Below, piece after piece: positions 1-64,000 of a DNA stretch of 64,000 bases. The stretch spans positions 124,001 to 188,000 of the forward strand of contig NZ_SSWH01000003.1 of NCBI RefSeq assembly GCF_004803505.1, in the 5' to 3' direction. Position numbers and translations under genes: made by a program. The notes below the pieces were generated by a model, which was given only the letters and a program-made list of their open reading frames with translations, was not told the DNA's origin and did no database searches. The stretch comes from Arthrobacter echini. Its GTDB lineage: Bacteria > Actinomycetota > Actinomycetes > Actinomycetales > Micrococcaceae. Position 1 is the first letter of the stretch. Every line of letters starts with the position of its first letter.

Positions 1-186
1 TGGGGCCACGGCACCGTGATGGGGTACGAGGACGACGTCATCACCGTGCTCTTCGACACGGTCGGCTACCGGACACTCTCGCTGTCGCTGGTCGAGGAGA
101 AGAAGTTGCTCGTCGCCGTCCCGGCCGGTGGACCGGACACCGGAGCGACGGCAGGAACGAAGGAAGGGGTGAAGGCAGCAGTTTAG
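1..186 (+). CDS. recQ: RecQ-family ATP-dependent DNA helicase, C-terminal end (partial)
   Basis: The first codon of the window is already in an open frame, which closes with TAG at 184-186. The 61 visible residues contain WGHGTVMGYEDD followed by VITVLFDTVGYRTLSLSLV, a small beta-rich tail of the kind found at the C-terminus of actinobacterial RecQ-like helicases, where the sequence WGxGTVmxxExdxvtVLFdxxGYkTLsL is common. The last 20 residues are low-complexity Gly/Ala/Thr. The helicase core lies outside the window, so the family assignment rests on the tail alone. No promoter separates it from the next gene, which starts 40 bp downstream on the same strand. Confidence 0.6.
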   Translation, partial: WGHGTVMGYEDDVITVLFDTVGYRTLSLSLVEEKKLLVAVPAGGPDTGATAGTKEGVKAAV

Positions 187-226
187 ACGCGGCGCTGAGA
201 CCACCAGAACGCCTAGGATATACCGG

Positions 227-1426
227 GTGACTGCGTTCAGCCTCGATCTCCTGCGTCGGCGGCCCGACATCGAGTCCCCCGGACTGGTCGCGGTGGATGC
301 CGCGGATCGGCTGCTTCTCGACACGGCGGCGCATCACCTCACCGGCAAGAGCGGCACAGCAGGTGGAGATGACGCGGATGCCCCAGGTGAGGCAGGTGCG
401 ATCGCGACGATCAACGACGCCTACGGTGCACTCACGCTCGGAGCCGTTCAGCGCGCCGGTCGGCGTGAGATCCGGGCGTTCCAGGACTCGTTGGTCGGTG
501 AACGGGCCCTGGCACTGAACGCGGCCGACCAGGGCCTCGAGGGTACCTACCACTCGCTCCCGCTCGATGCCGGCCTGCTCGCAGGAGTGAGCACGGTCCT
601 GATGCGGCTTCCGCGGTCGCTGGAGGAACTGGAGGAGATCGCCTGGACCGTCGCGGCCCACGCTCGGGCGGACGTGCGTGTCCTCGCCGCGGGGCGCCTG
701 AAGCACATGTCGCTGTCCATGAACGCGGTGCTGGGCCGCTACTTCGACGTCGTCAGCGCGGGTCGTGCCCGGCAGAAGTCACGTGTCATCCAGGCAACCG
801 GACCCCGCAGCGTGGCGGCGCCGTCCTTCCCCCGCAGCACGCAGCACGACGTCGGTCTCGCCCGGCCGCTTGAGCTGCGGGCCTACGGGGCGACGTTCGG
901 CGGAGCCGCGCTGGATCCCGGCACGCGTCTGCTCCTGCCCCATCTGCGCGGGATCGCTTCGCCGGTGCCCGGGCAGGTCGAACAGTCCGGCCAGGAGTGC
1001 GTGATCGACCTCGGATGCGGCAACGGGGCCATCTCCGCCTATCTGGCCCTGAGCGATCCGGCACGCGAGGTGTATGCGACCGACCAGTCCAGCTCGGCGG
1101 TCGCCTCCACCACTGGCACAGCGAGAGCGAACGGCGTCCTCGACCGCGTCACGGTGAGCAGGGACGACGCCCTCTCGGCTCTCGCCGACCGCTCCGCAGG
1201 GTCGATCGTCCTGAATCCCCCGTTCCACATCGGAGGCACTGTGCACACGGGCGTGGCGCACCGTCTCTTCGAGGCGTGTGGCCGTGTCCTGGCACCGGGC
1301 GGAGAGCTGTGGACGGTGTGGAACAGCCAGCTGCGCTACAGGCCCGTCCTCGAACGCCTGATCGGTCCCACCCGGCAGCTCGAGCGCTCGCCGCGCTACA
1401 CGGTCACCCGCTCCATCCGCCGCTGA
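227..1426 (+). CDS. RsmC/RlmG-like class I SAM methyltransferase
   Basis: 399 residues from a GTG start. The C-terminal half is a Rossmann-type methyltransferase: motif I is DLGCGNGAISAYLAL (about residues 258-272), and NPPFHIGG (about 330-337) is the NPPF/Y tetrad of enzymes that methylate an exocyclic amino group, as in the RsmC/RlmG ribosomal RNA m2G methyltransferases. The N-terminal half is a diverged, non-catalytic methyltransferase-like domain, as in RsmC/RlmG, which carry a duplicated fold. The length (about 340-400 residues) fits that group. A function in guanine-N2 methylation of rRNA is inferred from the family; the target nucleotide cannot be read from the sequence. It follows the helicase on the same strand and ends at a strong hairpin shared with rpsA. 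Confidence 0.85.
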   Translation: MTAFSLDLLRRRPDIESPGLVAVDAADRLLLDTAAHHLTGKSGTAGGDDADAPGEAGAIATINDAYGALTLGAVQRAGRREIRAFQDSLVGERALALNAADQGLEGTYHSLPLDAGLLAGVSTVLMRLPRSLEELEEIAWTVAAHARADVRVLAAGRLKHMSLSMNAVLGRYFDVVSAGRARQKSRVIQATGPRSVAAPSFPRSTQHDVGLARPLELRAYGATFGGAALDPGTRLLLPHLRGIASPVPGQVEQSGQECVIDLGCGNGAISAYLALSDPAREVYATDQSSSAVASTTGTARANGVLDRVTVSRDDALSALADRSAGSIVLNPPFHIGGTVHTGVAHRLFEACGRVLAPGGELWTVWNSQLRYRPVLERLIGPTRQLERSPRYTVTRSIRR

Positions 1427-1512
1427 TCCATCCAGCCCGGCCGTTCCAGCCGATTCCGGACCTGCTGCACGATGCGACGCGCACCGCCGTCCGTCCGGTT
1501 CCGCACCCGCAC

Positions 1513-1553
1513 ATGACAGCAGGCCCCGTCCGGTGGACGGGGCCTGCTGTCAT
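1513..1553. terminator. bidirectional hairpin terminator between the methyltransferase and rpsA
   Basis: A perfect 18-bp inverted repeat (1513-1530 and 1536-1553) with a 5-nt loop (cggtg) lies between two convergent genes: the methyltransferase stop at 1426 and the rpsA stop at 1606. The stem is GC-rich and has no long T tract, which is usual for intrinsic terminators in high-GC actinobacteria. Confidence 0.8.
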
Positions 1554-1605
1554 GGGGCTGTCAGGCCGTCGGTGAACCAACGGCACGACGGACCTGTGCG
1601 GAACC

Positions 1606-3078
1606 CTACGCTCCGGTCAGCTTCTCGCGCAGGGCCGCGAGAGCCTCGTCGGATGCGAGCGTCCCTGAACCGGTGTCGGCGACGACCGGCTCCGAGGAGT
1701 AGCTGGACGAGTTGGACTCGGCCGGCTCGCTGGCGGCGCGCGCGTCGTCGGACTCGTGCTGCACGACCTGCTTCTTGTGCGCCTCCCAGCGCGACTGGGC
1801 CTCGGCGTACTGGGCCTCCCAGGTGGCACGCTGCGTCTCGTAGCCCTCGAGCCACTCGTTCGACTCGGGGTCGAAGCCCTCGGGGTACTTGTAGTTGCCC
1901 TCCTCGTCGTACTCCGCGGCCATGCCGTAGAGCGCGGGGTCGAACTCGGTGCTGTCCGCATCGACACCCTCGTTGGCCTGCTTCAGGCTCAGCGAGATCC
2001 GGCGGCGCTCGAGGTCGATGTCGATGACCTTGACGAAGAGCTCGTCCCCGACGGAGACGACCTGCTCGGCCAGCTCGACGTGGCGAACCGCGAGCTCGGA
2101 GATGTGCACCAGGCCCTCGATGCCGTCCTCGACACGGACGAACGCGCCGAAGGGAACGAGCTTGGTGACCTTGCCCGGGACCACCTGACCCAGGGCGTGC
2201 GTGCGGGCGAAGGTCTGCCAGGGATCTTCCTGGGTGGCCTTCAGCGACAGGGAGACGCGCTCGCGGTCCAGATCCACCTCGAGGACCTCGACCGTGACTT
2301 CCTGGCCGACCTCGACGACCTCGGACGGGTGGTCGATGTGCTTCCAGGACAGCTCGGAGACGTGCACGAGACCGTCGACGCCTCCGAGATCCACGAAGGC
2401 ACCGAAGTTGACGATCGAGGAGACGACGCCGGGCCGTACCTGCCCCTTCTCCAGCTTGTTGAGGAACGTGGAGCGCACCTCGGACTGCGTCTGCTCCAGC
2501 CATGCTCGACGCGACAGCACCACGTTGTTGCGGTTCTTGTCGAGCTCGATGATCTTCGCCTCGATCTGCTGACCGATGTACGGGGCGAGATCGCGCACAC
2601 GACGCATCTCCACGAGGGAGGCGGGCAGGAAGCCGCGCAGGCCGATGTCGAGGATGAGGCCACCCTTGACGACCTCGATAACCGTGCCGGTGACGACGCC
2701 GTCCTCTTCCTTGACCTTCTCGATGTCGCCCCAGGCGCGCTCGTACTGAGCACGCTTCTTGGACAGGATCAGGCGGCCTTCCTTGTCCTCCTTTGTCAGG
2801 ACGAGGGCCTCGACCTCGTCACCCACGGAGACGACGTCCCCGGGATCGACGTCGTGCTTGATGGAGAGTTCACGGGAAGGAATGACACCCTCGGTCTTGT
2901 AACCGATGTCGAGAAGGACCTCATCGCGATCGACCTTGACGACGGTACCCTCGACGAGATCGCCGTCGTTGAAGTACTTGATGGTCGAGTCGATGGCTGC
3001 GAGGAAGTCCTCTGCGGTGCCGATGTCGTTGATGGCGACCTGCGGGGCACCGTGCTTCTCGGTGGTGGTGATGGTCAT
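1606..3078 (-). CDS. rpsA: 30S ribosomal protein S1
   Basis: 490 residues with four S1 (OB-fold) RNA-binding repeats at roughly 39-110, 126-193, 212-281 and 297-368. The third and fourth carry the typical NFGAFVDLG..GLVHVSELS and PFGAFVRVE..GLVHISELA cores. The first two repeats are the diverged ones that dock the protein on the 30S subunit, and the later ones bind mRNA. The roughly 120-residue tail is acidic and low-complexity (rich in Ser, Glu and Ala), as in other actinobacterial S1 proteins, which have four repeats rather than the six of Escherichia coli. It starts at ATG 3078. The nearest near-consensus promoter is at 3271-3299, giving a leader of about 185 nt. It is transcribed alone and stops at the 1513-1553 hairpin. 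Confidence 0.97.
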   Translation of the reverse strand: MTITTTEKHGAPQVAINDIGTAEDFLAAIDSTIKYFNDGDLVEGTVVKVDRDEVLLDIGYKTEGVIPSRELSIKHDVDPGDVVSVGDEVEALVLTKEDKEGRLILSKKRAQYERAWGDIEKVKEEDGVVTGTVIEVVKGGLILDIGLRGFLPASLVEMRRVRDLAPYIGQQIEAKIIELDKNRNNVVLSRRAWLEQTQSEVRSTFLNKLEKGQVRPGVVSSIVNFGAFVDLGGVDGLVHVSELSWKHIDHPSEVVEVGQEVTVEVLEVDLDRERVSLSLKATQEDPWQTFARTHALGQVVPGKVTKLVPFGAFVRVEDGIEGLVHISELAVRHVELAEQVVSVGDELFVKVIDIDLERRRISLSLKQANEGVDADSTEFDPALYGMAAEYDEEGNYKYPEGFDPESNEWLEGYETQRATWEAQYAEAQSRWEAHKKQVVQHESDDARAASEPAESNSSSYSSEPVVADTGSGTLASDEALAALREKLTGA

Positions 3079-3270
3079 GTAGTTGGGACTCCGTTGTGGA
3101 TGGTGACGTACTCCGGCCAGGACGAACGCCGCAGCCCCGGCTGTGCCGGGAGCGGATTCCCCGTCCGGATGTGGACTGGATGGACAGAACCTCGGAAGAT
3201 TCGGAGCTCGTAGTACGGGTGGGGGAAACAGCCTGGACCGGTCCCGTCAGAGCGGACTACACGCCTGTCC

Positions 3271-3299
3271 AGTCTAACTTCGGCCCGCAACACCGTCAA
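3271..3299 (-). promoter_or_regulatory. sigma70-type promoter of rpsA
   Basis: On the minus strand TTGACG (3299-3294) is followed after exactly 17 nt by TAGACT (3276-3271), close to the housekeeping consensus TTGACA-N17-TATAAT. Transcription would start near 3264, leaving an untranslated leader of about 185 nt before the rpsA ATG. Apart from this promoter and leader, the 3079-3377 gap holds no gene that I can see. Confidence 0.75.
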
Positions 3300-3377
3300 A
3301 GCAGGCGCATTCGGAACAAAGGGCGCTCATCGATCCCGGTGCCCGGTGCCGGACCCCCCCGGGATCGCTGCCGGAAC

Positions 3378-4703
3378 TCAGAAGTGCGTGATGCAGTAGG
3401 GTTCCCGGGACCGGCCGAAGAGGGTGTCGAGGAGTTCGACGGCGGCGGCGTCGGCTGCACTGAGGCCTCCGGCTGCAGCGAGCGTCGCGGCGTGCACCCC
3501 GCCGAGGTACAGCGAACCCAGTGCGTTGACGCTCAGTGTGATGTCCGCGCCCGAGCCATCCTCGACGCTGCGTACCCGGGCGACGCCGTCCGACACGCTC
3601 AGGGCGAAGGAGCCGGCGGCGAGGCCGAGATCGTCGAGGACCTCCAGGACGAGCGACCCGCTGCCCCGGTAGGACCTGGCCTCCAGCGCCGCGGGGACAT
3701 CGAGCATCCGGAGCCAGAGGACGTCGTCCGTCGCCTTGACGCTGTAGCCGCGCCGGTCACGCAGTGCCCATGGGAGCACGTCGTCGCGCGGGGCCTCGTC
3801 CCAGGTGACGACCTGCACGAGGTCCAGCGAGCCCAGGTAACGCCAGAGCTCGAGATAGGCCGACGGTGTGCTCGCAACGAGGTCCACCACCTTCATGGTG
3901 CGCGGCGTCTTCTCCCACCCGGCGAAGCGGTAGCTCACGTACCCGGTCGGTGCTCCGGCAGCGTCGTAGTGGACGGCCATGCGGACACTGCGGTCCTCGA
4001 CCGGACGTTCGCGTCCCCACTCGCCCGAGGCCCGGCGGGCGTAGGCGTACTGGCGGCCCACGGAGCCGAAGGTGCCGGCGTGGAAGGAGGCGAAGATGTC
4101 CTCCGCGAGGCGGACCGCATGCTCCCGCGCCACGAGCGTCGTCGTGCCCGAGGCAGGAGCTGTGATCTCGAATCGTTCGCTGACATCCACCTCGACGCTC
4201 TGCGTGAAGGTCGCGCTCCCGAAGCCGAACCGCCCGTAGATCGTGGCCTCCGATGCGGTGAGGATCGCCAGGGGTGTGCCGCGGTCCTTCGCCTCACGCA
4301 GGTCCCGGGTCATCATGGAGCGGAGGATGCCGCGGCGCCGGTGGCTCGCGCGGACACTGACGGCCGTGATCTGGTGTGCCTCGATGTGCGAGGCGCCGAC
4401 GTTCATGGTGTGCGCCATCGTGCCGTAGGTGCCGACGGGGTAGCCGAGGGCCCCTGCCGGCTGGGCGTCGTCGTGCACGCTCCACAGCACACGCCGGTCG
4501 TTCCGGTACGCCTCGAGGAACTGCGCGATGTCCTCGGGATCCTGCGTGCCGTCGTGGAAGCCGATGCTCTCGGCGTCGAGCCATTGGGCGAAGCGGCCGC
4601 CGGTGGAGGCGTCCTCGTCAGGGGCGAGCCCGAAGACTTCGGTGCGGAGATCGGGGGTGCGTAACTCAGGCGTACGGGGATCAGGGGTGGTGTAGTCGCT
4701 CAC
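3378..4703 (-). CDS. Eis-family GNAT N-acetyltransferase
   Basis: 441 residues from GTG 4703, chosen because the reading frame upstream of it lies inside the end of polA. The N-terminal GNAT domain has the acetyl-CoA loop region RASHRRRGILRSMMTRDL and the family signature AILTASEATIYGRFGFG. The middle is a second GNAT-like domain, and the end is an SCP2-like domain. This three-part build and the length of about 400 residues match the enhanced-intracellular-survival (Eis) family, which acetylates amines including aminoglycosides. The protein ends in CITHF; in Eis the terminal Phe carboxylate takes part in catalysis, so the conserved C-terminal Phe supports an active enzyme. The substrate here is unknown. 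It lies 28 bp downstream of polA on the same strand and may be co-transcribed. Confidence 0.85.
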   Translation of the reverse strand: MSDYTTPDPRTPELRTPDLRTEVFGLAPDEDASTGGRFAQWLDAESIGFHDGTQDPEDIAQFLEAYRNDRRVLWSVHDDAQPAGALGYPVGTYGTMAHTMNVGASHIEAHQITAVSVRASHRRRGILRSMMTRDLREAKDRGTPLAILTASEATIYGRFGFGSATFTQSVEVDVSERFEITAPASGTTTLVAREHAVRLAEDIFASFHAGTFGSVGRQYAYARRASGEWGRERPVEDRSVRMAVHYDAAGAPTGYVSYRFAGWEKTPRTMKVVDLVASTPSAYLELWRYLGSLDLVQVVTWDEAPRDDVLPWALRDRRGYSVKATDDVLWLRMLDVPAALEARSYRGSGSLVLEVLDDLGLAAGSFALSVSDGVARVRSVEDGSGADITLSVNALGSLYLGGVHAATLAAAGGLSAADAAAVELLDTLFGRSREPYCITHF

Positions 4704-4731
4704 AGCAGACAAGCCTAGTGTCCCGGAGTCC

Positions 4732-7509
4732 TCAGTGCGCGGCCTCGTGCCAGCTGGCGCCGGTACCCACGGACACGTCGAGGGGCACCGAGAGAGCGGC
4801 GGCACCGGCCATCTGTTCACGGACGAGGGCCTCGACCTCCTCGGCTTCCCCCGCGGCGACCTCCAGGACCAGTTCGTCGTGGACCTGCAGCAGCATGCGC
4901 GAGTGCAGTCCGCGCTGTGTCAGAGCGCCGTCGACGCCGAGCATCGCCTTCTTGATGATGTCCGCGGCCGAGCCCTGGATGGGCGCGTTGAGCGCTGCGC
5001 GCTCGGCCATCTCACGGAGCTGCCGGTTGTCGCTCGAGAGATCCGGCAGGTAGCGCCGGCGCCCCTCGATGGTGGAGGTGAAGCCGTCCTTGCGGGCCTG
5101 CTCCACGATGCCGCGCAGGTAGTCGCGCACCGCGCCGAACCGTTCGAAGTAGTCGCGCATGAGCGTGCGTGCCTCGTCCACCGAGATGTTCAGCTGCTTC
5201 GACAGGCCGAAGGAGCTGAGCCCGTAGACCAGGCCGTAGGACATGGCCTTGACCTTGGACCGCATGGCATTCGTGACGTCCTCCGGGGCCACGCCGAAGA
5301 TGTGCGATCCCACGAACCGGTGCAGGTCCTCCCCCTCGAGGAACGCGGAGATCAGGCCCTCGTCGCCGGAGAGATGGGCCATGATGCGCATCTCGATCTG
5401 CGAGTAGTCGGCGGTCATCAGCGACTCGTAGCGGTCGCCGTCCCGCCCGCGTCCGACGACGAAGACCTCGCGGATCCGCCGTCCTTCCTCGGAGCGCACC
5501 GGGATGTTCTGCAGATTCGGGTTCGTGGAGGACAGGCGCCCGGTCGCGGCGACGGTCTGCAGGTAGGTGGTGTGGACCCGACCGTCGTCGCCGACCGCCT
5601 TCCGCAGGCCCTCCACGGTCTGGCGCAGCTTGGTGGCGTCCCGGTACGCGAGGAGCTGTTCGAGGAACGGATGACCGGTCCTGGTGATGAGGTCGGTCAG
5701 GGCATCGGCGTCGGTGGAGTAACCGGTCTTGATCTTCTTCGTCTTCGGGAGATCGAGCTCGTCGAACAGGACCGTCTGCAGCTGCTTCGGGGACCCGAGA
5801 TTGATCTCCTTGCCGATGATGCGGAACGCCTCGGAGCCTGCGGCGCCGATGGTCTTCGAGAAGTCGTCGAGCAACCTGTCGAGTCCCTCGACGGAGACCG
5901 CGACGCCGGTGAGCTCCATCCGGGCCAGCACTTCCGCCAGCGGCAGTTCGAGCCCGCCGAGCAGCTGGTTGGCGCCGCGCTCCACGAGCTGACCGGCGAA
6001 GTGCTCACTGAGGCGCAGTGCGGCGTAGGCGGCCACCACGGCAGGCGAGGCGGCATCGGCGCCTGGGAGGTCGAGCGCCTGCTGGCCCGAGGAATCGTTC
6101 GCCGAGGCGGTGATGGACAGGCGCAGGTGGTACTGGGCCAGATCGGCGAGGTCGTAGCTGCGGCGGTCCGGCTGGATGAGGTACCCGGAGATGGCGGTGT
6201 CGTCCATCTCACCGGCGAGGGAGAAACCGCGCGCTGCGAGCAGCTTCAGGACGGTCTTGAAGTCGTGCACGATCTTCGGTGCATCTCGATCGGCGAGCCA
6301 GTCGCCCAGAACCTTCTCGGCGGCGGCATCCAGCCGTTCCAGCGGCACGAAGGCCGCCTGCGCTGCCGTCACGACGGCGATCCCGAGCACGTCGGTGGCG
6401 CCCGCCGTCGTCTCCGTCGCCAGGGCCACCGACGCCTGGGACTGGTTCGTGGCCTTGAACCACTGCGTCAGCGCCTCCGCGTCCTCCAGCAGGACATGCT
6501 CCGGTGCGTCCTGCTCCTCCTGGTCGTCGTCCGACTGCTCCTCGCCGAAGAGATCGAAGAGCCGCTTGCGCAGGGTGTTGAACTGCAGCGCGTCGAAGAG
6601 GTCCTCGACGGCGGAGCGGTCCGGGTGCCTGGACGCCATGGCGTCGAGATCGACGGGCAGGTCGAGATCGGTGAGCAGGCGATTGAGCCGACGGTTCCTC
6701 TTGACGTCCTCGATGTTCGCCCGGAGCGAGTCCCCGACCTTCCCGCCGATGGCGTCGAGATTCTCGAGGATGCCCTCGAGACCGCCGTACAGCCTGATCC
6801 ACTTCGCGGCGGTCTTCGGTCCGACGCCGGGAACGCCCGGCAGGTTGTCGGCGCTCTCGCCCACCAGCGCGGCCAGGTCCGAGTACTGATGAGGCGGCAC
6901 GAAGTACTTCTCCTCGATCGCCCGGGCGTCCATCTGCGGGATGTTGGTCACGCCCTGCTTCGGGTACAGCACCGTCACGCGATCGTTGACGAGCTGGAAC
7001 GCGTCGCGATCGCCGCTGACCACCTGCACGTCCCAGCCGGCGGCCGTCGCCTGGGCCGCGAGCGTGGCCAGGATGTCGTCGGCCTCGTAGCCGTCCAGGG
7101 AGATGGTCGGGATCCGCATCGCCTCCATGACCTTGATGATCAGATCCACCTGACCGTGGAACTCCTCGGGGGTCCTCGAGCGCCCGGCCTTGTACTCGGT
7201 GTACTCCTCGGAACGGAAGGTCGGCGTGTCCAGATCGAAGGCCACGGCCACGTGCGTGGGCTGCTGGTCCTTGATGAGATTGATGAGCATGGCGGTGAAG
7301 CCGTAGACCGCGTTGGTGTGCTGGCCCGTGTCCGTGGAGAAGTTCTCCGGAGGCAGCGCGTAGAACGCGCGGAACGCCATGGAGTGGCCGTCGATCACCA
7401 GCAGTCGGTTGCGTGAGCCGTCGCTGCGCCGGTCCCGAGCCTGCGGTCCGGCCGTTGATACCGTGGTGGTCGGGGTCGGCATGTACGCAGGTTTGGTTGT
7501 TTCACTCAC
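4732..7509 (-). CDS. polA: DNA polymerase I
   Basis: 925 residues from GTG 7509. An ATG at 7482 is an alternative, and the first roughly 25 residues are not conserved-looking. The order of domains is an N-terminal 5'-nuclease (LLVIDGHSMAFRAFYALP; later DNLPGVPGVGPKTAAKW with a helix-hairpin-helix), a 3'-5' exonuclease-like middle domain, and the polymerase domain with motif A DYSQIEMRIMAHLSGD, motif B RSKVKAMSYGLVYGLSSFG and motif C QVHDELVLEV. The middle domain seems to have lost the first DxE acidic pair (ETTAGATDVLG in that region), as in other actinobacterial PolA proteins that lack proofreading. It does Okazaki-fragment processing and gap filling in excision repair. It is divergent from the thioesterase gene, with only 19 bp between start codons. 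Confidence 0.97.
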   Translation of the reverse strand: MSETTKPAYMPTPTTTVSTAGPQARDRRSDGSRNRLLVIDGHSMAFRAFYALPPENFSTDTGQHTNAVYGFTAMLINLIKDQQPTHVAVAFDLDTPTFRSEEYTEYKAGRSRTPEEFHGQVDLIIKVMEAMRIPTISLDGYEADDILATLAAQATAAGWDVQVVSGDRDAFQLVNDRVTVLYPKQGVTNIPQMDARAIEEKYFVPPHQYSDLAALVGESADNLPGVPGVGPKTAAKWIRLYGGLEGILENLDAIGGKVGDSLRANIEDVKRNRRLNRLLTDLDLPVDLDAMASRHPDRSAVEDLFDALQFNTLRKRLFDLFGEEQSDDDQEEQDAPEHVLLEDAEALTQWFKATNQSQASVALATETTAGATDVLGIAVVTAAQAAFVPLERLDAAAEKVLGDWLADRDAPKIVHDFKTVLKLLAARGFSLAGEMDDTAISGYLIQPDRRSYDLADLAQYHLRLSITASANDSSGQQALDLPGADAASPAVVAAYAALRLSEHFAGQLVERGANQLLGGLELPLAEVLARMELTGVAVSVEGLDRLLDDFSKTIGAAGSEAFRIIGKEINLGSPKQLQTVLFDELDLPKTKKIKTGYSTDADALTDLITRTGHPFLEQLLAYRDATKLRQTVEGLRKAVGDDGRVHTTYLQTVAATGRLSSTNPNLQNIPVRSEEGRRIREVFVVGRGRDGDRYESLMTADYSQIEMRIMAHLSGDEGLISAFLEGEDLHRFVGSHIFGVAPEDVTNAMRSKVKAMSYGLVYGLSSFGLSKQLNISVDEARTLMRDYFERFGAVRDYLRGIVEQARKDGFTSTIEGRRRYLPDLSSDNRQLREMAERAALNAPIQGSAADIIKKAMLGVDGALTQRGLHSRMLLQVHDELVLEVAAGEAEEVEALVREQMAGAAALSVPLDVSVGTGASWHEAAH

Positions 7510-7528
7510 AGGTGCCAGCCTAGTTGCC

Positions 7529-8017
7529 ATGACGCAGAACCGCATACGCTCCGATGTAGATCAGGCATCATCCGAGGAGCGCCTGGCCGAGCTCGTGGCA
7601 GCAGGTGTACCACCCGAGATGCATCACTGGCTGGGCCGCTACGGGGTGGGCGCGCTGACGGTCAAGATGGGCATCGTCTTCCTGGAGATGAGCGCCGAGC
7701 GCATGGTCGCGACGATGCCCGTCGAGGGCAACCAGCAGGTGGCAGGGATACTGCACGGCGGGGCCCACGTGGTCCTCGCGGAGACGCTCGGTTCCTTCGC
7801 TGCAGGGCTGCATGCCGGCCCGCAGCGGCAGGCCGTCGGCATCGAGGTCAACGCGACCCACCATCGCAGCACCGACTCCGGCCTGGTCACCGGGACCGCC
7901 ACGGCCATCCATCTCGGACGCACCCTCACGACGCACGAAGTGGTGATGACGGACGAGAAGGGCCGCCGGCTCTCCACGGCCCGCATCACCAACATGATCC
8001 GGGACGCACGCGGCTGA
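7529..8017 (+). CDS. PaaI-type hotdog-fold thioesterase
   Basis: 162 residues from ATG 7529. The frame is open further upstream, but there it overlaps polA in antisense. The central GILHGGAHVVLAETLGSFAA is the substrate and catalytic signature of PaaI/YdiI-like acyl-CoA thioesterases (hot-dog fold, HGGxxxxLxEtxgs), and VGIEVNATHHRSTDSGLVTG is the second typical block. Members hydrolyse acyl- or aryl-CoA thioesters as tetramers. The gene is divergent from polA with 19 bp between starts, so its promoter must lie inside polA codons. Its physiological substrate cannot be inferred from the sequence. Confidence 0.85.
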   Translation: MTQNRIRSDVDQASSEERLAELVAAGVPPEMHHWLGRYGVGALTVKMGIVFLEMSAERMVATMPVEGNQQVAGILHGGAHVVLAETLGSFAAGLHAGPQRQAVGIEVNATHHRSTDSGLVTGTATAIHLGRTLTTHEVVMTDEKGRRLSTARITNMIRDARG

Positions 8018-8073
8018 AACGCGATCGGTAGCGACGACCGGTACGGCACGGACGACGTCGCTTACGTCGCCGG

Positions 8074-8457
8074 TCAGGCTCGCGCGGTGACGACGCCCTC
8101 CTGGATGTGCGCGCGGAGTTCGGCGGGGCGGAAGGGCTTGCGGAGATAGCGGTCCGCACCGGCTTCGATGCCCCGCTGCTCGTCGGCGGGGTCCGTGCGG
8201 GCCGTCAGGATCACGATGAAGGTCGAGGAGAAACGCCGGATGCGTGCCGCCACCTCGAAGCCGTCAATGTCCGGGAGTCCGACGTCGAGCGTGACGACAT
8301 CAGGGGCCAGACGGCGCACCATCTCCACACCGGCGAGTCCGGCCGGTGCCGTATGGACACGGAACCCGGACCCCGTCAGCACCGTATGGATAAGATCCCT
8401 GACGTCGTCATCGTCCTCGATGACCACGGCGGTGCGGGGGTGGTCATGGAGCGGCAT
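8074..8457 (-). CDS. single-domain response regulator (receiver only)
   Basis: 127 residues making up one CheY-like receiver domain and nothing else. It has the acidic pocket IEDDDD (14-18), the phospho-acceptor Asp at about 58 (VTLDVGLPDIDG), the conserved Thr in ILTAR and the Lys in YLRKPFRP. There is no DNA-binding or enzymatic output domain. No histidine kinase is visible in the window, so its partner is unknown; it may relay phosphate or act by protein-protein contact. It is convergent with the thioesterase, with 56 bp between them, and 46 bp downstream of the LigD-like gene on the same strand. Confidence 0.9.
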   Translation of the reverse strand: MPLHDHPRTAVVIEDDDDVRDLIHTVLTGSGFRVHTAPAGLAGVEMVRRLAPDVVTLDVGLPDIDGFEVAARIRRFSSTFIVILTARTDPADEQRGIEAGADRYLRKPFRPAELRAHIQEGVVTARA

Positions 8458-8503
8458 GATCCGAGCTTACTCCGCACTCCGGGACGGAGTCGCACCGGCA
8501 GGC

Positions 8504-9526
8504 TCACCCGCTGTGCCGTACACGGCTCGGCTGCACCCGCGGCGGCTCCCCGGGCATCTTCGGGAAGTCCGGAGGGAAGGGCAGCTCCCCGAGCCCGGCC
8601 TCGACATCGCGGTCCCACCAGGCCTGCAGGACGTCGATCCTTCCGGGCGCCGCGTGGAGGTCCTCCCAGGGATCCCCACCGGCGCGCAGGCGGTCCGGAA
8701 CCGTCGTGATGGTCAGTGCTGCCGGGTCGACGTCGGTCAGCTCCTCCCACGCCACCGGGCAGGAGACCGGTGCGTGGGGAAGGGCCCTCGGGCTGTAGGC
8801 GCCGGCCATCGTGCGATCCCGGTTGGCCTGGTTGTAGTCCACGAAGATCCTGGCCCCGCGTTCCTCCTTCCACCAGGCCGTCGTGACCTGCTCCGGCATA
8901 CGCCGCTCGAGCTCACGGGCCGCGGCGATCACGGCCCGCCGGACCGCCAGGAACTCGTGCACGGGTTCGATGGCGGCGAAGACGTGGAGCCCCCGGTTCC
9001 CGGACGTCTTGACGAAGGGGTCGAGCTCGGCCTCCCGGAGAACACCCCGAAGAGCGTGCGCAGCCGAGACGACGTCGCCGAAGGACGTGCCGGGCTGCGG
9101 ATCCAGATCGACGCGCAGTTCGTCGGGATGATCGGGGTCCTCGGCGCGGGAGGCCCAGGGGTGGAAGACGAGGGTGTTCATCTGGACGGCCCACACCACG
9201 GACGCCGCCTCGTCGAGGACCACCTGCGGATGCGACCGGCCGCTGGGGTAGGTGACCGTCTCACTGCGGACGTAGTCGGGAGCACCCCTGGGCGGATTCT
9301 TGCTGAAGAACGACTCCCCCGCCACGTCCCCGCCGAAGCGCTGCAGCGAGACGGGACGTCCGCCGTTCGCGCGGAGGAAGGCCGGTGCGACCTCGACGAC
9401 GTACCGGGCGAGATCGAGCTTCGTCAGTCCCACCTGCGGCCACACCACGCGGGACGGACTCGACAGGCGCACCCGGCGCGTGCCGTGCGGGCCCTCGACG
9501 TCCAGGGTGATCGCTTCGCGGGCCAT
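8504..9526 (-). CDS. stand-alone LigD polymerase/primase domain protein (NHEJ-type)
   Basis: 340 residues matching the polymerase (PolDom, archaeo-eukaryotic primase-like) domain of DNA ligase D over the whole length. The catalytic metal-binding acidic pair lies in LRVDLDPQPG. KTSGNRGLHVF is the conserved nucleotide-binding block, and IFVDYNQANRDRTMAGAYSPR is the third signature. LigD fills gaps at broken ends with a preference for ribonucleotides during Ku-dependent non-homologous end joining. Here the ligase and phosphoesterase domains are absent, and neither Ku nor an ATP-dependent ligase is nearby, so the partners must be encoded elsewhere or the protein has another repair role. It starts at ATG 9526, just upstream of the receiver protein gene. 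Confidence 0.88.
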   Translation of the reverse strand: MAREAITLDVEGPHGTRRVRLSSPSRVVWPQVGLTKLDLARYVVEVAPAFLRANGGRPVSLQRFGGDVAGESFFSKNPPRGAPDYVRSETVTYPSGRSHPQVVLDEAASVVWAVQMNTLVFHPWASRAEDPDHPDELRVDLDPQPGTSFGDVVSAAHALRGVLREAELDPFVKTSGNRGLHVFAAIEPVHEFLAVRRAVIAAARELERRMPEQVTTAWWKEERGARIFVDYNQANRDRTMAGAYSPRALPHAPVSCPVAWEELTDVDPAALTITTVPDRLRAGGDPWEDLHAAPGRIDVLQAWWDRDVEAGLGELPFPPDFPKMPGEPPRVQPSRVRHSG

Positions 9527-9561
9527 CGGCCCACTGTACCCCTGCGGCGTAGGGTTGATGG

Positions 9562-9906
9562 ATGGTCCGGAAACTGTCGAGCGCCCTCACGGCGGTCACG
9601 GTCGTGACGCTCCTGGCACTGGTACTCATCATGATCGTCGACCCGCTGACCGGAACGGACCTCGGCCCCCTGGTCGGTCCGATCGCCTGGATCCTCGGAG
9701 CGCTCGTCGTGGTCAGGCTGGTGCTCGGCATCCGGCATGCACGTTCGGCAGCGGCCGCTCCCGTCATGGACTCAGGGGCGGTTCAGTCACAGCTCTTCGG
9801 ATTCCGGCCCGGAAGCTCCGGGATCGAGCACCCGGACGGTTCTGACCCGACCACCTCCGTCACCGACGAACGCCGGCGGCTCGGACCCGGCGAGGAGCCG
9901 CGCTGA
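9562..9906 (+). CDS. small two-helix membrane protein, unknown function
   Basis: 114 residues. Two hydrophobic helices are visible, at about residues 8-27 (LTAVTVVTLLALVLIMIV) and 36-55 (LVGPIAWILGALVVVRLVLG), followed by a polar, charged, proline-containing cytoplasmic or exported tail of about 55 residues. I do not recognise a family. It is divergent from the LigD-like gene, with 35 bp between starts, and ends 97 bp before pxpA. The operator at 9934-9952 lies beyond its stop, so it is probably not part of the pxp operon. Confidence 0.6.
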   Translation: MVRKLSSALTAVTVVTLLALVLIMIVDPLTGTDLGPLVGPIAWILGALVVVRLVLGIRHARSAAAAPVMDSGAVQSQLFGFRPGSSGIEHPDGSDPTTSVTDERRRLGPGEEPR

Positions 9907-9933
9907 GCCATCCATCTCGTCGGCGACCTCACC

Positions 9934-9952
9934 GGAATTGTTGAACAATTCC
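9934..9952. promoter_or_regulatory. palindromic operator upstream of pxpA (probable GntR site)
   Basis: GGAATTGTTgAACAATTCC is a perfect 9-1-9 palindrome ending 50 bp before the pxpA start. The core TTGTT-n-AACAA fits the TNGTnnnACNA type bound by FadR-subfamily GntR regulators, and the same core occurs twice in front of the divergent transporter gene (16192-16226). A possible promoter overlaps it: TTGAAC at 9941-9946 as -35 and TCCTAT at 9966-9971 as -10, with a long 19-nt spacing. Binding here would then block RNA polymerase. Confidence 0.75.
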
Positions 9953-10002
9953 CTGCCGTCGTGCATCCTATGAGGAACGGCCCTGCAGAGACGAGGATCA
10001 CC

Positions 10003-10761
10003 ATGGCGTACATCGATCTCAACAGCGATGTCGGGGAGTCCTTCGGCAACTGGACCATGGGCGACGACGCCGCGGTCCTGACATCCGTCTCCAGCGCGAA
10101 CATCGCCTGCGGCTTCCATGCCGGTGATCCCTCGACCATCGCCCAGACCTGCCGCGAGGCGGTTGCCTCCGGCGTGACGATCGGCGCGCACGTGGCGTAC
10201 CGGGATCTGGCCGGGTTCGGCCGCCGCTTCCTGGACTGCTCACCCACCGAGCTGGCCGACGACGTCCTGTACCAGATCGGGGCCCTCGAGGCCATCGCCC
10301 GCGCTGCCGGAGGGACCGTCGCGTACGTCAAACCCCACGGCGCCCTCTACAACACCATCGTCACGCACGAGGTGCATGCCCAGGCCGTGGTCGACGCCGT
10401 CGGGGCCTTCGGGGGCGATCTGCCGCTCCTGCTCCTGCCGGGCTCGGTGGCGTTGACCGCTGCCGAGCGCGCAGGGCTCCGCGGCGTGGCCGAAGCCTTC
10501 GCGGACCGCGCCTACAATCCGGACGGCACCCTGGTCTCCCGCCGCGAGGCGGGCGCCGTGCTGCACGATGAGAGCGAGGTGGCAGCCAACATGGTCCGGC
10601 TCGCCACCGAGGGGGTCATCATCGCCCGCGACGGATCGATCCTGAACACCTCCGCCGAGAGCATCTGCCTCCACGGCGACACCGCCGGAGCAGTGTCCAT
10701 GGCCGCCGCCGTTCGCCGCGAACTCGAAGCAGCCGGTGTCGGGATCCGGAGTTTCGTGTGA
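10003..10761 (+). CDS. pxpA: 5-oxoprolinase subunit PxpA (LamB/YcsF family)
   Basis: 252 residues from ATG 10003, chosen over GTG 9961 because family members begin exactly at the conserved [12 protein letters not shown] block and an AGGA lies just upstream. [21 protein letters not shown] and VKPHGALYN are LamB/YcsF signatures; they contain Asp and His residues typical of this divalent-metal-dependent beta/alpha-barrel family. With PxpB and PxpC it cleaves 5-oxo-L-proline (pyroglutamate) to glutamate at the cost of ATP. It overlaps the next gene by 4 bp (GTGA), so the two are translationally coupled. It is the first gene of a four-gene operon with the fused pxpBC, a biotin carboxylase-BCCP gene and a GntR regulator. 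Confidence 0.93.
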
Positions 10762-12428
10762 GTCCGGTGGGGACGCGCCGGGCCGGACCGCGTGCCCTCC
10801 TCGTGCAGCTCGACTCGCTCCAGGCCGTCCTCGCTGTGCACGCCCGGCTGGAGCAGGACCCGCTGGCGGGCCAGGTGGACGTCCTCGCCGCCGCCAGGAC
10901 CGTGCTGATCACGTTCGCGTCCGGCGCCCATGCCCGGGCCGCCCGGGGTGCCCTCGCGCAGCTCGATGCACCTGCTTCGGCCGAACCCTTCGCGGGCGGC
11001 GACCCGGTGCGCATCGAGGTGGTGTACGACGGCGAGGACCTCGCCGCTGTGGCCCGCCTCACCGGTCTCGACCCCGACGGCGTCGTCGCCGCGCACACGG
11101 GCCAGCTGTGGACCGCGGCCTTCGGGGGCTTCGCCCCGGGCTTCGCCTACCTGATCGGTGAGAACGACGCGCTCACGGTCCCGCGCCGCACGACCCCGCG
11201 TACGGCGGTCCCCGCGGGAGCGGTCGCCCTCGCGGACACCTTCTCGGCCGTCTACCCGCGACGCTCCCCCGGCGGCTGGCAGCTCATCGGCCGGACCGAA
11301 GCGCGGCTGTGGGATCTCGACCGGGACCAGCCGGCCCTGCTGCGCCCCGGCACCTCCGTGCAGTACGTCGCGGTACGGGAAGCTGTGACCCTGGTGAACC
11401 AGGACGTACGGGGCGCGCCCTGCCCCGCAGCGCCCGACCGGGCAGGCGTCGGCGTGGCCGGTTGCCTCGAGGTGATCGAGGCAGGGCCGCTGTCCCTCAT
11501 CCAGGATCTCGGCCGGCCGGGCCACGGCGACGTCGGTGTGCCTGCGTCCGGAGCAGCCGATACCGCAAGTGCCCGCCAGGCCAACAGGCTGGTGGGGAAC
11601 CTGCCGACGGACGCGGTGATCGAGACCGTTCTCGGCGGGCTCACGGTCCGCGCACAGGGAGAACTGACGGCGGCCCTGGCGGGAGCCGTGACACCGGCCC
11701 GGATCCGGGGCGCGGATGACAGCAGCCGCCCGGCTCCCATGGATGCTCCGTTCGCGCTGCACGACGGCGAGCGCCTCCACCTCGGGCCGCCGACGACGGG
11801 GCTGCGCACGTATCTGGCCGTCAGGGGCGGCATCGACGTCCCGCTCGTCCTGGGCAGCCGCTCCACGGATGTCCTGTCCGGGCTCGGGCCGGATCCGCTG
11901 TCGGCGGGGACCGTGCTGCCCGTGGGTGAGGTGGACACGGCGCGGATGGTAGGCCTGCCCGAAGTCTCCGCGCTCACCGACACGATCGCCTCGGGTGCTG
12001 CCGGGCCCGCGGTCCTGCGGATCACCCCGGGTCCCCGTGACGACTGGTTCACCCCTGCATCCCGTGAGGGTCTCACGGAACAGACCTGGCTGGTGACCGA
12101 CCAGTCGAACCGCATCGGCATCCGGCTCGCGCTGCCGGACACACCGGGCAGCAGGGCGCTGGAACGCGCCGTCACCGACGAACTCCCGAGCGAGGGTGTC
12201 GTGGCGGGCTCCCTCCAGGTACCCCCTTCCGGTCTGCCGGTCGTGTTCCTCGCCGATCATCCGGTGACCGGAGGGTACCCGGTGATCGGCGTCGTGGTAC
12301 CCGAGGATCTGCCCGTCGCCGCGCAGCTCGGCCCGGGCACGAGCGTGGTCTTCGTGGCGGTCGACGCCGAGACCCTGCAGCCGCTGCCGTGCACCGATGC
12401 AGCCCTTACCCGAACCCCGTGGAAGTAG
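10758..12428 (+). CDS. pxpBC: fused 5-oxoprolinase subunits PxpB-PxpC (KipI-KipA)
   Basis: 556 residues in one frame from GTG 10758. Residues about 1-220 are the PxpB/KipI (AHS1) domain with [10 protein letters not shown] and [17 protein letters not shown]. Residues about 232-546 are the PxpC/KipA (AHS2) domain, opening with [19 protein letters not shown] and [18 protein letters not shown]. In many bacteria these are two separate genes. In urea carboxylase the homologous pair forms the carboxyltransferase part, which is relevant because a biotin carboxylase-BCCP protein is encoded directly downstream (start 5 bp after this stop). The fusion keeps the two halves at 1:1. Biochemically, PxpB and PxpC are needed with PxpA for ATP-dependent opening of 5-oxoproline. 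Confidence 0.92.
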
Positions 12429-12433
12429 CCACC

Positions 12434-14221
12434 ATGAAGAAGGTCCTGATCGCCAACCGCGGCGAGATCGCCGTGCGCATCATCCGGGCGTGCACCGATG
12501 CGGAGCTGACCTCGGTCGCCGTGTACTCCGACGTCGACGCCGATGCCCTGCACGTCCGCCTCAGCGACGAGGCATACGCCCTGCCCGGATCATCGAGTGC
12601 GGACACCTATCTGAACATCGCCGGGCTCCTCGACGTGGCTGCCCGCGCCGGGGCGGACGCCGTGCATCCGGGGTACGGGTTCCTGTCGGAGAACGCCGAC
12701 TTCGCCCAGGCCGTGCTGGATGCCGGTCTCACCTGGATCGGGCCACCCCCCGAGGCGATCAGGATCCTCGGCAACAAGGTCACGGCCAGGGACATCGCCG
12801 TGAAGGTCGGCGCGCCCCTGGTTCCGGGATCGGACGGGCCGGCCGCGACCGCCGGCGAGGTCCGTGCCTTCGCGGAGGAGCACGGCGTGCCCGTCGCCAT
12901 CAAGGCCGCCTACGGCGGGGGCGGCCGCGGGATGCGCATAGCCCACAGACTGGAGGACATCGACGACGCCTTCGATTCCGCGGTCCGTGAAGCGACCGCC
13001 GCGTTCGGTCGCGGCGAGTGCTTCGTCGAACGGTTCCTCGCGACACCGAGGCACGTCGAGGCGCAGGTGCTCGCCGATACGCACGGCACCGTCGTCGTCG
13101 TGGGGACCCGCGACTGCTCGCTGCAGCGTCGTAATCAGAAGCTCGTCGAGGAGGCTCCGGCACCGTTCCTCACCGCGGACCAGCGTGTGCGCATCCACGA
13201 GTCGGCCCGCGCCATCTGCCGCGAGGCCGGCTACATCGGCGCCGGTACCGTCGAATACCTGGTGGCCCCCGACGGCGTGATCTCCTTCCTCGAGGTCAAT
13301 ACGCGCCTGCAGGTGGAGCATCCGGTGACCGAGGCGACCTCGGGCGTCGACCTGGTGCGTGAACAGTTCCGGATTGCGGCCGGACTGCCGATGAGCATCA
13401 CCGAGGACCCGGCACCGACCGGTCACGCGTTCGAGTTCCGCCTCAACGCCGAGGATCCGGGCCGCGGTTTCCTGCCCTCCCCCGGTCCTGTGGACGTGTT
13501 CGAGGCACCCACCGGCGCCGGTGTCCGGGTGGACACGGGGGTCCGGCCCGGCTCGAGTGTGCCGGCCCAGTACGACTCCTTGATGGCCAAGCTGATCGTG
13601 CACGGCGAGGATCGTCCCCAGGCGCTGCGGCGCGCACGTGCCGCCCTCGACGAACTGCGGATCGAGGGCCTGCCGACCGTCCTTCCGTTCCACCGGGCCG
13701 TGGTGCGCGAGCCCGATTTCACCGACCCCGGGACACTCCGGGTCCACACCACGTGGATAGAGGGCGCCTTCGCCCCACGGCTGGACGCAGCACTCTCGAG
13801 TGGCACGGCCTCGCCCGTGGCCCGCCGCCAGACCCTCACCGTGGAGATCGACGGCAGGGCCGTCCAGCTGGGACTGCCCGCCACCGTCTTCGCGGCCCTC
13901 ATGAACGGCGCTGGAGCACCGATCGATCGGGCCGCCGGTCCGGCAGTCCGCGGCGGTGCCGGCGACGACGGTACTGTCGGCCGTGACCCGGCCAAGGACC
14001 GCGCGGTCACGGCGTCGATGGGTGGGACCCTGGTGAAATGGCTGGTCGACGACGGCGCGTTGATCACGGTCGGGCAGTCCGTCGCGGTGATCGAAGCCAT
14101 GAAGATGGAGACCGACGTGGTCTGCTCGGTGGCCGGGGTCTTCCGTCGCGGTGACCAGGAGCCCGGCGGGGTCGTCGTCCGCGGCGAGGCACTGGGAACG
14201 GTGGGTGGCCTCCCGTCGTGA
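12434..14221 (+). CDS. biotin carboxylase-BCCP fusion linked to PxpABC
   Basis: 595 residues from ATG 12434. Residues 1 to about 450 form a full biotin carboxylase: [14 protein letters not shown] at the start, the ATP-grasp glycine loop [23 protein letters not shown] and the active-site block [13 protein letters not shown]. The last roughly 75 residues are a biotinyl (BCCP) domain with the biotin-accepting lysine at about residue 557 in EAMKMETD. No carboxyltransferase domain is present. Acyl-CoA carboxylase alpha subunits share this build, but here no CoA-carboxylase beta subunit is nearby. The partner is more likely the KipI/KipA pair encoded just upstream, as in urea carboxylase. It overlaps the GntR gene by 4 bp (GTGA). 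Confidence 0.92.
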
Positions 14222-14916
14222 CGACAGCCGAAGACACCACGCCGACGGCGGATGCTGACCGGGACCGTCCCGCCGGCTCGGCGGAGTACGCGCACACCGC
14301 CGGGTGGGTCGCCTCCGTCCTGCGCGCGCGGATCGCGGCGGGAGATCTCACGCCCGGGACCAAGCTCTCCGAGCAGACCCTCTCGACCTCGCTCGGGGTC
14401 TCCCGCAACACGCTGCGTGAGGCCTTCTCTGCGCTCGCCGGTGAATCCGTGATCACGAGGATCCCGAATCGGGGAGTATTCGTCGCCTCACCCGGGATCG
14501 AGGAGGTACGCGAGATCTACCGCGTGCGCCGCGCCATCGAACCGGCCGCCGTCCTCTGGGGTGAGCTCAGCGCGGAGGCACTGGAGAGCATGGAGAGCAT
14601 CGTGCAACGCGCCCTGACGGCGCGGGACGACGGTGCGGTTGCGGACATGGCCGATGCGAACCAGGCCCTGCACAGTAGCGTGGTGGACCTCACCGGCAGT
14701 TCCTCCCTCCGGGTGCTCATGGACCGTGTGCTCGCGGAGATGCGACTGGTCTTCCACGCCATGACCTCGGCTCCCGACTTCCACGCCCACTTCGTGGAGC
14801 GCAACGTCCGGCTCGTCGAACGGCTTCGGGCCGGAGATCGGCTGGCGGCCGCGGAAGGACTACGCGCCTACCTGGACGACGCCGAGACGGAGCTGGTTCG
14901 CCGGATCAGCACCTAG
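14218..14916 (+). CDS. GntR-family regulator, FadR subfamily (FCD domain), of the pxp locus
   Basis: 232 residues from GTG 14218. The winged helix-turn-helix spans about residues 25-90 ([26 protein letters not shown], then the wing [12 protein letters not shown]). The remainder is an all-helical FCD effector domain ([35 protein letters not shown]). Some of the usual FCD metal-site histidines look replaced: the second HR pair reads ERN. As the last gene of the pxp operon, it is the natural candidate to bind the three TTGTT-n-AACAA palindromes at 9934-9952 and 16192-16226, with the lactam or its product as effector (inference). Its stop overlaps that of the convergent transporter gene by 2 bases. 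Confidence 0.9.
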
Positions 14917-16130
14917 CCCCACAGTTGAGCCAGCCCGGTGATCGAGGTGTAGCCGAGGAACAGGGTGAGGAACCAGGTGAGGACACCGATCACCAGCAGC
15001 CACCTCGGGTAGACGTAACCGTGCATCAGGTCCCGGCGGCGCCACGCCACCCAGAGCAGCACGCCGAATCCGACGGGCAGGATCAGTCCGTTGAACGCCC
15101 CGGCGAAGATGAGCAGTTGCTGAGGTGCCTGGCCGAGGAACAGATAGGCCACAGCACACCCGGCGATGAAGGCGACCGTGATGAGATTGCGCGTGCGATC
15201 AGGCGTCCTCGAGGACGTGATGAACGAGACCGAGGTGAACGCCGCGCCGATCACCGAGGTGATCGCTGCTGCCCAGAGGACGATTCCGAACAGGCGCATG
15301 CCGACGTCACCGGCGGCGATCCCGAAGGCCTCGGCTGCCATGTTCTCGCTCGAGAGCACCGCTCCGCCGGCGACGACGCCGAAGATGGCCAGGAACAGCA
15401 GGACGCGCATGAGACCGGTGACGATGATGCCCAGGACGGAGCTGCGGGTGATCTCCTTCACGCTCTCGATGCCGGTCGCGCCGGAGTCGAGCATGCGGTG
15501 GGCGCCTGCATAGGTGATGTAGCCGCCCACGGTGCCACCGACGAGGGTGGTGATGATGAGGAAGTCGATCTGCTCCGGGAGGACGGCGTTCCGCAGGGCT
15601 TCTCCGAGCGGCGGTGCGGCGACGATCGCGACATAGATCATCAGCAGGATCATGATGGCACCGAGGATCACCACGATGCGGTCCAGTGCCATGCCGGCCT
15701 TCTTGCTGACGAAGATCATGATGGCGATGATCGCCGAGACGGCGCCGCCGATCTTCGGGTCGAGGCCGAGCATCGCATTGGCGCCGAGCCCGGTTCCGGC
15801 GATGTTGCCGATGTTGAAGACCACGCCCCCGATGAAGACCAGCCCGGCCAGGAACCAGCCGACTCCGGGGATGACCCGGTTGCCCAGCTCCTGGGCGCGG
15901 AGGCCGGAGACGCCGATGACCCGCCAGACGTTGAGCTGGACGGCGATGTCGATGAGGATCGAGGCCAGGATGGCGAAGGCGAACGCTGCGCCGATCTGGG
16001 CGGTGAAGACCGTGGTCTGGGTGATGAACCCGGGTCCGATGGCGCTGGTCGCCATCAGGAACATCGCGCCCAGCAGAGCTGTGCGCCGCGTGGATGAACT
16101 CAATCGTGGCGTACTGCCGGTCTCTGCCAT
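14913..16130 (-). CDS. NRAMP-fold transporter lacking the metal-site motifs (YcsG-like), probable lactam/5-oxoproline permease
   Basis: 405 residues with about 11 hydrophobic helices, in the NRAMP superfamily. Canonical NRAMPs bind Mn/Fe through DPGN in helix 1 and MPH in helix 6. Here helix 1 reads IGPGFITQTTVFTAQIG (31-47), with no DPGN. Helix 6 reads GGTVGGYITYAGAHRM (198-213), with GGY where MPH belongs. A divalent-metal role is therefore unlikely. Bacillus subtilis YcsG, an NRAMP relative, lies in the ycsFGI-kip (pxp) locus, so uptake of 5-oxoproline or a related lactam is the best inference. It is convergent with the GntR gene. Its upstream region carries two GntR palindromes and a CRP-like site. 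It starts at ATG 16130. Confidence 0.85.
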   Translation of the reverse strand: MAETGSTPRLSSSTRRTALLGAMFLMATSAIGPGFITQTTVFTAQIGAAFAFAILASILIDIAVQLNVWRVIGVSGLRAQELGNRVIPGVGWFLAGLVFIGGVVFNIGNIAGTGLGANAMLGLDPKIGGAVSAIIAIMIFVSKKAGMALDRIVVILGAIMILLMIYVAIVAAPPLGEALRNAVLPEQIDFLIITTLVGGTVGGYITYAGAHRMLDSGATGIESVKEITRSSVLGIIVTGLMRVLLFLAIFGVVAGGAVLSSENMAAEAFGIAAGDVGMRLFGIVLWAAAITSVIGAAFTSVSFITSSRTPDRTRNLITVAFIAGCAVAYLFLGQAPQQLLIFAGAFNGLILPVGFGVLLWVAWRRRDLMHGYVYPRWLLVIGVLTWFLTLFLGYTSITGLAQLWG

Positions 16131-16149
16131 GGATCGTCCGTTCGAACAT

Positions 16150-16165
16150 GGTGACTACGGTCACA
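16150..16165 (-). promoter_or_regulatory. CRP/GlxR-like site upstream of the NRAMP-fold transporter
   Basis: On the minus strand TGTGA-ccgtag-TCACC matches the CRP-family consensus TGTGA-N6-TCACA in nine of ten fixed positions. It lies 20-35 bp before the transporter ATG (16130), downstream of the GntR palindromes. GlxR-like cAMP receptor proteins use this motif in actinobacteria. It suggests carbon-source control; the position would favour repression if transcription starts further upstream. Confidence 0.45.
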
Positions 16166-16181
16166 TCGGATGGTGGAGACG

Positions 16182-16211
16182 ACCCTACAGGTTGTTCAAC
16201 AATCTCGGCAA
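16182..16211 (-). promoter_or_regulatory. candidate promoter of the NRAMP-fold transporter
   Basis: On the minus strand TTGCCG (16211-16206) and TAGGGT (16187-16182) are 18 nt apart. One GntR palindrome (16192-16202) sits in the spacer and the other (16215-16227) sits just behind the -35 box, the layout expected for a repressed promoter. The hexamers are only fair matches to consensus. Confidence 0.4.
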
Positions 16212-16227
16212 GAGATTGTTGAACAAT
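16192..16227. promoter_or_regulatory. paired GntR operators upstream of the NRAMP-fold transporter
   Basis: Two palindromes, TTGTTcAACAA (16192-16202) and ATTGTTgAACAAT (16215-16227), have centres 24 bp apart. Together they also form a larger inverted repeat with 15-bp arms (16192-16206 and 16212-16226) around a 5-nt centre. The core is identical to the palindrome in front of pxpA. Two helical turns plus a few bases between centres would allow two dimers to bind on nearly the same face. Confidence 0.72.
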
Positions 16228-16278
16228 GTTCTCCGCACTGACTGCCCTGTTTCCAGCCGTCCATCCGGCTCACGACGG

Positions 16279-16360
16279 TGCCCGAAGTGGGACTCGAACC
16301 CACACATCTCTCGATACTGCATTTTGAGTGCAGCGCGTCTGCCGATTCCGCCATTCGGGC
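16279..16360 (-). tRNA. tRNA-Leu(CAA)
   Basis: A class II tRNA folds cleanly on the minus strand. The acceptor stem is GCCCGAA/TTCGGGC and the discriminator is A. The D-arm begins TGGCGGAAT. The anticodon stem is CTGCA/TGCAG around the loop CTCAAAA, giving anticodon CAA (reads UUG). A long variable arm (TATCGAGAGATGT) marks it as a leucine tRNA. The T-arm is GTGGG-TTCGAGT-CCCAC. The 3' CCA is not fully encoded; the bases after the discriminator are CCG. Confidence 0.97.
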
Positions 16361-16503
16361 CGTACCTGCACAGGGTGCCGTCAGCCGACCGGCTCGGGTG
16401 CCCCTGGTGCGAGAAACCACTCTACATGCCGATAGGCTGTTTTCGGGGTCAGGACGAGAGCGTCGAGCGACCCCTGAATCATCATCGTGACCAAGGAGCA
16501 CCA

Positions 16504-17106
16504 GTGTCTGAAAACACCGAGTCCACGCCCTCCGGGCCCGCACGCCGGGTCGTCGTGGCCGAGGACGAGACGCTCATCCGACTGGACATCGTCGAGATCC
16601 TGCGCGGAGAGGGCTACGAGGTGGTGGCCGAGGCGGACAACGGCGAGAAGGCTGTTGCGCTGGCCACGGAGCACCGGCCCGACCTCGTGCTCATGGACGT
16701 GAAGATGCCCGTGCTGGACGGCATCACGGCGGCCGAGCAGATCGTCAAGGCCCGGATTGCCCCGGTGGTCCTGTTGACGGCGTTCAGTCAGAAGGAACTC
16801 ATCGAGCGGGCACGGGATGCCGGAGCGATGGCCTACGTGGTGAAGCCCTTCACACCTGCTGATCTCATCCCGGCCATCGAGATCGCGATGTCGCGCCACG
16901 AGGAGATCCTCGCGCTCGAGGCCGAGGTCAGCGATCTGCAGGAGCAGTTCGCCACGCGGAAGCTGGTCGAACGCGCCAAGAGCCTGCTGACCACGAAAAT
17001 GGGTCTCACCGAGCCCGAGGCATTCCGCTGGATCCAGAAGACGTCGATGGACCGGCGCCTGGGGATGCGTGAGGTGGCCGAGACCATCATCAACCAGGTG
17101 AACTGA
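16504..17106 (+). CDS. pdtaR: ANTAR-domain antitermination response regulator (PdtaR)
   Basis: 200 residues from GTG 16504, preceded by AAGGAG with 5-nt spacing. The N-terminal receiver has the acidic pair AEDE (19-22), phospho-acceptor Asp 65 (LMDVKMP), Thr in LLTAFS and Lys in VVKPFT. A coiled-coil linker follows, and then a C-terminal ANTAR domain (about 145-198: RKLVERAKSLLTTKMGLTEPEAF and the terminal REVAETIINQV). Phosphorylated PdtaR binds paired hexaloop RNA hairpins and prevents transcription termination. It is conserved near pyk in Actinobacteria. The cognate PdtaS kinase is not in this window. It ends at the strong hairpin 17118-17153. Confidence 0.95.
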   Translation: MSENTESTPSGPARRVVVAEDETLIRLDIVEILRGEGYEVVAEADNGEKAVALATEHRPDLVLMDVKMPVLDGITAAEQIVKARIAPVVLLTAFSQKELIERARDAGAMAYVVKPFTPADLIPAIEIAMSRHEEILALEAEVSDLQEQFATRKLVERAKSLLTTKMGLTEPEAFRWIQKTSMDRRLGMREVAETIINQVN

Positions 17107-17117
17107 GACATGGACGC

Positions 17118-17153
17118 ACGAAGACCCCCATCCGGCCGGATGGGGGTCTTCGT
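17118..17153. terminator. bidirectional hairpin terminator between pdtaR and pyk
   Basis: A perfect palindrome of 18 + 18 bases centred between 17135 and 17136 (arm ACGAAGACCCCCATCCGG) lies 11 bp after the pdtaR stop and 57 bp beyond the pyk stop. It can serve both convergent genes. On each strand the arm ends in TCTTCGT rather than a pure T run. Confidence 0.8.
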
Positions 17154-17209
17154 GGTCCTGACCGGAGCCGGACCGGCTGGATCAGCCGGATCGATCCGGC
17201 TGCGCCCTA

Positions 17210-18700
17210 CTATTTCTTCTTGACGGGCCAGGGACCCACGTCCTCCTTGATGAAGGAGGTGTGGTCGTCGGGCAGCTGGCCCGCATCCGTGATGTCGCCG
17301 ACCCTGTGCACCTTGATGGAGTTGGTCGACCCCGCCTGTCCGGGAGGTGAACCGGCCGCGATGACCACGAGGTCGTCGACCTCCACCAGTCCCTGCTCGA
17401 AGAGGACGCGGTCCACCTGCGCGGTCATCTGGTCGGTGTGCTCCACGAACTCGACGAGCCTGGGCTGGATGCCCCACAGCAGTGACATGGCATTCAGCGT
17501 CGACTGCACCGGGGTGAAGGCGAAGACCGGCTTCTTCGGTCGCAGCCGGGAGAGGCGGCGCGCCGAATCCCCCGACTGGGTGAACGTGCAGATGTACTTG
17601 ACTTCGAGCTGGTCCGAGATCTCCACTGCGGCTCGGGTGATGGCACCTCCGCGGGTCTTGGGCTTGCTGCCCAGGGCGGGCACGCGCTCGAGCCCGTGGA
17701 GCTCCGTCGACTCGATGATGTTCGCCATGGTGCGCACGGTCTCGATCGGGTACTTTCCCACACTGGTCTCCCCCGAGAGCATCACCGCGTCCGCGCCGTC
17801 GAGCACGGCATTGGCGCAGTCCGAGGCCTCGGCCCGGGTGGGGCGCGGGTTCTCGATCATCGACTCGAGGACCTGGGTCGCCACGATGACGGGCTTGGCC
17901 CAGCGACGGGCGAGCTCCACGGCATTCTTCTGCACGATCGGGACGTCCTCCAGCGGCAGCTCGACGCCGAGATCGCCGCGGGCCACCATGATTGCGTCGA
18001 AGGCGTCGACGATCGACTCGAGGGCCTTCACGGCCTGCGGCTTCTCGATCTTCGCGATGACCGGGACCCTGCGGCCCTCCTCGTCCATGATCTCGTGTAC
18101 TCGGTCGATGTCCGCGGCGTCCCGGACGAACGAGAGCGCCACCATGTCGACCCCGAGCTGGAGCGCCCAGCGGAGGTCCTCCTCGTCCTTGTCACTGAGG
18201 GCCGGGACGTTCACGGCCACTCCGGGAAGGTTGATGCCCTTGTTGTTCGACACCATGCCGCCGATCACCACCTCGGTGGTGACACTCGTGCTGTCCACGG
18301 CCGTCGCCCGCAGGCAGATCTTGCCGTCGTCGATCAGGAGCAGGTCACCGATGGCGACGTCGGCGGGCAGGCCCTTGAACGTGGTCGAGCTGATCTCGGG
18401 GGTGCCCTCGATGTCCTCGGTGGTGATGGTGAACGTGTCCCCCGCACTGAGCTGGTGCGGTCCGTCCGAGAAGCGGCCTAGGCGGATCTTGGGGCCCTGC
18501 AGATCGGCGAAGATCGCCACGGGCTTGCCGAGTTCCGCGGCCGCCCGGCGGACGTTCTCGTAGGTACCGCTGTGCACGGAGTAGTCACCGTGACTCATGT
18601 TCATGCGCGCGACGTCGACGCCGGCGTCGAGCACCGCGAGTGTGCTCTCGTAACTGTCGATCGCGGGGCCGAATGTTGCAACGATTTTTGCGCGTCTCAT
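17210..18700 (-). CDS. pyk: pyruvate kinase
   Basis: 496 residues covering the usual three domains. The N-terminus RRAKIVATFGPA and RMNMSHGDY hold the phosphate and metal site. IAKIEKPQAVKALESIVD carries the active-site Lys region, and MVARGDLGVELPLEDV is the conserved pyruvate-kinase block. The C-terminal domain (from about residue 345) carries the regulatory-site loop region. It catalyses the last step of glycolysis, phosphoenolpyruvate + ADP to pyruvate + ATP. The protein ends in VKKK. It lies downstream of lgt on the same strand with 71 bp between them, the order commonly seen after trpA-lgt in Actinobacteria. Confidence 0.97.
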   Translation of the reverse strand: MRRAKIVATFGPAIDSYESTLAVLDAGVDVARMNMSHGDYSVHSGTYENVRRAAAELGKPVAIFADLQGPKIRLGRFSDGPHQLSAGDTFTITTEDIEGTPEISSTTFKGLPADVAIGDLLLIDDGKICLRATAVDSTSVTTEVVIGGMVSNNKGINLPGVAVNVPALSDKDEEDLRWALQLGVDMVALSFVRDAADIDRVHEIMDEEGRRVPVIAKIEKPQAVKALESIVDAFDAIMVARGDLGVELPLEDVPIVQKNAVELARRWAKPVIVATQVLESMIENPRPTRAEASDCANAVLDGADAVMLSGETSVGKYPIETVRTMANIIESTELHGLERVPALGSKPKTRGGAITRAAVEISDQLEVKYICTFTQSGDSARRLSRLRPKKPVFAFTPVQSTLNAMSLLWGIQPRLVEFVEHTDQMTAQVDRVLFEQGLVEVDDLVVIAAGSPPGQAGSTNSIKVHRVGDITDAGQLPDDHTSFIKEDVGPWPVKKK

Positions 18701-18771
18701 GAAACCTAGCCTAGTCGTGTTGCGTGGTGTGGATTGTGCGTGGCGACGAGCCGGCGTCGGTTCCGGACCGC

Positions 18772-19761
18772 TCAGGACTCGTTCTTCCCGGCTGCACCCT
18801 CTCGTCCGTTCCGCTCCGCCGTGCTCTTCATCACGCGGTCACCGGATCCGTCGTCGACGGGCCCGGTTCCCTCCTCCTGCGTGGTCCGGGGTCCGCGGCC
18901 CGGAAGGTAGACGGAGGGATCCTTCCCCGGACGACGTTTGACGAACAGATAGATCAGGACTCCCAGTGCGACGAGGAAGACGGCGATGCTGGTCCACACA
19001 TTGAGGCGCTGGGTGATGCCGAAGAGCGAGACCTGCTCGGCGTCGTCGATCCTGAGTGTCTCGATCCAGACCCGGCCGAGGGTGTAGTACGCCACGTAGA
19101 GCCACACCATGCGTCCGCCACGCAGCCGGATCTTCCGCGCGAGCAGGAGCAGGAGCACCACACCGGCGAGATTCCAGAGGAGTTCGTAGAGGAAGGTCGG
19201 GTGGAAGAGTGTCCCGGGCTCCTGACCCGGCGGGAAATTCGGGTTGTCGGCGTCGATCTCGAGTCCCCACGGCAGGGTCGTGGGTGCACCAAAGAGTTCC
19301 TGGTTGAACCAGTTCCCCAGCCGTCCCACCGCCTGTGCCAGCAGGACGCCGGGAGCTGCCGCGTCGGCGAAGGCGGAGAGCTTCACTCCCGCCCTGCGTG
19401 CCCCGATCCAGGCTCCGAGGGCTCCGAGGGCTATCGCCCCCCAGATGCCGAGTCCGCCCTGCCAGATCTGCGGGATCCGGGCGAGATCGCCGTCAGGACC
19501 GAAGTAGGCGTCGGGCGAGGAGACGACATGGTAGAGCCGGCCTCCGATGATGCCGAAGGGGATCGCCCAGATCGCGATGTCCCACACGGTGTCCGCATGA
19601 CCACCGAACGCCACGAAACGCTTCTGCGTCAGGATCACCGCCAGGACGATCCCGGCGAGGATGCACAGGGCGTAGACGTGGATGGTGAGGGGACCGATAT
19701 CGAAGCTGGCCCACTGCGAGGGCGGACTCGGGATCGATGCCGCGAGGCCGGCCTGCATCAT
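18772..19761 (-). CDS. lgt: prolipoprotein diacylglyceryl transferase
   Basis: 329 residues with about seven membrane helices. The Lgt signature is GRLGNWFNQELFGAPT, and the essential Arg/His region is GGRLYHVVSSPDAYFG. It transfers a diacylglyceryl group from phosphatidylglycerol to the lipobox cysteine of lipoprotein precursors in the cytoplasmic membrane. The last roughly 50 residues are a charged, probably disordered cytoplasmic tail, as is common in actinobacterial Lgt. The start ATG overlaps the trpA stop by 3 bases (ATGA-type junction), so it is co-translated with the trp genes. Confidence 0.95.
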   Translation of the reverse strand: MMQAGLAASIPSPPSQWASFDIGPLTIHVYALCILAGIVLAVILTQKRFVAFGGHADTVWDIAIWAIPFGIIGGRLYHVVSSPDAYFGPDGDLARIPQIWQGGLGIWGAIALGALGAWIGARRAGVKLSAFADAAAPGVLLAQAVGRLGNWFNQELFGAPTTLPWGLEIDADNPNFPPGQEPGTLFHPTFLYELLWNLAGVVLLLLLARKIRLRGGRMVWLYVAYYTLGRVWIETLRIDDAEQVSLFGITQRLNVWTSIAVFLVALGVLIYLFVKRRPGKDPSVYLPGRGPRTTQEEGTGPVDDGSGDRVMKSTAERNGREGAAGKNES

Positions 19762-20699
19762 GCGGGGCCGCCCGACGTCCTCGCACCGGTGCTGTGGCCG
19801 GTGCTGTCGACGGCGCCGCCGGCGGGCCCGTCAGCTGTGCCGTCACCCGTGCCCTCGTCCCTGCCGCTGCTTCCTCGCGCCGTTCCCGAGCTGAGGTCCC
19901 TCGTGAGGCGCGCAACCGCCTCGACGCCGCCGTCGCGCAGTGCAGCGACGAGCGCGGTACCCACGATGACGCCGTCGGCGTAGGCGCCGATCTCGCGCAC
20001 CTGGTCCGAGGAGGAGACACCCAGCCCCACGCAGACGCGCTCGGCACCGGCCTCGTGGGCGGCGGCGACCACCGCTTCGGCGGCGGCGCCGACGGACGAC
20101 CTCGCCCCGGTGACCCCCATCACCGAGACCGCATAGACGAAGCCGCGACTCGCCTCGACGGTGCGGTGCATCCGCTCCGGGGATGTGGACGGCGCCACCA
20201 GGAACACCCGGTCCAGACCGAGGTCCTCGGAGACCTCGAGCCATTCGGACGCCTCGTCGGGAATCAGGTCCGGAGTGATGAGTCCGGCGCCGCCCGCCGC
20301 CGCGAGACGCTCGGCGAACCGACGCACCCCCATCCGCATCACCGGGTTCCAGTAGGTCATGACCAGGACGGCCGCATCGGTGCTGCGCGTGATGCCCTCG
20401 ACCACCTCGAAGATCTGCGACACCGTGAACCCATTGGACAGCGCCTCGACGGTGGCTTCCTGGATCACGCGTCCGTCCATCACCGGATCGGAGTACGGGA
20501 TGCCGACCTCGATGAGGTCCATGCCGTTGCGTGCCATGGCGATGCCGGCGTCGATGGTGGTCCGGACGTCGGGAAAACCGGCGGGCAGATAACCGATGAG
20601 CGCCGCTCGGCCTTCGCTGCGGGCCTTCTCTATCGCTGCCGCGGCTCGGGACCCGCCCACGTCAGGAGGTACCGACCGATGCCCGGATGCCGACGTCAC
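19758..20699 (-). CDS. trpA: tryptophan synthase alpha chain
   Basis: 313 residues. [23 protein letters not shown] (with the catalytic Glu and Asp) and [15 protein letters not shown] (loop 6) identify the alpha subunit, which cleaves indole-3-glycerol phosphate to indole and glyceraldehyde 3-phosphate. The TIM barrel ends near residue 272. The last 40 residues are a Gly/Thr/Ser-rich low-complexity extension ([18 protein letters not shown] and onward), not part of the normal fold of about 270 residues. It overlaps trpB by 4 bp (ATGA) and lgt similarly. Confidence 0.97.
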
Positions 20700-22060
20700 A
20701 GCTGCTCACCGTCCTCGGCGATCTCCTGCTCGGCGCTCTCGTCCGGCAGGAGATCGAAGTACCCCGCAGCGGTGGCCACGTCCTTGTCCCCCCGCCCGGA
20801 CAGGTTGACCACGATCACCTTGTCATCGGTTTGCTCTCCCGGCCGGAGAGCTGCGACGAGGCGCTGACCGAGTTTCATGGCGCCGGCGAGGGCGTGTGCC
20901 GTCTCGATCGCGGGGATGATCCCCTCGGTCCGGCAGAGGACGGTGAAGGCCTCCATGGCTTCGGCATCGGTGATCGGCTCGTAGGTCGCGCGTCCGATGT
21001 CCGCGAGGTAGGCATGCTCGGGCCCGACACCGGGATAGTCGAGGCCGGCCGAGATGGAGTGCGACTCCATGGTCTGGCCGTCCTCGTCCTGCATCAGGTA
21101 GGACCGGGCGCCGTGCAGCACCCCCGGACGTCCGAGGGTGATGGTGGCTGCGTGGCGGCCGGTGTCGACCCCGTCACCACCTGCCTCGAAGCCGTGGAGG
21201 GCCACCTCGGGGTCGTCGAGGAAGCCATGGAACATCCCGATCGCGTTGGAGCCGCCGCCCACACAGGCGCACACCGCGTCCGGCAGCCGGCCCGTCTGCT
21301 CCAGGATCTGCTGTCTGGTCTCCTCCCCGATGACCTCGTGGAAGTACCTGACCAGAGCAGGGAACGGATGTGCCCCTGCCGCGGTGCCGAGCAGATAGTG
21401 GGTGTTCTCCACATTCGCGACCCAGTCGCGCAGGGCATCGTTGATGGCGTCCTTGAGCGTCTGCGAGCCGGTGGTGACGGGGACGACGGTCGCGCCGAGC
21501 AACTGCATGCGCGCCACGTTCAGAGCCTGCCGCCGCGTGTCCTCCGCCCCCATGTAGACCACGCACTCGAGCCCGAGCAGGGCTGCGGCCGTCGCGCTCG
21601 CGACGCCGTGCTGCCCGGCACCGGTCTCGGCGATCACGCGGGTCTTGCCCATCCGCTTGGCGAGCAGGGCCTGCCCCAGCACGTTGTTGATCTTGTGGGA
21701 GCCGGTGTGGTTCAGGTCCTCGCGCTTGAGGAAGACCCGCACACCCCCGCAGTGCTCGGCGAAACGCCTCGCCTCGGTGAGCAGCGACGGGCGGCCCGCG
21801 TAGTTCCTGTTGAGGTCCGCCACCTGGGCGGTGAACTCGGGATCGGCCTTGGCCTTGTCGAACGTGTCCTGCAGTTCGTCGAGGGCTGCGATGAGGGACT
21901 CGGGCATCCAGCGCCCGCCGTAGGCGCCGAAATAGGGGCCGGGCGCGTGTCGCAGGCTCTCGTCGTGGCTGAGGAATGCCTCGACCGATCCGACGTCGGT
22001 GGCGTCCACCGGCCCGGCATCAGCGCCTTGGCGTTCCGTGGCCTGGTGCATCTCGGTCAC
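20696..22060 (-). CDS. trpB: tryptophan synthase beta chain
   Basis: 454 residues from GTG 22060, preceded by AGGAG. Markers are the PLP lysine in [11 protein letters not shown], the glycine-rich phosphate-binding loop [10 protein letters not shown], and [11 protein letters not shown]. It condenses indole, tunnelled from TrpA, with L-serine to give tryptophan. There is a 135-bp gap to trpC upstream, with a hairpin just after the trpC stop, so trpBA-lgt may be partly independent of trpC transcription. Confidence 0.98.
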
Positions 22061-22165
22061 TGCAGCACTCCTGTCCTGTTGATCCCGTCCCGGGCGGTAC
22101 GCCGGCGGGATTCGTGTCGTCTCGGTTCGTTCCGAATGTCACTGTCGTACGTCATTGCGAAAGCC

Positions 22166-22193
22166 AGCGCTGCAGCAGATTCCCTGCAGCGCT
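22166..22193 (-). terminator. hairpin in the trpC-trpB gap (attenuator or processing site)
   Basis: AGCGCTGCAG (22166-22175) and CTGCAGCGCT (22184-22193) form a perfect 10-bp stem with an 8-nt loop. It begins 3 nt after the trpC stop on the minus strand and is followed by GGCTTTCG, with no clear T tract. It could lower read-through into trpB or stabilise the upstream mRNA end. I see no leader peptide rich in Trp codons next to it. Confidence 0.5.
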
Positions 22194-22195
22194 CC

Positions 22196-23023
22196 TCAGC
22201 GGCCGGCGACCATGGCGGAGTCCTGCCAGGCCTCCCGGCCGGCCTGCCGGAACTCCCTGATGGTTGCCGCGGGGTCGTCGCCGCGGACGAGAGCCTCACC
22301 GACCAGCACGGCATGTGCTCCGTCAGCGGCATAGGAGGCGACATCCGCGGACCCGCGCACCCCTGATTCGGCAATGACGACGGCGTCTGCGGGGATCAGC
22401 TCTGCCAGCCCGGCGAAGACCGACCGGTCCACGTCGAGTGTCTTCAGATTGCGCACGTTCACGCCGATGATCGAGGCACCCGCAGCCGCCGCGCGGTGCA
22501 CCTCGTCCGCTGTATGGGTCTCGACGATCGCCTGCATCCCCAGTTCCCCGGTCAGGGAGAGGAACGAGGTGAGCTCGGCATCCGTGAGAGCCGCGACGAT
22601 CAGGAGGATGACGTCGGCACCGTGGGCGCGGGCCTCCCAGATCTGGTACTCGTCGACCGTGAAGTCCTTGCGCAGCACCGGGATGCGCACTGCTGCGCGT
22701 ACGGCGTCGAGATCGGCCAGCGATCCGCCGAAGCGCCGCTCTTCCGTGAGGACGGAGATGATACTCGCACCGCCCCGGGCATAGGCCGCCGCCAGGTCCC
22801 CGGGGTCGGCGATGTCCGCGAGTGCACCCTTGGAGGGGCTGCTTCGCTTGACCTCGGCGATGACCGCCACGTCGCTGCCCCGCCCGCTGCTGAGCGCCTC
22901 GAACGCGTCCAGCGGAGCCGGGGCTGCGGCGGCCGCGGCCCGGACGTCCTCGAGGCTCACCTGACGTAGGCGTGCCGCGAGATCCTCGCGGACGCCCTCG
23001 ATGATGTCGTCGAGGACCGTCAT
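22196..23023 (-). CDS. trpC: indole-3-glycerol phosphate synthase
   Basis: 275 residues. [13 protein letters not shown] carries the catalytic Glu/Lys of [26 protein letters not shown] is the second signature, and [14 protein letters not shown] and [12 protein letters not shown] close the barrel. It converts carboxyphenylaminodeoxyribulose phosphate to indole-3-glycerol phosphate. No trpF is fused or adjacent; in Actinobacteria that step is usually done by the bifunctional HisA/PriA, which is not in this window. It begins immediately after the stop of the HGxxPAAW protein gene (0 bp gap). Confidence 0.97.
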
Positions 23024-23329
23024 CTAGTGTGCGTTGTTCTTCAGCTTCGACCCGCCCACGCCGTAGCCGATCCTGCGGAGGACGAAGCCGACGAGCAGGC
23101 CGACGAACATGACGGCGATACCTATCCAGAACAGCAGGGTGCCGAAGTCGTGGTTGCCGTCGGTGCTCGCGAGGATGTAGGCGAAGGAGGCGACGGCGGC
23201 ACCGACCAGCATGATCATCACGCAGGTCCAGGCCGCAGGGCTGTTGCCGTGTCCGATCGTCTCGTCCGGCTGGCGGGAATGGTTCTCGGACGAATTACGG
23301 TGCTGCGCGGTACGGGTCTCGGCTGCCAT
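23024..23329 (-). CDS. HGxxPAAW-motif two-helix membrane protein
   Basis: 101 residues. The motif HGNSPAAWT (about 27-35) leads directly into a first membrane helix (CVMIMLVGAAVASFAYILA). A second helix (GTLLFWIGIAVMFVGLLVGFVL) is followed by a basic end. This small actinobacterial family, named for its HGxxPAAW motif, is found in trp operons between the Trp-associated membrane protein gene and trpC, and its function is unknown. It has a strong ribosome-binding site (AAGGAG) and is contiguous with trpC. Confidence 0.85.
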   Translation of the reverse strand: MAAETRTAQHRNSSENHSRQPDETIGHGNSPAAWTCVMIMLVGAAVASFAYILASTDGNHDFGTLLFWIGIAVMFVGLLVGFVLRRIGYGVGGSKLKNNAH

Positions 23330-23413
23330 GGGACATCTCCTTCGAACGGGTCTGCTCCCATTCTGCCATTGATGGGCGGGGCAGCAGGCATGGACCGCGG
23401 GGGTCTCGTCGGT

Positions 23414-24178
23414 TCAGGTCGGGTCGTTGCCGCGGGAGAGTTCGTCCCAGCTGTCGATCTCGTCCGCGTGGGCAGAGCGACGCCTCGCCGCGGGCTGCAC
23501 GACTCCCGGCTGATCCGAGGTCTCCGCCCGCTCCGCGGTCTCCACCCCGTCCGGCGGGAGCACACCCGGCGGTACGTCGCCGGAGGACCTGACCGGTGCT
23601 TCCCGGACATCTTCCCCGGCCCTTCCCCGGGAGTCGTCCCTGGTGCCGGAGTCGTAGCGGCGGTTGGATCCCCAGCCACGGCCGGCCAGGACCACCCATA
23701 CCGCAGCCAGGACCAGCAGAATACCCGCGACGACCGCGAGCCACGGCAGCCAGGTCGCCGAGGCGTCCGCTCCGGCCGGAGTCGTGACACCGATGGCTGC
23801 GCCGATGGCCGGCCGGGCGGCGGCAGCGGGGTCGAGCGCCACGCCGGCGCTCGAGAGCACGATCCCGATCCCGGAGAGCACGAGGATGACGGCGATGATC
23901 CACCGTGCCACCCGCCCGGCGATCGAGACCGCGATCGCAGCCGCCAGTGCCACGAGTGCGAACGCCGTCACGGGTGTGGCGGCGTCGCTGCCGGCGATCA
24001 TCAGATCGGGGCTCTGCACGGTTTCCTGCGGCAGCGCGACGGTGAGCCAGGTCTGCGTCGTCGAACCGAACGCCAGCAGCGAGACGACGACGATCCCCAG
24101 GACCACGCTTCCCCGACGCACGGAACGTCGCTGGGCCTGCGGCCCTGAGCCGGTGCCGGCCGGTGTCGGTTCGCTCAC
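23414..24178 (-). CDS. Trp-operon-associated membrane protein
   Basis: 254 residues from GTG 24178, whose first bases overlap the trpE stop (GTGA). The same frame stays open far upstream but only as a shadow inside trpE. Four membrane helices are seen, at about residues 23-40 (GSVVLGIVVVSLLAFGSTT), 65-85, 92-112 and 145-168. A roughly 80-residue polar tail rich in Arg, Asp and Pro follows. It belongs to the membrane-protein family found downstream of trpE in Actinobacteria (trp operon conserved hypothetical). No activity is known; a role in export or in anchoring the pathway is only a guess. Confidence 0.85.
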   Translation of the reverse strand: MSEPTPAGTGSGPQAQRRSVRRGSVVLGIVVVSLLAFGSTTQTWLTVALPQETVQSPDLMIAGSDAATPVTAFALVALAAAIAVSIAGRVARWIIAVILVLSGIGIVLSSAGVALDPAAAARPAIGAAIGVTTPAGADASATWLPWLAVVAGILLVLAAVWVVLAGRGWGSNRRYDSGTRDDSRGRAGEDVREAPVRSSGDVPPGVLPPDGVETAERAETSDQPGVVQPAARRRSAHADEIDSWDELSRGNDPT

Positions 24179-25815
24179 TGCGCACCCACCGGTAGGTCGC
24201 CCGCCGGATCGCCCGTCGTCCGGGCGTCCCGCGACTGGGCGCCGGTCACCGACGCCTCCGGTCGATCCTGCCCGGGGGCCGCCGAGCGCAGTCCGGCCGC
24301 GGCCAGGACCGCGCGGAGTGGAGCGGCGGCCTTGTTGACGGTCTCCTGCGCCTCGGCGTCGAGCACCGAGTCCGCGACGATCCCGCCTCCTGCCTGGACG
24401 TAGGCCGTGCCGTCGAGCAGCAGTGCCGAACGGATCGCGATGGCCAGGTCCATGTCGCCGGCGAAGTCGAGATAGCCGACCACTCCCCCGTAGATCCCGC
24501 GCCGGTGGGGTTCCACCTCGTCGATCAGGCGTAGCGCGCGGGGCTTCGGGGCTCCTGAGAGGGTTCCCGCGGGGAAGGTGGCCGCGAGGACGTCGTAGGC
24601 GCTCCTGCCCGGTGAGAGCCGTCCCACCACGGTGGAGACGAGATGCATGATGTGGCTGAACTTCTCCACCTCCATGAACTGCGTGACATCGACGCTGCCG
24701 GGTCTGCACACCTTGGACAGGTCGTTGCGGGCCAGGTCCACGAGCATGAGGTGCTCGGCCTTCTCCTTCGTGTCGGCCCGGAGTTCGACGGCGAGGCTGC
24801 GGTCCTCCTCGGTGGTGCGCCCGCGCGGCCTGGAACCGGCGATGGGATGCGTGATGACCTCGTCGCCGGTGACCGTCACGAGCGCCTCGGGTGAACTGCC
24901 CACGATCGAGTAGGTCCGCCCCGCGGCGTCCTCGAGGCTGAACAGGTACATGTAGGGGCTCGGGTTCGTCGTGCGCAGCACCCGGTAGACATCCAGGGCG
25001 GAGGCATCGCAGTCGATCTCGAAGCGACGGCTGATGACCACCTGGAAGACGTCCCCGTCGACGATCGCCCGTTTCCCGCGCTCGATCGCGGCGAGGTAGT
25101 CGGGTTCGAACCACGACTCGCGCACCCGGTCCATCGCCCGCTGCGAGGTCGACGCGTCCGTGTCAAGCACCGACACGGCCGATTCGGTCGGCGTCAGGAC
25201 CCGGGAGAGCATCGCGTGGACCCGGGCGACGGCGTCGTGCCACGCCTCGTCGACGCGGTCGTCGGTGCCGTCGAAGTTGATGGCGTTCGCGACCAGCGTC
25301 AGGGAGCCCTCCGAGTTGTCGTGGATGGCCAGGTCCGAGACGAGGCACATGGCCAGCTCCGGAAGCAGGAGGTCGTCCTCGGGAGGACTCGTCAACCTCT
25401 CCCAGTGCCGCACCGCTTCCCAGCCGACGAATCCCACCATGCCGGAGGTGAAGGGCGGCAGGTCCTCGAACCGCTCGGTCCGCAGTGCCTCGACCGTGAG
25501 CCGCAGAGCCTCCACGGGATCGCCGTCCACGGGTACGCCCACCGGTGGCTCCCCGAGCCAGTGTGCATCGCCGTCGCGCGTGGTCAGTACGGCGCGCGAG
25601 CGCGAGCCGATGAACGAGTACCGAGACCATACGCCGCCGACGGCCGCCGACTCCATGAGGAAGGTGCCCGGCTGGCCCGCGGCGAGCGTGCGATAGATGC
25701 CGATCGGCGTGAGCGCGTCGGCGAGCACGACCAGGTTCACCGGCACGACGCGGCGTGTCCTCGCGAGTACACGGAACTCCTCGAGCGTGGGGCTGATGGT
25801 TCCCGGGTGCCGCAT
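24175..25815 (-). CDS. trpE: anthranilate synthase component I
   Basis: 546 residues. The chorismate-binding core includes GDVFQVVISRRFE, PSPYMYLFSLED, ITHPIAGSRPRGRT, LMLVDLARNDL and AATFPAGTLSGAPKPRA. The N-terminal regulatory region has the LMESA element (residues about 55-59) typical of tryptophan feedback inhibition. It makes anthranilate from chorismate with ammonia supplied by component II, which is not in the window. It starts 4 bp after the hisI stop, so his and trp genes share one transcript. The 45 C-terminal residues are a low-complexity tail. Confidence 0.97.
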   Translation of the reverse strand: MRHPGTISPTLEEFRVLARTRRVVPVNLVVLADALTPIGIYRTLAAGQPGTFLMESAAVGGVWSRYSFIGSRSRAVLTTRDGDAHWLGEPPVGVPVDGDPVEALRLTVEALRTERFEDLPPFTSGMVGFVGWEAVRHWERLTSPPEDDLLLPELAMCLVSDLAIHDNSEGSLTLVANAINFDGTDDRVDEAWHDAVARVHAMLSRVLTPTESAVSVLDTDASTSQRAMDRVRESWFEPDYLAAIERGKRAIVDGDVFQVVISRRFEIDCDASALDVYRVLRTTNPSPYMYLFSLEDAAGRTYSIVGSSPEALVTVTGDEVITHPIAGSRPRGRTTEEDRSLAVELRADTKEKAEHLMLVDLARNDLSKVCRPGSVDVTQFMEVEKFSHIMHLVSTVVGRLSPGRSAYDVLAATFPAGTLSGAPKPRALRLIDEVEPHRRGIYGGVVGYLDFAGDMDLAIAIRSALLLDGTAYVQAGGGIVADSVLDAEAQETVNKAAAPLRAVLAAAGLRSAAPGQDRPEASVTGAQSRDARTTGDPAGDLPVGAQ

Positions 25816-25819
25816 CGGA

Positions 25820-26254
25820 TCAGGATCCTTCGCTGTCGGGCCGGTGACCCGTCACGACCGGGAGCGCCCGGCCGTCGAAGCAGGTCCGGGTACCCGTATG
25901 GCAGGCCGCACCCTCCTGGTCCACCGTGACCAGCAGGGCATCGCCGTCGCAGTCCAGGGCCACGGCCCTGACCCACTGGCGATGCCCGGACGTGTCCCCC
26001 TTGCGCCAGTACTCGGAGCGGGACCGCGAGTAGAACGTCACGCGCCCACTGGTCAGGGTGCGTCGCAGAGCTTCCTCGTCCATCCAGCCGAGCATGAGCA
26101 CCTCCCGCGAGTCGTACTGCTGGACGACGGCGGCGACGAGTCCGGCGTCGTCCTTCCGCAGCAGCCCGGCGATCGCCGGATCCAGCTGCTCGTGCGGGGC
26201 ACCGCTCGGGGTCGTCGGAGCAGCGCGAGTCGGGGCGGGTGTCATGGAGGCCAT
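25820..26254 (-). CDS. hisI: phosphoribosyl-AMP cyclohydrolase
   Basis: 144 residues. [39 protein letters not shown] and [27 protein letters not shown] are the family blocks, including the Cys residues that bind zinc and the Asp residues for magnesium (DCDGD). It opens the adenine ring of phosphoribosyl-AMP in histidine synthesis. Only the cyclohydrolase domain is present; the pyrophosphohydrolase (hisE) is a separate gene at 28700. The first 20 residues are not conserved-looking, and ATG 26245 is an alternative start. trpE follows after 4 bp. Confidence 0.96.
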
Positions 26255-26335
26255 CGGGTCGATTCTACCGGCGTCACCCGTGTCGGATCATGCACCCTCG
26301 GCACAGGTGGGCGCATCGTGCTAGTTTCAGCAGTG

Positions 26336-26980
26336 ATGCGCTACGTGATCCCGTCCCGAGAGGTTCTGGCCGAAACGCTGCTCGCAGCGGGCCCCGACGC
26401 CGATACCCTGTGCGAGGGGTGGACCACGCGCGAACTTGCCGCGCACCTCTACCTCCGCGAGCATCGTCCGGCGACCGGCGTCGGCATGGTCGTCAAGAGG
26501 CTCGCAGCCATGACCGACCGCGTGACCAGGGAGACGGCGGAGCGTGCCGGTTCGCCTGCAGGGTACTCGGCCCTGGTCCGACGGTTCGAGGCCGGCCCTC
26601 CGAAGCTCTCGCCGATGCGTCTGCCGGTGATCGACCGCAGCGCCAATCTCATCGAGTACTTCGTGCACACCGAGGACGTGAGGCGGGCGACGGACCGCTG
26701 GGCTCCACGGGCCCTCGACGACGACTACGCCGACGCCCTGTGGGACGAACTCATCAAGCGAGCCGCGCTCATGTACCGCGGAGTTGATGTGGGCGTCATC
26801 CTCGTGCGGCCCAACGGTCCGCGCCACGTGGCCAAGCGGGCGCCGGTCTCGGTGGCCATCATCGGTGAACCGGGAGAACTGGTGATGCACGCCCACGGCC
26901 GCCGCGAGCAGGCGCTGGTCACGTTCGAGGGCCAGCCGGACGCCGTGGCGCTGCTCTCGAGCGCCGACGTCGGGATCTGA
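26336..26980 (+). CDS. TIGR03085-type protein (mycothiol-dependent maleylpyruvate isomerase/DinB-like fold)
   Basis: 214 residues from ATG 26336. It fits the actinobacterial TIGR03085 group: an N-terminal helical bundle with LCEGWTTRELAAHLYLREHRP, carrying a His that binds metal in related proteins, and FVHTEDVRRATDRW with a second conserved His. The fold is related to DinB/maleylpyruvate isomerase proteins, many of which use mycothiol, but its own reaction is unknown. It is transcribed against the his/trp genes, sitting between hisF and hisI, and has 25 bp to the hisF stop. Confidence 0.8.
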   Translation: MRYVIPSREVLAETLLAAGPDADTLCEGWTTRELAAHLYLREHRPATGVGMVVKRLAAMTDRVTRETAERAGSPAGYSALVRRFEAGPPKLSPMRLPVIDRSANLIEYFVHTEDVRRATDRWAPRALDDDYADALWDELIKRAALMYRGVDVGVILVRPNGPRHVAKRAPVSVAIIGEPGELVMHAHGRREQALVTFEGQPDAVALLSSADVGI

Positions 26981-27005
26981 GCCTCCGGCAGCTCACCCGG
27001 CCTGC

Positions 27006-27782
27006 TCAGCGAACCGGGAAGCCCGCCTCGCGGATGGCCGACTTGACTTGGGCGATGGCGTCCTGCGCGCCGAAGTGGAAGATCGACGCGGCGAGGACGG
27101 CATCGGCACCCGCCTGCACGGCCGGGGGGAAGTGCTCGGGTCTGCCTGCTCCACCCGAGGCGATGAGCGGTACGCCGACGGCGGCCCGCGTGGCACGGAT
27201 GAGGTCGAGGTCGAAGCCCTCCTTCGTGCCGTCGGCGTCGATGGAGTTGAGCAGGATCTCCCCCACCCCGCGGTCGGCTGCCTCTCTCGCCCACGCCACG
27301 GCATCGATCCCGGTGCCCCGGCGGCCGCCGTGCGTGGTGACCTCGAAGCCCGACGGTGTCGTCGTGGCCGCATCCCGGGTGCGCCGGGCATCGAGCGAGA
27401 GCACGAGAACCTGGGCGCCGAAGTGGGCGGTGATCTCGTCGATGATGGCAGGTCTGGCGACCGCGGCGGTGTTGATCGAGGCCTTGTCCGCACCATGGCG
27501 CAGCAGGCGGTCCACGTCCGCGAGCTCGCGGACGCCCCCTCCGACGGTGAGCGGGATGAAGACCTCCTCCGCAGTACGGGCGACGACGTCGAATGTCGTC
27601 TCCCGGTTCCCCGAGGACGCCGTGACGTCGAGGAACGTGAGTTCGTCGGCACCACCGCGGTCGTAGCGGTGGGCGAACTCCACCGGGTCGCCGGCATCGC
27701 GCAGTTCCTGGAAGTTGACGCCCTTGACGACACGGCCGGCATCGACGTCGAGGCACGGGATCACGCGGATCGCGACGGTCAT
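27006..27782 (-). CDS. hisF: imidazole glycerol phosphate synthase subunit HisF
   Basis: 258 residues of a TIM barrel. [18 protein letters not shown] opens it with the catalytic Asp, [10 protein letters not shown] and [11 protein letters not shown] follow, [20 protein letters not shown] carries the second catalytic Asp, and [12 protein letters not shown] closes the phosphate site. It joins ammonia from HisH to the ribulosyl intermediate to give imidazole glycerol phosphate and AICAR. It is followed by the oppositely oriented TIGR03085-type gene and then by hisI. HisG is 8 bp upstream. Confidence 0.98.
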
Positions 27783-27790
27783 GGCTGCTC

Positions 27791-28636
27791 CTAGATCCTG
27801 CAGGCGTGGATGGTGCTCACGAGGATGGCCCGGGCTCCGAGGTCGTACAGTTCGTCCATGATCCGGTTGGTCCTCTCGCGCCTGACCATGGAGCGCACGG
27901 CCACCCAGTCGGAGTCGCGCAGCGGTGAGACCGTTGGCGACTCCAGCCCGGGCGTCAGCGCGGCGGCGGCGCCGACGAGATCCGCGCGGATGTCGTAGTC
28001 CATCATGACGTACTGGCGCGCCACCAGGACGCCCTGCAGACGCCGCAGCAGCACGTCCAGTCCGGCGGGCGCCTGGACGCCGGCCCGGACGATCAGCACG
28101 GCCTCGCTCTCGAGGATCGGTTCGCCGAAGATCTCCATCCCGGCTGCCCGCAGCGTCGTTCCGGTCTCGACGACGTCGGCGATCGCGTCGGCGACGCCGA
28201 GGCGCACGGAGGACTCGACAGCGCCGTCGAGCCGGACGACGGTCGCTGCGATCTGCCGCTGGGCGAGGTAGTCGGTCAGCAGATTCTCGAAGCTGGTGGC
28301 AATACGCTTGCCCTGGAGCTCGTCCGGGGACGAGAAGTCCCCCTGCGGTCCGGCGAACCGGAAGGTGGACGCGGCGAAGCCCAGCTGCAGACGCTCCTCG
28401 GCGGGGACCTGCGCATCGAGCAGCAGATCACGCCCGGTGATGCCGACCTCCAGGGTTCCCGACCCGACGTACACGGCGATATCACGCGGGCGGAGGAAGA
28501 AGAACTCGATCTCGTTCTCGGGATCGACGAGGACGAGCTCGCGCGCGTCTCGGCGCTGGCGGTAGCCTGCCTCGGCGAGCATGGACGAGGCGGCCTCGGA
28601 GAGGGCGCCCTTGTTGGGGACTGCGACACGGAGCAT
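27791..28636 (-). CDS. hisG: ATP phosphoribosyltransferase (long form)
   Basis: 281 residues. [15 protein letters not shown] begins the catalytic part, and [22 protein letters not shown] is the PRPP-binding signature region. The C-terminal roughly 75 residues ([19 protein letters not shown] through [25 protein letters not shown]) form the ACT-like regulatory domain of long-form, histidine-inhibited HisG. This is the committed step of histidine synthesis. It is 63 bp downstream of hisE and 8 bp from hisF. Confidence 0.97.
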
Positions 28637-28699
28637 GGAGGAGATCCTTCACTCGAGAGGTAGGGGCCGAGCGGGAGCCGCGGGCGTAGGCCGTCGCGG

Positions 28700-28963
28700 C
28701 TACAGATGCTCGTAGACGTCCTGGGGACGCAGACCCTTGGCGATCATGAGCACCTGCAGATGGTAGACCAGCTGCGAGATCTCCTCGGCGGTGTTCTCGG
28801 TCGACTCGTACTCCGCGGCCATCCAGACCTCGGCGGCCTCCTCGACGATCTTCTTGCCGATGCCGTGGATGCCCCCGTCGAGCTCGGCGACGGTCCGCGA
28901 TCCCTCGGGCCGCTCGGCGGACTTCACGCTGAGCTCCTCGAACAGGGAATCAAAGGTCTTCAC
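28700..28963 (-). CDS. hisE: phosphoribosyl-ATP pyrophosphohydrolase
   Basis: 87 residues of the all-alpha MazG-like fold. [20 protein letters not shown] and [19 protein letters not shown] hold the acidic ExxE...ExxxD-type metal ligands. It hydrolyses phosphoribosyl-ATP to phosphoribosyl-AMP. It is the first gene of the hisE-hisG-hisF group. The 101-bp gap upstream separates it from ribM. Confidence 0.96.
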
Positions 28964-29064
28964 GTCCCTAGGCTATCGGCTCCCGGGGAGCGGAACCTCA
29001 CGGCAGGCCGATGCTGTGACGCAGAACTCCGTATCGCGGCTGCTCTCCCTCGTGCCCGGCGACG

Positions 29065-29748
29065 TCACTGCAGCGTGGGATCGGGCAGCAGGGTCTCGAT
29101 GCTCGGCTTGGCATGGCGCTGGGCACGGGCCCAGACGAAGAAGCCCACCAGGGTGAAGCCACCGTAGAACACGTACATGAAGGCCGTGGCGTAGTAGCCG
29201 GCGCTGAAGAGCAGGGGCACACCCACCAGGTCGACGGCGACCCAGACGAGCCAGAACTCGACCCACCCCTTGGCCATGCCGTAGGTGGCCAGGAGGGATC
29301 CCACGAAGGTCCAGGCGTCGGCCCAGACCGGCTCGTAGGACCCGAGCACGCGGAACAGGGGCGTGAGCACGAGTGTGCCGGCGATCATGAAGACCACCAT
29401 GCCGAGACGGATCCTCGTCCCCGCCCACTGCGGGGTGACGGCCTGCCCGCCGCTCCGGCGGCTGCGCTGCCACTGCCGCCAGCCGTAGACGGAGACCATG
29501 ATGAACATGATCTGCCGTCCGGCCTGCCCGAGCAGATTCGCTGCGCCGGCCCCGCCGAAGAGCGAGCCGAGGAACACGGTCAGGAGCAGGAGGTTGCCGA
29601 CGATGCCGACGGGCCATGCCCAGATCCGGCGCCGCATGCCGCCGAGGGCGCTGAGCAGTCCGAAGACATTACCCACCACCTCGCGGACCAGGAGCGAGCC
29701 ACTGCCAACGGGGATGCGGGCCTCGAAGAGCCACTGCAGAAAGTCCAT
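29065..29748 (-). CDS. ribM: PnuC-like transporter, probably riboflavin importer RibM
   Basis: 227 residues with seven or so membrane helices of the PnuC family: IWAWPVGIVGNLLLLTVFL, GRQIMFIMVSVYGWRQWQR and GWVEFWLVWVAVDLVGVPL match PnuC blocks. By family alone it would be called a nicotinamide riboside transporter. The 5' leader, however, contains a full FMN riboswitch (29879-30018), and no NAD-pathway gene is near. FMN-switched PnuC relatives (RibM/PnuX of Corynebacterium and Streptomyces) carry riboflavin, so that is the better call. It starts at ATG 29748 after AAGGA. Confidence 0.85.
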   Translation of the reverse strand: MDFLQWLFEARIPVGSGSLLVREVVGNVFGLLSALGGMRRRIWAWPVGIVGNLLLLTVFLGSLFGGAGAANLLGQAGRQIMFIMVSVYGWRQWQRSRRSGGQAVTPQWAGTRIRLGMVVFMIAGTLVLTPLFRVLGSYEPVWADAWTFVGSLLATYGMAKGWVEFWLVWVAVDLVGVPLLFSAGYYATAFMYVFYGGFTLVGFFVWARAQRHAKPSIETLLPDPTLQ

Positions 29749-29800
29749 GCCGATCCTTCGTCACTATGACGACTCCGGGAAATGGCAGCACCAGGCACCT

Positions 29801-29827
29801 CCCTTGCGCGCTCATACCGCGCAAGGG
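29801..29827 (-). promoter_or_regulatory. hairpin between FMN riboswitch and ribM (candidate expression platform)
   Basis: CCCTTGCGCG (29801-29810) and CGCGCAAGGG (29818-29827) form a perfect 10-bp stem with a 7-nt loop, lying between the riboswitch and the ribM start. There is no U tract after it on the minus strand. It may therefore act as a non-canonical terminator or as a partner in switching rather than as a classical intrinsic terminator. Confidence 0.5.
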
Positions 29828-29878
29828 ACGCCCTCATGGCCGCGACCCGATGACCAGGCGACGGCAGGACCCTGCTGT

Positions 29879-30018
29879 GCGTGCTTCTCCCATCCAGACT
29901 TTGACTGTCGGTCCCGGAATTCCACCGGCTCAACCGATCCCGTCCCGCGGGTGCGGAACGTGGAGCGGGTCGCGGACTATCACCGCCGGTTCGGACTTAC
30001 ACCGACCCCGGAGCACGT
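29879..30018 (-). promoter_or_regulatory. FMN riboswitch (RFN element)
   Basis: Read on the minus strand, the conserved RFN blocks appear in order: GGTGTAAGTCCGAACCGGCGG, TAGTCCGCGAC, a variable arm, GGTGGAATTCCGGGACCGAC, AGTCAAAGTCTGGATGGGAGA and the closing AGCACG, which pairs with CGTGCT at the 5' end to form P1. These are near-identical to the universally conserved FMN-binding core. It controls the PnuC-like gene starting at 29748. Binding of FMN would be expected to shut off riboflavin uptake. Nothing else is seen in the 29749-30092 gap. Confidence 0.96.
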
Positions 30019-30092
30019 ACTGTGCCGATTCTGTCACAGAACAGGTCCTCCGTCAGCCCCGGATCTGGTCCCGGTCAGCCGTCAGTGATCCG

Positions 30093-31925
30093 TCACGCGT
30101 CGGTCGGCACGTCCGTCATGAGGGCTGCATCGGATCCGGGGACGGCGTCGGACTGCGATGCGGTATCCGTCCTCGGTACGGCGTCGACGCCGGCCTCCCT
30201 GCGCTGCTGGGCCGTGATCGGTGCCGGCGCAGCCGTCAGCGGATCGTAGCCGCCGCCGGACTTCGGGAACGCGATGACATCGCGGATGGAATCCGTCCCG
30301 GCGAGCAGGGACACCACCCGATCCCAGCCCAGGGCTATCCCGCCGTGCGGGGGTGCGCCGTACTTGAAGCCCTCGAGCAGGAAGCCGAACTTCTCCTGGG
30401 CCTCCTCGGCGCTCAGGCCCATCACGGCGAAGACGCGCTCCTGCACGTCCCGCCGGTGGATCCTGATGGAGCCGCCACCGAGTTCGTTGCCGTTGCACAC
30501 TATGTCGTAGGCATACGCGAGAGCGTTCTCGGGCTCCGTGTCGAACGTGTCGAGGAACTCCGGTTTCGGGGACGTGAAGGCGTGGTGGACGGCTGTCCAG
30601 GCGCCACCGCCGACGGCCACGTCCCCGGCGGCGACGGCGGCCGAGGCCGGCTCGAACATCGGAGCGTCGACGATCCAGACGAAGGCCCAGTCACCCTCCC
30701 TGATCATGCCGGTGCGGCGGCCGATCTCCACGCGGGCGGCCCCGAGGATGGCGCGCGAGGAGACCCGGTCACCTGCGGCGAAGAAGATACAGTCTCCCGG
30801 CCCGGCCCCGGTCGCGGCGGGCAGGGCGTCCTTCTCGGCGTCGTTCAGATTCTTCGCCACGGGTCCGCGCATACTGCCGTCGTCGTCGATCAGCACGTAG
30901 GCCAGACCCCTGGCGCCGCGCTGCTTGGCCCATTCCTGCCAGGCGTCGAGCTGACGACGCGGCTGCGAGGCTCCACCGGGCATCACGACGGCGCCCACGT
31001 AGGGGGCCCTGAAGACCCCGAAACCCGTGTCCTGGAAGAACTCCGTCAGTTCCGTCAGCTCCAGGCCGAAGCGGAGATCGGGCTTGTCGGAGCCGTACCT
31101 GGCCATCGCGTCGGCGTAGGTCATCCGGCGGATGGGCAGGGGGATCTCGACGTCGATCAGCTTCCACAGGGCCGCCACGAGCTGCTCGCCGAGGGCGATG
31201 ATGTCGTCCTCCTCGACGAAGCTCGCCTCGATGTCGAGCTGGGTGAATTCCGGCTGGCGGTCCGCCCGGAAGTCCTCGTCGCGGTAGCAGCGGGCCAGCT
31301 GGTAGTACTTCTCGAACCCGCCGACCTGCAGGAGCTGCTTGAACAGCTGGGGTGACTGCGGCAGGGCGTACCAGGACCCGGGCGCCAGGCGCGCCGGGAC
31401 GAGGAAATCACGGGCACCCTCGGGCGTGGAGCGCGTGAGCGTGGGGGTCTCGATCTCCACGAAGCCGTCGCGGTGCAGCAGTTCACGCGCCACCCGGCTC
31501 GCCTCGGAACGGAGCCGCAGGTTGGCCTGGGGGCCGGGCCGGCGCAGATCGAGGTAGCGATGGCGCAGGCGTGCCTCCTCGCCGACCTCCACGTGCTCGT
31601 CGATCTGGAAGGGCAGCGGGTCCGAGGTATTGAGGATGGTGACGGTGTCCGCGATGACCTCCACCTCACCCGTGGGAAGGGCGGGGTTCTCGTTGCCCGC
31701 CGGGCGCTGCTGCACCGTTCCCACGACCTGCAGCACGTATTCGTTGCGCAGGGCGGAGAACACCTCCTCCTCGCGGACCACCACCTGGGCGACGCCGGAG
31801 GCATCCCTGAGATCGACGAACGCGACACCGCCGTGGTCCCGGCGGCGGGCAACCCATCCGGCCAGCGTGACCGTTCGTCCTACGTGCTCGGGTCGAAGGG
31901 AACCGAGTTCATGCGTGCGCAGCAC
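30093..31925 (-). CDS. aspS: aspartyl-tRNA synthetase
   Basis: 610 residues from GTG 31925, preceded by GGAAGGAA; the frame is open further up but with non-conserved sequence. The bacterial-type class II architecture is an N-terminal OB anticodon-binding domain ([22 protein letters not shown]), motif 2 ([21 protein letters not shown]), the bacterial insertion (GAD) domain, and motif 3 ([13 protein letters not shown]). It charges tRNA-Asp and, in organisms lacking AsnRS, sometimes also tRNA-Asn; that cannot be decided here. The tail after about residue 560 (APAPITAQQ and following) is a low-complexity extension. Confidence 0.97.
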
Positions 31926-32131
31926 AGCATTCCTTCCCACAGAGGTACAGAGGTGACAGAGGGGTGGCAGGCACTTCGTGCACCCACCTAGAGTTGGGTC
32001 GAGCGCGATCAACGTTACCGGTCGCGCCGACGGCATCGTGACAGGTGGGGTGTGGGGTCGGTATCGGCATCGAAGCCGTCGGCCCCGGTCCTACGTGCCG
32101 CGACCGGGTCCGATCCGACACGAGGAGAGAC

Positions 32132-33433
32132 ATGGCGCAGCCACCGGTGCCCCGCCGGGTCCTGGGAGGTTTCGACGCGACGACGGTCGGGATCGGCTCC
32201 ATCATCGGCGCAGGTGCCTTCGTCGTCTTCGGCCCGGCCGCTGCCGCCGCAGGTGTGCTGCTGCCGCTGGCGGTGGTGATCGCAGGTTTTCTGGCCTACT
32301 GCAATGCCACCGCAGCTGCCGTGCTCGCGGCTGCGCAGGCACCTCCCACCGGCGCCGACGCATCGGGCCGGGAACAGCTCGGATGGTGGGCTGCTGCCGT
32401 CGCGGGCTGGGGGTTGCTCACGGGCAGACTGGCAGCGTGTGCTGCCGCGGCGCTCACCGTCGGTCTCCACGTGGCCCCGGGCAGTGAGCGGCCCGTGGCG
32501 GTCGCCGCCGTCGTCGCCCTGCTGATCGTCAACCGCTTCGGCATCACGCGCTCTGTACTGGTGACGCGCGTCGTCATCGCGCTCGTGCTCCCCGTCCTGG
32601 CCTTCGTGGTCGTGGTCGGCTTCGCGTCCCCGGCCGCGGCCGGCAGCGGTGCCGTGACCGGTCCCGTGGGGGTGGGCGGCGTTCTGCAGGGTGCGGCGCT
32701 GGCCCTCTTCGCCTTCGCCGGATACTCGCGCATCGCACGGATGGGTGAGGAGGTCCGTGAGCCACACCGCAACATCCCGGCGGTCATCGTCGGAGCACTC
32801 GGCGTCACGACGGTCCTCTATCTCCTGCTGTCCGTCTCGCTCCTGGAGGCACTCGGTCCGCTCGCCCTGGCGGAGACGACCACTCCACTGAGGGACCTCG
32901 TGGGCGGTGCGGCCGGAGACGGGTCCGACGGCGTCCTCGATACGGTCGTCCGTGGCGCAGCAGTCCTCGCCGGCCTCGGCGCGCTGCTCGGCCTGATCAC
33001 TCTGGTGGGGCGAGCAGGTCATGGGCTGGTCCGGAACGGGGATCTACCTCACGCGCTGGCACAGGTCCCGGTGCGGGACTCGGTGGGAAGGGACTCGGTG
33101 GCGCGGAATCCGCTCCCGTGGATCACGGATCTCGTGATCGCCGCCGTCGTGGTGGTCCTCGTGCTCACCACGGACGTGGTGACCGCCATCAGCCTCGCCA
33201 GCCTGGGCATCCTCGTGCACTCCGCAGTGATCAACATCGCCGCACTCACGCTGGGCGGACGCCGGTGGTACTGGCCACGCTGGCTGAACGCGGTGGGTGC
33301 TGTGGGCTGCGTGGCACTGGCCCTCGCGCTTCCCTGGCCGCAGGTCCTCGCCATGCTCGCCGTCCTGGCAGCCGGGGTGCTCCTGCATGCGCTCGGGCGG
33401 CAGGGTGGTCGCGGCGTCGACCGGGCCGGCTGA
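32132..33433 (+). CDS. APC-superfamily amino acid permease
   Basis: 433 residues from ATG 32132 with CGAGGAGAG just upstream. About 12 membrane helices are visible. The N-terminus GFDATTVGIGSIIGAGAFVVFGPAA is the unwound helix-1 signature GSIIGxG of amino acid/polyamine/organocation permeases. FAFAGYSRIARMGEEVREPHRNIPAVI is the helix-6 to loop block of the same superfamily. Substrate and direction cannot be inferred; fewer polar residues in helix 3 than usual is the only oddity. It stands alone between divergent aspS and convergent hisS. Confidence 0.88.
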   Translation: MAQPPVPRRVLGGFDATTVGIGSIIGAGAFVVFGPAAAAAGVLLPLAVVIAGFLAYCNATAAAVLAAAQAPPTGADASGREQLGWWAAAVAGWGLLTGRLAACAAAALTVGLHVAPGSERPVAVAAVVALLIVNRFGITRSVLVTRVVIALVLPVLAFVVVVGFASPAAAGSGAVTGPVGVGGVLQGAALALFAFAGYSRIARMGEEVREPHRNIPAVIVGALGVTTVLYLLLSVSLLEALGPLALAETTTPLRDLVGGAAGDGSDGVLDTVVRGAAVLAGLGALLGLITLVGRAGHGLVRNGDLPHALAQVPVRDSVGRDSVARNPLPWITDLVIAAVVVVLVLTTDVVTAISLASLGILVHSAVINIAALTLGGRRWYWPRWLNAVGAVGCVALALALPWPQVLAMLAVLAAGVLLHALGRQGGRGVDRAG

Positions 33434-33490
33434 TCGGGCCCGGGGGCAGCGGCCTGCCACCCGGTGACCGCCGGCTGCCGGAGCCCCGGG

Positions 33491-34819
33491 CTACCGCGCG
33501 CTGACGATTGGGCGCAGGTCCCCCGCGGGCGGCAGCCACGATCCCGGATCGGCGGCGTGCTGCTCGCCCGAGCGGATGTCCTTGACCTCGTGCGCGCCCT
33601 CGGTGTCGGTGAACCAGACGAAGGGGATCCCGCGACGGTCCGCGAATTTGATCTGCTTCCCGAATTTCTCGGCGTTCGCGGCGACCTCGGCAGGGATGCC
33701 ACGAACGCGCAGCGCTGAGGCGACTTCCTGGGCCTGGGACCAGGAGCCCTCGTCGGCCAGTGTGACGAGGACGGCGGTGGGAACGGGGCGGGACACCGTC
33801 GCGAGACCCTGGCTGAGAATGCGCGAGACGATACGCGTGACGCCGATGGAGAGTCCTACACCGGGGAAGGTTCGATTGCCCTTGCGCGCGAGCGCATCGT
33901 AGCGTCCGCCCGAGCAGATGGAGCCGAGACTCTCGTGTCCGTCGAGCACCGTCTCGTACACGGTCCCCGTGTAGTAGTCCAGGCCGCGCGCAATGCTCAG
34001 ATCGGCCACCACACGCCCGGGCGCCCGGTGTGCGGCCTCGGCGACCACCTGGCGCAGCTCCTCGAGCCCCTCCTCGAGGAGCTCGTCGCTGACACCCAGG
34101 GCACGGACGCGCTCGACGAAGGAGGTGTCGGGTGTGCGGATACCGGCCAGCTCCAGGGCCAGGCGCACCTGTTCCTGGTCCGCTCCGACCTCCTCGCGCA
34201 GCAGCGAACCCACCTGCTCCGCCCCGATCTTCTCAAGTTTGTCGATGCTGCGCAGGACCGCTGCCGTGTCCTCCAGCCCGATCGCCCGGTAGAAGCCCTC
34301 GGCCAGTTTGCGGTTGTTGATCCTCAGGGTGAAGTCGGGGATGGGAAGTGCGCCGAGGGCTTCCACGACGGTGAGCGCGAGCTCGATGTCGTAGCGGAAG
34401 GGCAGAGCGCCGTCCCCGACGACGTCGATGTCCGCCTGGGTGAATTCGCGTGCCCGCCCCTCCTGCGGACGCTCTCCGCGCCAGCACTTCTGGATCTGGT
34501 ACCGGCGGAACGGGAAGGCGAGGTGCCCGGAATTCTCGACCACGTAGCGTGCGAACGGAACCGTGAGGTCGTAGTGGAGGGCGAGGCCGCTCTCGGACGC
34601 GGAGGCCTCGTCGGCCTGGAGTCGGGAGACCGCGTAGACCTCCTTGTCGATCTCGCCCTTGCGCAGCAGATCACCGACCGTCTCCACGGCCCTGGTCTCG
34701 ATGCCGGAGAAACCGTGCAGCTCGAACGTCCGTCGCAGCACGTCGATGATGTGCTGCTCGATCAGGCGCTCCTCCGGGAGCCATTCGGGAAAACCGGACA
34801 GTGAAGCCTTGCGGGCCAT
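33491..34819 (-). CDS. hisS: histidyl-tRNA synthetase
   Basis: 442 residues. Class II motif 2 is RYQIQKCWRGERPQEGRAREFTQADIDVVG. The two histidine motifs are LSIARGLDYYTGTVYE (HisA1) and GSICSGGRYDALARKG (HisA2). Motif 3 is GVGLSIGVTRIVSRIL. The C-terminal anticodon-binding domain starts near residue 345 (PTAVLVTLADEGSW). It charges tRNA-His. It is convergent with the permease gene (57 bp between stops). Confidence 0.97.
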   Translation of the reverse strand: MARKASLSGFPEWLPEERLIEQHIIDVLRRTFELHGFSGIETRAVETVGDLLRKGEIDKEVYAVSRLQADEASASESGLALHYDLTVPFARYVVENSGHLAFPFRRYQIQKCWRGERPQEGRAREFTQADIDVVGDGALPFRYDIELALTVVEALGALPIPDFTLRINNRKLAEGFYRAIGLEDTAAVLRSIDKLEKIGAEQVGSLLREEVGADQEQVRLALELAGIRTPDTSFVERVRALGVSDELLEEGLEELRQVVAEAAHRAPGRVVADLSIARGLDYYTGTVYETVLDGHESLGSICSGGRYDALARKGNRTFPGVGLSIGVTRIVSRILSQGLATVSRPVPTAVLVTLADEGSWSQAQEVASALRVRGIPAEVAANAEKFGKQIKFADRRGIPFVWFTDTEGAHEVKDIRSGEQHAADPGSWLPPAGDLRPIVSAR

Positions 34820-35222
34820 GGGGTGAGTCTCCTCGCGTGCGGGGTCGTCGTCGCCCGATGGCGAGCGGCGGTGCGGACCGGGTCCGCGTCACCAATCCTA
34901 GGTGCCGCGGCCCGGCCCCCGGAAAAGCTCCAGCCACCCGGGGAGCCGGACGAGAACCCCTGCGCTCGCCCGCGGAGTGTCGGTACGGCGCTGCTACCCC
35001 TGCGTGACGACGCAGCGTCGTCGTCGTTCGGGCAGGGCCTCCGGAGGTGGCCCTGAGTACAGTAGCCTCAGTGCAGGGTCCGCAGTCCTCTGCGGTGCCG
35101 GTGGTGATCGTCGGCGTGGCAGCTCCGACACGCCGGCCCACCGGTCCGATAGAATCCTGGACCCTGTACGAAATGGCCCCGGCGTCGCTCACGGCCATCC
35201 GACGAGTGAAAGACTTCTAGCG
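34820..35222. other. 403-bp divergent intergenic region between hisS and the DUF349 gene
   Basis: No gene is supported here on either strand. Possible promoter elements are TAGAAT at 35150-35155 for the rightward gene (weak -35) and, on the minus strand, TAGGAT at 34900-34895 for hisS. Neither is convincing on its own. Confidence 0.4.
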
Positions 35223-36836
35223 GTGACAGACAGTCAGCAATCCGACGAGACAAGCATCGACCAGGGCGCCGGGCAGGACGCCGCGACAGTCGAAGGCATC
35301 CCTTCCCCGCGGTCCGAAGGAGTGAATGCAGAGCCGTCGGCGACCGACGACGGCTCCGCACCGGGTGTGGCCTCCGAGTCGGCAGAGCCCGCAGCACCAG
35401 CCGAGCCCGCAGCACCGGCGGAAGCAGCGGCCGAGCGCCCGACGCGAGCGACACCCGGGGCCGCTCCTGCGAGCGCGCCGTCGCCCCGCCCCGCAGCACC
35501 GCGTGGCCCGCTGCCCACCGCCATGGCCCCCAGACCCAGGAATACCACCGGACGGCCCTCAGCGCCGCCGGTCCACTCCACCTCGCTCGAGGAAGCGGCA
35601 CGATTCGCCAGGGTCGAGGAGGACGGCCATGTCTTCCTGCTCGTCGACGGCGAGGAACACGCCGTCGGGCAGTATCCCGATGCACCCCGCGAGGAAGCAC
35701 TGGCCTACTTCGTGCGGAAGTACGATGACGTCGTGAGCCAGGTCGCCCTCCTCGAACAGCGGGTCCGCGCCAAAGCACCGTCCTCCGACATGGCCAGGAC
35801 GGCCAGGCAGCTGCGCGCGCAGGTCGGAGAGCGCACCATGGTCGGTGACGTCCTCGCGCTGGACGCGCGGATCGACGCCCTGCTGGAGGCTGTCGCCGGT
35901 CTGGAGCAGGCCGAACGGGAAGTGCAGGACGAGGCGAAGGCCAGGGAATTCGCCGCCCGTGAGGCGATCGTCGCCGAGGCCGAGGACCTCGCCGGACGGG
36001 AACCCTCCACGGTCCAGTGGAAGGCCAGCAGCACGCGGATGAACGAACTGTTCGAGCTCTGGAAGACGGCCCAGAAGACCGGGCCGCGACTCGGTCGCGG
36101 TACGGAGGACGCCCTCTGGAAACGCTTCCGGACCGCGCGCACGGTCTTCGACCGGCATCGCCGCGCCTACTTCTCGCAGCTCGACAGCGACAACGCCGAG
36201 GCGAAACAGGCCAAGGAGGCATTGATCAAGCGTGCCGAACAGCTCTCGGATTCCACGGACTGGGGACAGACCGCTGCCGAGTACCGACGCCTCATGGACG
36301 AGTGGAAGGCGGCCAAGCGTGCCAGCCGCAAGGACGACGACGCCCTCTGGGCGCGGTTCCGTGCTGCCCAGGACCGCTTCTTCGAGGCGCGGAAGGCCCA
36401 GAACGACGCCGTCGACGAGGAGTACTCGGTCAACCTCGTGGCCAAGGAGGCCCTCCTGGCCGAAGCCCGGAAGATCCTGCCGGTGAAGGATCTTCCGGCG
36501 GCGAAGAAGGCGCTGCAGTCCATCAGGGAGCGGTGGGACGAGGCGGGCAGGGTTCCGCGAGCTGACATGGGCCGGATCGACGCCGCGCTGCGCAAGGTGG
36601 AGGACGCGGTCAAGGCAGCGGACGAGGACCAGTGGCAGCGGACGAACCCCGAGACCAAGGCGCGTACCAACAGTGCACTGAGTCAGCTCGAGGCGACGAT
36701 CGCGCAGCTCCGTGAGGACCTCGCTGCTGCTGAACGCGCCGGTGACACCACGAAGATCACGTCCGCGAAGGAGGCTCTGGAGGCGCGCGAGCAGTGGCTC
36801 GAGATGCTGCAGAGCTCCGCACGCGACTTCTCCTGA
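35223..36836 (+). CDS. DUF349 coiled-coil repeat protein
   Basis: 537 residues from GTG 35223, the first start after a run of non-conserved sequence. The first 120 residues are Ala/Pro/Glu-rich and probably disordered. The rest is made of DUF349 helical repeats, recognisable from the recurring pattern W(k/a)..........LW..F+.A+..F: EALWKRFRTARTVFDRHRRA, DALWARFRAAQDRFFEARKA and AKKALQSIRERWDEAGRVP. The proteins are long, charged and helical, and occur next to relA/hisS in Actinobacteria. No biochemical function is established. It ends at the terminator 36852-36892. Confidence 0.85.
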   Translation: MTDSQQSDETSIDQGAGQDAATVEGIPSPRSEGVNAEPSATDDGSAPGVASESAEPAAPAEPAAPAEAAAERPTRATPGAAPASAPSPRPAAPRGPLPTAMAPRPRNTTGRPSAPPVHSTSLEEAARFARVEEDGHVFLLVDGEEHAVGQYPDAPREEALAYFVRKYDDVVSQVALLEQRVRAKAPSSDMARTARQLRAQVGERTMVGDVLALDARIDALLEAVAGLEQAEREVQDEAKAREFAAREAIVAEAEDLAGREPSTVQWKASSTRMNELFELWKTAQKTGPRLGRGTEDALWKRFRTARTVFDRHRRAYFSQLDSDNAEAKQAKEALIKRAEQLSDSTDWGQTAAEYRRLMDEWKAAKRASRKDDDALWARFRAAQDRFFEARKAQNDAVDEEYSVNLVAKEALLAEARKILPVKDLPAAKKALQSIRERWDEAGRVPRADMGRIDAALRKVEDAVKAADEDQWQRTNPETKARTNSALSQLEATIAQLREDLAAAERAGDTTKITSAKEALEAREQWLEMLQSSARDFS

Positions 36837-36851
36837 CACCGCTGCCCCGGG

Positions 36852-36892
36852 CCCTCCGACGCCGTTGTCCACAACAGCGTCGGGGGGCTTTT
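36852..36892 (+). terminator. intrinsic terminator after the DUF349 gene
   Basis: The arm CCGACGC-c-GTTGT (36856-36868) pairs with ACAAC-a-GCGTCGG (36871-36883) around a 2-nt turn, with four further pairs outside it (CCCT with GGGG, one wobble). TTTT follows at 36889-36892. It lies 16 bp after the DUF349 stop. Confidence 0.85.
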
Positions 36893-36923
36893 GCGTGCGG
36901 CGTCCAGTGGCGATGCTGGACCA

Positions 36924-37553
36924 ATGCCTCCGCTGGACAGCACCGCGTCGACACCGCCCGAGCGGTACCCCGGCGAACCTCCCGTCACCTCCACGGGAGG
37001 CGTGCTCTTCCATGCAGGGGAGATCTTCACCTCCGCCGAACTCCAGGCGATGAAGCTCGACGGTCTCGTACGACTGGTCATCGGTTCGTCGTATCTCCGC
37101 AGTGACTTCGCGGAGAATCCCGTGACGCGCTCCCGGTCGGCGGCTCACAGTGTCCCGCACTCGCTCAGGCCCCGCGTCGCTCTGGCACGCTCCTGTGCCG
37201 CGTGGATCTACGGGTGTGCCCCGGCACCTGCGCAGATCAGTCTCGTGACGGACCACCGGCGCCGCACCACGGCCCTGCCGCCCTTCACCGCCGCCGTCAT
37301 GCACCAGGTCTCCCTCGGTCCGTTCGACGTCAATCTGGTGGGCGGTGTATCCGTGACCACTCCCCTGCGGACGGCGCTCGATATCGCCGTGCACGGCGAT
37401 GGCACCGCGGTGTCCGTCCTCCGGGCCATCGATGGTGCCCGCGAGCTCGCCTGTCCGCTGCGCCTCGTGGAGGCGGCGCTGCTGGGTTCCTCACGCGTAC
37501 CGGGAAAAGCCCGCGCACTGACCAGATTGCGTGCCGCCCAGCAGTGCGGATGA
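36924..37553 (+). CDS. AbiEi-like antitoxin-family protein (orphan)
   Basis: 209 residues from ATG 36924. The pattern GEIFTSAELQAMKLDGLVRLVIGSSYLR (a short wing/HTH-like start), LARSCAAWIYGCAPAP and VSVTTPLRTALDIAV matches the actinobacterial group labelled type IV toxin-antitoxin AbiEi antitoxin or its DUF559 relatives. The last of these (vTtplRTalDla) is the clearest. No AbiEii nucleotidyltransferase toxin and no nuclease domain is present, so a working toxin-antitoxin pair is not supported. The gene is convergent with relA, with a 4-bp gap between stops, and has its own start region right after the terminator 36852-36892. The family assignment is moderate. Confidence 0.55.
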   Translation: MPPLDSTASTPPERYPGEPPVTSTGGVLFHAGEIFTSAELQAMKLDGLVRLVIGSSYLRSDFAENPVTRSRSAAHSVPHSLRPRVALARSCAAWIYGCAPAPAQISLVTDHRRRTTALPPFTAAVMHQVSLGPFDVNLVGGVSVTTPLRTALDIAVHGDGTAVSVLRAIDGARELACPLRLVEAALLGSSRVPGKARALTRLRAAQQCG

Positions 37554-37557
37554 GGTG

Positions 37558-39960
37558 TCAGGAACGTCGCTGGGAACCGGTGGTGCGATACACGTCGAAC
37601 ACGCCGTCGATACGACGGACGGCACTGAGGATGTGGTTCAGGTACTTCGGGTCGCCCATCTCGAAGGCGAAGCGCGACATCGCGACGCGGTCGGAGGATG
37701 TATTGACGTTCGCGGCCAGGATGTTGACGTGGTTCTCCGCGAGCAGACTCGTGACGTCGGAGAGCAGGCTCTTGCGATCCAGCGCCTCGACCTGGATCTC
37801 GACCAGGAAGACACTGGACTGGGTCGGCGCCCATTCCACCGGGACCATCCGGTCCGGCTGGTCCCGCAACTCCTCCACATTGCGACAGTCGCTCCGGTGA
37901 ACGGAGACCCCGGAGCCGCGTGTGACGAATCCGATGATCGGATCCGGAGGTACGGGCGTACAGCACCGGGCGAGCTTGACCCACACGTCGCCGAGACCAC
38001 GCACCGTGACACCCGAGTCGGAGAATTTGGGACGCCGGGGCTGGGCGGCCACGGCGGTCTCGGTGATGGTCGCTTCGGTTCCCTCGTGTCCACCCATGAG
38101 TGCCACGAGGTGTTCGATCACGTTCTGTGCAGAGGTGTGTCCGTCGCCGACTGCCGCGTAGAGCGCGGAGATGTCCTGGTGGTGCAGTTCCTCCGCCACC
38201 GTCATGAGGGCGGTGTGCGTCATCATGCGCTGCAGGGGCAGATTCTGCTTGCGCATCGCCCGTGTGAGCAGGTCCTTGCCCTTGTCGACGGCCTCTTCCC
38301 GGCGCTCCTTCGTGAACCACTGCCTGATCTTGTTGCGCGCCCGCGGGCTCTTGACGAAGCCCTGCCAGTCCTGGCTGGGGCCCGCTCCCTCGGCCTTCGA
38401 CGTGAAGATGACCACCGAGTCCCCGTGCTGCAGCTCGCTGCTCAGCGGGACGAGCTTTCCGTTGACCCGCGCGCCGATGGTCCGGTGACCCACTTCCGTG
38501 TGGACGGCGTACGCGAAGTCGACGGGCGTCGATCCGGCGGGCAGGGCCATCACCTCGCCCTTGGGCGTGAAGACGAAGACCTCCCTGGCGTTGATCTCGA
38601 AGCGGAGGGAATCCAGGAATTCGTTCGGGTCCGCCGTCTCCTGCTGCCAGTCCACGAGGCTGCGCAACCACCCCAGGTCGGTGGTGTCCTGCGCTTCCAG
38701 TGCTCTACCGCCGCTCTTGTACTTCCAGTGGGCGGCAACACCGTACTCGGCCCGGCGGTGCATGTCATGGGTGCGGATCTGGATCTCGATCGGCTTCCCC
38801 CCGGGGCCGATCACCGTGGTGTGCAACGACTGGTACATGTTGAACTTCGGCATCGCGATGTAGTCCTTGAACCTCCCCGGCAAGGGATTCCAGCGAGAAT
38901 GCAGCGAGCCGAGCGTCGCGTAGCAGTCACGGACACTGTCGACGAGCACACGCACACCCATCAGGTCGTGGATGTCGTCGAAGTCCTTCCCGCGCACGAT
39001 CATCTTCTGGTAGATGGAGTAGTAGTGCTTGGGCCGTCCGGTGATGGTCGCCTTGATCCTGACCGCGCGCAGATCCTCCTCGATCTGGTTCCGCAACAGG
39101 CCCAGGTGCTTCTCCCGCTCGGGTGTCCTGTCCCCGACCATCCGCACGATCTCCTGGTAGATGTTCGGGTGCAGGGCGGCGAAGGAGAGATCCTCGAGCT
39201 CCCACTTGATGGTGTTCATCCCCAGCCGGTGAGCCAGCGGGGCGAAGATCTCGATGGTCTCCCGGGCCTTCCTGGCCGAGGACGCCGCCGAGACGAAACG
39301 CCAGGTGCGGGCGTTGTGGAGCCGGTCGGCGAGCTTGATGACCAGGACCCGGATGTCCTTGGCCATGGCCACGACCATCTTCCGCACGGTCTCGGCCTGC
39401 GCGGCGTCCCCGAAGGAGACCTTGTCGAGCTTCGTGACGCCGTCGACGAGCATCGCGACCTCGGCGCCGAAATCACGTTCGAGTTCGGCCAGGGTGTAGG
39501 AGGTGTCCTCCACGGTGTCGTGCAGCAGTGCCGCGGCGAGCGTGGTACCGGTCATCCCGAGTTCGGCCAGGATCGTGGCGACGGCGACGGGGTGGGTGAT
39601 GTACGGGTCACCGCTCTTGCGCGTCTGGCCCTCGTGGCTGCGCTCCGCGACGAGGTACGCGCGCTGGATCAGATCGAGGTCCTCCTTCGGATTGTTCGCC
39701 CGCACCGTGCGCAGCAACGGTTCGAGGACGGGCGAGTATCCCGAGGACCCACGACCTGCCAGCCGGGCGATACGCGCCCGGGTACGTCCCCGTCGCCCGG
39801 GCGGTACCTGGTCGGCGCTCGCAGCAGAGGGAGCGGTCTCCGGCGGCGGTGCCGACGGCGTCATGATCGGCACGGCAGTCGTGACCTGACCGCCCTCCTC
39901 GGGCTCTGCACCCTGTCCTCCGGTCGCGGAGGTCACCGCGGGTTCGACCGCATCAGCCAT
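37558..39960 (-). CDS. relA: bifunctional (p)ppGpp synthetase/hydrolase Rel
   Basis: 800 residues. After a disordered 60-residue N-terminus comes the hydrolase domain with an intact HD pair (LLHDTVEDT, about 145-153). The synthetase domain follows, with [16 protein letters not shown] (RxKD form typical of bifunctional enzymes) and [12 protein letters not shown]. Then come the TGS domain ([19 protein letters not shown]), a helical region, a conserved-cysteine block ([26 protein letters not shown]) and an ACT domain at the end. It makes and degrades the stringent-response alarmone. Both activities look intact. GAGGGA precedes the ATG at 39960. Confidence 0.97.
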
Positions 39961-40033
39961 TCAACGTCCCTCGATCTCGATCTCGGACCCGGTGGATTCG
40001 AGGCGCCGCGGGAAGAATGCGGCACGTCCGAGT

Positions 40034-41059
40034 CTACCCGTGACCGACCACCGGATGCCCTCCGACCGATGCTGCTTCGAGCGAACGCCGCTCCTTCACC
40101 TTCTTCTCCTGCTTCCTCAGTTCCGGTTCATCGACCCTCAGGGCGGCATAGAGCGGAGCAGCGATGAAGATGGTGCCGAGGGTTCCGAGGATGATACCGA
40201 TGAACAGTGCCAGGGACAGATCCTGCAGGGTACCGGCACCGAGGACGAACGCACCGATGAACAGGATGGAGGCCACCGGCAGGATCGCGACCACCGAGGT
40301 GTTGATCGACCGCACGAGCGTCTGGTTGATGGCCAGATTCACCTGTTCGGCGAAGGTGCGCTTGGTGGAGATCAGGATGTCGGCGGTATTCTCCCGGATC
40401 TTGTCGAACACCACCACGGTGTCGTACAGGGCGTAGCTCAGGATCGTCAGGAAGCCGATGATCGCCGACGGCGTCACCTCGAATCCGCTGAGCGAGTACA
40501 ACCCTGCGGTCACCACCATGACGACCACGAGAGCGGCCATGGCGGCCAGTGCCATCTTCCAGGTCCGGAAATAGATGGCCATCAGGATCGCGGCCAGGAG
40601 GACGAACACGCCGAAGCCGATCAACGCCTGACGGCTGACGTCCTCACCCCACGTGGGTCCCACGAAACTCGATGTCACCTGGTCCGCGTCGACCCCGTAC
40701 CCGTCGACCAGATTGGCGCGCACGCTGAGCGTCTCGTCGTCGGTGAGCTGCTCGGTCTGGATGCGCATGGTGTTCGCGGCGATGTTGGTGACGCGCGGTA
40801 CGGCGTCGGGCACGACGTCGGTCACCGCGGTCTCCCCGACGGAGATGTCGGTGTTCCGGGTGTCGGAGACCGTGAACTCGGAGCCACCACGGAAGTCGAT
40901 GCCCAGGTTGAAGCCGCCCTTGACCACCGGGATGATGATCGAGATCAGGACCGCGAGGCCCGCGATGAGGAACCAGATGTTGCGTCTGGCCACGAAGGGA
41001 TAGGAACGCTTACCCGAGTACAGCTCATTGCCGAAGGTGGCGAAGTTGGTGCGGCTCAT
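40034..41059 (-). CDS. secF: protein translocase subunit SecF
   Basis: 341 residues with six membrane helices and one periplasmic loop domain. FNLGIDFRGGSEFTV is the first-helix exit motif, and GFLTILSYALYDTVVVFDKIREN is the helix-4/5 block carrying the conserved Asp and Arg used in proton-driven movement. It works with SecD to complete protein export through SecYEG using the proton-motive force. The start overlaps the secD stop by 4 bp (ATGA). The end is a charged cytoplasmic tail (LRKQEKKVKERRS). Confidence 0.97.
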   Translation of the reverse strand: MSRTNFATFGNELYSGKRSYPFVARRNIWFLIAGLAVLISIIIPVVKGGFNLGIDFRGGSEFTVSDTRNTDISVGETAVTDVVPDAVPRVTNIAANTMRIQTEQLTDDETLSVRANLVDGYGVDADQVTSSFVGPTWGEDVSRQALIGFGVFVLLAAILMAIYFRTWKMALAAMAALVVVMVVTAGLYSLSGFEVTPSAIIGFLTILSYALYDTVVVFDKIRENTADILISTKRTFAEQVNLAINQTLVRSINTSVVAILPVASILFIGAFVLGAGTLQDLSLALFIGIILGTLGTIFIAAPLYAALRVDEPELRKQEKKVKERRSLEAASVGGHPVVGHG

Positions 41060-42789
41060 GGGGTGTTCTCTTTCCTGGTGGAACCGGTTCGTCCGGCGAG
41101 GGCCTTGTCCTGTTCCGCACGGCGGCGCTCGGCAATGGTCAGGCGCCGCTCGGCTTCGGCCGAGGCCCCCTTGCTCCTGGTCCGCGCCACCGGAACCGAC
41201 TGACCCGGTTCACGCAGACGGCCGGCACCGCGATACAGCGGCAGACCGCCGAGCCTGCGCGGGTCCAGACCGGACAGGGGGTGACCCTCGCCGAAGAATC
41301 TGGTCTGCGCGAGGAGGCGGAGCACGGGATGGGTGAAGAGGAAGACGACGACGAGATCGGCGATCGCCGTGAGCCCGAGCGTGAACGCGAAACCGCGTAC
41401 GTTCCCGACGGCGACGAAGTAGAGCACGAGGGCGGCCAGCAGATTCACGGCCTTCGAGGCGAGCACGGTGCGCTTGGCACGGCGCCAGCCGTTCTCGACG
41501 GCGGACACGAGCCCCCGGCCGTCGCGCAGTTCGTCGCGGATCCTCTCGAAGTACACGATGAACGAGTCCGCGGTCTGACCGATGGCGACGATCAGGCCGG
41601 CCACACCGGCCAGGGACAACCGGTAGTTCTCCGTCCAGCCGAGGATGCAGATGGCCAGATAGGTCAGGACACCGGCGACCACCAGGGACGCGATCGTCAC
41701 GAGGCCGAGGAGCCGGTACTGGAAGATCGAGTAGGCGGCGACGAGGGCGAGGCCGATCAGCCCGGCGATCAGGCCCAGCCGGAGCTGATCCGATCCGAGG
41801 GTGGCCGAGATCTGCTGCTCGCTCTGGATCTCGAAGCTGATGGGCAGCGCGCCGTACTTGAGCTGCTCGGCGAGAGCGGCCGAGGACTCCTCGGTGAAGT
41901 TGCCGCTGATCTGGGCGTTGCCGTCCACGATCACCGCGTTGGTGGTGGGCGCTGACACGATCCTGCCGTCCAAGACGATGGCGAACTGGTTGCGGGGATC
42001 CCCCGGACCGATGGCATTGAGCCGCTCGGTGACGTCCCGAAAGAGCCGGGTGCCCTCGTCATTGAAGTCGATGTTCACGGCCCAGCTGTTCAGCGCCTGG
42101 CCCTGGGCACTTCGCTCCAGGCCGTAGCTCGCCGTCGAGATGTCGGTGCCGGGGATCTCGACCGGTCCGAGGATGTACTTGCCCTGGGTGTCGGGCTCGC
42201 ACGCGACCATGGGCTGGTCCGCCGGGGCCGGCTCCTCCGCCGGCTCCAGGGCGGCGGGGTCCAGGCAGTCCAGTGCCTCGAACTCCTGGTAGAGCTCCGG
42301 GGTGATCCAGTTCGGATCGCTCGCATTCTGCGGCTCGGCCGCCGGGTTGGGCAACTGGTCCTCCGGCGTCGGCGTCTCGGCGGCCGGTGCCTGACCCGGT
42401 CCGCCGGCGAGCACCGGACGGAACTCCATCTGGGCTGAGGCCTGGATGAGATCGCGGGTCTGCGAGTCGGGTGTGCCGGGGAGGGAGACGATCACGTTCC
42501 GGCCCGACTGCGTATTGATCTCCGCCTCGGCCACGCCCGAGCCGTCCACGCGCTGGCGGATGATCTCCACCGCCTGGTCGAGCTGCTCCGGGGTGATCTC
42601 GCTGTCGCCCTGGACCCGGGGCGCCAGGATCATCTGGGTACCGCCCTCGAGGTCGAGCGCGAGGCGGGGACTCCAGCTCGCCGTGCTCCACAGGGAACCT
42701 GATCCCAGGAGGATGGCGAGCAATGCTGTCAATACGCCCAGCCAGACAAGTGTCCGCTTGGCTGCCGTCCCGGGACCGGTACGAGGCAT
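41056..42789 (-). CDS. secD: protein translocase subunit SecD
   Basis: 577 residues from ATG 42789 with AAGGAC upstream. Helix 1 is followed by LALDLEGGTQMILAP, the P1 head domain, GSDQLRLGLIAGLIGLALV, and the conserved helix-4/5 region LAGVAGLIVAIGQTADSFIVYFERIRDE with the proton-relay Asp. The P1 domain has a long insertion of about 75 residues (about 135-210), rich in Pro, Glu and Ala, that includes two cysteines (DCLDP and VACEP). These are likely to form a disulfide outside the membrane. The C-terminal tail is basic and polar. It lies between yajC and secF. Confidence 0.97.
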   Translation of the reverse strand: MPRTGPGTAAKRTLVWLGVLTALLAILLGSGSLWSTASWSPRLALDLEGGTQMILAPRVQGDSEITPEQLDQAVEIIRQRVDGSGVAEAEINTQSGRNVIVSLPGTPDSQTRDLIQASAQMEFRPVLAGGPGQAPAAETPTPEDQLPNPAAEPQNASDPNWITPELYQEFEALDCLDPAALEPAEEPAPADQPMVACEPDTQGKYILGPVEIPGTDISTASYGLERSAQGQALNSWAVNIDFNDEGTRLFRDVTERLNAIGPGDPRNQFAIVLDGRIVSAPTTNAVIVDGNAQISGNFTEESSAALAEQLKYGALPISFEIQSEQQISATLGSDQLRLGLIAGLIGLALVAAYSIFQYRLLGLVTIASLVVAGVLTYLAICILGWTENYRLSLAGVAGLIVAIGQTADSFIVYFERIRDELRDGRGLVSAVENGWRRAKRTVLASKAVNLLAALVLYFVAVGNVRGFAFTLGLTAIADLVVVFLFTHPVLRLLAQTRFFGEGHPLSGLDPRRLGGLPLYRGAGRLREPGQSVPVARTRSKGASAEAERRLTIAERRRAEQDKALAGRTGSTRKENTP

Positions 42790-42872
42790 GATGAACGTCC
42801 TTATGCAGTGGCGCTGCACTGGCGCCGGTTGAACCTGATGAGAGCGGTGCCGCCACCGCGCCCGATGAAAGA

Positions 42873-43487
42873 CTAGTTGTCGGAACCGTTCGCCGGTCCG
42901 CCGTGACCACGCGCGTCGCGCTCCTCGCGCCGGGCCCGCTCCCGGTCCAGGCGCTCCACGGTCTGCTCCGGGGTCTCGGAGCCCACGTCGGTGCTTCCGG
43001 CGCCGGCCGCCGTCGACCCGGAGGCGGCCGGTCGGTCGGTACCGTCACCGGTCGCTGGACCGTCGATGCGGTCCACACCGTCGAGGGAGGACGCGTCGTC
43101 CGGCACCGACATCCCGTCGAAACGCTCGAGGTCCGGGCGATCCGGCTCTCCGGCCGCGGCGTCGTCCGACACGGCCGCGTCCTGCTGGACGACCCTCGTC
43201 AGGGCCTGCGTGTGGACTGTCGCATGGTTGCCCGGGGAGAGCTCGAGGACGGCCTTGTTGTTCTCCTGGTCGATCGACACGATGGTGCCGAACAGTCCGA
43301 ACTGCGTCATCACCTCCGTGCCCGGCTCCAGCTCGGTGCGCATCTGCCGCACCTGCTTCTGGGTCTTCCGCTGCCGACGGAACATCGTGAAGATCAGAAA
43401 GGCCAGGGCCAGCGGAAGCAGGAGACCGAAGAGATCGAAACCCTCCGTCTCTCCGGCGGCGGGTTGGGCAACTACAGCTGCAAGCAC
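42873..43487 (-). CDS. yajC: preprotein translocase subunit YajC
   Basis: 204 residues from GTG 43487, chosen because GGAAG lies 8 nt upstream and the protein then starts right at the membrane-protein part; an ATG at 43541 is also in frame. A single helix (LFGLLLPLALAFLIFTMF) is followed by RRQRKTQKQVRQMRTELEPGTEVMTQFGLFGTIVSID, the YajC core. The last 100 residues are an unusually long acidic, low-complexity tail; typical YajC proteins are 90-120 residues. It is the accessory part of SecDF-YajC. Confidence 0.92.
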   Translation of the reverse strand: MLAAVVAQPAAGETEGFDLFGLLLPLALAFLIFTMFRRQRKTQKQVRQMRTELEPGTEVMTQFGLFGTIVSIDQENNKAVLELSPGNHATVHTQALTRVVQQDAAVSDDAAAGEPDRPDLERFDGMSVPDDASSLDGVDRIDGPATGDGTDRPAASGSTAAGAGSTDVGSETPEQTVERLDRERARREERDARGHGGPANGSDN

Positions 43488-43587
43488 TGGGTATCTTCCG
43501 TTCCTGGGAGTGGATGTGGGGGCGGCACTGTGCCCCGGCACACATCGTGAAAGACCAGTGTAGAGGGCAATCCTGACCGGCTCCTCG

Positions 43588-44697
43588 TCAGCCCTCCGGC
43601 TGCGACCAGCCGTCCAGGTCCGCTCCGGCCCCCATCAGGTCCTCCGGAGCCACGGAGAACAGGTCTTCCGGCATCGCCGCAGCAACCGTCGGCGGCATCA
43701 CCAGCCCGAGGTGTTTCCAGGCGGATGCCATCGCGATCCTGCCCCTCGGCGTCCGTCCGAGCATGCCCTCGCGCACCAGATAGGGCTCGGCCACGGTCTC
43801 GACCGTCTCCGGTTCCTCGCCCACGGCGATGGCGAGCGTCGAGAGACCTACGGGTCCCCCGTTGAACTTGGTGATCAGCGCCGTCAGCACCGAGCGGTCC
43901 AGCCGGTCCAGTCCCCGCGCATCGACCTCGTACATGTCCAGGGCAGCACTCGCGGCGCGCGCGTCGATCGCCGCGGAGCCGTGGACCAGAGCCCAGTCGC
44001 GGACCCGGCGCAGGAGCCGGTTGGCTATCCGGGGCGTTCCCCGTGACCGTCCCGCGATCTCGGCGAAGGCGGCCGAGTTCACCGACATGTCCATGAGCAT
44101 GGCCGAGCGTCGCAGGACCAGTTCGAGCTCGTCCGTCGAGTAGAACTCCAGATGCCCGGTGAACCCGAACCTGTCACGGAGCGGACCGGGCAGCAGACCG
44201 GCGCGCGTGGTCGCACCCACGAGCGTGAAGGCCGGCAGTTCCAGGGGGATGGCCGTGGCTCCCGGACCCTTGCCGACGATGATGTCGACGCGGAAGTCCT
44301 CCATGGCCATGTAGAGCATCTCCTCCGCGGGCCGGGACATGCGGTGGATCTCGTCGAGGAAGAGGACCTCCCCGTCCGTGAGCGAGGACAGGATCGCTGC
44401 CAGGTCACCCGCATGCTGGATCGCGGGCCCCGAGGAGATCCGCAGCGGAGCGTTCATCTCCGCGGCGATGATCATGGCCAAGGTGGTCTTGCCGAGGCCG
44501 GGAGGGCCGGAGAGCAGGACATGATCAGCGCTGCGCCCGCGCAGCCGGGAGGCCTCGAGCACCAGGGAGAGCTGGCGCCGGACCCTCTTCTGGCCCACGA
44601 AGTCGTCGAGGTTCTTCGGCCGCAGGGCAGCCTCGACGGCGCGATCCTCGGGATCGGCGGTCTGCGCGACGAGGGGTGCTTCCTGCGGGTCGCTCAT
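43588..44697 (-). CDS. ruvB: Holliday junction branch migration helicase RuvB
   Basis: 369 residues. It has Walker [17 protein letters not shown], Walker B LFLDEIHR, sensor 1 [12 protein letters not shown], the arginine-finger region GPLRDRFGF and the C-terminal winged helix (GYLxR-type block: [16 protein letters not shown]). It forms the hexameric motor that drives branch migration with RuvA. It overlaps the ruvA end by 4 bp and is the last gene of ruvC-ruvA-ruvB. Confidence 0.98.
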
Positions 44698-45323
44698 GAG
44701 CCGACCGTCGTCCGTGCCGAACTGCGCGCGCCGTCCTGACCGAGGCGTCGCAGGGTGAGCTTGAGGATCTGACCGACGTCACCGGTCGCGGCGATCTCGG
44801 GGGCTTCGTCGACGGCGGCGTCGATGGCGGCCCCGGCGTCCTTCTCCGACCAGCCCAGTCCCATCATGGCGGTGAGGACCTGACCCTGCCAGGCCTGTCG
44901 CGGCGTACCCGGCACTGCGTCCAGCGGGACGAGTTTGCCGGCGAGTTCGAGCACTATCCGACGGGCCCCCTTGGGCCCGATGCCGGGTACCTTGCTGAAG
45001 GCCTTGTCGTCGCCCGCCGCCGCGGCGACCCGGATGGCCTCGGGCGCGTGCACGGCGAGGACCGCCAGGGCCAGTCGCGGACCGACTCCACTGACGGCGA
45101 GCAGCGTCTCGAACACCTCGCGCTGGTCGGCGTCCTCGAAGCCGAAGAGCGTCATGGAGTCCTCCCGGACGATCAGGGCGGTCGCGACGGATGCCTGCTC
45201 CCCCACCCGCAGGCCGGCGAGCGTCTGCGGCGTCGCCAGGATCTGCAGGCCGACCCCGTTGACGTCGATGACGGCGGAGTTCAGGCCCACGTGGGTCACT
45301 GGTCCGCGCAGCGAACTGATCAT
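44694..45323 (-). CDS. ruvA: Holliday junction DNA-binding protein RuvA
   Basis: 209 residues from ATG 45323. The N-terminal OB fold is [20 protein letters not shown]; helix-hairpin-helix pairs are at [16 protein letters not shown] and [17 protein letters not shown]; the C-terminal helical domain touches RuvB. It grips the four-way junction and loads RuvB. The SOS box at 45375-45390 lies 52 bp upstream of its start. Confidence 0.97.
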
Positions 45324-45374
45324 CGAATGCTCCTGACGCACGTGCTGGTGGGAGGTCCGGACAACTGCTCGCTG

Positions 45375-45390
45375 TCGAACACACGTTCTA
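45375..45390 (-). promoter_or_regulatory. LexA-binding SOS box upstream of ruvA
   Basis: TCGAACACACGTTCTA (TAGAACGTGTGTTCGA on the gene strand) matches the actinobacterial/mycobacterial SOS box TCGAAC-N4-GTTCGA in 11 of 12 fixed positions. It lies in the ruvC-ruvA gap, so ruvAB can be induced by DNA damage separately from ruvC. Confidence 0.8.
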
Positions 45391-45489
45391 GTGATAGTAC
45401 CGGTCGCACGTCTGACGAGCCATCGCCGTACCCTGCGCAGTTCCTGCGCGCAGCGAATCAGCGCATATCACCGGTACCTCGCTCTCGGA

Positions 45490-46050
45490 TCACCGTCGCC
45501 GGGCGCGCGCTTCGGCCTCGGCCCAGATCCGCTGTGCGGGTGTCACCAGTCCCGGCGTCACCCCGGGCTGCGCTCCCCTGCGCCAGGCATGGGTGATCGC
45601 CAGTGCCAGGGCGTCCGCTGCGTCCGCGGGCCGCGGTGGGGTCTCGAGCCGGAGGATCTTCGTCACCATCTTGGTGACGGCGGTCTTGTCGGCCTGGCCG
45701 TTGCCCGTGACTGCCGCCTTGACCTCGGTGGGGGTATGGAGTGCCACCGGGATCCCGCGGCGGGCTGCGGAGACGATCACGACGCCGGAGGCCTGCGCCG
45801 TACCCATGACCGTACTGACATTGAGCTGACTGAAGACGCGTTCCACCGCCAGGACCTCCGGTGAGTGCAGATCGAGCCATGAGTCGACGGCCTCCGAGAT
45901 CACCAGGAGACGCTCGTCCAGACTCCTGCCCGGATCTGTTCCGACGACGCCGACCGCAACGAGGGTGGATCGTCGGTTCGGCTCGATGTCCACCACGGCC
46001 AGGCCGCAGCGCGTCAGGCCCGGGTCCACGCCCATCACACGGTAGGTCAT
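45490..46050 (-). CDS. ruvC: Holliday junction resolvase RuvC
   Basis: 186 residues. The catalytic acidic residues are in [12 protein letters not shown] (first Asp), [11 protein letters not shown] (Glu) and [12 protein letters not shown] (last two Asp). It cuts junctions after RuvAB branch migration. A 166-bp gap with an SOS box separates it from ruvA. It ends in a basic tail (ARARRR). It lies 36 bp downstream of the yebC-like gene. Confidence 0.97.
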
Positions 46051-46086
46051 GACGAGCCGCGACAGGCGTCCCTGACGGTCGCGATG

Positions 46087-46845
46087 TCAGTCCTCGTTCT
46101 CGAGCTCGGCCAGGACGTCGTCGGGGAGGTGGGCGTTCGAGTAGACGTTCTGGACGTCGTCGAGCTCCTCGAGGGCATCCACGAGGCGGAGGAACTTCCG
46201 TCCGCCGTCGGCATCGAGATCCACCTGCATGGAGGGTACGAACTCGACCTCGTCGGCGTCGTACTCGATCCCGCTCTCCTCCAGCGCCCCGACCACCGCG
46301 CGCAGATCCTGCGGCTCCGAGATGATCTCGAAGGTGTCGGTGGATTCCTTGACCTCGTCCGCGCCGGCGTCGAGGACCGACATGAGCAGCTCGTCCTCCG
46401 TGAGGTCCTTGCGCGGCAATGTGACCACACCCTTGCGCGCGAAGAGATAGGAGACCGACCCTGGATCGGCGACGGAGCCTCCGTTGCGGGTGATGCCGAG
46501 CCGGACCTCGGATGCCGCACGATTCTTGTTGTCCGTGAGGCATTCGATGAGCAGAGCGGAGCCCTGGGGCCCACGTGCCTCGTACATGATGGTCTGGTAG
46601 TCGACCGCCTCACCGAGCAGACCGGCTCCGCGCTTGACCGCACGGTTGATGTTGTCGATGGGGACCGAGGTCTTCTTGGCCTTGGAGACCGCGAGCTCGA
46701 GTCCAGGGTTCCCCGCGACGTCGGCACCCCCGGCGCGTGCCGCCACCTCGATGTTCTTGATCAACTTGGCGAAGGATTTGGCGCGCTTGGCGTCGATCGC
46801 CGCCTTCTTGTGCTTGGTTGTTGCCCATTTGGAGTGGCCCGACAT
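46087..46845 (-). CDS. yebC: YebC/PmpR-family protein
   Basis: 252 residues beginning [21 protein letters not shown], the hallmark of the family, and including [12 protein letters not shown] and the acidic last domain. Members were long labelled transcriptional regulators. More recent work links YebC proteins to relief of ribosome stalling, so the role is left open. It is located between pdxT (2 bp away) and ruvC, the order seen in many Actinobacteria. Confidence 0.95.
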
Positions 46846-46847
46846 GC

Positions 46848-47630
46848 TTACGCTTCTCCTCTGATCATGCGGATGAATAGTTCGTGGACCCGCCGCTCCC
46901 CCGTGATCTCGGGGTGGAAACTCGTGGCCAGCAGATTCCCCGAACGCACTGCGACAATTCTAGCGACCCGCTCCGGGCGGCCCGCACCGATCGGCTCAGC
47001 ACCAGGACTCCGGTCCGAACCGGCACCGGGACCCCCCTCGACAGGTCCGGCCGGAGGCGTGTCCGCTGCGGCCACCTGTGCGAGGATCTGCACTCCCCGG
47101 CCCACCTTCTCCACCCACGGCGCACGGATGAACACGGCGCGCACGGGCGCCTCCCCTGCAACGCTGCCGGCCCCGGAGAGCCCCGCAAAGGCGAGATCGG
47201 TCTCGAAGGACTCGCGCTGCCTGCCGAAGGCGTTGCGGCGCACCACCATGTCGATCCCGCCGAGGCTGCGCTGCGGGTCGCCATGCCGGTCGAGCGAGGG
47301 ATCGGCGATGACGTCGGAGAGCATGATCATCCCGGCGCACGACCCATAGACGGGCAGACCGGCGGCGATCCGCTCCCGCAGGGGATCAGCGAGCCCGAAG
47401 CTCCGCGTCAGCCGATCCATCGCCGTGGATTCACCGCCCGGGATGATGAGTCCGTCGAGTGCGGCGAGCTCGCCGGGGCGGCGGACGGGGACCGCACGTG
47501 CGCCGAGCGAGGCGATGGTCCTGATGTGTTCGCGGACGTCGCCCTGCACGGCGAGTACGCCGACGGACACGTCGCCGCCCCGATCCGCGGCAACCGGTGA
47601 TCCGGCGTCGGGCGGGTGCGGTGACAGCAT
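46848..47630 (-). CDS. pdxT: pyridoxal 5'-phosphate synthase glutaminase subunit PdxT
   Basis: 260 residues. The triad is the nucleophilic Cys in [10 protein letters not shown] and the His-Glu pair in [19 protein letters not shown] and [11 protein letters not shown] are family blocks. It supplies ammonia from glutamine to PdxS. At about residues 190-220 there is a Gly/Pro-rich insertion ([16 protein letters not shown]) not found in shorter relatives of about 190-200 residues. The true start may be a downstream GTG before SVGVLAVQ. Its partner pdxS is not adjacent but 4.4 kb away at 52048. Confidence 0.95.
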
Positions 47631-47741
47631 GCTGCAATCCTAGGTGGGATCCGCGCCGGCCCCGTCTCGTCGGACCAGCTGTGGATCACTGCGGCACGCC
47701 GCCTGCAGGGCAGGAGGACGAGCCGACGATACTGTGGAGAC

Positions 47742-49013
47742 ATGAATCCCCTTCCCGTTCTGCTGGGCAAGATCGTGCGCATCGCGTCGCGGCTGCGAGG
47801 CGGTGGCTCGGCACTGCCCGGTCTCGTCGTCGAGCGCCTCGACCCGGGCTTCATGGGCCGCGCTCTGTCCGCCCTGCCCCACGGCGTCGTGGTGGTCAGC
47901 GGAACCAACGGGAAGACCACCACCACGAAGATGGTGGTCGAGCTCCTCGAGGGCCAGGGCCTGAGCGTCTTCACCAACCGGACGGGCAGCAACTTCACCC
48001 GCGGGGTCGCCGCCGCCCTCCTCGGCGAGGTCGACTGGCGAGGTCGGCTCGTCGCCGACGTCGCCGTCCTCGAGCTCGACGAAGCCCATGCGGTGCACTT
48101 CGTGAAACTTGTTCCCCCGAAGTACTCGCTCCTGCTGAACGTGCTCCGCGACCAGCTGGACCGCTTCGGCGAGATCGATGCCACCACGCGCCTGCTGGAG
48201 CGCATCGCCACCGCAACCACCGGGACCGTCGTCCTGAACCGGGAGGACCCGCGCGTCGCCGGCATCGCGTCGTCGCTCACCCAGGCCCGCGCGGTCTACT
48301 TCGGCCTCGACGAATCGCTGCGCAGTACGTTCCCGAACGACGACGAGCTCCGCGGCGCCGAGGGGACGGCGCCTGCTGCGGCGCTTCCGGCCGACGTCGT
48401 CCTGTCCGCCGTGGAGGGCGACTCGGCCGAGTTCGACATCGACGGGCTGCGGGTCAGCACCGGGCTGCGGCTGCGCGGGGTGTACAACATCTTCAATGCA
48501 GCAGCGGCGCTCGCGGCAGCCCGCGCGGTACTGGGCGGAGCCGCGGACATCGACCGGCTCCTGCGGTCACTGGCCGCCGTCGAACCGGCGTTCGGCCGTG
48601 GGGAGAGCATCCTCGTGGACGGCCGGCCCCTTGAACTGGTGCTCGTGAAGAATCCCAGCGGCTTCCGGCTGGGCCTGAAATCGTTCGATCCTGCGGGCCA
48701 CGCCACCATGATCGCCATCAACGACAACTACGCCGACGGGCGGGATATGTCCTGGCTGTGGGACGTGGACTTCGATTCGCTGGGTGCCGCCGGGGTGGAC
48801 ATGGTCAGTGGAGCCCGCGCGTACGACATGGCGCTGCGCCTGAAGTACGACGCCGTGCGGATCGGCGGCGTGGAACCGGACATCACAGCAGCACTCAAGG
48901 CGTTCATCACCGGCTCCGCCGGGCAGCCCCGGCGCATCTTCTGCACCTACACCGCCATGCTCGCCGTGCGCCGCGAGCTCTCCAAGATCGCGAAAGTCGA
49001 GGTGGTCTCCTGA
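47742..49013 (+). CDS. murT: lipid II isoglutaminyl synthase, subunit MurT
   Basis: 423 residues. The Mur-ligase ATP site is SGTNGKTTTTKMV (about 53-65), with NRTGSNFTRGVAAALL, the central LLNVLRDQLDRFGEID block, and the C-terminal DUF1727 part. The latter contains IAINDNYADGRDMSWLWDVDFD, where the Asp completing the GatD triad is expected. With GatD it amidates the D-Glu of the peptidoglycan stem peptide. The four-cysteine zinc ribbon present in Staphylococcus and Streptococcus MurT is missing; the only Cys is near the end (IFCTYTAML). The stop and the gatD start share one base (TGATG). Confidence 0.95.
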   Translation: MNPLPVLLGKIVRIASRLRGGGSALPGLVVERLDPGFMGRALSALPHGVVVVSGTNGKTTTTKMVVELLEGQGLSVFTNRTGSNFTRGVAAALLGEVDWRGRLVADVAVLELDEAHAVHFVKLVPPKYSLLLNVLRDQLDRFGEIDATTRLLERIATATTGTVVLNREDPRVAGIASSLTQARAVYFGLDESLRSTFPNDDELRGAEGTAPAAALPADVVLSAVEGDSAEFDIDGLRVSTGLRLRGVYNIFNAAAALAAARAVLGGAADIDRLLRSLAAVEPAFGRGESILVDGRPLELVLVKNPSGFRLGLKSFDPAGHATMIAINDNYADGRDMSWLWDVDFDSLGAAGVDMVSGARAYDMALRLKYDAVRIGGVEPDITAALKAFITGSAGQPRRIFCTYTAMLAVRRELSKIAKVEVVS

Positions 49014-49783
49014 TGAGCGACGCTCTGTCCGCCGGTGCCCTGTCGGAGCCGGCCGCGGATCCGTCCAAGGGTTCGCTGCGCATCCTGCAGCTGTATCCGC
49101 GGGACATGAACATCTACGGTGACTACGGGAACGTGCTGGTGCTCAAACAGCGCCTCGCGTGGCGCGGGTACGGCGCGGAGATCCTCGAGCACAACGTGGG
49201 CGACTCGTTCCCGTCCGACGTCGATCTCGTCGTCGGCGGTGGTGGACAGGACAGCGGCCAGGTCGTCATCCAGGACGACCTCCAGTCGGTCGCCCCCACC
49301 CTGCGTGGCCTGGCCGAGGACGGTACTCCCATGCTGGTGATCTGTGGCATGTACCAGTTGTTCGGTACGGTGTTCCGGACCTACGACGGCATCGACATCC
49401 CGGGGATCAACGTGCTGGATCTCGAGACCAGGGGTGGAAGCGAACGGCTGATCGGCAATGTGGTGGCCACGAGTACCGAATTCGGTGAGGTCCACGGCTA
49501 CGAGAACCACAGCGGGCAGACCTTCCTCGGCGACGGCGTGTCGCCGCTGGGCACGGTTCTCAAGGGCGCCGGCAACAACACGGAGGACCAGTACGAGGGT
49601 GCGCGCTACAGGAACGTCGTGGCCAGCTACCTCCACGGCTCGCTGCTGCCGAAGAACCCGGCGGTCGCCGACTTCCTGCTGCGCACGGCCGCGAAGCGGA
49701 AGTTCGGATCGTTCGACGACGACGGCCTGGACGACTCACTCGCCGAGCTCGCCAGGAAGCACGCCGCCGAGCGTCCGAGGTAG
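49013..49783 (+). CDS. gatD: lipid II isoglutaminyl synthase, glutaminase subunit GatD
   Basis: 256 residues of a class I glutamine amidotransferase. The nucleophile Cys is about residue 111 (LVICGMYQLFG), and the catalytic His is about 208 (VVASYLHGSLLPKNP). LYPRDMNIYGDYGNVLVLKQR is the conserved start region of CobB/CobQ-like GatD. The Asp of the triad is supplied by MurT. It is translationally coupled to murT. The function is amidation of the lipid II glutamate, which is needed for efficient cross-linking in many Gram-positive bacteria. Confidence 0.95.
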   Translation: MSDALSAGALSEPAADPSKGSLRILQLYPRDMNIYGDYGNVLVLKQRLAWRGYGAEILEHNVGDSFPSDVDLVVGGGGQDSGQVVIQDDLQSVAPTLRGLAEDGTPMLVICGMYQLFGTVFRTYDGIDIPGINVLDLETRGGSERLIGNVVATSTEFGEVHGYENHSGQTFLGDGVSPLGTVLKGAGNNTEDQYEGARYRNVVASYLHGSLLPKNPAVADFLLRTAAKRKFGSFDDDGLDDSLAELARKHAAERPR

Positions 49784-49908
49784 CAGACGGGCTCAGCCCG
49801 CTCATCGGCGGAGCCTGCCCCGTGGACGGCCGCTACTGTCCCGACGACAGGGCGTCTACGGCAGGAAGCAATGGCTGAAAGCACGACGGCGTGCAAAAGT
49901 TGGTTCTC

Positions 49909-51918
49909 ATGAGCAACCCTTTCCTCGACCCCAGCACCCTCGACTACCACCTCCCGCCCTTCGCCCTCATCGAGGACGAGCACTACCTTCCGGCCTTCGA
50001 GGCGGGGTTCGCGGAGCAGCTGGCCCAGATCGACGCCATCACGGACTCCGCGGAGGAACCCACCTTCGAGAACACGCTCATTGCCCTCGAGCGCGCCGGC
50101 GGCACTCTCGACCGCGTCTCACGGGTCTTCTTCAGCAACTCCGTGAGCCACGCGACCGAGGCCGTCCAGGAGCTCGAGCAGATCATCGCACCACGCCTGG
50201 CCGAGCACGAGGACAACATCCGGCTGAATCGTGCACTGTTCGAACGCCTCCGTCGGGTGCCGACGGACGGACTGGACGCCGAATCGACGCGCCTCGTCGA
50301 GGAATACCTCAGCAGCTTCGTGCGGGCGGGGGCGGAACTGGACGACGACGCGCAGGCCACGCTCCGCGAGCTGAACTCGACGCTGTCGGCCCTGAGTACC
50401 GAGTTCTCGCAGAAGCTGCTGAAGGACACGAATGCCTCTGCCCTCCTGCTCGAGACCGCCGGGGAGCTCGACGGCCTGTCGGCCGATGCCATCTCGGCCG
50501 CTGCCACGGCAGCCGGCGAGGCCGGCCATGACGGCAAGTACCTGCTGACGCTGATCCTGCCGACGGCGCAGCCCGCGCTGGAGTCGCTCACCAACCGGGA
50601 GGTCCGCCGTCGTCTGCACGAGGCCTCGGTGAATCGTGGTGCCCGGGGGAACGCATCGGACACCCTCGCGATCGCGACCCGGATGGCGACCCTTCGCGCG
50701 GAGCGGGCACGCCTGCTCGGTTTCGACTCGTACGCGGCAGCTGCGACGGACAGCCAGACAGCGCCCTCGCTGGAGGCGATCATGGACCGGATGCGCGATC
50801 TCGCGGCTCCTGCTGTCCGGAACGCACGGGCCGAGGCGGCGGAGCTGGAGGCCGAGGCCGGACATCCCATCGAGCCGTGGGACTGGGCGTTCCATGCCGC
50901 CAGGGTGCGCAGGACGAAGTTCGACGTCGACCTCGATGCCCTGCGGCCCTACTTCGAGCTGGAGCGCGTGATCAACGACGGCATCTTCTATGCCGCCAAT
51001 CGCCTGTACGGCCTGACGTTCGCCGAGCGCCCCGACCTCGTGGGCTATCACCCCGATGTCCGGGTGTGGGAGGTCTTCAACGAGGACGGCTCCGGCCTCG
51101 GCCTGTTCCTCGGCGACTACTACACGCGGGACACGAAGAGCGGCGGCGCGTGGATGAACTCCTTCGTGGACCAGTCGGAGCTCGAGGCCACACGCGCCGT
51201 CGTCGTGAACAACCTGAACATCTCGAAGCCGGCACCCGGTGAACCGACTCTCCTGTCCTATGACCAGGTGGTCACGACCTTCCATGAATTCGGCCATGCC
51301 CTGCACGGTCTGTTCTCGGACGTGACCTATCCGCTCTTCGCCGGCACCTCCGTACCGCGTGATTTCGTCGAGTACCCCTCGCAGGTCAACGAGATGTGGA
51401 TCCTGTGGCCCGAGATCGTCGCCAACTATGCCCGCCACCACGAGACCGGAGAAGCGCTCCCGCAGGACATCATCGATCGCATCCACGCTGCAGGCACCTG
51501 GGGCGAGGGCTTCGAGACGACGGCCTATCTGGGGGCGACACTGCTCGATCTGGCGTGGCACTCCATTCCGGCCGGCACGTCGATCGAGGATCCGCTCGCC
51601 TTCGAGGCAGCTGCGCTCGCTGATGCGGGAGTCGACTTCGCTCCCGTTCCGCCGAGATACCGCACCTCCTACTTCAAGCACATCTTCGCGGGCGGCTATG
51701 CGGCGTCCTACTACGCCTACATCTGGAGCGAGATGCTCGACGCCGACACCGTCGAGTGGTTCAAGTCCTCCGGAGGACTGACGCGGGAGAACGGCGAGCA
51801 CTTCCGGCGCGAACTGCTCTCGCGCGGCAACAGTGTCGAGCCGCTCGAGGCCTTCCGCGCATTCCGCGGACGCGATGCCGAGCTCATGCCGCTGCTGGTG
51901 CGGCGCGGTCTGGCGTGA
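49909..51918 (+). CDS. M3-family zinc metallopeptidase (Dcp/oligopeptidase A type)
   Basis: 669 residues from ATG 49909. The zinc-binding HEFGH is at about 459-463 (TTFHEFGHALHGLFSDV), with the third ligand Glu about 25 residues downstream (DFVEYPSQVNEMW). The C-terminal block YYAYIWSEMLDAD is a typical M3 feature. The full length of about 670-680 residues matches peptidyl-dipeptidase Dcp / oligopeptidase A. There is no signal peptide, so it is a cytoplasmic peptidase for short peptides. It is transcribed after gatD with a 125-bp gap and ends at the hairpin 51991-52025. Confidence 0.94.
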   Translation: MSNPFLDPSTLDYHLPPFALIEDEHYLPAFEAGFAEQLAQIDAITDSAEEPTFENTLIALERAGGTLDRVSRVFFSNSVSHATEAVQELEQIIAPRLAEHEDNIRLNRALFERLRRVPTDGLDAESTRLVEEYLSSFVRAGAELDDDAQATLRELNSTLSALSTEFSQKLLKDTNASALLLETAGELDGLSADAISAAATAAGEAGHDGKYLLTLILPTAQPALESLTNREVRRRLHEASVNRGARGNASDTLAIATRMATLRAERARLLGFDSYAAAATDSQTAPSLEAIMDRMRDLAAPAVRNARAEAAELEAEAGHPIEPWDWAFHAARVRRTKFDVDLDALRPYFELERVINDGIFYAANRLYGLTFAERPDLVGYHPDVRVWEVFNEDGSGLGLFLGDYYTRDTKSGGAWMNSFVDQSELEATRAVVVNNLNISKPAPGEPTLLSYDQVVTTFHEFGHALHGLFSDVTYPLFAGTSVPRDFVEYPSQVNEMWILWPEIVANYARHHETGEALPQDIIDRIHAAGTWGEGFETTAYLGATLLDLAWHSIPAGTSIEDPLAFEAAALADAGVDFAPVPPRYRTSYFKHIFAGGYAASYYAYIWSEMLDADTVEWFKSSGGLTRENGEHFRRELLSRGNSVEPLEAFRAFRGRDAELMPLLVRRGLA

Positions 51919-51990
51919 TCGGGGACCGGCGCGGCCGACCTGCGTGCTGACCAGCGAGCAGTACTGGTCACCGCGAGTAGTGCTGACCAC

Positions 51991-52025
51991 ACAGGAGGAC
52001 CGCAGCTGAGCTGCGGTCCTCCTGT
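51991..52025. terminator. bidirectional hairpin terminator between the M3 peptidase and pdxS
   Basis: Perfect 17-bp arms (ACAGGAGGACCGCAGCT and its complement) surround a single central base, between the convergent peptidase (stop 51918) and pdxS (stop 52048). Confidence 0.8.
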
Positions 52026-52047
52026 GTCCGTGCGTTCTCCGAACCGC

Positions 52048-52962
52048 CTACCAGCCGCGCTCTGCGAGGCGGTGCGGCTGCGGGATCTCGTCCACGTTGA
52101 TGCCGACCATGGCATCACCGAGACCGCGGGACACCTTCGCGATCACGTCGGGGTCGTCGTGGAACGTGGTGGCCTGCACGATCGCCTTGGCACGCTCCGA
52201 CGGATTGCCGGACTTGAAGATTCCCGATCCCACGAAGACACCGTCAGCGCCGAGCTGCATCATCATCGCTGCGTCCGATGGGGTCGCGATACCGCCTGCC
52301 GTGAACAGGACCACCGGGAGACGGCCGGCAGCCGCAACCTCCTTCACGAGAGCGTAGGGCGCCTGCAGCTCCTTCGCGGCGACGTACAGCTCGTCCTCGG
52401 CCATCGAGGAGAGCCGGTTGATCTCGGAACGGATCTTCCGCATGTGCATGGTCGCGTTGGAGACGTCCCCGGTTCCTGCCTCACCCTTGGAGCGGATCAT
52501 GGCCGCGCCCTCGTTGATACGGCGGAGCGCCTCTCCCAGATCGGTGGCACCGCAGACGAAGGGAACGGTGAAGTTCCACTTGTCGATGTGGTTGGCGAAA
52601 TCAGCAGGGGTCAGAACCTCCGATTCGTCGATGTAGTCGACGCCGAGGGACTGCAGCACACGTGCCTCCACGAAGTGGCCGATCCGCGCCTTGGCCATGA
52701 CCGGGATCGACACCGTCTCGATGATGCTGTCGATCATGTCCGGATCGCTCATCCGGGACACGCCGCCCTGGGCGCGGATGTCGGCGGGAACCCTCTCGAG
52801 AGCCATGACGGCTACTGCGCCTGCATCCTCCGCGATCCGGGCCTGCTCGGCCGTGACGACATCCATGATGACGCCGCCCTTGAGCATCTCGGCCATCCCG
52901 CGTTTGACCCGGTTGCCGCCGGTCTGTGCGTCGGAGGCCGGATTCTCTTCAACGGTGGACAC
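52048..52962 (-). CDS. pdxS: pyridoxal 5'-phosphate synthase lyase subunit PdxS
   Basis: 304 residues. The active-site lysines are in [17 protein letters not shown] (region) and [15 protein letters not shown], with [16 protein letters not shown] and the phosphate-binding [29 protein letters not shown]. It builds PLP from ribose 5-phosphate, glyceraldehyde 3-phosphate and ammonia delivered by PdxT. Sequence is highly conserved over the full length. It is monocistronic here, separated from pdxT by murT-gatD and the M3 peptidase gene on the other strand. Confidence 0.98.
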
Positions 52963-53067
52963 AACTTGCCCCTAAAGGTAGATGAAAGCTGACTCCCTAT
53001 GATACGACGCTGCGGGTTGCGTCCTGGACCTGGCATCGGAACTCGCGTCATGCGCCAGTATGGGGAC

Positions 53068-54228
53068 ATGAGTCTTCCCATCGCCGAATTCGGCTTCCCC
53101 GGACCGCTCCGCGACCGGCTCGTCGGCGCGATCGTCGACGGCTCCAAGACGACGACGACGTCGCTGGCTCTCGAGTACGAGCCCGACGGCGATCCCCTGC
53201 CGTCGGTCGGTACCCGGCAGTACGTCATCGACTCAGCGGGACGCCCGGTGGCGACCATCAGGACGGTCGAGGTGCGCCAGGTACCTCTCGCCGAGGTGCC
53301 GTGGCAGCACATGGACGCCGAGGGCGAGGGTTTCACCACACCCGAGCAGTGGCGCACGGCCCACGAGGGCTTCTGGCACGGTGCCGACTTCCGGGCCTCG
53401 ATCGGCGATCCGGCCTTCACGGTCAGCGATGGCACCGAGGCGGTACTCGAGCGATTCGTCGTCGAGCAGGTGAGCCTGAGCGGCACTGCCGGCTCGGTGG
53501 ACGGCTATGCCGACGATCGACTGGTAGCCCTCTACGACGAATTCAACGCAGGAACCTGGGACACCGATTTCTACTCAGCGGCGTTGTCGCCGGGCGGCTC
53601 GAGAATAGCCGACATCGGCTGCGGCACCGGTTCCTTCGCCGTCAGGCTGGCTCTCGAGGGCCACACCGTGACCGGTATCGATCCGGCACCGCGTATGCTC
53701 GACGTCGCACGGTCCAGGGACGACGCCGAACGCGTCACGTGGCTCGAGGGAACAGCCCGCGATCTCGGTCCGGGCCCCTTTGATGCCGCCGTGATGACCG
53801 GGCATGCCTTCCAGTGCCTGCTCACCGACGAGGAGATCCTCGAGACTCTGACCGAGGTCCGTCGGCGTCTTGTTCCCGGTGGACGGTTCATGTTCGAGAC
53901 CCGCAATCCGACGCAGAAGGCCTGGCTGGACTGGCAGAGCCCACACGGACCGGAGGCCATCGACTCCAGCGCCGGACCACTGCTGACCGCCTGGCGGCTC
54001 ATCGACGTACGGGACGAACTCGTCACCTTCGAGGCCTGGACGCGCTTCGAACGGGACGGGACGGACCTCGCGGACGCCAGCACCCTGCGCTTCGTCACCT
54101 CCGAGCGGCTCGCCGACCTGCTCCAGGAGGCCGGCTACACCGACGTGCACTGGTTCGGAGGATGGGACGGAGCCACCTTCGATGCGGCGACCAGTCGCGA
54201 GATCATCGTGGTCGCCGGCACACCTTGA
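53068..54228 (+). CDS. ASCH domain-SAM methyltransferase fusion protein
   Basis: 386 residues from ATG 53068 (ATG 53050 also possible). Residues 1 to about 145 form an ASCH domain (PUA-like, RNA-binding candidate) of the actinobacterial stand-alone type: VDGSKTTTTSLALEYEPDGDPLPSVG, then AEGEGFTTPEQWRTAHEGFW. Residues about 155-386 form a class I methyltransferase: YDEFNAGTWDTDFYS, motif I ADIGCGTGSFAVRLA, acidic motif II VTGIDPAPRML, and motif IV FDAAVMTGHAFQCL. No frameshift is needed; both domains are in one frame with a short linker. The substrate is unknown; an RNA or small metabolite is possible. It is divergent from pdxS. Confidence 0.82.
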   Translation: MSLPIAEFGFPGPLRDRLVGAIVDGSKTTTTSLALEYEPDGDPLPSVGTRQYVIDSAGRPVATIRTVEVRQVPLAEVPWQHMDAEGEGFTTPEQWRTAHEGFWHGADFRASIGDPAFTVSDGTEAVLERFVVEQVSLSGTAGSVDGYADDRLVALYDEFNAGTWDTDFYSAALSPGGSRIADIGCGTGSFAVRLALEGHTVTGIDPAPRMLDVARSRDDAERVTWLEGTARDLGPGPFDAAVMTGHAFQCLLTDEEILETLTEVRRRLVPGGRFMFETRNPTQKAWLDWQSPHGPEAIDSSAGPLLTAWRLIDVRDELVTFEAWTRFERDGTDLADASTLRFVTSERLADLLQEAGYTDVHWFGGWDGATFDAATSREIIVVAGTP

Positions 54229-54274
54229 CCCGTCCCTGACTAGGATGGATCGCCGAATTCGAGACCTGTGACAC

Positions 54275-54389
54275 CCCCTGATATCCAGCGGTAGCACCAC
54301 AAGCGCAGCCTTTGAGCAGGATTACCCCAGCAGAGCCGTTCGGCCGGAAAGCCGCTGATAACTTCAGGAAGTCATCCGCCGCTCAGGGG
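54275..54389 (+). ncRNA. structured 5' leader of the sigma factor gene (unclassified)
   Basis: Two long-range stems close this segment: P1 CCCCTGA/TCAGGGG (54275-54281 with 54383-54389), and stacked directly on it P2 TAT-c-CAGCGG/CCGCTG-ATA (54282-54291 with 54352-54360, one bulged C). A small stem ACTT-CAGG-AAGT (54361-54372) completes a three-way junction. It ends 60 bp before the sigma factor ATG. It does not match the riboswitch consensus sequences I can recall. Confidence 0.45.
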
Positions 54390-54449
54390 AAACGTGGACC
54401 ACGTCCTCCCTAGGGCAGCATTGCACTCAAGCAGCTGGGGAGCTTGCTC

Positions 54450-55253
54450 ATGCATTCACGGGACCGCGAAAAGCTCATCGTCGACAATCTGCCGCTCGTC
54501 GGCTATCTCGTCTCGACCCTGTGCGCCCGCGCGACGCATCTTTCGCGCGATGATCTCGCATCGGTGGGTGCGATAGCGCTCATCACGTCGGCCAAGTCGT
54601 TCGATCCCTCGCTCGGTGTGCCCTTTGGTGCCTATGCACGACGCAGGATCACCGGAGCGTTCGCCGACGAGATGCGGTCCAACGACTGGGCGCCGCGATC
54701 GGTGAGGAAGCGGATCGGCGATGTGCTCGCTGCGCAGGACGCACTGTCTGCTTCCCTCGGACGGAAGGCGACCGTCGATGAGCTGGCAGCCACTCTCGGC
54801 GTGAGCAGGCAGGAAGTGCACGCCGCGCTCTATGACGCCGCCCGATCGGTGCAGACACTCGACGAGACCGTCCTCGACATCGTCCCGGCGCTCGATCAGG
54901 CTCCCGAGGCGTCCCTGTTGGCTGCGGAACAGGTCCGCCATCTCCGCGCGGCCGTCGAGCACCTACCGGCACGCATGCGGCACATCGTCGAGCAGGTGTT
55001 CTTCGAGGGTCGCTCGGTGACGGAGGTCGCCGTAGAGCTCGGCACCACGCACTCCGCCGTCTCCCAGCAGAAGTCCGAGGCGCTGCGGCTGCTGCAGGAC
55101 GGGCTGTCCACGCATTATGCGGACAGCATCGGTGCCACGCCGCCTCCGGTGTCGAGGATCTCGCCCAAGCGACGTGCGGAATACCTGTCGTCCCTGGGCT
55201 CCGCTCTCGCTCCCCGGCGCACTCCTGCCCCGGTCCTTTCACCGGCGTCCTGA
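54450..55253 (+). CDS. FliA/WhiG-type sigma-70 family factor
   Basis: 267 residues from ATG 54450 with GGGGAG 7 nt upstream. Region 2 is DNLPLVGYLVSTLCARATHL..DDLASVGAIALITSAKSFDPSLGVPFGAYARRRITGAFADEMR, the group 3 (FliA/SigB-like) form. Region 3 is ATVDELAATLGVSRQEVHAAL. Region 4 is LPARMRHIVEQVFFEGRSVTEVAVELGTTHSAVSQQKSEAL. No flagellar genes or anti-sigma gene are adjacent. A roughly 45-residue tail after region 4 is proline-rich. It stands alone, preceded by a long leader with predicted structure. Confidence 0.88.
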   Translation: MHSRDREKLIVDNLPLVGYLVSTLCARATHLSRDDLASVGAIALITSAKSFDPSLGVPFGAYARRRITGAFADEMRSNDWAPRSVRKRIGDVLAAQDALSASLGRKATVDELAATLGVSRQEVHAALYDAARSVQTLDETVLDIVPALDQAPEASLLAAEQVRHLRAAVEHLPARMRHIVEQVFFEGRSVTEVAVELGTTHSAVSQQKSEALRLLQDGLSTHYADSIGATPPPVSRISPKRRAEYLSSLGSALAPRRTPAPVLSPAS

Positions 55254-55314
55254 AACGGGCAGGAGAGCTTTTCGTCGCTCGCGGAAGGGAGTCCGGGCAT
55301 GGACCCGGAGCGGG

Positions 55315-55935
55315 TCAGGGAGCTGGCTTGCCCTCGAGGGACTGCAGCCGTACGGCTCTCATCCGCTGGTAGACCGTGACGAGGCTGGCGAGAGCAAGCA
55401 TCACCAGCACCGCGAGGAGGAACCCCTCGGGCAGCCCGAGTCCGGTGAGTCCCGTGACCACCAGGACGGACACGAGCCGCTCGGCGCGCTCCGCGATCCC
55501 GACGTTCGCAGTGAACCCCAGGGATTCGGCCTTGGCACGCGCGTAGGAGACGATCATCCCGAGGACGAGGCACGCAAGAGCCGCGACGGCGATCAGGACG
55601 TTGTCCCCTCCCGTGAAGAACCAGAGGGCGACGCCTGCGAAGAGTGCGCCGTCCGCGATACGGTCCAGCGTCGAATCGAGGAAGCTGCCCCAGAGTCCGC
55701 CGTGGCCCTTGATGCGTGCCATGATGCCGTCGACCACGTCCGAGAAGACGAACAGGGTGATGAACACCGTTCCCCAGAACAGCTGCCCGAGCGGGTAGAA
55801 GACCAGGGCACCGCCGGCGACCCCCACGGTGCCGGCAATGGTCACCGCGTCGGGTGTCACTCCCCAGGAGAGCAGCAGCCGGGCCAGCGGGGTGAGGAGC
55901 CTGGTGAAGAAGCCACGCGCGTACTTGTCGAGCAT
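55315..55935 (-). CDS. phosphatidylinositol phosphate synthase (CDP-alcohol phosphatidyltransferase)
   Basis: 206 residues with about six membrane helices. The CDP-alcohol phosphotransferase motif DxxDGxxAR-x8-GxxxDxxxD is complete: Asp 66, Asp 69, Gly 70, Arg 74, Gly 83, Asp 87, Asp 91. In Actinobacteria the copy next to a HIT-domain gene and thrS makes phosphatidylinositol phosphate from CDP-diacylglycerol and inositol 1-phosphate, the precursor for PI mannosides; the context supports this over phosphatidylglycerol phosphate synthase. Its ATG shares one base with the HIT gene stop (TGATG). Confidence 0.9.
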   Translation of the reverse strand: MLDKYARGFFTRLLTPLARLLLSWGVTPDAVTIAGTVGVAGGALVFYPLGQLFWGTVFITLFVFSDVVDGIMARIKGHGGLWGSFLDSTLDRIADGALFAGVALWFFTGGDNVLIAVAALACLVLGMIVSYARAKAESLGFTANVGIAERAERLVSVLVVTGLTGLGLPEGFLLAVLVMLALASLVTVYQRMRAVRLQSLEGKPAP

Positions 55936-56537
55936 CAGGGCGTGGTTCGCGCCGGGTCGTCGTCCGAGGACCAGGCGGTGGCGACCTGTTCACGCACCTC
56001 GCCGAGCGTCTGCGTGATGGCCTTGGTCTGCGCGATGATCGGCAGGAAGTTCCCGTCCCCGCCCCAGCGCGGCACCACGTGCTGGTGCAGGTGGGCGGCG
56101 ATCCCTGCACCGCCGGTCACGCCCTGGTTCATCCCGAGATTGAAGCCGGTCGGATTGGACACCCGCCGCAGGACGCGCATCGCCGTCTGGGTGAGGGCCG
56201 CGATCTCCGCCGTTTCGGCATCGTCGACGTCGGTGTAGTCGGGCACGTGCCGGTAGGGGCACACCAGAAGGTGACCGGCATTGTAGGGAAAGAGATTGAG
56301 CAGGACGAAGGCCGTGGTGCCCCGATGGACGATCAGGGATTCCTCGTCGCTGAGATGGGGTGCACGGCAGAAAGGACACGTGTGCTCGGAGGTCACCTTG
56401 TCCTGTCCGCCCTTGATGTAGGCGAGCCGGTGGGGGGTCCAGAGACGCTGGAAGGCATCCGGGACACCTGCCAGCTCGACGTCGTCCGTCACCTCCGCGT
56501 CCCCGGGGTATATGCCGTCCTGACCGCTCGCAGCCAT
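55935..56537 (-). CDS. HIT-domain protein (Ap4A phosphorylase/hydrolase-like)
   Basis: 200 residues. The histidine triad HLHQHVVPRW is at about 149-158, and there is a CxxC zinc pair in CPFC (54-57) together with downstream histidines. These define the actinobacterial GalT-like/Ap4A phosphorylase-type HIT group. It splits or phosphorylises nucleotide substrates; the exact one is unknown. It sits between thrS and the PI-phosphate synthase gene with 1-bp overlaps (TGATG) on both sides, so all three are one translationally coupled operon. Confidence 0.92.
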   Translation of the reverse strand: MAASGQDGIYPGDAEVTDDVELAGVPDAFQRLWTPHRLAYIKGGQDKVTSEHTCPFCRAPHLSDEESLIVHRGTTAFVLLNLFPYNAGHLLVCPYRHVPDYTDVDDAETAEIAALTQTAMRVLRRVSNPTGFNLGMNQGVTGGAGIAAHLHQHVVPRWGGDGNFLPIIAQTKAITQTLGEVREQVATAWSSDDDPARTTP

Positions 56538-58549
56538 CAGCGTGTAGCCTCCCTGCTACGGACCGCCTCCACGATCCGGCGGACGGCCTCGTCCACCGGG
56601 ACCTGGTTGTCCTGGCTCCCGTCACGGAATCTGAACGACACCGCGCCCGCCTCCTGGTCCTCGCCCCCTGCAATGAGCACGAAGGGGACCTTCTCCTTGC
56701 TCGCCGTCCTGATCTTCTTCGGGAAGCGATCGGATCCCACGTCGACCTGCGCCCGGACGCCCTCGGCCTTCAGCTTGTCGACGACGTCGTAGAGGTACTC
56801 GTTGAAGGCCTCGGCGACGGGCACCGCGAGCACCTGCACGGGTGCCAGCCATGCCGGGAAGGCTCCGGCGTAGTGCTCGGTGAGGACAGCCATGAATCGT
56901 TCGATCGAGCCGAACAGGGCGCGGTGGATCATGACGGGTCGCTGGCGTGAGCCGTCCGCGGCCTGGTACTCCAGTTCGAAGCGTTCGGGCAGGTTGAAGT
57001 CGAGCTGGATCGTGGACATCTGCCAGGTCCGCCCGATCGCGTCACGCGCCTGCACGGAGATCTTGGGTCCGTAGAACGCGGCTCCCCCGGGATCGGGGAC
57101 GAGCTCGAGACCTGACGCCGCTGCAACCTCGGAGAGCGTGCGCGTGGCCTCGTCCCAGAGCTCCTCCGACCCGACGGACTTCTCCGGGTTGCGCGTGGAC
57201 AGTTCCAGGTAGAAGTCGTCGAGCCCGTAGTCCTTGAGCAGCCCCAGCACGAAGGTGAGGGTGTCGGTGAGCTCGTCCTTCATCTGCTCACGCGTGCAGT
57301 AGATGTGCGCGTCGTCCTGGGTCATGCCGCGCACGCGCGTCAGCCCGTGGATCACGCCGGATTTCTCGTACCGGTATACCGACCCGAACTCGAACAGGCG
57401 CAGGGGCAGCTCGCGGTACGACCGCCCACGGGATCTGAAGACGAGATTGTGCATGGGGCAGTTCATGGGCTTGAGGTAGTAGTCCTGGCCGGGCTTGCGC
57501 ACCGATCCGTCCTCGTTCAGCTCCTCGTCCACATGCATGGGCGGGAACATGCCGTCGCTGTACCAGTCGAGGTGACCGGAGACCTCGTAGAGGTGGGCCT
57601 TGGTGATGTGCGGTGTGTAGACGAATTCGTATCCCGCCTCGGCGTGGCGCTGGCGGGAGTAGTCCTCCATGGCCTTACGGATGATGCCGCCCTTGGGGTG
57701 GAACACCGGCAGCCCCGAACCGAGCTCGTCCGGGAAGGAGAACAGGTCCAGTTCAGTGCCCAGCCGCCGGTGGTCGCGGCGTTCAGCCTCGGCGAGTCGC
57801 TCCTGGTACGCCTTCAGGGCGTCCTTCGTGGGCCAGGCCGTTCCGTAGATGCGCTGCAGCTGCCTGTTCTTCTCGCTGCCGCGCCAGTACGCGGCCGCCG
57901 AGCGGGTCAGTGCGTAGGCGTTGGAGATGAGCTTGGTGTTGGGCAGGTGCGGACCGCGGCACAGATCCTGCCAGACGACGTCGCCGGTCTTCCTGTCCAC
58001 GTTCTCGTACACGGTCAGCTCTCCGGCTCCGACCTCCACGGAAGCGCCGTCCTCGTCGGTGGCAGCTCCCTTGAGACCGATCAGCTCGAGCTTGTACGGC
58101 TCGTCCTGCATCGCCTCGCGGGCCTCGTCCTCGGAGACCACCCGGCGCACGAAGCGCTGGTTGGCGTTGACGATCTTCAGCATCATCTTCTCGAGCTGCC
58201 TGAGCTCATCGGGCGTGAAGGGGTCCTCGACGTCGAAGTCGAAGTAGAAGCCGTCGGTGATGTAGGGGCCGATGCCGAGCTTCGCCTCCGGACGCAACTG
58301 CTGCACGGCCTGCGCCATGACGTGGGCGGTGGAGTGGCGCAGCACCTCGAGACCCGCGGGATCCTCGAGAGTGACCCCCTGGACGGTCGCTCCCTCCGGC
58401 ACTTCCTGGTCGAGGTCCTTCAGCTCGCCGTCCACCCGCATGACGACGACGTCGCGCCGCTCACTGAACAGCTCGGTTCCGGTGGTGCCCGCCGTCGCCT
58501 GCTGCTCCTCGTCGTCGACGATGAGGGTGATGGGCTGCTGCGCTGACAC
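56537..58549 (-). CDS. thrS: threonyl-tRNA synthetase
   Basis: 670 residues from GTG 58549, preceded by GAGGAGA. Domains are TGS ([20 protein letters not shown]), the editing domain ([16 protein letters not shown], and later HxxxH/C ligands including [11 protein letters not shown]), a class II core with zinc Cys in [13 protein letters not shown] and motif 2 [23 protein letters not shown], and the anticodon domain at the end ([12 protein letters not shown]). It charges tRNA-Thr. It is the first gene of the thrS-HIT-PIPS operon. Confidence 0.97.
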
Positions 58550-58672
58550 GGATGGTCTCCTCGAGGCTGGAACAGGTGAGTGTTCGGCGGGACCAGCCGG
58601 GAAGCCGGGCCGCCGTCCTGATCGTATCGGGTGCATCAGAAGGCACCCAACAAGCTCGCCGGAAACAGGTCA

Positions 58673-58698
58673 GGAATGGCTCTGCGCCGTCCGGTGTT
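58673..58698 (+). promoter_or_regulatory. sigmaR/SigH-type promoter of the mycoredoxin gene
   Basis: GGAAT (58673-58677), 18 nt, then GTT (58696-58698): an exact match to the thiol-stress sigma factor consensus GGAAT-N18-GTT. It lies 50 nt before the mycoredoxin start. Mycoredoxin genes belong to this regulon in Streptomyces and Mycobacterium. Confidence 0.75.
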
Positions 58699-58748
58699 GA
58701 GCACCATACGACGTGCGGACCCCACCGCACACAGACCAGAGGAGCCCC

Positions 58749-59006
58749 GTGGACTACACGCCAGAAGCCGGATCGATCACGATGTTCTCCACCACCTGGT
58801 GCGGGTACTGCCGACGCCTGAAGTCCCAGCTCGACGCCGCGGGTATCGGGTACACCGAGGTCAACATCGAGGAGGTCGAGGGAACGGCCGAGCTCGTGGC
58901 CTCGCTCAACGGCGGGAACCAGACCGTGCCCACCGTGATCTTCCCGGACGGCAGCACCGCCACGAATCCCTCCGCGGCAGAGGTCAGGAGCCGGGTCTCT
59001 GCCTGA
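58749..59006 (+). CDS. mrx1: mycoredoxin (glutaredoxin-like)
   Basis: 85 residues from GTG 58749 with AGGAG 5 nt upstream. The active site is WCGYC (Cys 18 and Cys 21), followed by the glutaredoxin fold blocks [10 protein letters not shown] and NQTVPTVIF (cis-Pro) and the C-terminal DGSTATNPS. The WCGYC form is that of mycoredoxin-1, which reduces mycothiol-mixed disulfides on proteins. It stands directly before mycothiol-dependent formaldehyde dehydrogenase and is driven by a sigmaR-type promoter. Confidence 0.93.
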
Positions 59007-59112
59007 TCCACCCGCTCACCCGTGCGGTGACCCGGGCGGCCCTGCCCCATATGCTGGCAGAGATGGGCCGATGGATCGGCCCGCTACCACCCAGCGGAAG
59101 GACCAACGAGAC

Positions 59113-60198
59113 ATGGTGCACAAAGTACAGGGCGTCGTCGTGCGGGCCAAGGACGCGCCGGCGGCCATCGAGACCATCCTGGTACCGGATCCCGGCCCGG
59201 GCGAAGCTCTCGTCGACATCCTCACGTGCGGCGTCTGCCACACTGACCTGCACTACAAGCAGGGCGCGATCAACGACGACTTCCCGTTCCTGCTCGGCCA
59301 TGAGGCCACCGGCGTCGTGAGCGCCGTGGGCGACGACGTGACCACGGTCGCCCCCGGCGATCGGGTGATCCTCAACTGGCGGGCCGTGTGCGGACAGTGC
59401 CGGGCGTGTCGTCGAGGCGAACCCCAGTACTGCTTCGACACGCGCAATGCGACGCAGAGGATGACGCTCGAGGACGGGACGGAACTCACCCCGGCACTCG
59501 GGATCGGTGCCTTCGCGGAGAAGACCCTCGTGGCCGCGGGCCAGTGCACTAAGGTCGACCCCGCCGCGGACGCCGCGGCTGTCGGTCTGCTCGGCTGCGG
59601 GATCATGGCCGGCATCGGGGCGTCCATCAACACGGGCAACGTCTCGCTCGGGGACTCAGTGGCCGTGATCGGGTGCGGCGGAGTGGGCATCGCTGCCATT
59701 GCCGGTGCGAAGCTCGCGGGAGCCACCACCATCATCGCCGTGGACATCGACGACCGGAAGCTCGAGCTCGCCAGGGGCCTCGGCGCCACGCACGTCGTCA
59801 ACTCGAAGGAGACGGATCCCGTCGAGGCGATACGTGCGCTGACCCACACCTTCGGCGCGGACGTCGTCATCGACGCCGTCGGCCGCCCCGAGACCTACAA
59901 ACAGGCGTTCTACGCCCGTGATCTCGCAGGAACCGTCGTACTCGTCGGTGTCCCGAATCCGGAGATGACCCTGGAGCTCCCCCTGCTCGATGTCTTCGGT
60001 CGCGGCGGATCGCTGAAGTCCTCGTGGTACGGGGACTGCCTGCCCAGCCGTGACTTCCCGATGCTCGTGGACCACTATCTGCAGGGCACTCTCGATCTGG
60101 AGGCCTTCGTCACCGAGCGCATCCGGTTGGATCAGGTCGAGGAGGCCTTCGACAAGATGCACGAGGGCACGGTGCTGCGCTCGGTGGTGGAACTCTGA
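59113..60198 (+). CDS. mscR: S-(hydroxymethyl)mycothiol dehydrogenase (MscR)
   Basis: 361 residues from ATG 59113. It is a zinc alcohol dehydrogenase: catalytic zinc ligands in [12 protein letters not shown] (Cys about 42) and GHEATG, structural zinc cysteines in [15 protein letters not shown] (about 93-107), and an NAD-binding loop [15 protein letters not shown] with an acidic residue at the end of beta-2 ([11 protein letters not shown]). It oxidises S-hydroxymethylmycothiol formed from formaldehyde, and in some species also reduces S-nitrosomycothiol. The stop overlaps the next gene by 1 bp (TGATG). Confidence 0.92.
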
Positions 60199-60827
60199 TG
60201 GCGGTACGTATCGAACATCTCGTCACGTCCGGCACGTTCTCCCTCGACGGCGGCACCTGGGACGTCGACAACAACGTGTGGCTCGTGGGCGACGACGACG
60301 AGTGCGTGATCATCGACGCCCCCCACGATGCCGATGCAATCGTGGCGCAGGTCGCCGGGCGCAGGGTCAGGGCGATCCTGCTCACGCATGCCCATGACGA
60401 CCACATCCGGGTGGTGCGTATACTCGCCGATGCCGTGAGCGCCCCGATCCATCTGCACGAGGACGATCGCGTGCTGTGGGACATGGTCTTCCCCGACCGG
60501 GGCCCGGATCACTGGATCACCGACGGCGACGCGTTCGCCGTCGCGGGTGCTTCCCTCACGGCGCTGCACACCCCCGGTCACTCGCCCGGGTCGGTCTGCT
60601 TCCTCCTCGAGGAGGCCGGGACGGTCTTCACCGGTGACACGCTCTTCCAGGGCGGGCCAGGGGCAACCGGCCGCTCGTACAGCGACTTCCCCACCATCAT
60701 CGACTCCATCCGCTCGAAGCTGCTCACCCTGCCGCCGGAGACCGTCGCCAGACCCGGCCACGGGGACAGTACGAGCATCGGCGAGGAGGCTCCTCACCTC
60801 GAGGAGTGGATCCAGCGAGGACACTGA
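60198..60827 (+). CDS. MBL-fold hydrolase linked to MscR (glyoxalase II-like)
   Basis: 209 residues. The metal motif HAHDDH is at about 64-69 (LLTHAHDDHIRVV), the third His is in LHTPGHSPGSVCF, the bridging Asp in VFTGDTLFQGG, and the last His in RPGHGDST. It resembles hydroxyacylglutathione hydrolases. Tight coupling with mscR, as in Mycobacterium tuberculosis Rv2259-Rv2260, suggests hydrolysis of S-formylmycothiol or a related mycothiol thioester (inference from context). Confidence 0.9.
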   Translation: MAVRIEHLVTSGTFSLDGGTWDVDNNVWLVGDDDECVIIDAPHDADAIVAQVAGRRVRAILLTHAHDDHIRVVRILADAVSAPIHLHEDDRVLWDMVFPDRGPDHWITDGDAFAVAGASLTALHTPGHSPGSVCFLLEEAGTVFTGDTLFQGGPGATGRSYSDFPTIIDSIRSKLLTLPPETVARPGHGDSTSIGEEAPHLEEWIQRGH

Positions 60828-60854
60828 TCGCCGTTCGGTCCGGCGTCCCGTTTC

Positions 60855-61595
60855 TCAGGGGACGCCGGACGACTCGCTGGTACGGAGCTGGACGGCCGTG
60901 CGGTATGCCGCGAGGAGCGCAGCCTCGACGTCGTCGACGCCCACTCCCGGTACGAGATCCTCCACAGCTCCTGCAGTAGCGGGTCGCCAGGGGATATCGA
61001 GCGCCGCGTACACCTCGGTGAGCACGGAGCGCAAGGAAGCCGAACGCTCCACGACCAGCACGGACGAGAACAGCCACGCTCCCGCAACCACGCGCTGCGC
61101 CGTGCCCACGAGCTTCAGCGTGGGGACACGGTCCCTTCTTCCGTGGACACTGAACTCGCCCGCACAGTACTCCCCGGGGACCTCCCCGACCCCGGCATCC
61201 GCACCGATCCCGGTGAGCACACCGGCGAAGAAGTCGCCGAACGCCGCGAACCGGCGACGCGTGCCGGCAACGCCGTCGCGAGCCGGTTCGACGTGGTCCA
61301 CCACGATGCACCCGGAGTGGTACGCGGCCGCGCGGCCACCGGCACGCCGGATCAGCGGTTGGAACCCGTGGGCCAGGGAGGCCTCCCTGGCCCTGTCGTA
61401 CCCCGGCAGCCGTGCGTCACGCTGCCCGAAGGCGACCGTGGAACTCGGCCGGTAGAGGCGCAGGGTCGCAGGGCGAGTGCCCTGCGCAACCTCACGCAGG
61501 AGGGTCAGACCCCGGTCGAGCTCGGCTGCCGCGTCATGCGCGGGCAGGTCGACGACAAGCTCCAGTTCATCCGACCCGTGCCACGGAGTACTCAT
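60855..61595 (-). CDS. lipoate-protein ligase/octanoyltransferase family protein
   Basis: 246 residues from ATG 61595; upstream codons in frame are not family-like. The BPL/LplA/LipB fold is marked by RRAGGRAAAYH (about 83-93), PGEYCAGEFSVHG (about 140-152) with a Cys, and the catalytic Lys about 161 in LKLVGTAQRVV. It would attach or transfer lipoyl or octanoyl groups on lipoate-dependent enzymes; whether it acts as ligase or amidotransferase cannot be told. No lipA/lipB lies in the window. It is convergent with the MBL hydrolase (27-bp gap). Confidence 0.8.
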   Translation of the reverse strand: MSTPWHGSDELELVVDLPAHDAAAELDRGLTLLREVAQGTRPATLRLYRPSSTVAFGQRDARLPGYDRAREASLAHGFQPLIRRAGGRAAAYHSGCIVVDHVEPARDGVAGTRRRFAAFGDFFAGVLTGIGADAGVGEVPGEYCAGEFSVHGRRDRVPTLKLVGTAQRVVAGAWLFSSVLVVERSASLRSVLTEVYAALDIPWRPATAGAVEDLVPGVGVDDVEAALLAAYRTAVQLRTSESSGVP

Positions 61596-61632
61596 CCGTT
61601 CACGGTACACAGCGACAGGGCACTGGAAGTCC

Positions 61633-62271
61633 TCAAGGGGCCACCTGCTCGGCCGCCGGCTCCCCGCTCGGCCCATGACCGGCCGTCTCCCCCGCGGCGC
61701 CGCCCCGATAGGCGAGGACGAAGCCGGCCAGCGCTGCACCCACGCCACCGACCGCCATATCACCCATCGAGTCGTCGTAGCCCACGATGATCACATCCGT
61801 GAAGTAGCGGTGCGCAATCCACTCCCCGAACTCCCAGAGCACCGCAACGGTCATGCCGAGGGAGAAGGTCAGAATGACGACGGCGCGGGCCGGGGTTCCA
61901 GATCCGGGCTCCCGGGTGACGTTCCACCCGGCGACGACGAGATAGAGGGCGGCGGATACCGCACCGATCGTCGCGAAGTGGACCACGAGGTCCCACGACG
62001 GGACGGTCCGGTAGAGCCCGAGCATGCCGCTCCACGTCGCTACGAAGATCGTGGTACAGAAGACCGCGTCGACCGGAGCAGGCAGCCGAAACATCCTGGA
62101 GAACAGCAGGCCGAGGGCCATGATCGCCAGCCCGAATGTCTGCGGGAAACCGAGTGAAAAGGCGCCCACGACAGCGCTCAGCAGTGCCAGGAGCCGCACG
62201 GCGTCCGCGATCCATCGGCTGGTCCCGCGACTGTTCCCACGGCGGGAGGACACTTCTGGCAGGGACCGCAT
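61633..62271 (-). CDS. multi-pass membrane protein (YjdF/DUF2238-like), unknown function
   Basis: 212 residues from ATG 62271; an ATG at 62418 is also in frame but adds non-conserved sequence. About six hydrophobic helices are visible. WDLVVHFATIGAVSAALYLVVAG, WEFGEWIAHRYF and YDDSMGDMAVGGVGAALAGFVLAYRGG carry the charged intramembrane residues (His, Glu, Asp) seen in YjdF-like inner-membrane proteins (DUF2238). It has a short polar tail. No function is known. The start choice is uncertain. Confidence 0.65.
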   Translation of the reverse strand: MRSLPEVSSRRGNSRGTSRWIADAVRLLALLSAVVGAFSLGFPQTFGLAIMALGLLFSRMFRLPAPVDAVFCTTIFVATWSGMLGLYRTVPSWDLVVHFATIGAVSAALYLVVAGWNVTREPGSGTPARAVVILTFSLGMTVAVLWEFGEWIAHRYFTDVIIVGYDDSMGDMAVGGVGAALAGFVLAYRGGAAGETAGHGPSGEPAAEQVAP

Positions 62272-62660
62272 GGTGGGCAGCTCTCGATAGTGACGGATGG
62301 ATGACTCGGGTACATTCTGCCAACCGGAAGCGCTGCCGATGAACCATGGTGCCGCGCGCCCACATCGGCGCGGTTGTGCTGACCCACACACGCGGGGAGC
62401 TCCTGGAGTATCTGTCATAACGGGCCGATCCGCTGTGGTCAAGGTCGACGGACCAAGTTTTCTGGTCCACGGCGCGCCCCTTGCACATCGAACTTTCTCC
62501 CGCCATGCTGGGAGCCGGGAACAACCAGCCCGGCCGCCGGCCTCACAGTGCCACACGAGAAAACCGGCAGCAGGCAAGAACCAGAAGGACCGCGAGAACC
62601 CCCTTCGCGGTATCGCCACGGCAGCCACTGAACAGTGGTTACCAGACGAAAGGTATTTCT
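62272..62660. other. 389-bp divergent intergenic region upstream of the Asp-rich protein
   Basis: No gene is supported. The segment holds the control regions of two divergent genes. A perfect 7-bp stem ACCGCGA/TCGCGGT (62589-62595 with 62605-62611) lies 50 bp before the start at 62661 and may be a leader hairpin. Confidence 0.4.
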
Positions 62661-63302
62661 ATGAACAAGAACATTGCTCCGCGCGTCAGCGTTGCTGTAG
62701 CAGTTGCCGGCCTGATGGCCCTGGGTTCGGCGACTCCGAGCTTCGCCGACGAAGCGGTCTCGGTCGCTACGGACCGTCAGGGCAACCTGATCATCGCCGC
62801 CATGAACAACGACAGCGACAATGATGACAACGACAGCGACGACGACGACAGCGATCACGACGATCAGGTAGCTACCACGCCTGAGGGTGGCGCCGACACC
62901 GGAGTCCCTGCCGCCAACAACACCGACACCGACAATGACGGCGACGATGACGACAGCGACGATGATGACAACGACAGCGACGACGACGACAGCGACGACG
63001 ATCAGGTAGCTACCACGCCTGAGGGTGGCGCCGACACCGGAGTCCCTGCCGCCAACAACACCGACACCGACAATGACGGCGACGATGACGACAGCGACGA
63101 TGATGACAACGACAGCGACGACGACGATCAGGTAGCAGCCGTGCCCAACGGCGGCGCTGACACCGGTATCGGCGGCACGCCCGTCGAGGTCAGCTACGTC
63201 AGCGATGGCACTGCTCTGGCTCTGGCCGGTGGCACCGCCCTCGCCCTCGCCGGTGGCGGAATGGTCTGGCTGCGCAGCCGCCGCGTCGGCCAGGCTGACT
63301 GA
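62661..63302 (+). CDS. secreted Asp-rich repeat protein with C-terminal membrane helix
   Basis: 213 residues from ATG 62661, preceded by GAAAGG. There is a signal peptide (basic start, hydrophobic core, likely cut after PSFA, about residue 29). The mature part consists of blocks of DDDS/DDND repeats alternating with a TTPEGGADTGVPAANNTDTD spacer. The C-terminal part has PNGGADTG, then a Gly/Ala/Leu helix (LALAGGTALALAGGGMVWL) and RSRR, like a cell-wall or membrane anchoring tail; PxGGADTG is only a loose match to sortase signals. No enzymatic domain is seen. The acidic runs could bind calcium or other cations (inference). No relative is recognised. Confidence 0.75.
   Translation: MNKNIAPRVSVAVAVAGLMALGSATPSFADEAVSVATDRQGNLIIAAMNNDSDNDDNDSDDDDSDHDDQVATTPEGGADTGVPAANNTDTDNDGDDDDSDDDDNDSDDDDSDDDQVATTPEGGADTGVPAANNTDTDNDGDDDDSDDDDNDSDDDDQVAAVPNGGADTGIGGTPVEVSYVSDGTALALAGGTALALAGGGMVWLRSRRVGQAD
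62862..63137 (+). repeat. 138-bp tandem repeat in the Asp-rich gene
   Basis: The unit starting at 62862 (gatcaggtagctaccacgcc) recurs at 63000, exactly 138 bp later (46 codons), with apparently identical sequence. A third, diverged copy begins at 63126 (126 bp later, missing four codons of the acidic run). Exact identity at DNA level points to recent duplication or gene conversion. Confidence 0.88.
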
Positions 63303-63342
63303 CCCACTCGGCCGCAGAACTATCCTGTTCTGCTGACGGATG

Positions 63343-63394
63343 ACAGCGAAGGGTGCCGTTCGACACGAAAGTGTCGGGCGGCACCCTTCGCTGT
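63343..63394 (+). terminator. terminator after the Asp-rich protein gene
   Basis: A long stem: ACAGCGAAGGGTGCC (63343-63357) pairs with 63380-63394, and an inner CGACAC/GTGTCG stem caps it with a GAAA tetraloop (63367-63370). It lies 40 bp after the stop. TTCTCCC follows. Confidence 0.82.
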
Positions 63395-63452
63395 TCTCCC
63401 TCGTCCTGTTTCCGCTGCCTGTCAGGTGATCACTGTCTGGCATGATCGAGGC

Positions 63453-63617
63453 ATGACCGAAACGGGCTCCTCCATGACACTCACCCAGCTGAGAGCACGA
63501 CAGGACGACATCGTTCTGGCCCTGACCACCGAATCCCGCACAGCACGGCTGGAGGAACTCAGCCACGAACTCGAGGACGTACTCGCCCGGATCCAGGGGA
63601 TGAGCGGGTCGAACTGA
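63453..63617 (+). CDS. small helical protein, unknown
   Basis: 54 residues from ATG 63453. The sequence (LTQLRARQDDIVLALTTESR, LEELSHELEDVLARIQGM) is amphipathic and predicted to form two helices, possibly a coiled coil. No family is recognised. It lies between the terminator 63343-63394 and the convergent partial gene. The reading frame is short, so it could be spurious, but codon use (G/C at third positions) fits a real gene. Confidence 0.5.
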   Translation: MTETGSSMTLTQLRARQDDIVLALTTESRTARLEELSHELEDVLARIQGMSGSN

Positions 63618-63674
63618 CGCGTCGGGCGGGGGGTCATCAGACCCCCCGCCCGAGTGATCACTTCCTGCGCAGGA

Positions 63675-64000
63675 TCACTCCCTGTGCAGTTTGTCCTGGA
63701 CCGCGCCGGCTATCTTCTCGACCCGGTTCGGGACGGGCGTCGTGCCGTAGTACCGCGCGTCGGGCTGCGTCGCCGGCGGCATGGGAGCCGAGGTCGTCGG
63801 TCCGTCGTGGTAGGTGAACTCGCCCAGCCCGTCCGGCGCAGGACCGCTCGCCCATGAACCTTCTGCTGCCGCAGCACCGTCGGAGAAGTTCTGGTACTGG
63901 TAGGACACCGGCCGCTCCTCCTTCTTGATCGGGAAGTTGCTCGGGACCGGGAGAGATTCCAGACCCTCCTCCTGAAGTTCGCGCGCTGCCGCGATCCACT
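63675..64000 (-). CDS. C-terminal end of an unknown protein (partial)
   Basis: The frame runs from the window edge to the stop at 63675-63677, giving 108 residues beginning WIAARELQEEGLESLPVPSNF. It continues through EERPVSYQYQNFSDGAAAAEG to VEKIAGAVQDKLHRE. A GTG at 63908 is inside this frame and is not a likely start because coding-like sequence continues upstream. There are no membrane helices and no motif I recognise. The protein's main part lies beyond the window. Confidence 0.6.
   Translation of the reverse strand, partial: WIAAARELQEEGLESLPVPSNFPIKKEERPVSYQYQNFSDGAAAAEGSWASGPAPDGLGEFTYHDGPTTSAPMPPATQPDARYYGTTPVPNRVEKIAGAVQDKLHRE

Follow-up and report, generated by a model that had tools for sequence, protein, structure and literature searches.

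An Arthrobacter echini operon of pxpA, a one-frame PxpB-PxpC fusion and a biotin carboxylase-BCCP gene probably encodes a biotin-dependent lactam-opening enzyme

Glutamate and glutamine commonly give rise to 5-oxoproline as a by-product. The bacterial 5-oxoprolinase PxpABC is assumed to activate this compound by phosphorylating it, even though its subunits PxpB and PxpC are homologous to a carboxyltransferase. Niehaus reportedly reconstituted the activity in 2017 from recombinant B. subtilis PxpA, PxpB and PxpC, and Meister's group is said to have reported a phosphorylated intermediate and to have read the P. putida 5-oxoprolinase as a case of direct activation by ATP. In E. coli, B. subtilis and C. 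glutamicum PxpB and PxpC are separate proteins, whose genes in the latter two species are accompanied by a regulator and by a transporter or Nramp/YcsG gene; no biotin carboxylase (BC) lies beside E. coli pxpBCA, and the C. glutamicum cluster, pxpTABC, has no BC-BCCP protein among its named genes. The P. putida preparation is described by polypeptide size and activity: component A has an ATPase activity that depends on oxoproline and consists of two polypeptides, of 64 and 51 kDa, and component B is required for ring opening (PMC8453981). The same review describes the caprolactamase CapAB, in which lactam hydrolysis depends on ATP and requires bicarbonate, although its proteins are of the unrelated hydantoinase/oxoprolinase family and use no biotin (PMC8453981).

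Other relatives are associated with urea. Urea carboxylase/urea amidolyase (TIGR02712; 3va7, 5i8i) carries BC, carboxyltransferase (CT_C_D/CT_A_B) and BCCP domains, in that order, on a single chain, and its ATP- and biotin-driven N-carboxylation is followed by hydrolysis by a second enzyme, allophanate hydrolase. PDB entry 9yx5, for which our literature search found no describing paper, contains actinobacterial AccA3 together with AHS1 and AHS2 chains, which are PxpB and PxpC homologues. In A. baumannii, five genes are reported for the mumTLUHC operon: an NRAMP gene, two small ones, one for an "allophanate hydrolase" and one for a biotin carboxylase; the operon is described as conserved in bacteria and assigned to urea breakdown (PMC5050338).

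The window analyzed here, a 64,000-nucleotide stretch of the A. echini genome, encodes a comparable set on its forward strand. The first gene, pxpA (10003..10761), specifies a 252-residue LamB/YcsF family protein, the predicted ring-opening subunit (PF03746, 4.9e-98; NF003814, 5-oxoprolinase subunit PxpA, 3e-106); its start is taken as the ATG at 10003, with an in-frame GTG upstream at 9961. It overlaps by 4 bp a 556-residue PxpB-PxpC fusion (10758..12428), a homologue of the urea carboxylase carboxyltransferase with CT_C_D (PF02682, 6.6e-56) and CT_A_B (PF02626, 1.3e-81) in one frame and with solved relatives 3mml, 9yx5, 3oep, 5dud, 3va7 and 5i8i. A 5-bp gap separates the PxpBC stop from a 595-residue BC-BCCP protein (12434..14221), an AccA3-like paralogue with the Pfam domains Biotin_carb_N, CPSase_L_D2, Biotin_carb_C and Biotin_lipoyl. 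These three genes form one tight operon, coupled as the preliminary description had stated. The BC stop is overlapped by 4 bp by a GntR/FCD regulator (14218..14916, forward strand; PF00392, PF07729), convergent with an Nramp-family transporter of YcsG/MntG/MumT-like type (14913..16130, reverse strand; PF01566, 1.5e-22).

The window thus has homologues of PxpA, PxpB and PxpC together, as in those three species, and like B. subtilis and C. glutamicum it also has a transporter gene, here of the Nramp family, and a regulator. The PxpA subfamily model is passed at 354.4 bits (cut-off 226) and the broader TIGR00724 domain model at 246.4 (cut-off 230.2), whereas the scores fall short of the equivalog cut-offs for PxpB (115.7 against 145.55 bits) and PxpC (169.8 against 500 bits). 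The BC-BCCP and PxpBC pair resembles that of 9yx5, although in 9yx5 the carboxylase is the shared housekeeping AccA3, the PxpB and PxpC homologues are separate subunits labelled allophanate hydrolase subunits 1 and 2, and close relatives of this PxpBC type have no pxpA beside the genes.

The BC-BCCP protein retains 12 of the 13 E. coli AccC positions compared, the exception being H236, which is replaced by N. Its BCCP (biotinyl) domain (residues 525-587, 14006..14194, forward strand; PF00364, 4.5e-9) contains an AMKM motif starting at residue 555, with K557 (codon 14102-14104) as the predicted biotin lysine. With intact BC residues and this acceptor lysine, the protein is predicted to combine a catalytically intact BC with a biotin-accepting BCCP, in agreement with the intact ATP-grasp and biotin site noted earlier.

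A genome-wide search gave four matches to the BC domain PF02785 and two to the PF01039 carboxyltransferase. Both PF01039 matches are on one contig, neighbored by two BC matches at distances of ∼1.1 kb and ∼6.8 kb, and a further BC sits within a 1155-residue frame that we read, by its size, as pyruvate carboxylase. The operon BC is the sole unpaired one found in this search, which covered partners of the PF01039 type. The preliminary description had pointed to the lack of a nearby CoA-carboxylase beta subunit, and this holds: no PF01039 gene accompanies the operon, both being near the other BCs. A missing neighboring accD says little by itself; the genome-wide pairing says more.

The arrangement is widespread. 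Among the best 80 named matches, a BC lies downstream of PxpBC on the same strand within 4.5 kb in 57, comprising all 31 Pseudomonadota and 26 of 49 Actinomycetota. Seven of these 57 lack a BCCP match (L253, L264, L270, L272, L276, L278 and L296; some are short contigs and L272 is degenerate), while of the 23 scored as unlinked, three end less than 1.5 kb past PxpC and L263 has a BC-BCCP gene ∼5 kb upstream. AccD probes matched at none of the 80 loci; these were two actinobacterial proteins, which distant AccD types could escape, and they matched four AccA3 loci (L038, L039, L204 and L208) and missed nine others, where AccD may be further away. Within the available stretches, GntR matches accompany 48/57 linked and 6/23 unlinked loci, and Nramp matches 30/57 and 2/23.

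Within the same family, BC-BCCP is directly downstream on the same strand in at least 66 of 109 genomes with a PxpBC match, counting the top-scoring BC matches down to ∼687 bits and two lower ones adjacent to PxpBC. Of the 43 genomes without an adjacent BC in that count, 40 loci were inspected individually: BC is absent in 33, intact and of the first type in three (L172, L173, L182) and degenerate in two (L158, L178), L193 has a different arrangement, and the sequence of L188 ends 27 bases past PxpC. Across the class Actinomycetes, BC is absent in 91 of 93 first-type PxpBC loci and present in two; 95 of 118 matches were examined, two of them without a PxpC match, and L046 ends 2 bases past PxpC. 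The 23 left out were 5 fragments and 18 weaker matches, most of them in long frames and perhaps including urea carboxylases and second-type clusters. Sixteen plasmid loci, hand-picked from 743 records, have BC in 14, on the same strand in 13, and in four of five genomes of one genus (g87) PxpB, PxpC, BC and BCCP form a single open frame. Because the arrangement recurs across phyla, chance cannot explain it, and a feature private to the A. echini lineage is ruled out.

BC and PxpBC distances correlate over 88 loci (r = 0.885, a value reached by none of 500 permutations), compared with 0.859 for PxpA and PxpBC. In a quick BC tree of 50 linked loci selected for spread, no linked BC falls within the 12-member AccA3 clade containing the window genome's own AccA3, and BCs of split clusters require four changes, at least three by starred branches; this comparison supports the recruitment of several BC lineages to pxpBC, as judged from sequence. 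Conversely, in a quick PxpBC tree of 68 linked and 42 of 117 unlinked members, 10 unlinked ones are placed among the linked. BC was lost repeatedly, several lineages keeping PxpABC without it, and at three loci the BC that persists is degenerate and has no biotin lysine. Linked and unlinked PxpBC differ in only five weak diagnostic columns (80%/40% rule; 88 against 145 loci, setting aside 4 linked loci of odd type and 6 that were truncated or doubtful), so that use of a BC cannot be read from the PxpBC sequence.

These losses and degenerate copies, together with BC-less PxpABC being common in Actinomycetes with the same conserved residues, favor a scheme in which ring opening of 5-oxoproline by PxpABC proceeds through direct phosphorylation by ATP, and in which the co-transcribed BC-BCCP is either a remnant or an accessory with a part in regulation or in bicarbonate or biotin housekeeping. 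ATP hydrolysis is attributed to PxpB/PxpC in a review (PMC8453981), and PxpBC is assumed elsewhere to phosphorylate 5-oxoproline (PMC13274462). We nevertheless regard this scheme as unlikely: BC can be fused in frame to PxpBC, is co-inherited as tightly as PxpA, has been drawn from different lineages and keeps its active site, and 9yx5 joins the homologous proteins.

A partnership with PxpBC has also to be weighed against one with an acyl-CoA carboxylase encoded elsewhere, for which BC-BCCP would be a spare alpha subunit. An alignment of 594 residues shows 55.6% identity between the protein and the AccA3 of the same genome, its best match among solved structures is an AccA3, and an actinobacterial alpha subunit is reported to serve several beta subunits (PMC11001197). 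However, among 18 genomes searched, whose completeness is not stated, Xenorhabdus and P. bodei (Photorhabdus) have only two BCs, one AccC-sized and one linked, and their PF01039 matches are one AccA half and one AccD half, leaving no spare PF01039 carboxyltransferase; in Cedecea, where two BCs were likewise found, there are three PF01039 matches, two of them untyped. With the PF01039 pairing in A. echini, the absence of AccD probe matches and the separation of linked BCs from AccA3 in the tree, we reject this role as very improbable. In L. pentosus, an extra BC and BCCP and pxpB and pxpC are both species-specific gains, described as separate, the former as an acetyl-CoA carboxylase copy (PMC12427679); we count the joint gain in favor of a biotin mechanism.

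Because of the fusions, the co-inheritance, the enterobacterial inventories, the recruited lineages and 9yx5, comparison supports BC-BCCP working with PxpBC, rather than with an acyl-CoA carboxylase. By neighborhood, fusion and genome pairing, PxpBC is the best carboxyltransferase candidate, and 9yx5 would represent a homologous complex. We consider the complex well supported; its substrate and chemistry are inferred.

One possible substrate is urea or a urea-like compound, carboxylated by BC-BCCP and PxpBC as a split urea carboxylase, with PxpA acting on another compound. PxpBC shares homology with the carboxyltransferase of urea carboxylase, and mumC deletion is reported to impair growth on urea (PMC5050338). 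The mum gene order appears to match Acinetobacter loci L223 and L295, which would make mumH the PxpBC homologue; its deletion, however, reportedly did not stop urea use, for which a urea carboxyltransferase would be required (PMC5050338). In the main text of that paper, as available, the strings oxoprolin-, pyroglutam-, YcsF, KipI, lactam and carboxyltransferase are absent. Of the five mum components (NRAMP, a PxpA-like protein, a PF07286 hydro-lyase resembling D-glutamate cyclase, PxpBC and BC), the window has all but the hydro-lyase, and its Nramp gene is oppositely oriented to the operon. Two ∼1200-residue frames with BC and CT_C_D are also present in Acinetobacter sp. NIPH 2100. The window differs from urea carboxylase in dividing the domains between genes and in having PxpA as the partner: a scan of the five proteins encoded at 9961-16130 gave no AtzF-type allophanate hydrolase, while urea carboxylase cluster L233 has one. 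The curated TIGR02712 model is reached by neither PxpBC (143.5 bits) nor BC (499.1; cut-off 1303.85). On these scores and the mumH deletion we reject urea carboxylase as the sole account, and consider a urea substrate decidedly improbable.

We propose instead that the operon product is probably an enzyme that opens lactams in a biotin-dependent manner, with 5-oxoprolinase as its most likely identity; a lactam is favored because of PxpA, the operon context and the subunit sizes of P. putida component A. By homology and its intact residues, the BC domain would use ATP and bicarbonate to form carboxybiotin on the BCCP domain, which, given the fusions, co-inheritance and 9yx5, would dock onto PxpBC. 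With this CO2, PxpBC would carboxylate 5-oxoproline, or a related lactam, at its ring nitrogen, and PxpA would hydrolyze the activated N-carboxy-lactam, the resulting N-carboxy-glutamate then shedding CO2. Overall, the steps would add up to the ATP-dependent 5-oxoprolinase reaction, bicarbonate serving as a catalyst that is recycled, and the route would parallel that of urea carboxylase. The preliminary description had advanced lactam carboxylation: its partnership of BC-BCCP with PxpBC is now strengthened, N-carboxylation and the identity of the lactam stay inferred, and BC being dispensable in several actinobacterial lineages, the lack of a BC in the E. coli cluster and the assignment of mum to urea count against it.

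In eight Pseudomonas loci the predicted masses are 60.5-62.1 kDa for BC-BCCP and 53.9-57.2 kDa for PxpBC, which fit component A, so that the preparation purified decades ago may have been an unrecognized biotin enzyme. More tentatively, the widespread bacterial ATP-dependent 5-oxoprolinase could be a biotin enzyme throughout, with bicarbonate as a hidden catalyst, component A an unrecognized BC-BCCP.PxpBC complex, and carboxybiotin supplied by a dedicated BC-BCCP or by housekeeping AccA3/AccBC; in actinobacteria that have lost BC-BCCP the source would probably be AccA3. In the literature available to us we found no proposal of a biotin carboxylase as part of 5-oxoprolinase; the relevant terms do occur jointly in PMC12427679, PMC7642360 and PMC8453981, the last of which mentions biotin carboxylase for comparison. 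Thermococcales are reported to possess the two UCT-like genes (PMC3199775).

A variant of the proposed biotin mechanism, overlapping with it in probability, has it act on another lactam, such as 5-oxo-D-proline from D-glutamate, alongside an ordinary PxpABC for 5-oxo-L-proline. The D-glutamate cyclase family (PF07286) occurs in 28/57 linked but 3/23 unlinked named loci, and 6 of the 18 searched genomes hold a further PxpB-type match neither beside a BC nor in a frame of urea carboxylase length, in five of them a short frame of 222-257 residues (Cedecea, Variovorax, Cupriavidus, Paenirhodobacter, Sinomonas). However, the window genome gave no PF07286 match, and component A was defined with 5-oxoproline, the titles cited in the review naming 5-oxo-L-proline (PMC8453981). 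We consider this variant possible but doubtful.

An operon of this type is already in print as mumTLUHC, assigned to urea (PMC5050338), a reading that would need retesting if the biotin-dependent opening of a lactam proposed here is true. Lactams would then be an added substrate class for the biotin-carboxylase family, and actinobacterial AccA3 would have a partner outside lipid synthesis. If true in many species, a common metabolite-repair and catabolic step would use CO2 as a catalyst.

The operon in the window comprises pxpA (10003–10761), a single-frame PxpB-PxpC fusion (PxpBC, 10758–12428) and a combined biotin carboxylase (BC) and biotinyl carrier protein (BC-BCCP, 12434–14221), all on the forward strand and arranged as the preliminary description had stated. 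pxpA overlaps the PxpBC gene by 4 bp, which is separated from the BC-BCCP gene by 5 bp. The next gene encodes a GntR/FCD regulator and shares 4 bp with the BC gene at its stop; an Nramp gene is convergent with the regulator gene. All three operon products gave strong domain matches in profile searches, and the closest named relatives of this PxpBC are from Arthrobacter. The BC is identical to E. coli AccC at 12 of 13 checked positions, which we take to be functional residues. From the motif position, K557 is the predicted biotin lysine. By eye, a LigD-type primase/polymerase-like ORF (8504–9526, reverse strand) lies just upstream of the operon.

A genome-wide domain count identifies four BC domains in the 3.18-Mb window genome, versus two acyl-CoA carboxyltransferases (PF01039). 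Both PF01039 genes lie on one contig together with two BCs, with match ends ∼1.1 kb and ∼6.8 kb apart. The third BC, in a 1155-aa frame, is read by its size as pyruvate carboxylase, and only the window BC-BCCP is without a nearby acyl-CoA carboxyltransferase. In Xenorhabdus yunnanensis and Photorhabdus bodei, the two BC domains per genome are an AccC-sized one (453-aa frame) and the one linked to PxpBC, and the PF01039 matches are one AccA-half and one AccD-half per genome; NCBIfam typing names accA in both and accD in P. bodei. From the PF01039 search, the linked BC-BCCP of these two genomes appears to have no acyl-CoA carboxyltransferase remaining as its partner. In P. namnaonensis, the PF01039 matches are likewise accA and accD only, while Cedecea neteri has two BCs and three PF01039 matches, one of them typed (accD).

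Linkage between BC and PxpBC is rare in the class and frequent in the family. In an even draw across the class, PxpB is present in 98 of 148 genomes; 95 places were examined, with 23 of 118 rows excluded, and a BC adjoins in 2 of the 93 loci with a PxpC match, namely the window and one genome of the same family. Within that family, the frequencies are reversed: a PxpBC row was obtained for 109 of 120 genomes, and at least 66 of these 109 carry a same-strand BC-BCCP directly downstream, with 1–153 bp between PxpBC and BC matches in 59 of the 66, among the matches listed. We also took the best 80 loci from named genomes, sorted by PxpBC similarity irrespective of BC. The count proposed in the preliminary description, of a BC-BCCP beside PxpBC with no accD, gave a same-strand BC within 4.5 kb downstream in 57 of these 80 loci and no match to AccD probes in any. 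PxpA is nearby in 78. A BCCP match is absent from 7 of the 57 linked loci, including L272, whose BC is degenerate.

The same arrangement occurs on annotated plasmid records of Paracoccus, Pantoea and Thioclava, and a split-gene version on those of Lactiplantibacillus, Rhizobium, Aureimonas, Sulfitobacter and the archaeon Haladaptatus, the last with BC on the opposite strand; plasmid examples from Methylobacterium and Deinococcus are without BC. On an L. plantarum plasmid typed as conjugative (L224, 4231–10387), pxpB, pxpC, BCCP, BC, a hydro-lyase, pxpA and NRAMP are consecutive, so the whole pathway may be mobile. One account describes the gain by L. pentosus of an extra BC and BCCP and of pxpB and pxpC as separate events (PMC12427679); on the L. 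plantarum plasmid these genes are neighbors. A second cluster type, PxpA-BCCP-BC-PxpB-PxpC with a diverged PxpB (L194–L201, L215–L217, L220 and L230), occurs in actinobacteria, proteobacteria and, rearranged, one haloarchaeon. Its annotated proteobacterial examples have a LysR regulator, and VMK[SN]F takes the place of AMKM in its small BCCP (L215 and L216).

In four of five genomes of one genus in the window's family (L143 in G194, L144 in G166, L145 in G238 and L146 in G218), PxpB, PxpC, BC and BCCP form one uninterrupted frame of 1292–1583 codons that includes a linker rich in proline and alanine; in the fifth, the BC is degenerate. This fusion has the same domain set as urea carboxylase, but in a different order. 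Across 88 linked loci, BC and PxpBC distances correlate with r = 0.885, a value reached by none of 500 permutations, and PxpA and PxpBC distances slightly less well (r = 0.859). In a quick 80-row tree, genes of the type of AccA3, the housekeeping actinobacterial BC-BCCP, form a single clade of 12 rows; the AccA3 of the window genome itself lies inside it, and every linked BC outside. This clade is drawn inside the wider set of linked BCs, and the tree does not tell the order of origin. BCs of split clusters are placed at several other positions of this tree (4 changes, of which starred branches require at least 3), so pxpBC has probably acquired a biotin carboxylase on more than one occasion.

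Among solved structures, the window BC-BCCP is matched best by the AccA3 chain of PDB 9yx5, which by sequence and chain names also contains allophanate hydrolase subunits 1 and 2; these two chains, together with 3mml, are the closest solved matches to PxpBC. The source organism of 9yx5 is presumably M. smegmatis. This agrees with the naming of MSMEG_0435 as allophanate hydrolase subunit 2 (PMC11001197). Mycobacterial-type pxpB-pxpC pairs are 66–87% identical to 3mml (L058, L059, L064, L068, L078, L081, L087, L121 and L294). PxpA is absent from the fetched stretch at the nine loci at least 66% identical to 3mml, and seven of eight searched genomes with such pairs have one pxpA elsewhere.

In some lineages, the dedicated BC is dispensable. 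In a PxpBC tree, one group of 78 rows unites 68 linked with 10 unlinked ones, and none of the remaining 32 rows is linked; the linkage label changes 9 times, most simply explained by a single BC gain and repeated losses. In another genus of the family, BC lies between PxpC and GntR in one genome, and PxpC is followed directly by GntR in two. Degenerate BCs with long open frames lie next to PxpBC in L158 (8596–9813), L178 (5847–7367, reverse strand) and L272 (7659–9182). All three are missing the biotin lysine, and in one alignment nearly all checked BC residues are lost in L158 and L178 and three of twelve in L272; they may be decaying genes or retained non-catalytic subunits. Because conserved residues are common to linked and unlinked PxpBC, these losses imply either that AccA3 stands in for the lost BC or that PxpBC can do without biotin. 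Takeover by AccA3 is suggested by 9yx5 and is consistent with the presence of BC in 31 of 31 Pseudomonadota among the best 80 named loci, rows that are not independent, from a phylum in which the housekeeping AccB and AccC are two distinct polypeptides, as known for E. coli at least. Among the Actinomycetota of the same 80 loci, BC is present in 26 of 49. That PxpBC can function without biotin is favored by the B. subtilis PxpABC, said to have been reconstituted without BC by Niehaus in 2017, and by a phosphorylated 5-oxoprolinase intermediate that has reportedly been described.

A complex of BC-BCCP and PxpBC also fits the classical P. putida 5-oxoprolinase. Component A of this enzyme is quoted as a hexamer of dimers, built from polypeptides of 64 and 51 kDa and showing ATPase activity that depends on oxoproline, and component B, of 82 kDa, as required for ring opening (PMC8453981). 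Predicted masses at eight Pseudomonas loci are 60.5–62.1 kDa for BC-BCCP and 53.9–57.2 kDa for PxpBC, so the putative match to component A is one of size only, with P. putida outside the eight loci. PxpA would be 26.5–28.2 kDa in the six loci with a clear start, and its trimer ∼80–85 kDa. The split E. coli-type PxpB (23.9 kDa) and PxpC (34.4 kDa) were rejected as component A, their sizes being incompatible with 64 and 51 kDa.

In Acinetobacter L223 and L295, the gene order is Nramp, PxpA, D-Glu-cyclase-like, PxpBC and BC-BCCP, from which we infer a gene-by-gene correspondence to the published A. baumannii mumTLUHC operon. Its authors label MumH allophanate hydrolase and MumC urea carboxylase, and report a urea phenotype for deletion of mumC but not of mumH (PMC5050338). 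By homology, MumH would be of the carboxyltransferase type. A second paper had already pointed out that the CT domain, though annotated as allophanate hydrolase, most likely functions in carboxyl transfer, its two-gene form being unstudied at the time (PMC3199775). Besides its mum-type operon, Acinetobacter sp. NIPH 2100 (L295, G274) has two ∼1200-aa frames, each with BC and the PxpB domain CT_C_D, which are likely full urea carboxylases and better candidates for that role. None of the literature excerpts found makes biotin carboxylase part of 5-oxoprolinase.

The Nramp neighbor, once regarded as a 5-oxoproline importer, does not settle the substrate of the operon, since B. subtilis YcsG imports Mn (PMC10448178). 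Genes of the D-glutamate cyclase family (PF07286) occur in 28 of 57 linked versus 3 of 23 unlinked named loci, in or beside the operon (for example L040, 2712–3632, reverse strand, and L219, 3213–3983), hinting at 5-oxo-D-proline or D-glutamate metabolism; the window genome gave no PF07286 match. In 6 of 18 genomes, there is an extra PxpB-type row with no adjoining BC row, in a frame not of urea-carboxylase length. Given these observations, a D-isomer or another lactam may be the substrate.

The biotin-dependent lactamase put forward in the preliminary description is thus supported as regards a BC-BCCP–PxpBC complex, with 5-oxoproline or another lactam as its possible substrate. By homology, the BC domain would form carboxybiotin, which BCCP would deliver to PxpBC, a step backed by the fusion, the co-inheritance, the lack of a spare partner and 9yx5. 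PxpBC would then N-carboxylate the lactam, and PxpA would open the activated ring, the carbamate decaying to glutamate and CO2. Opening of 5-oxoproline costs energy, as the quoted equilibrium constant of ∼0.035 for the ATP-independent enzyme indicates (PMC13274462), and in this system it would be the BC domain that consumes ATP. Because the net equation is that of the known 5-oxoprolinase, a need for bicarbonate could have escaped notice; according to PMC8453981, earlier hydantoinase and oxoprolinase work left a bicarbonate requirement unreported, and an unrelated caprolactamase requires bicarbonate. Considered together, the operon most likely encodes a biotin-dependent lactam hydrolase system, in which PxpABC would be combined with the urea-carboxylase principle.
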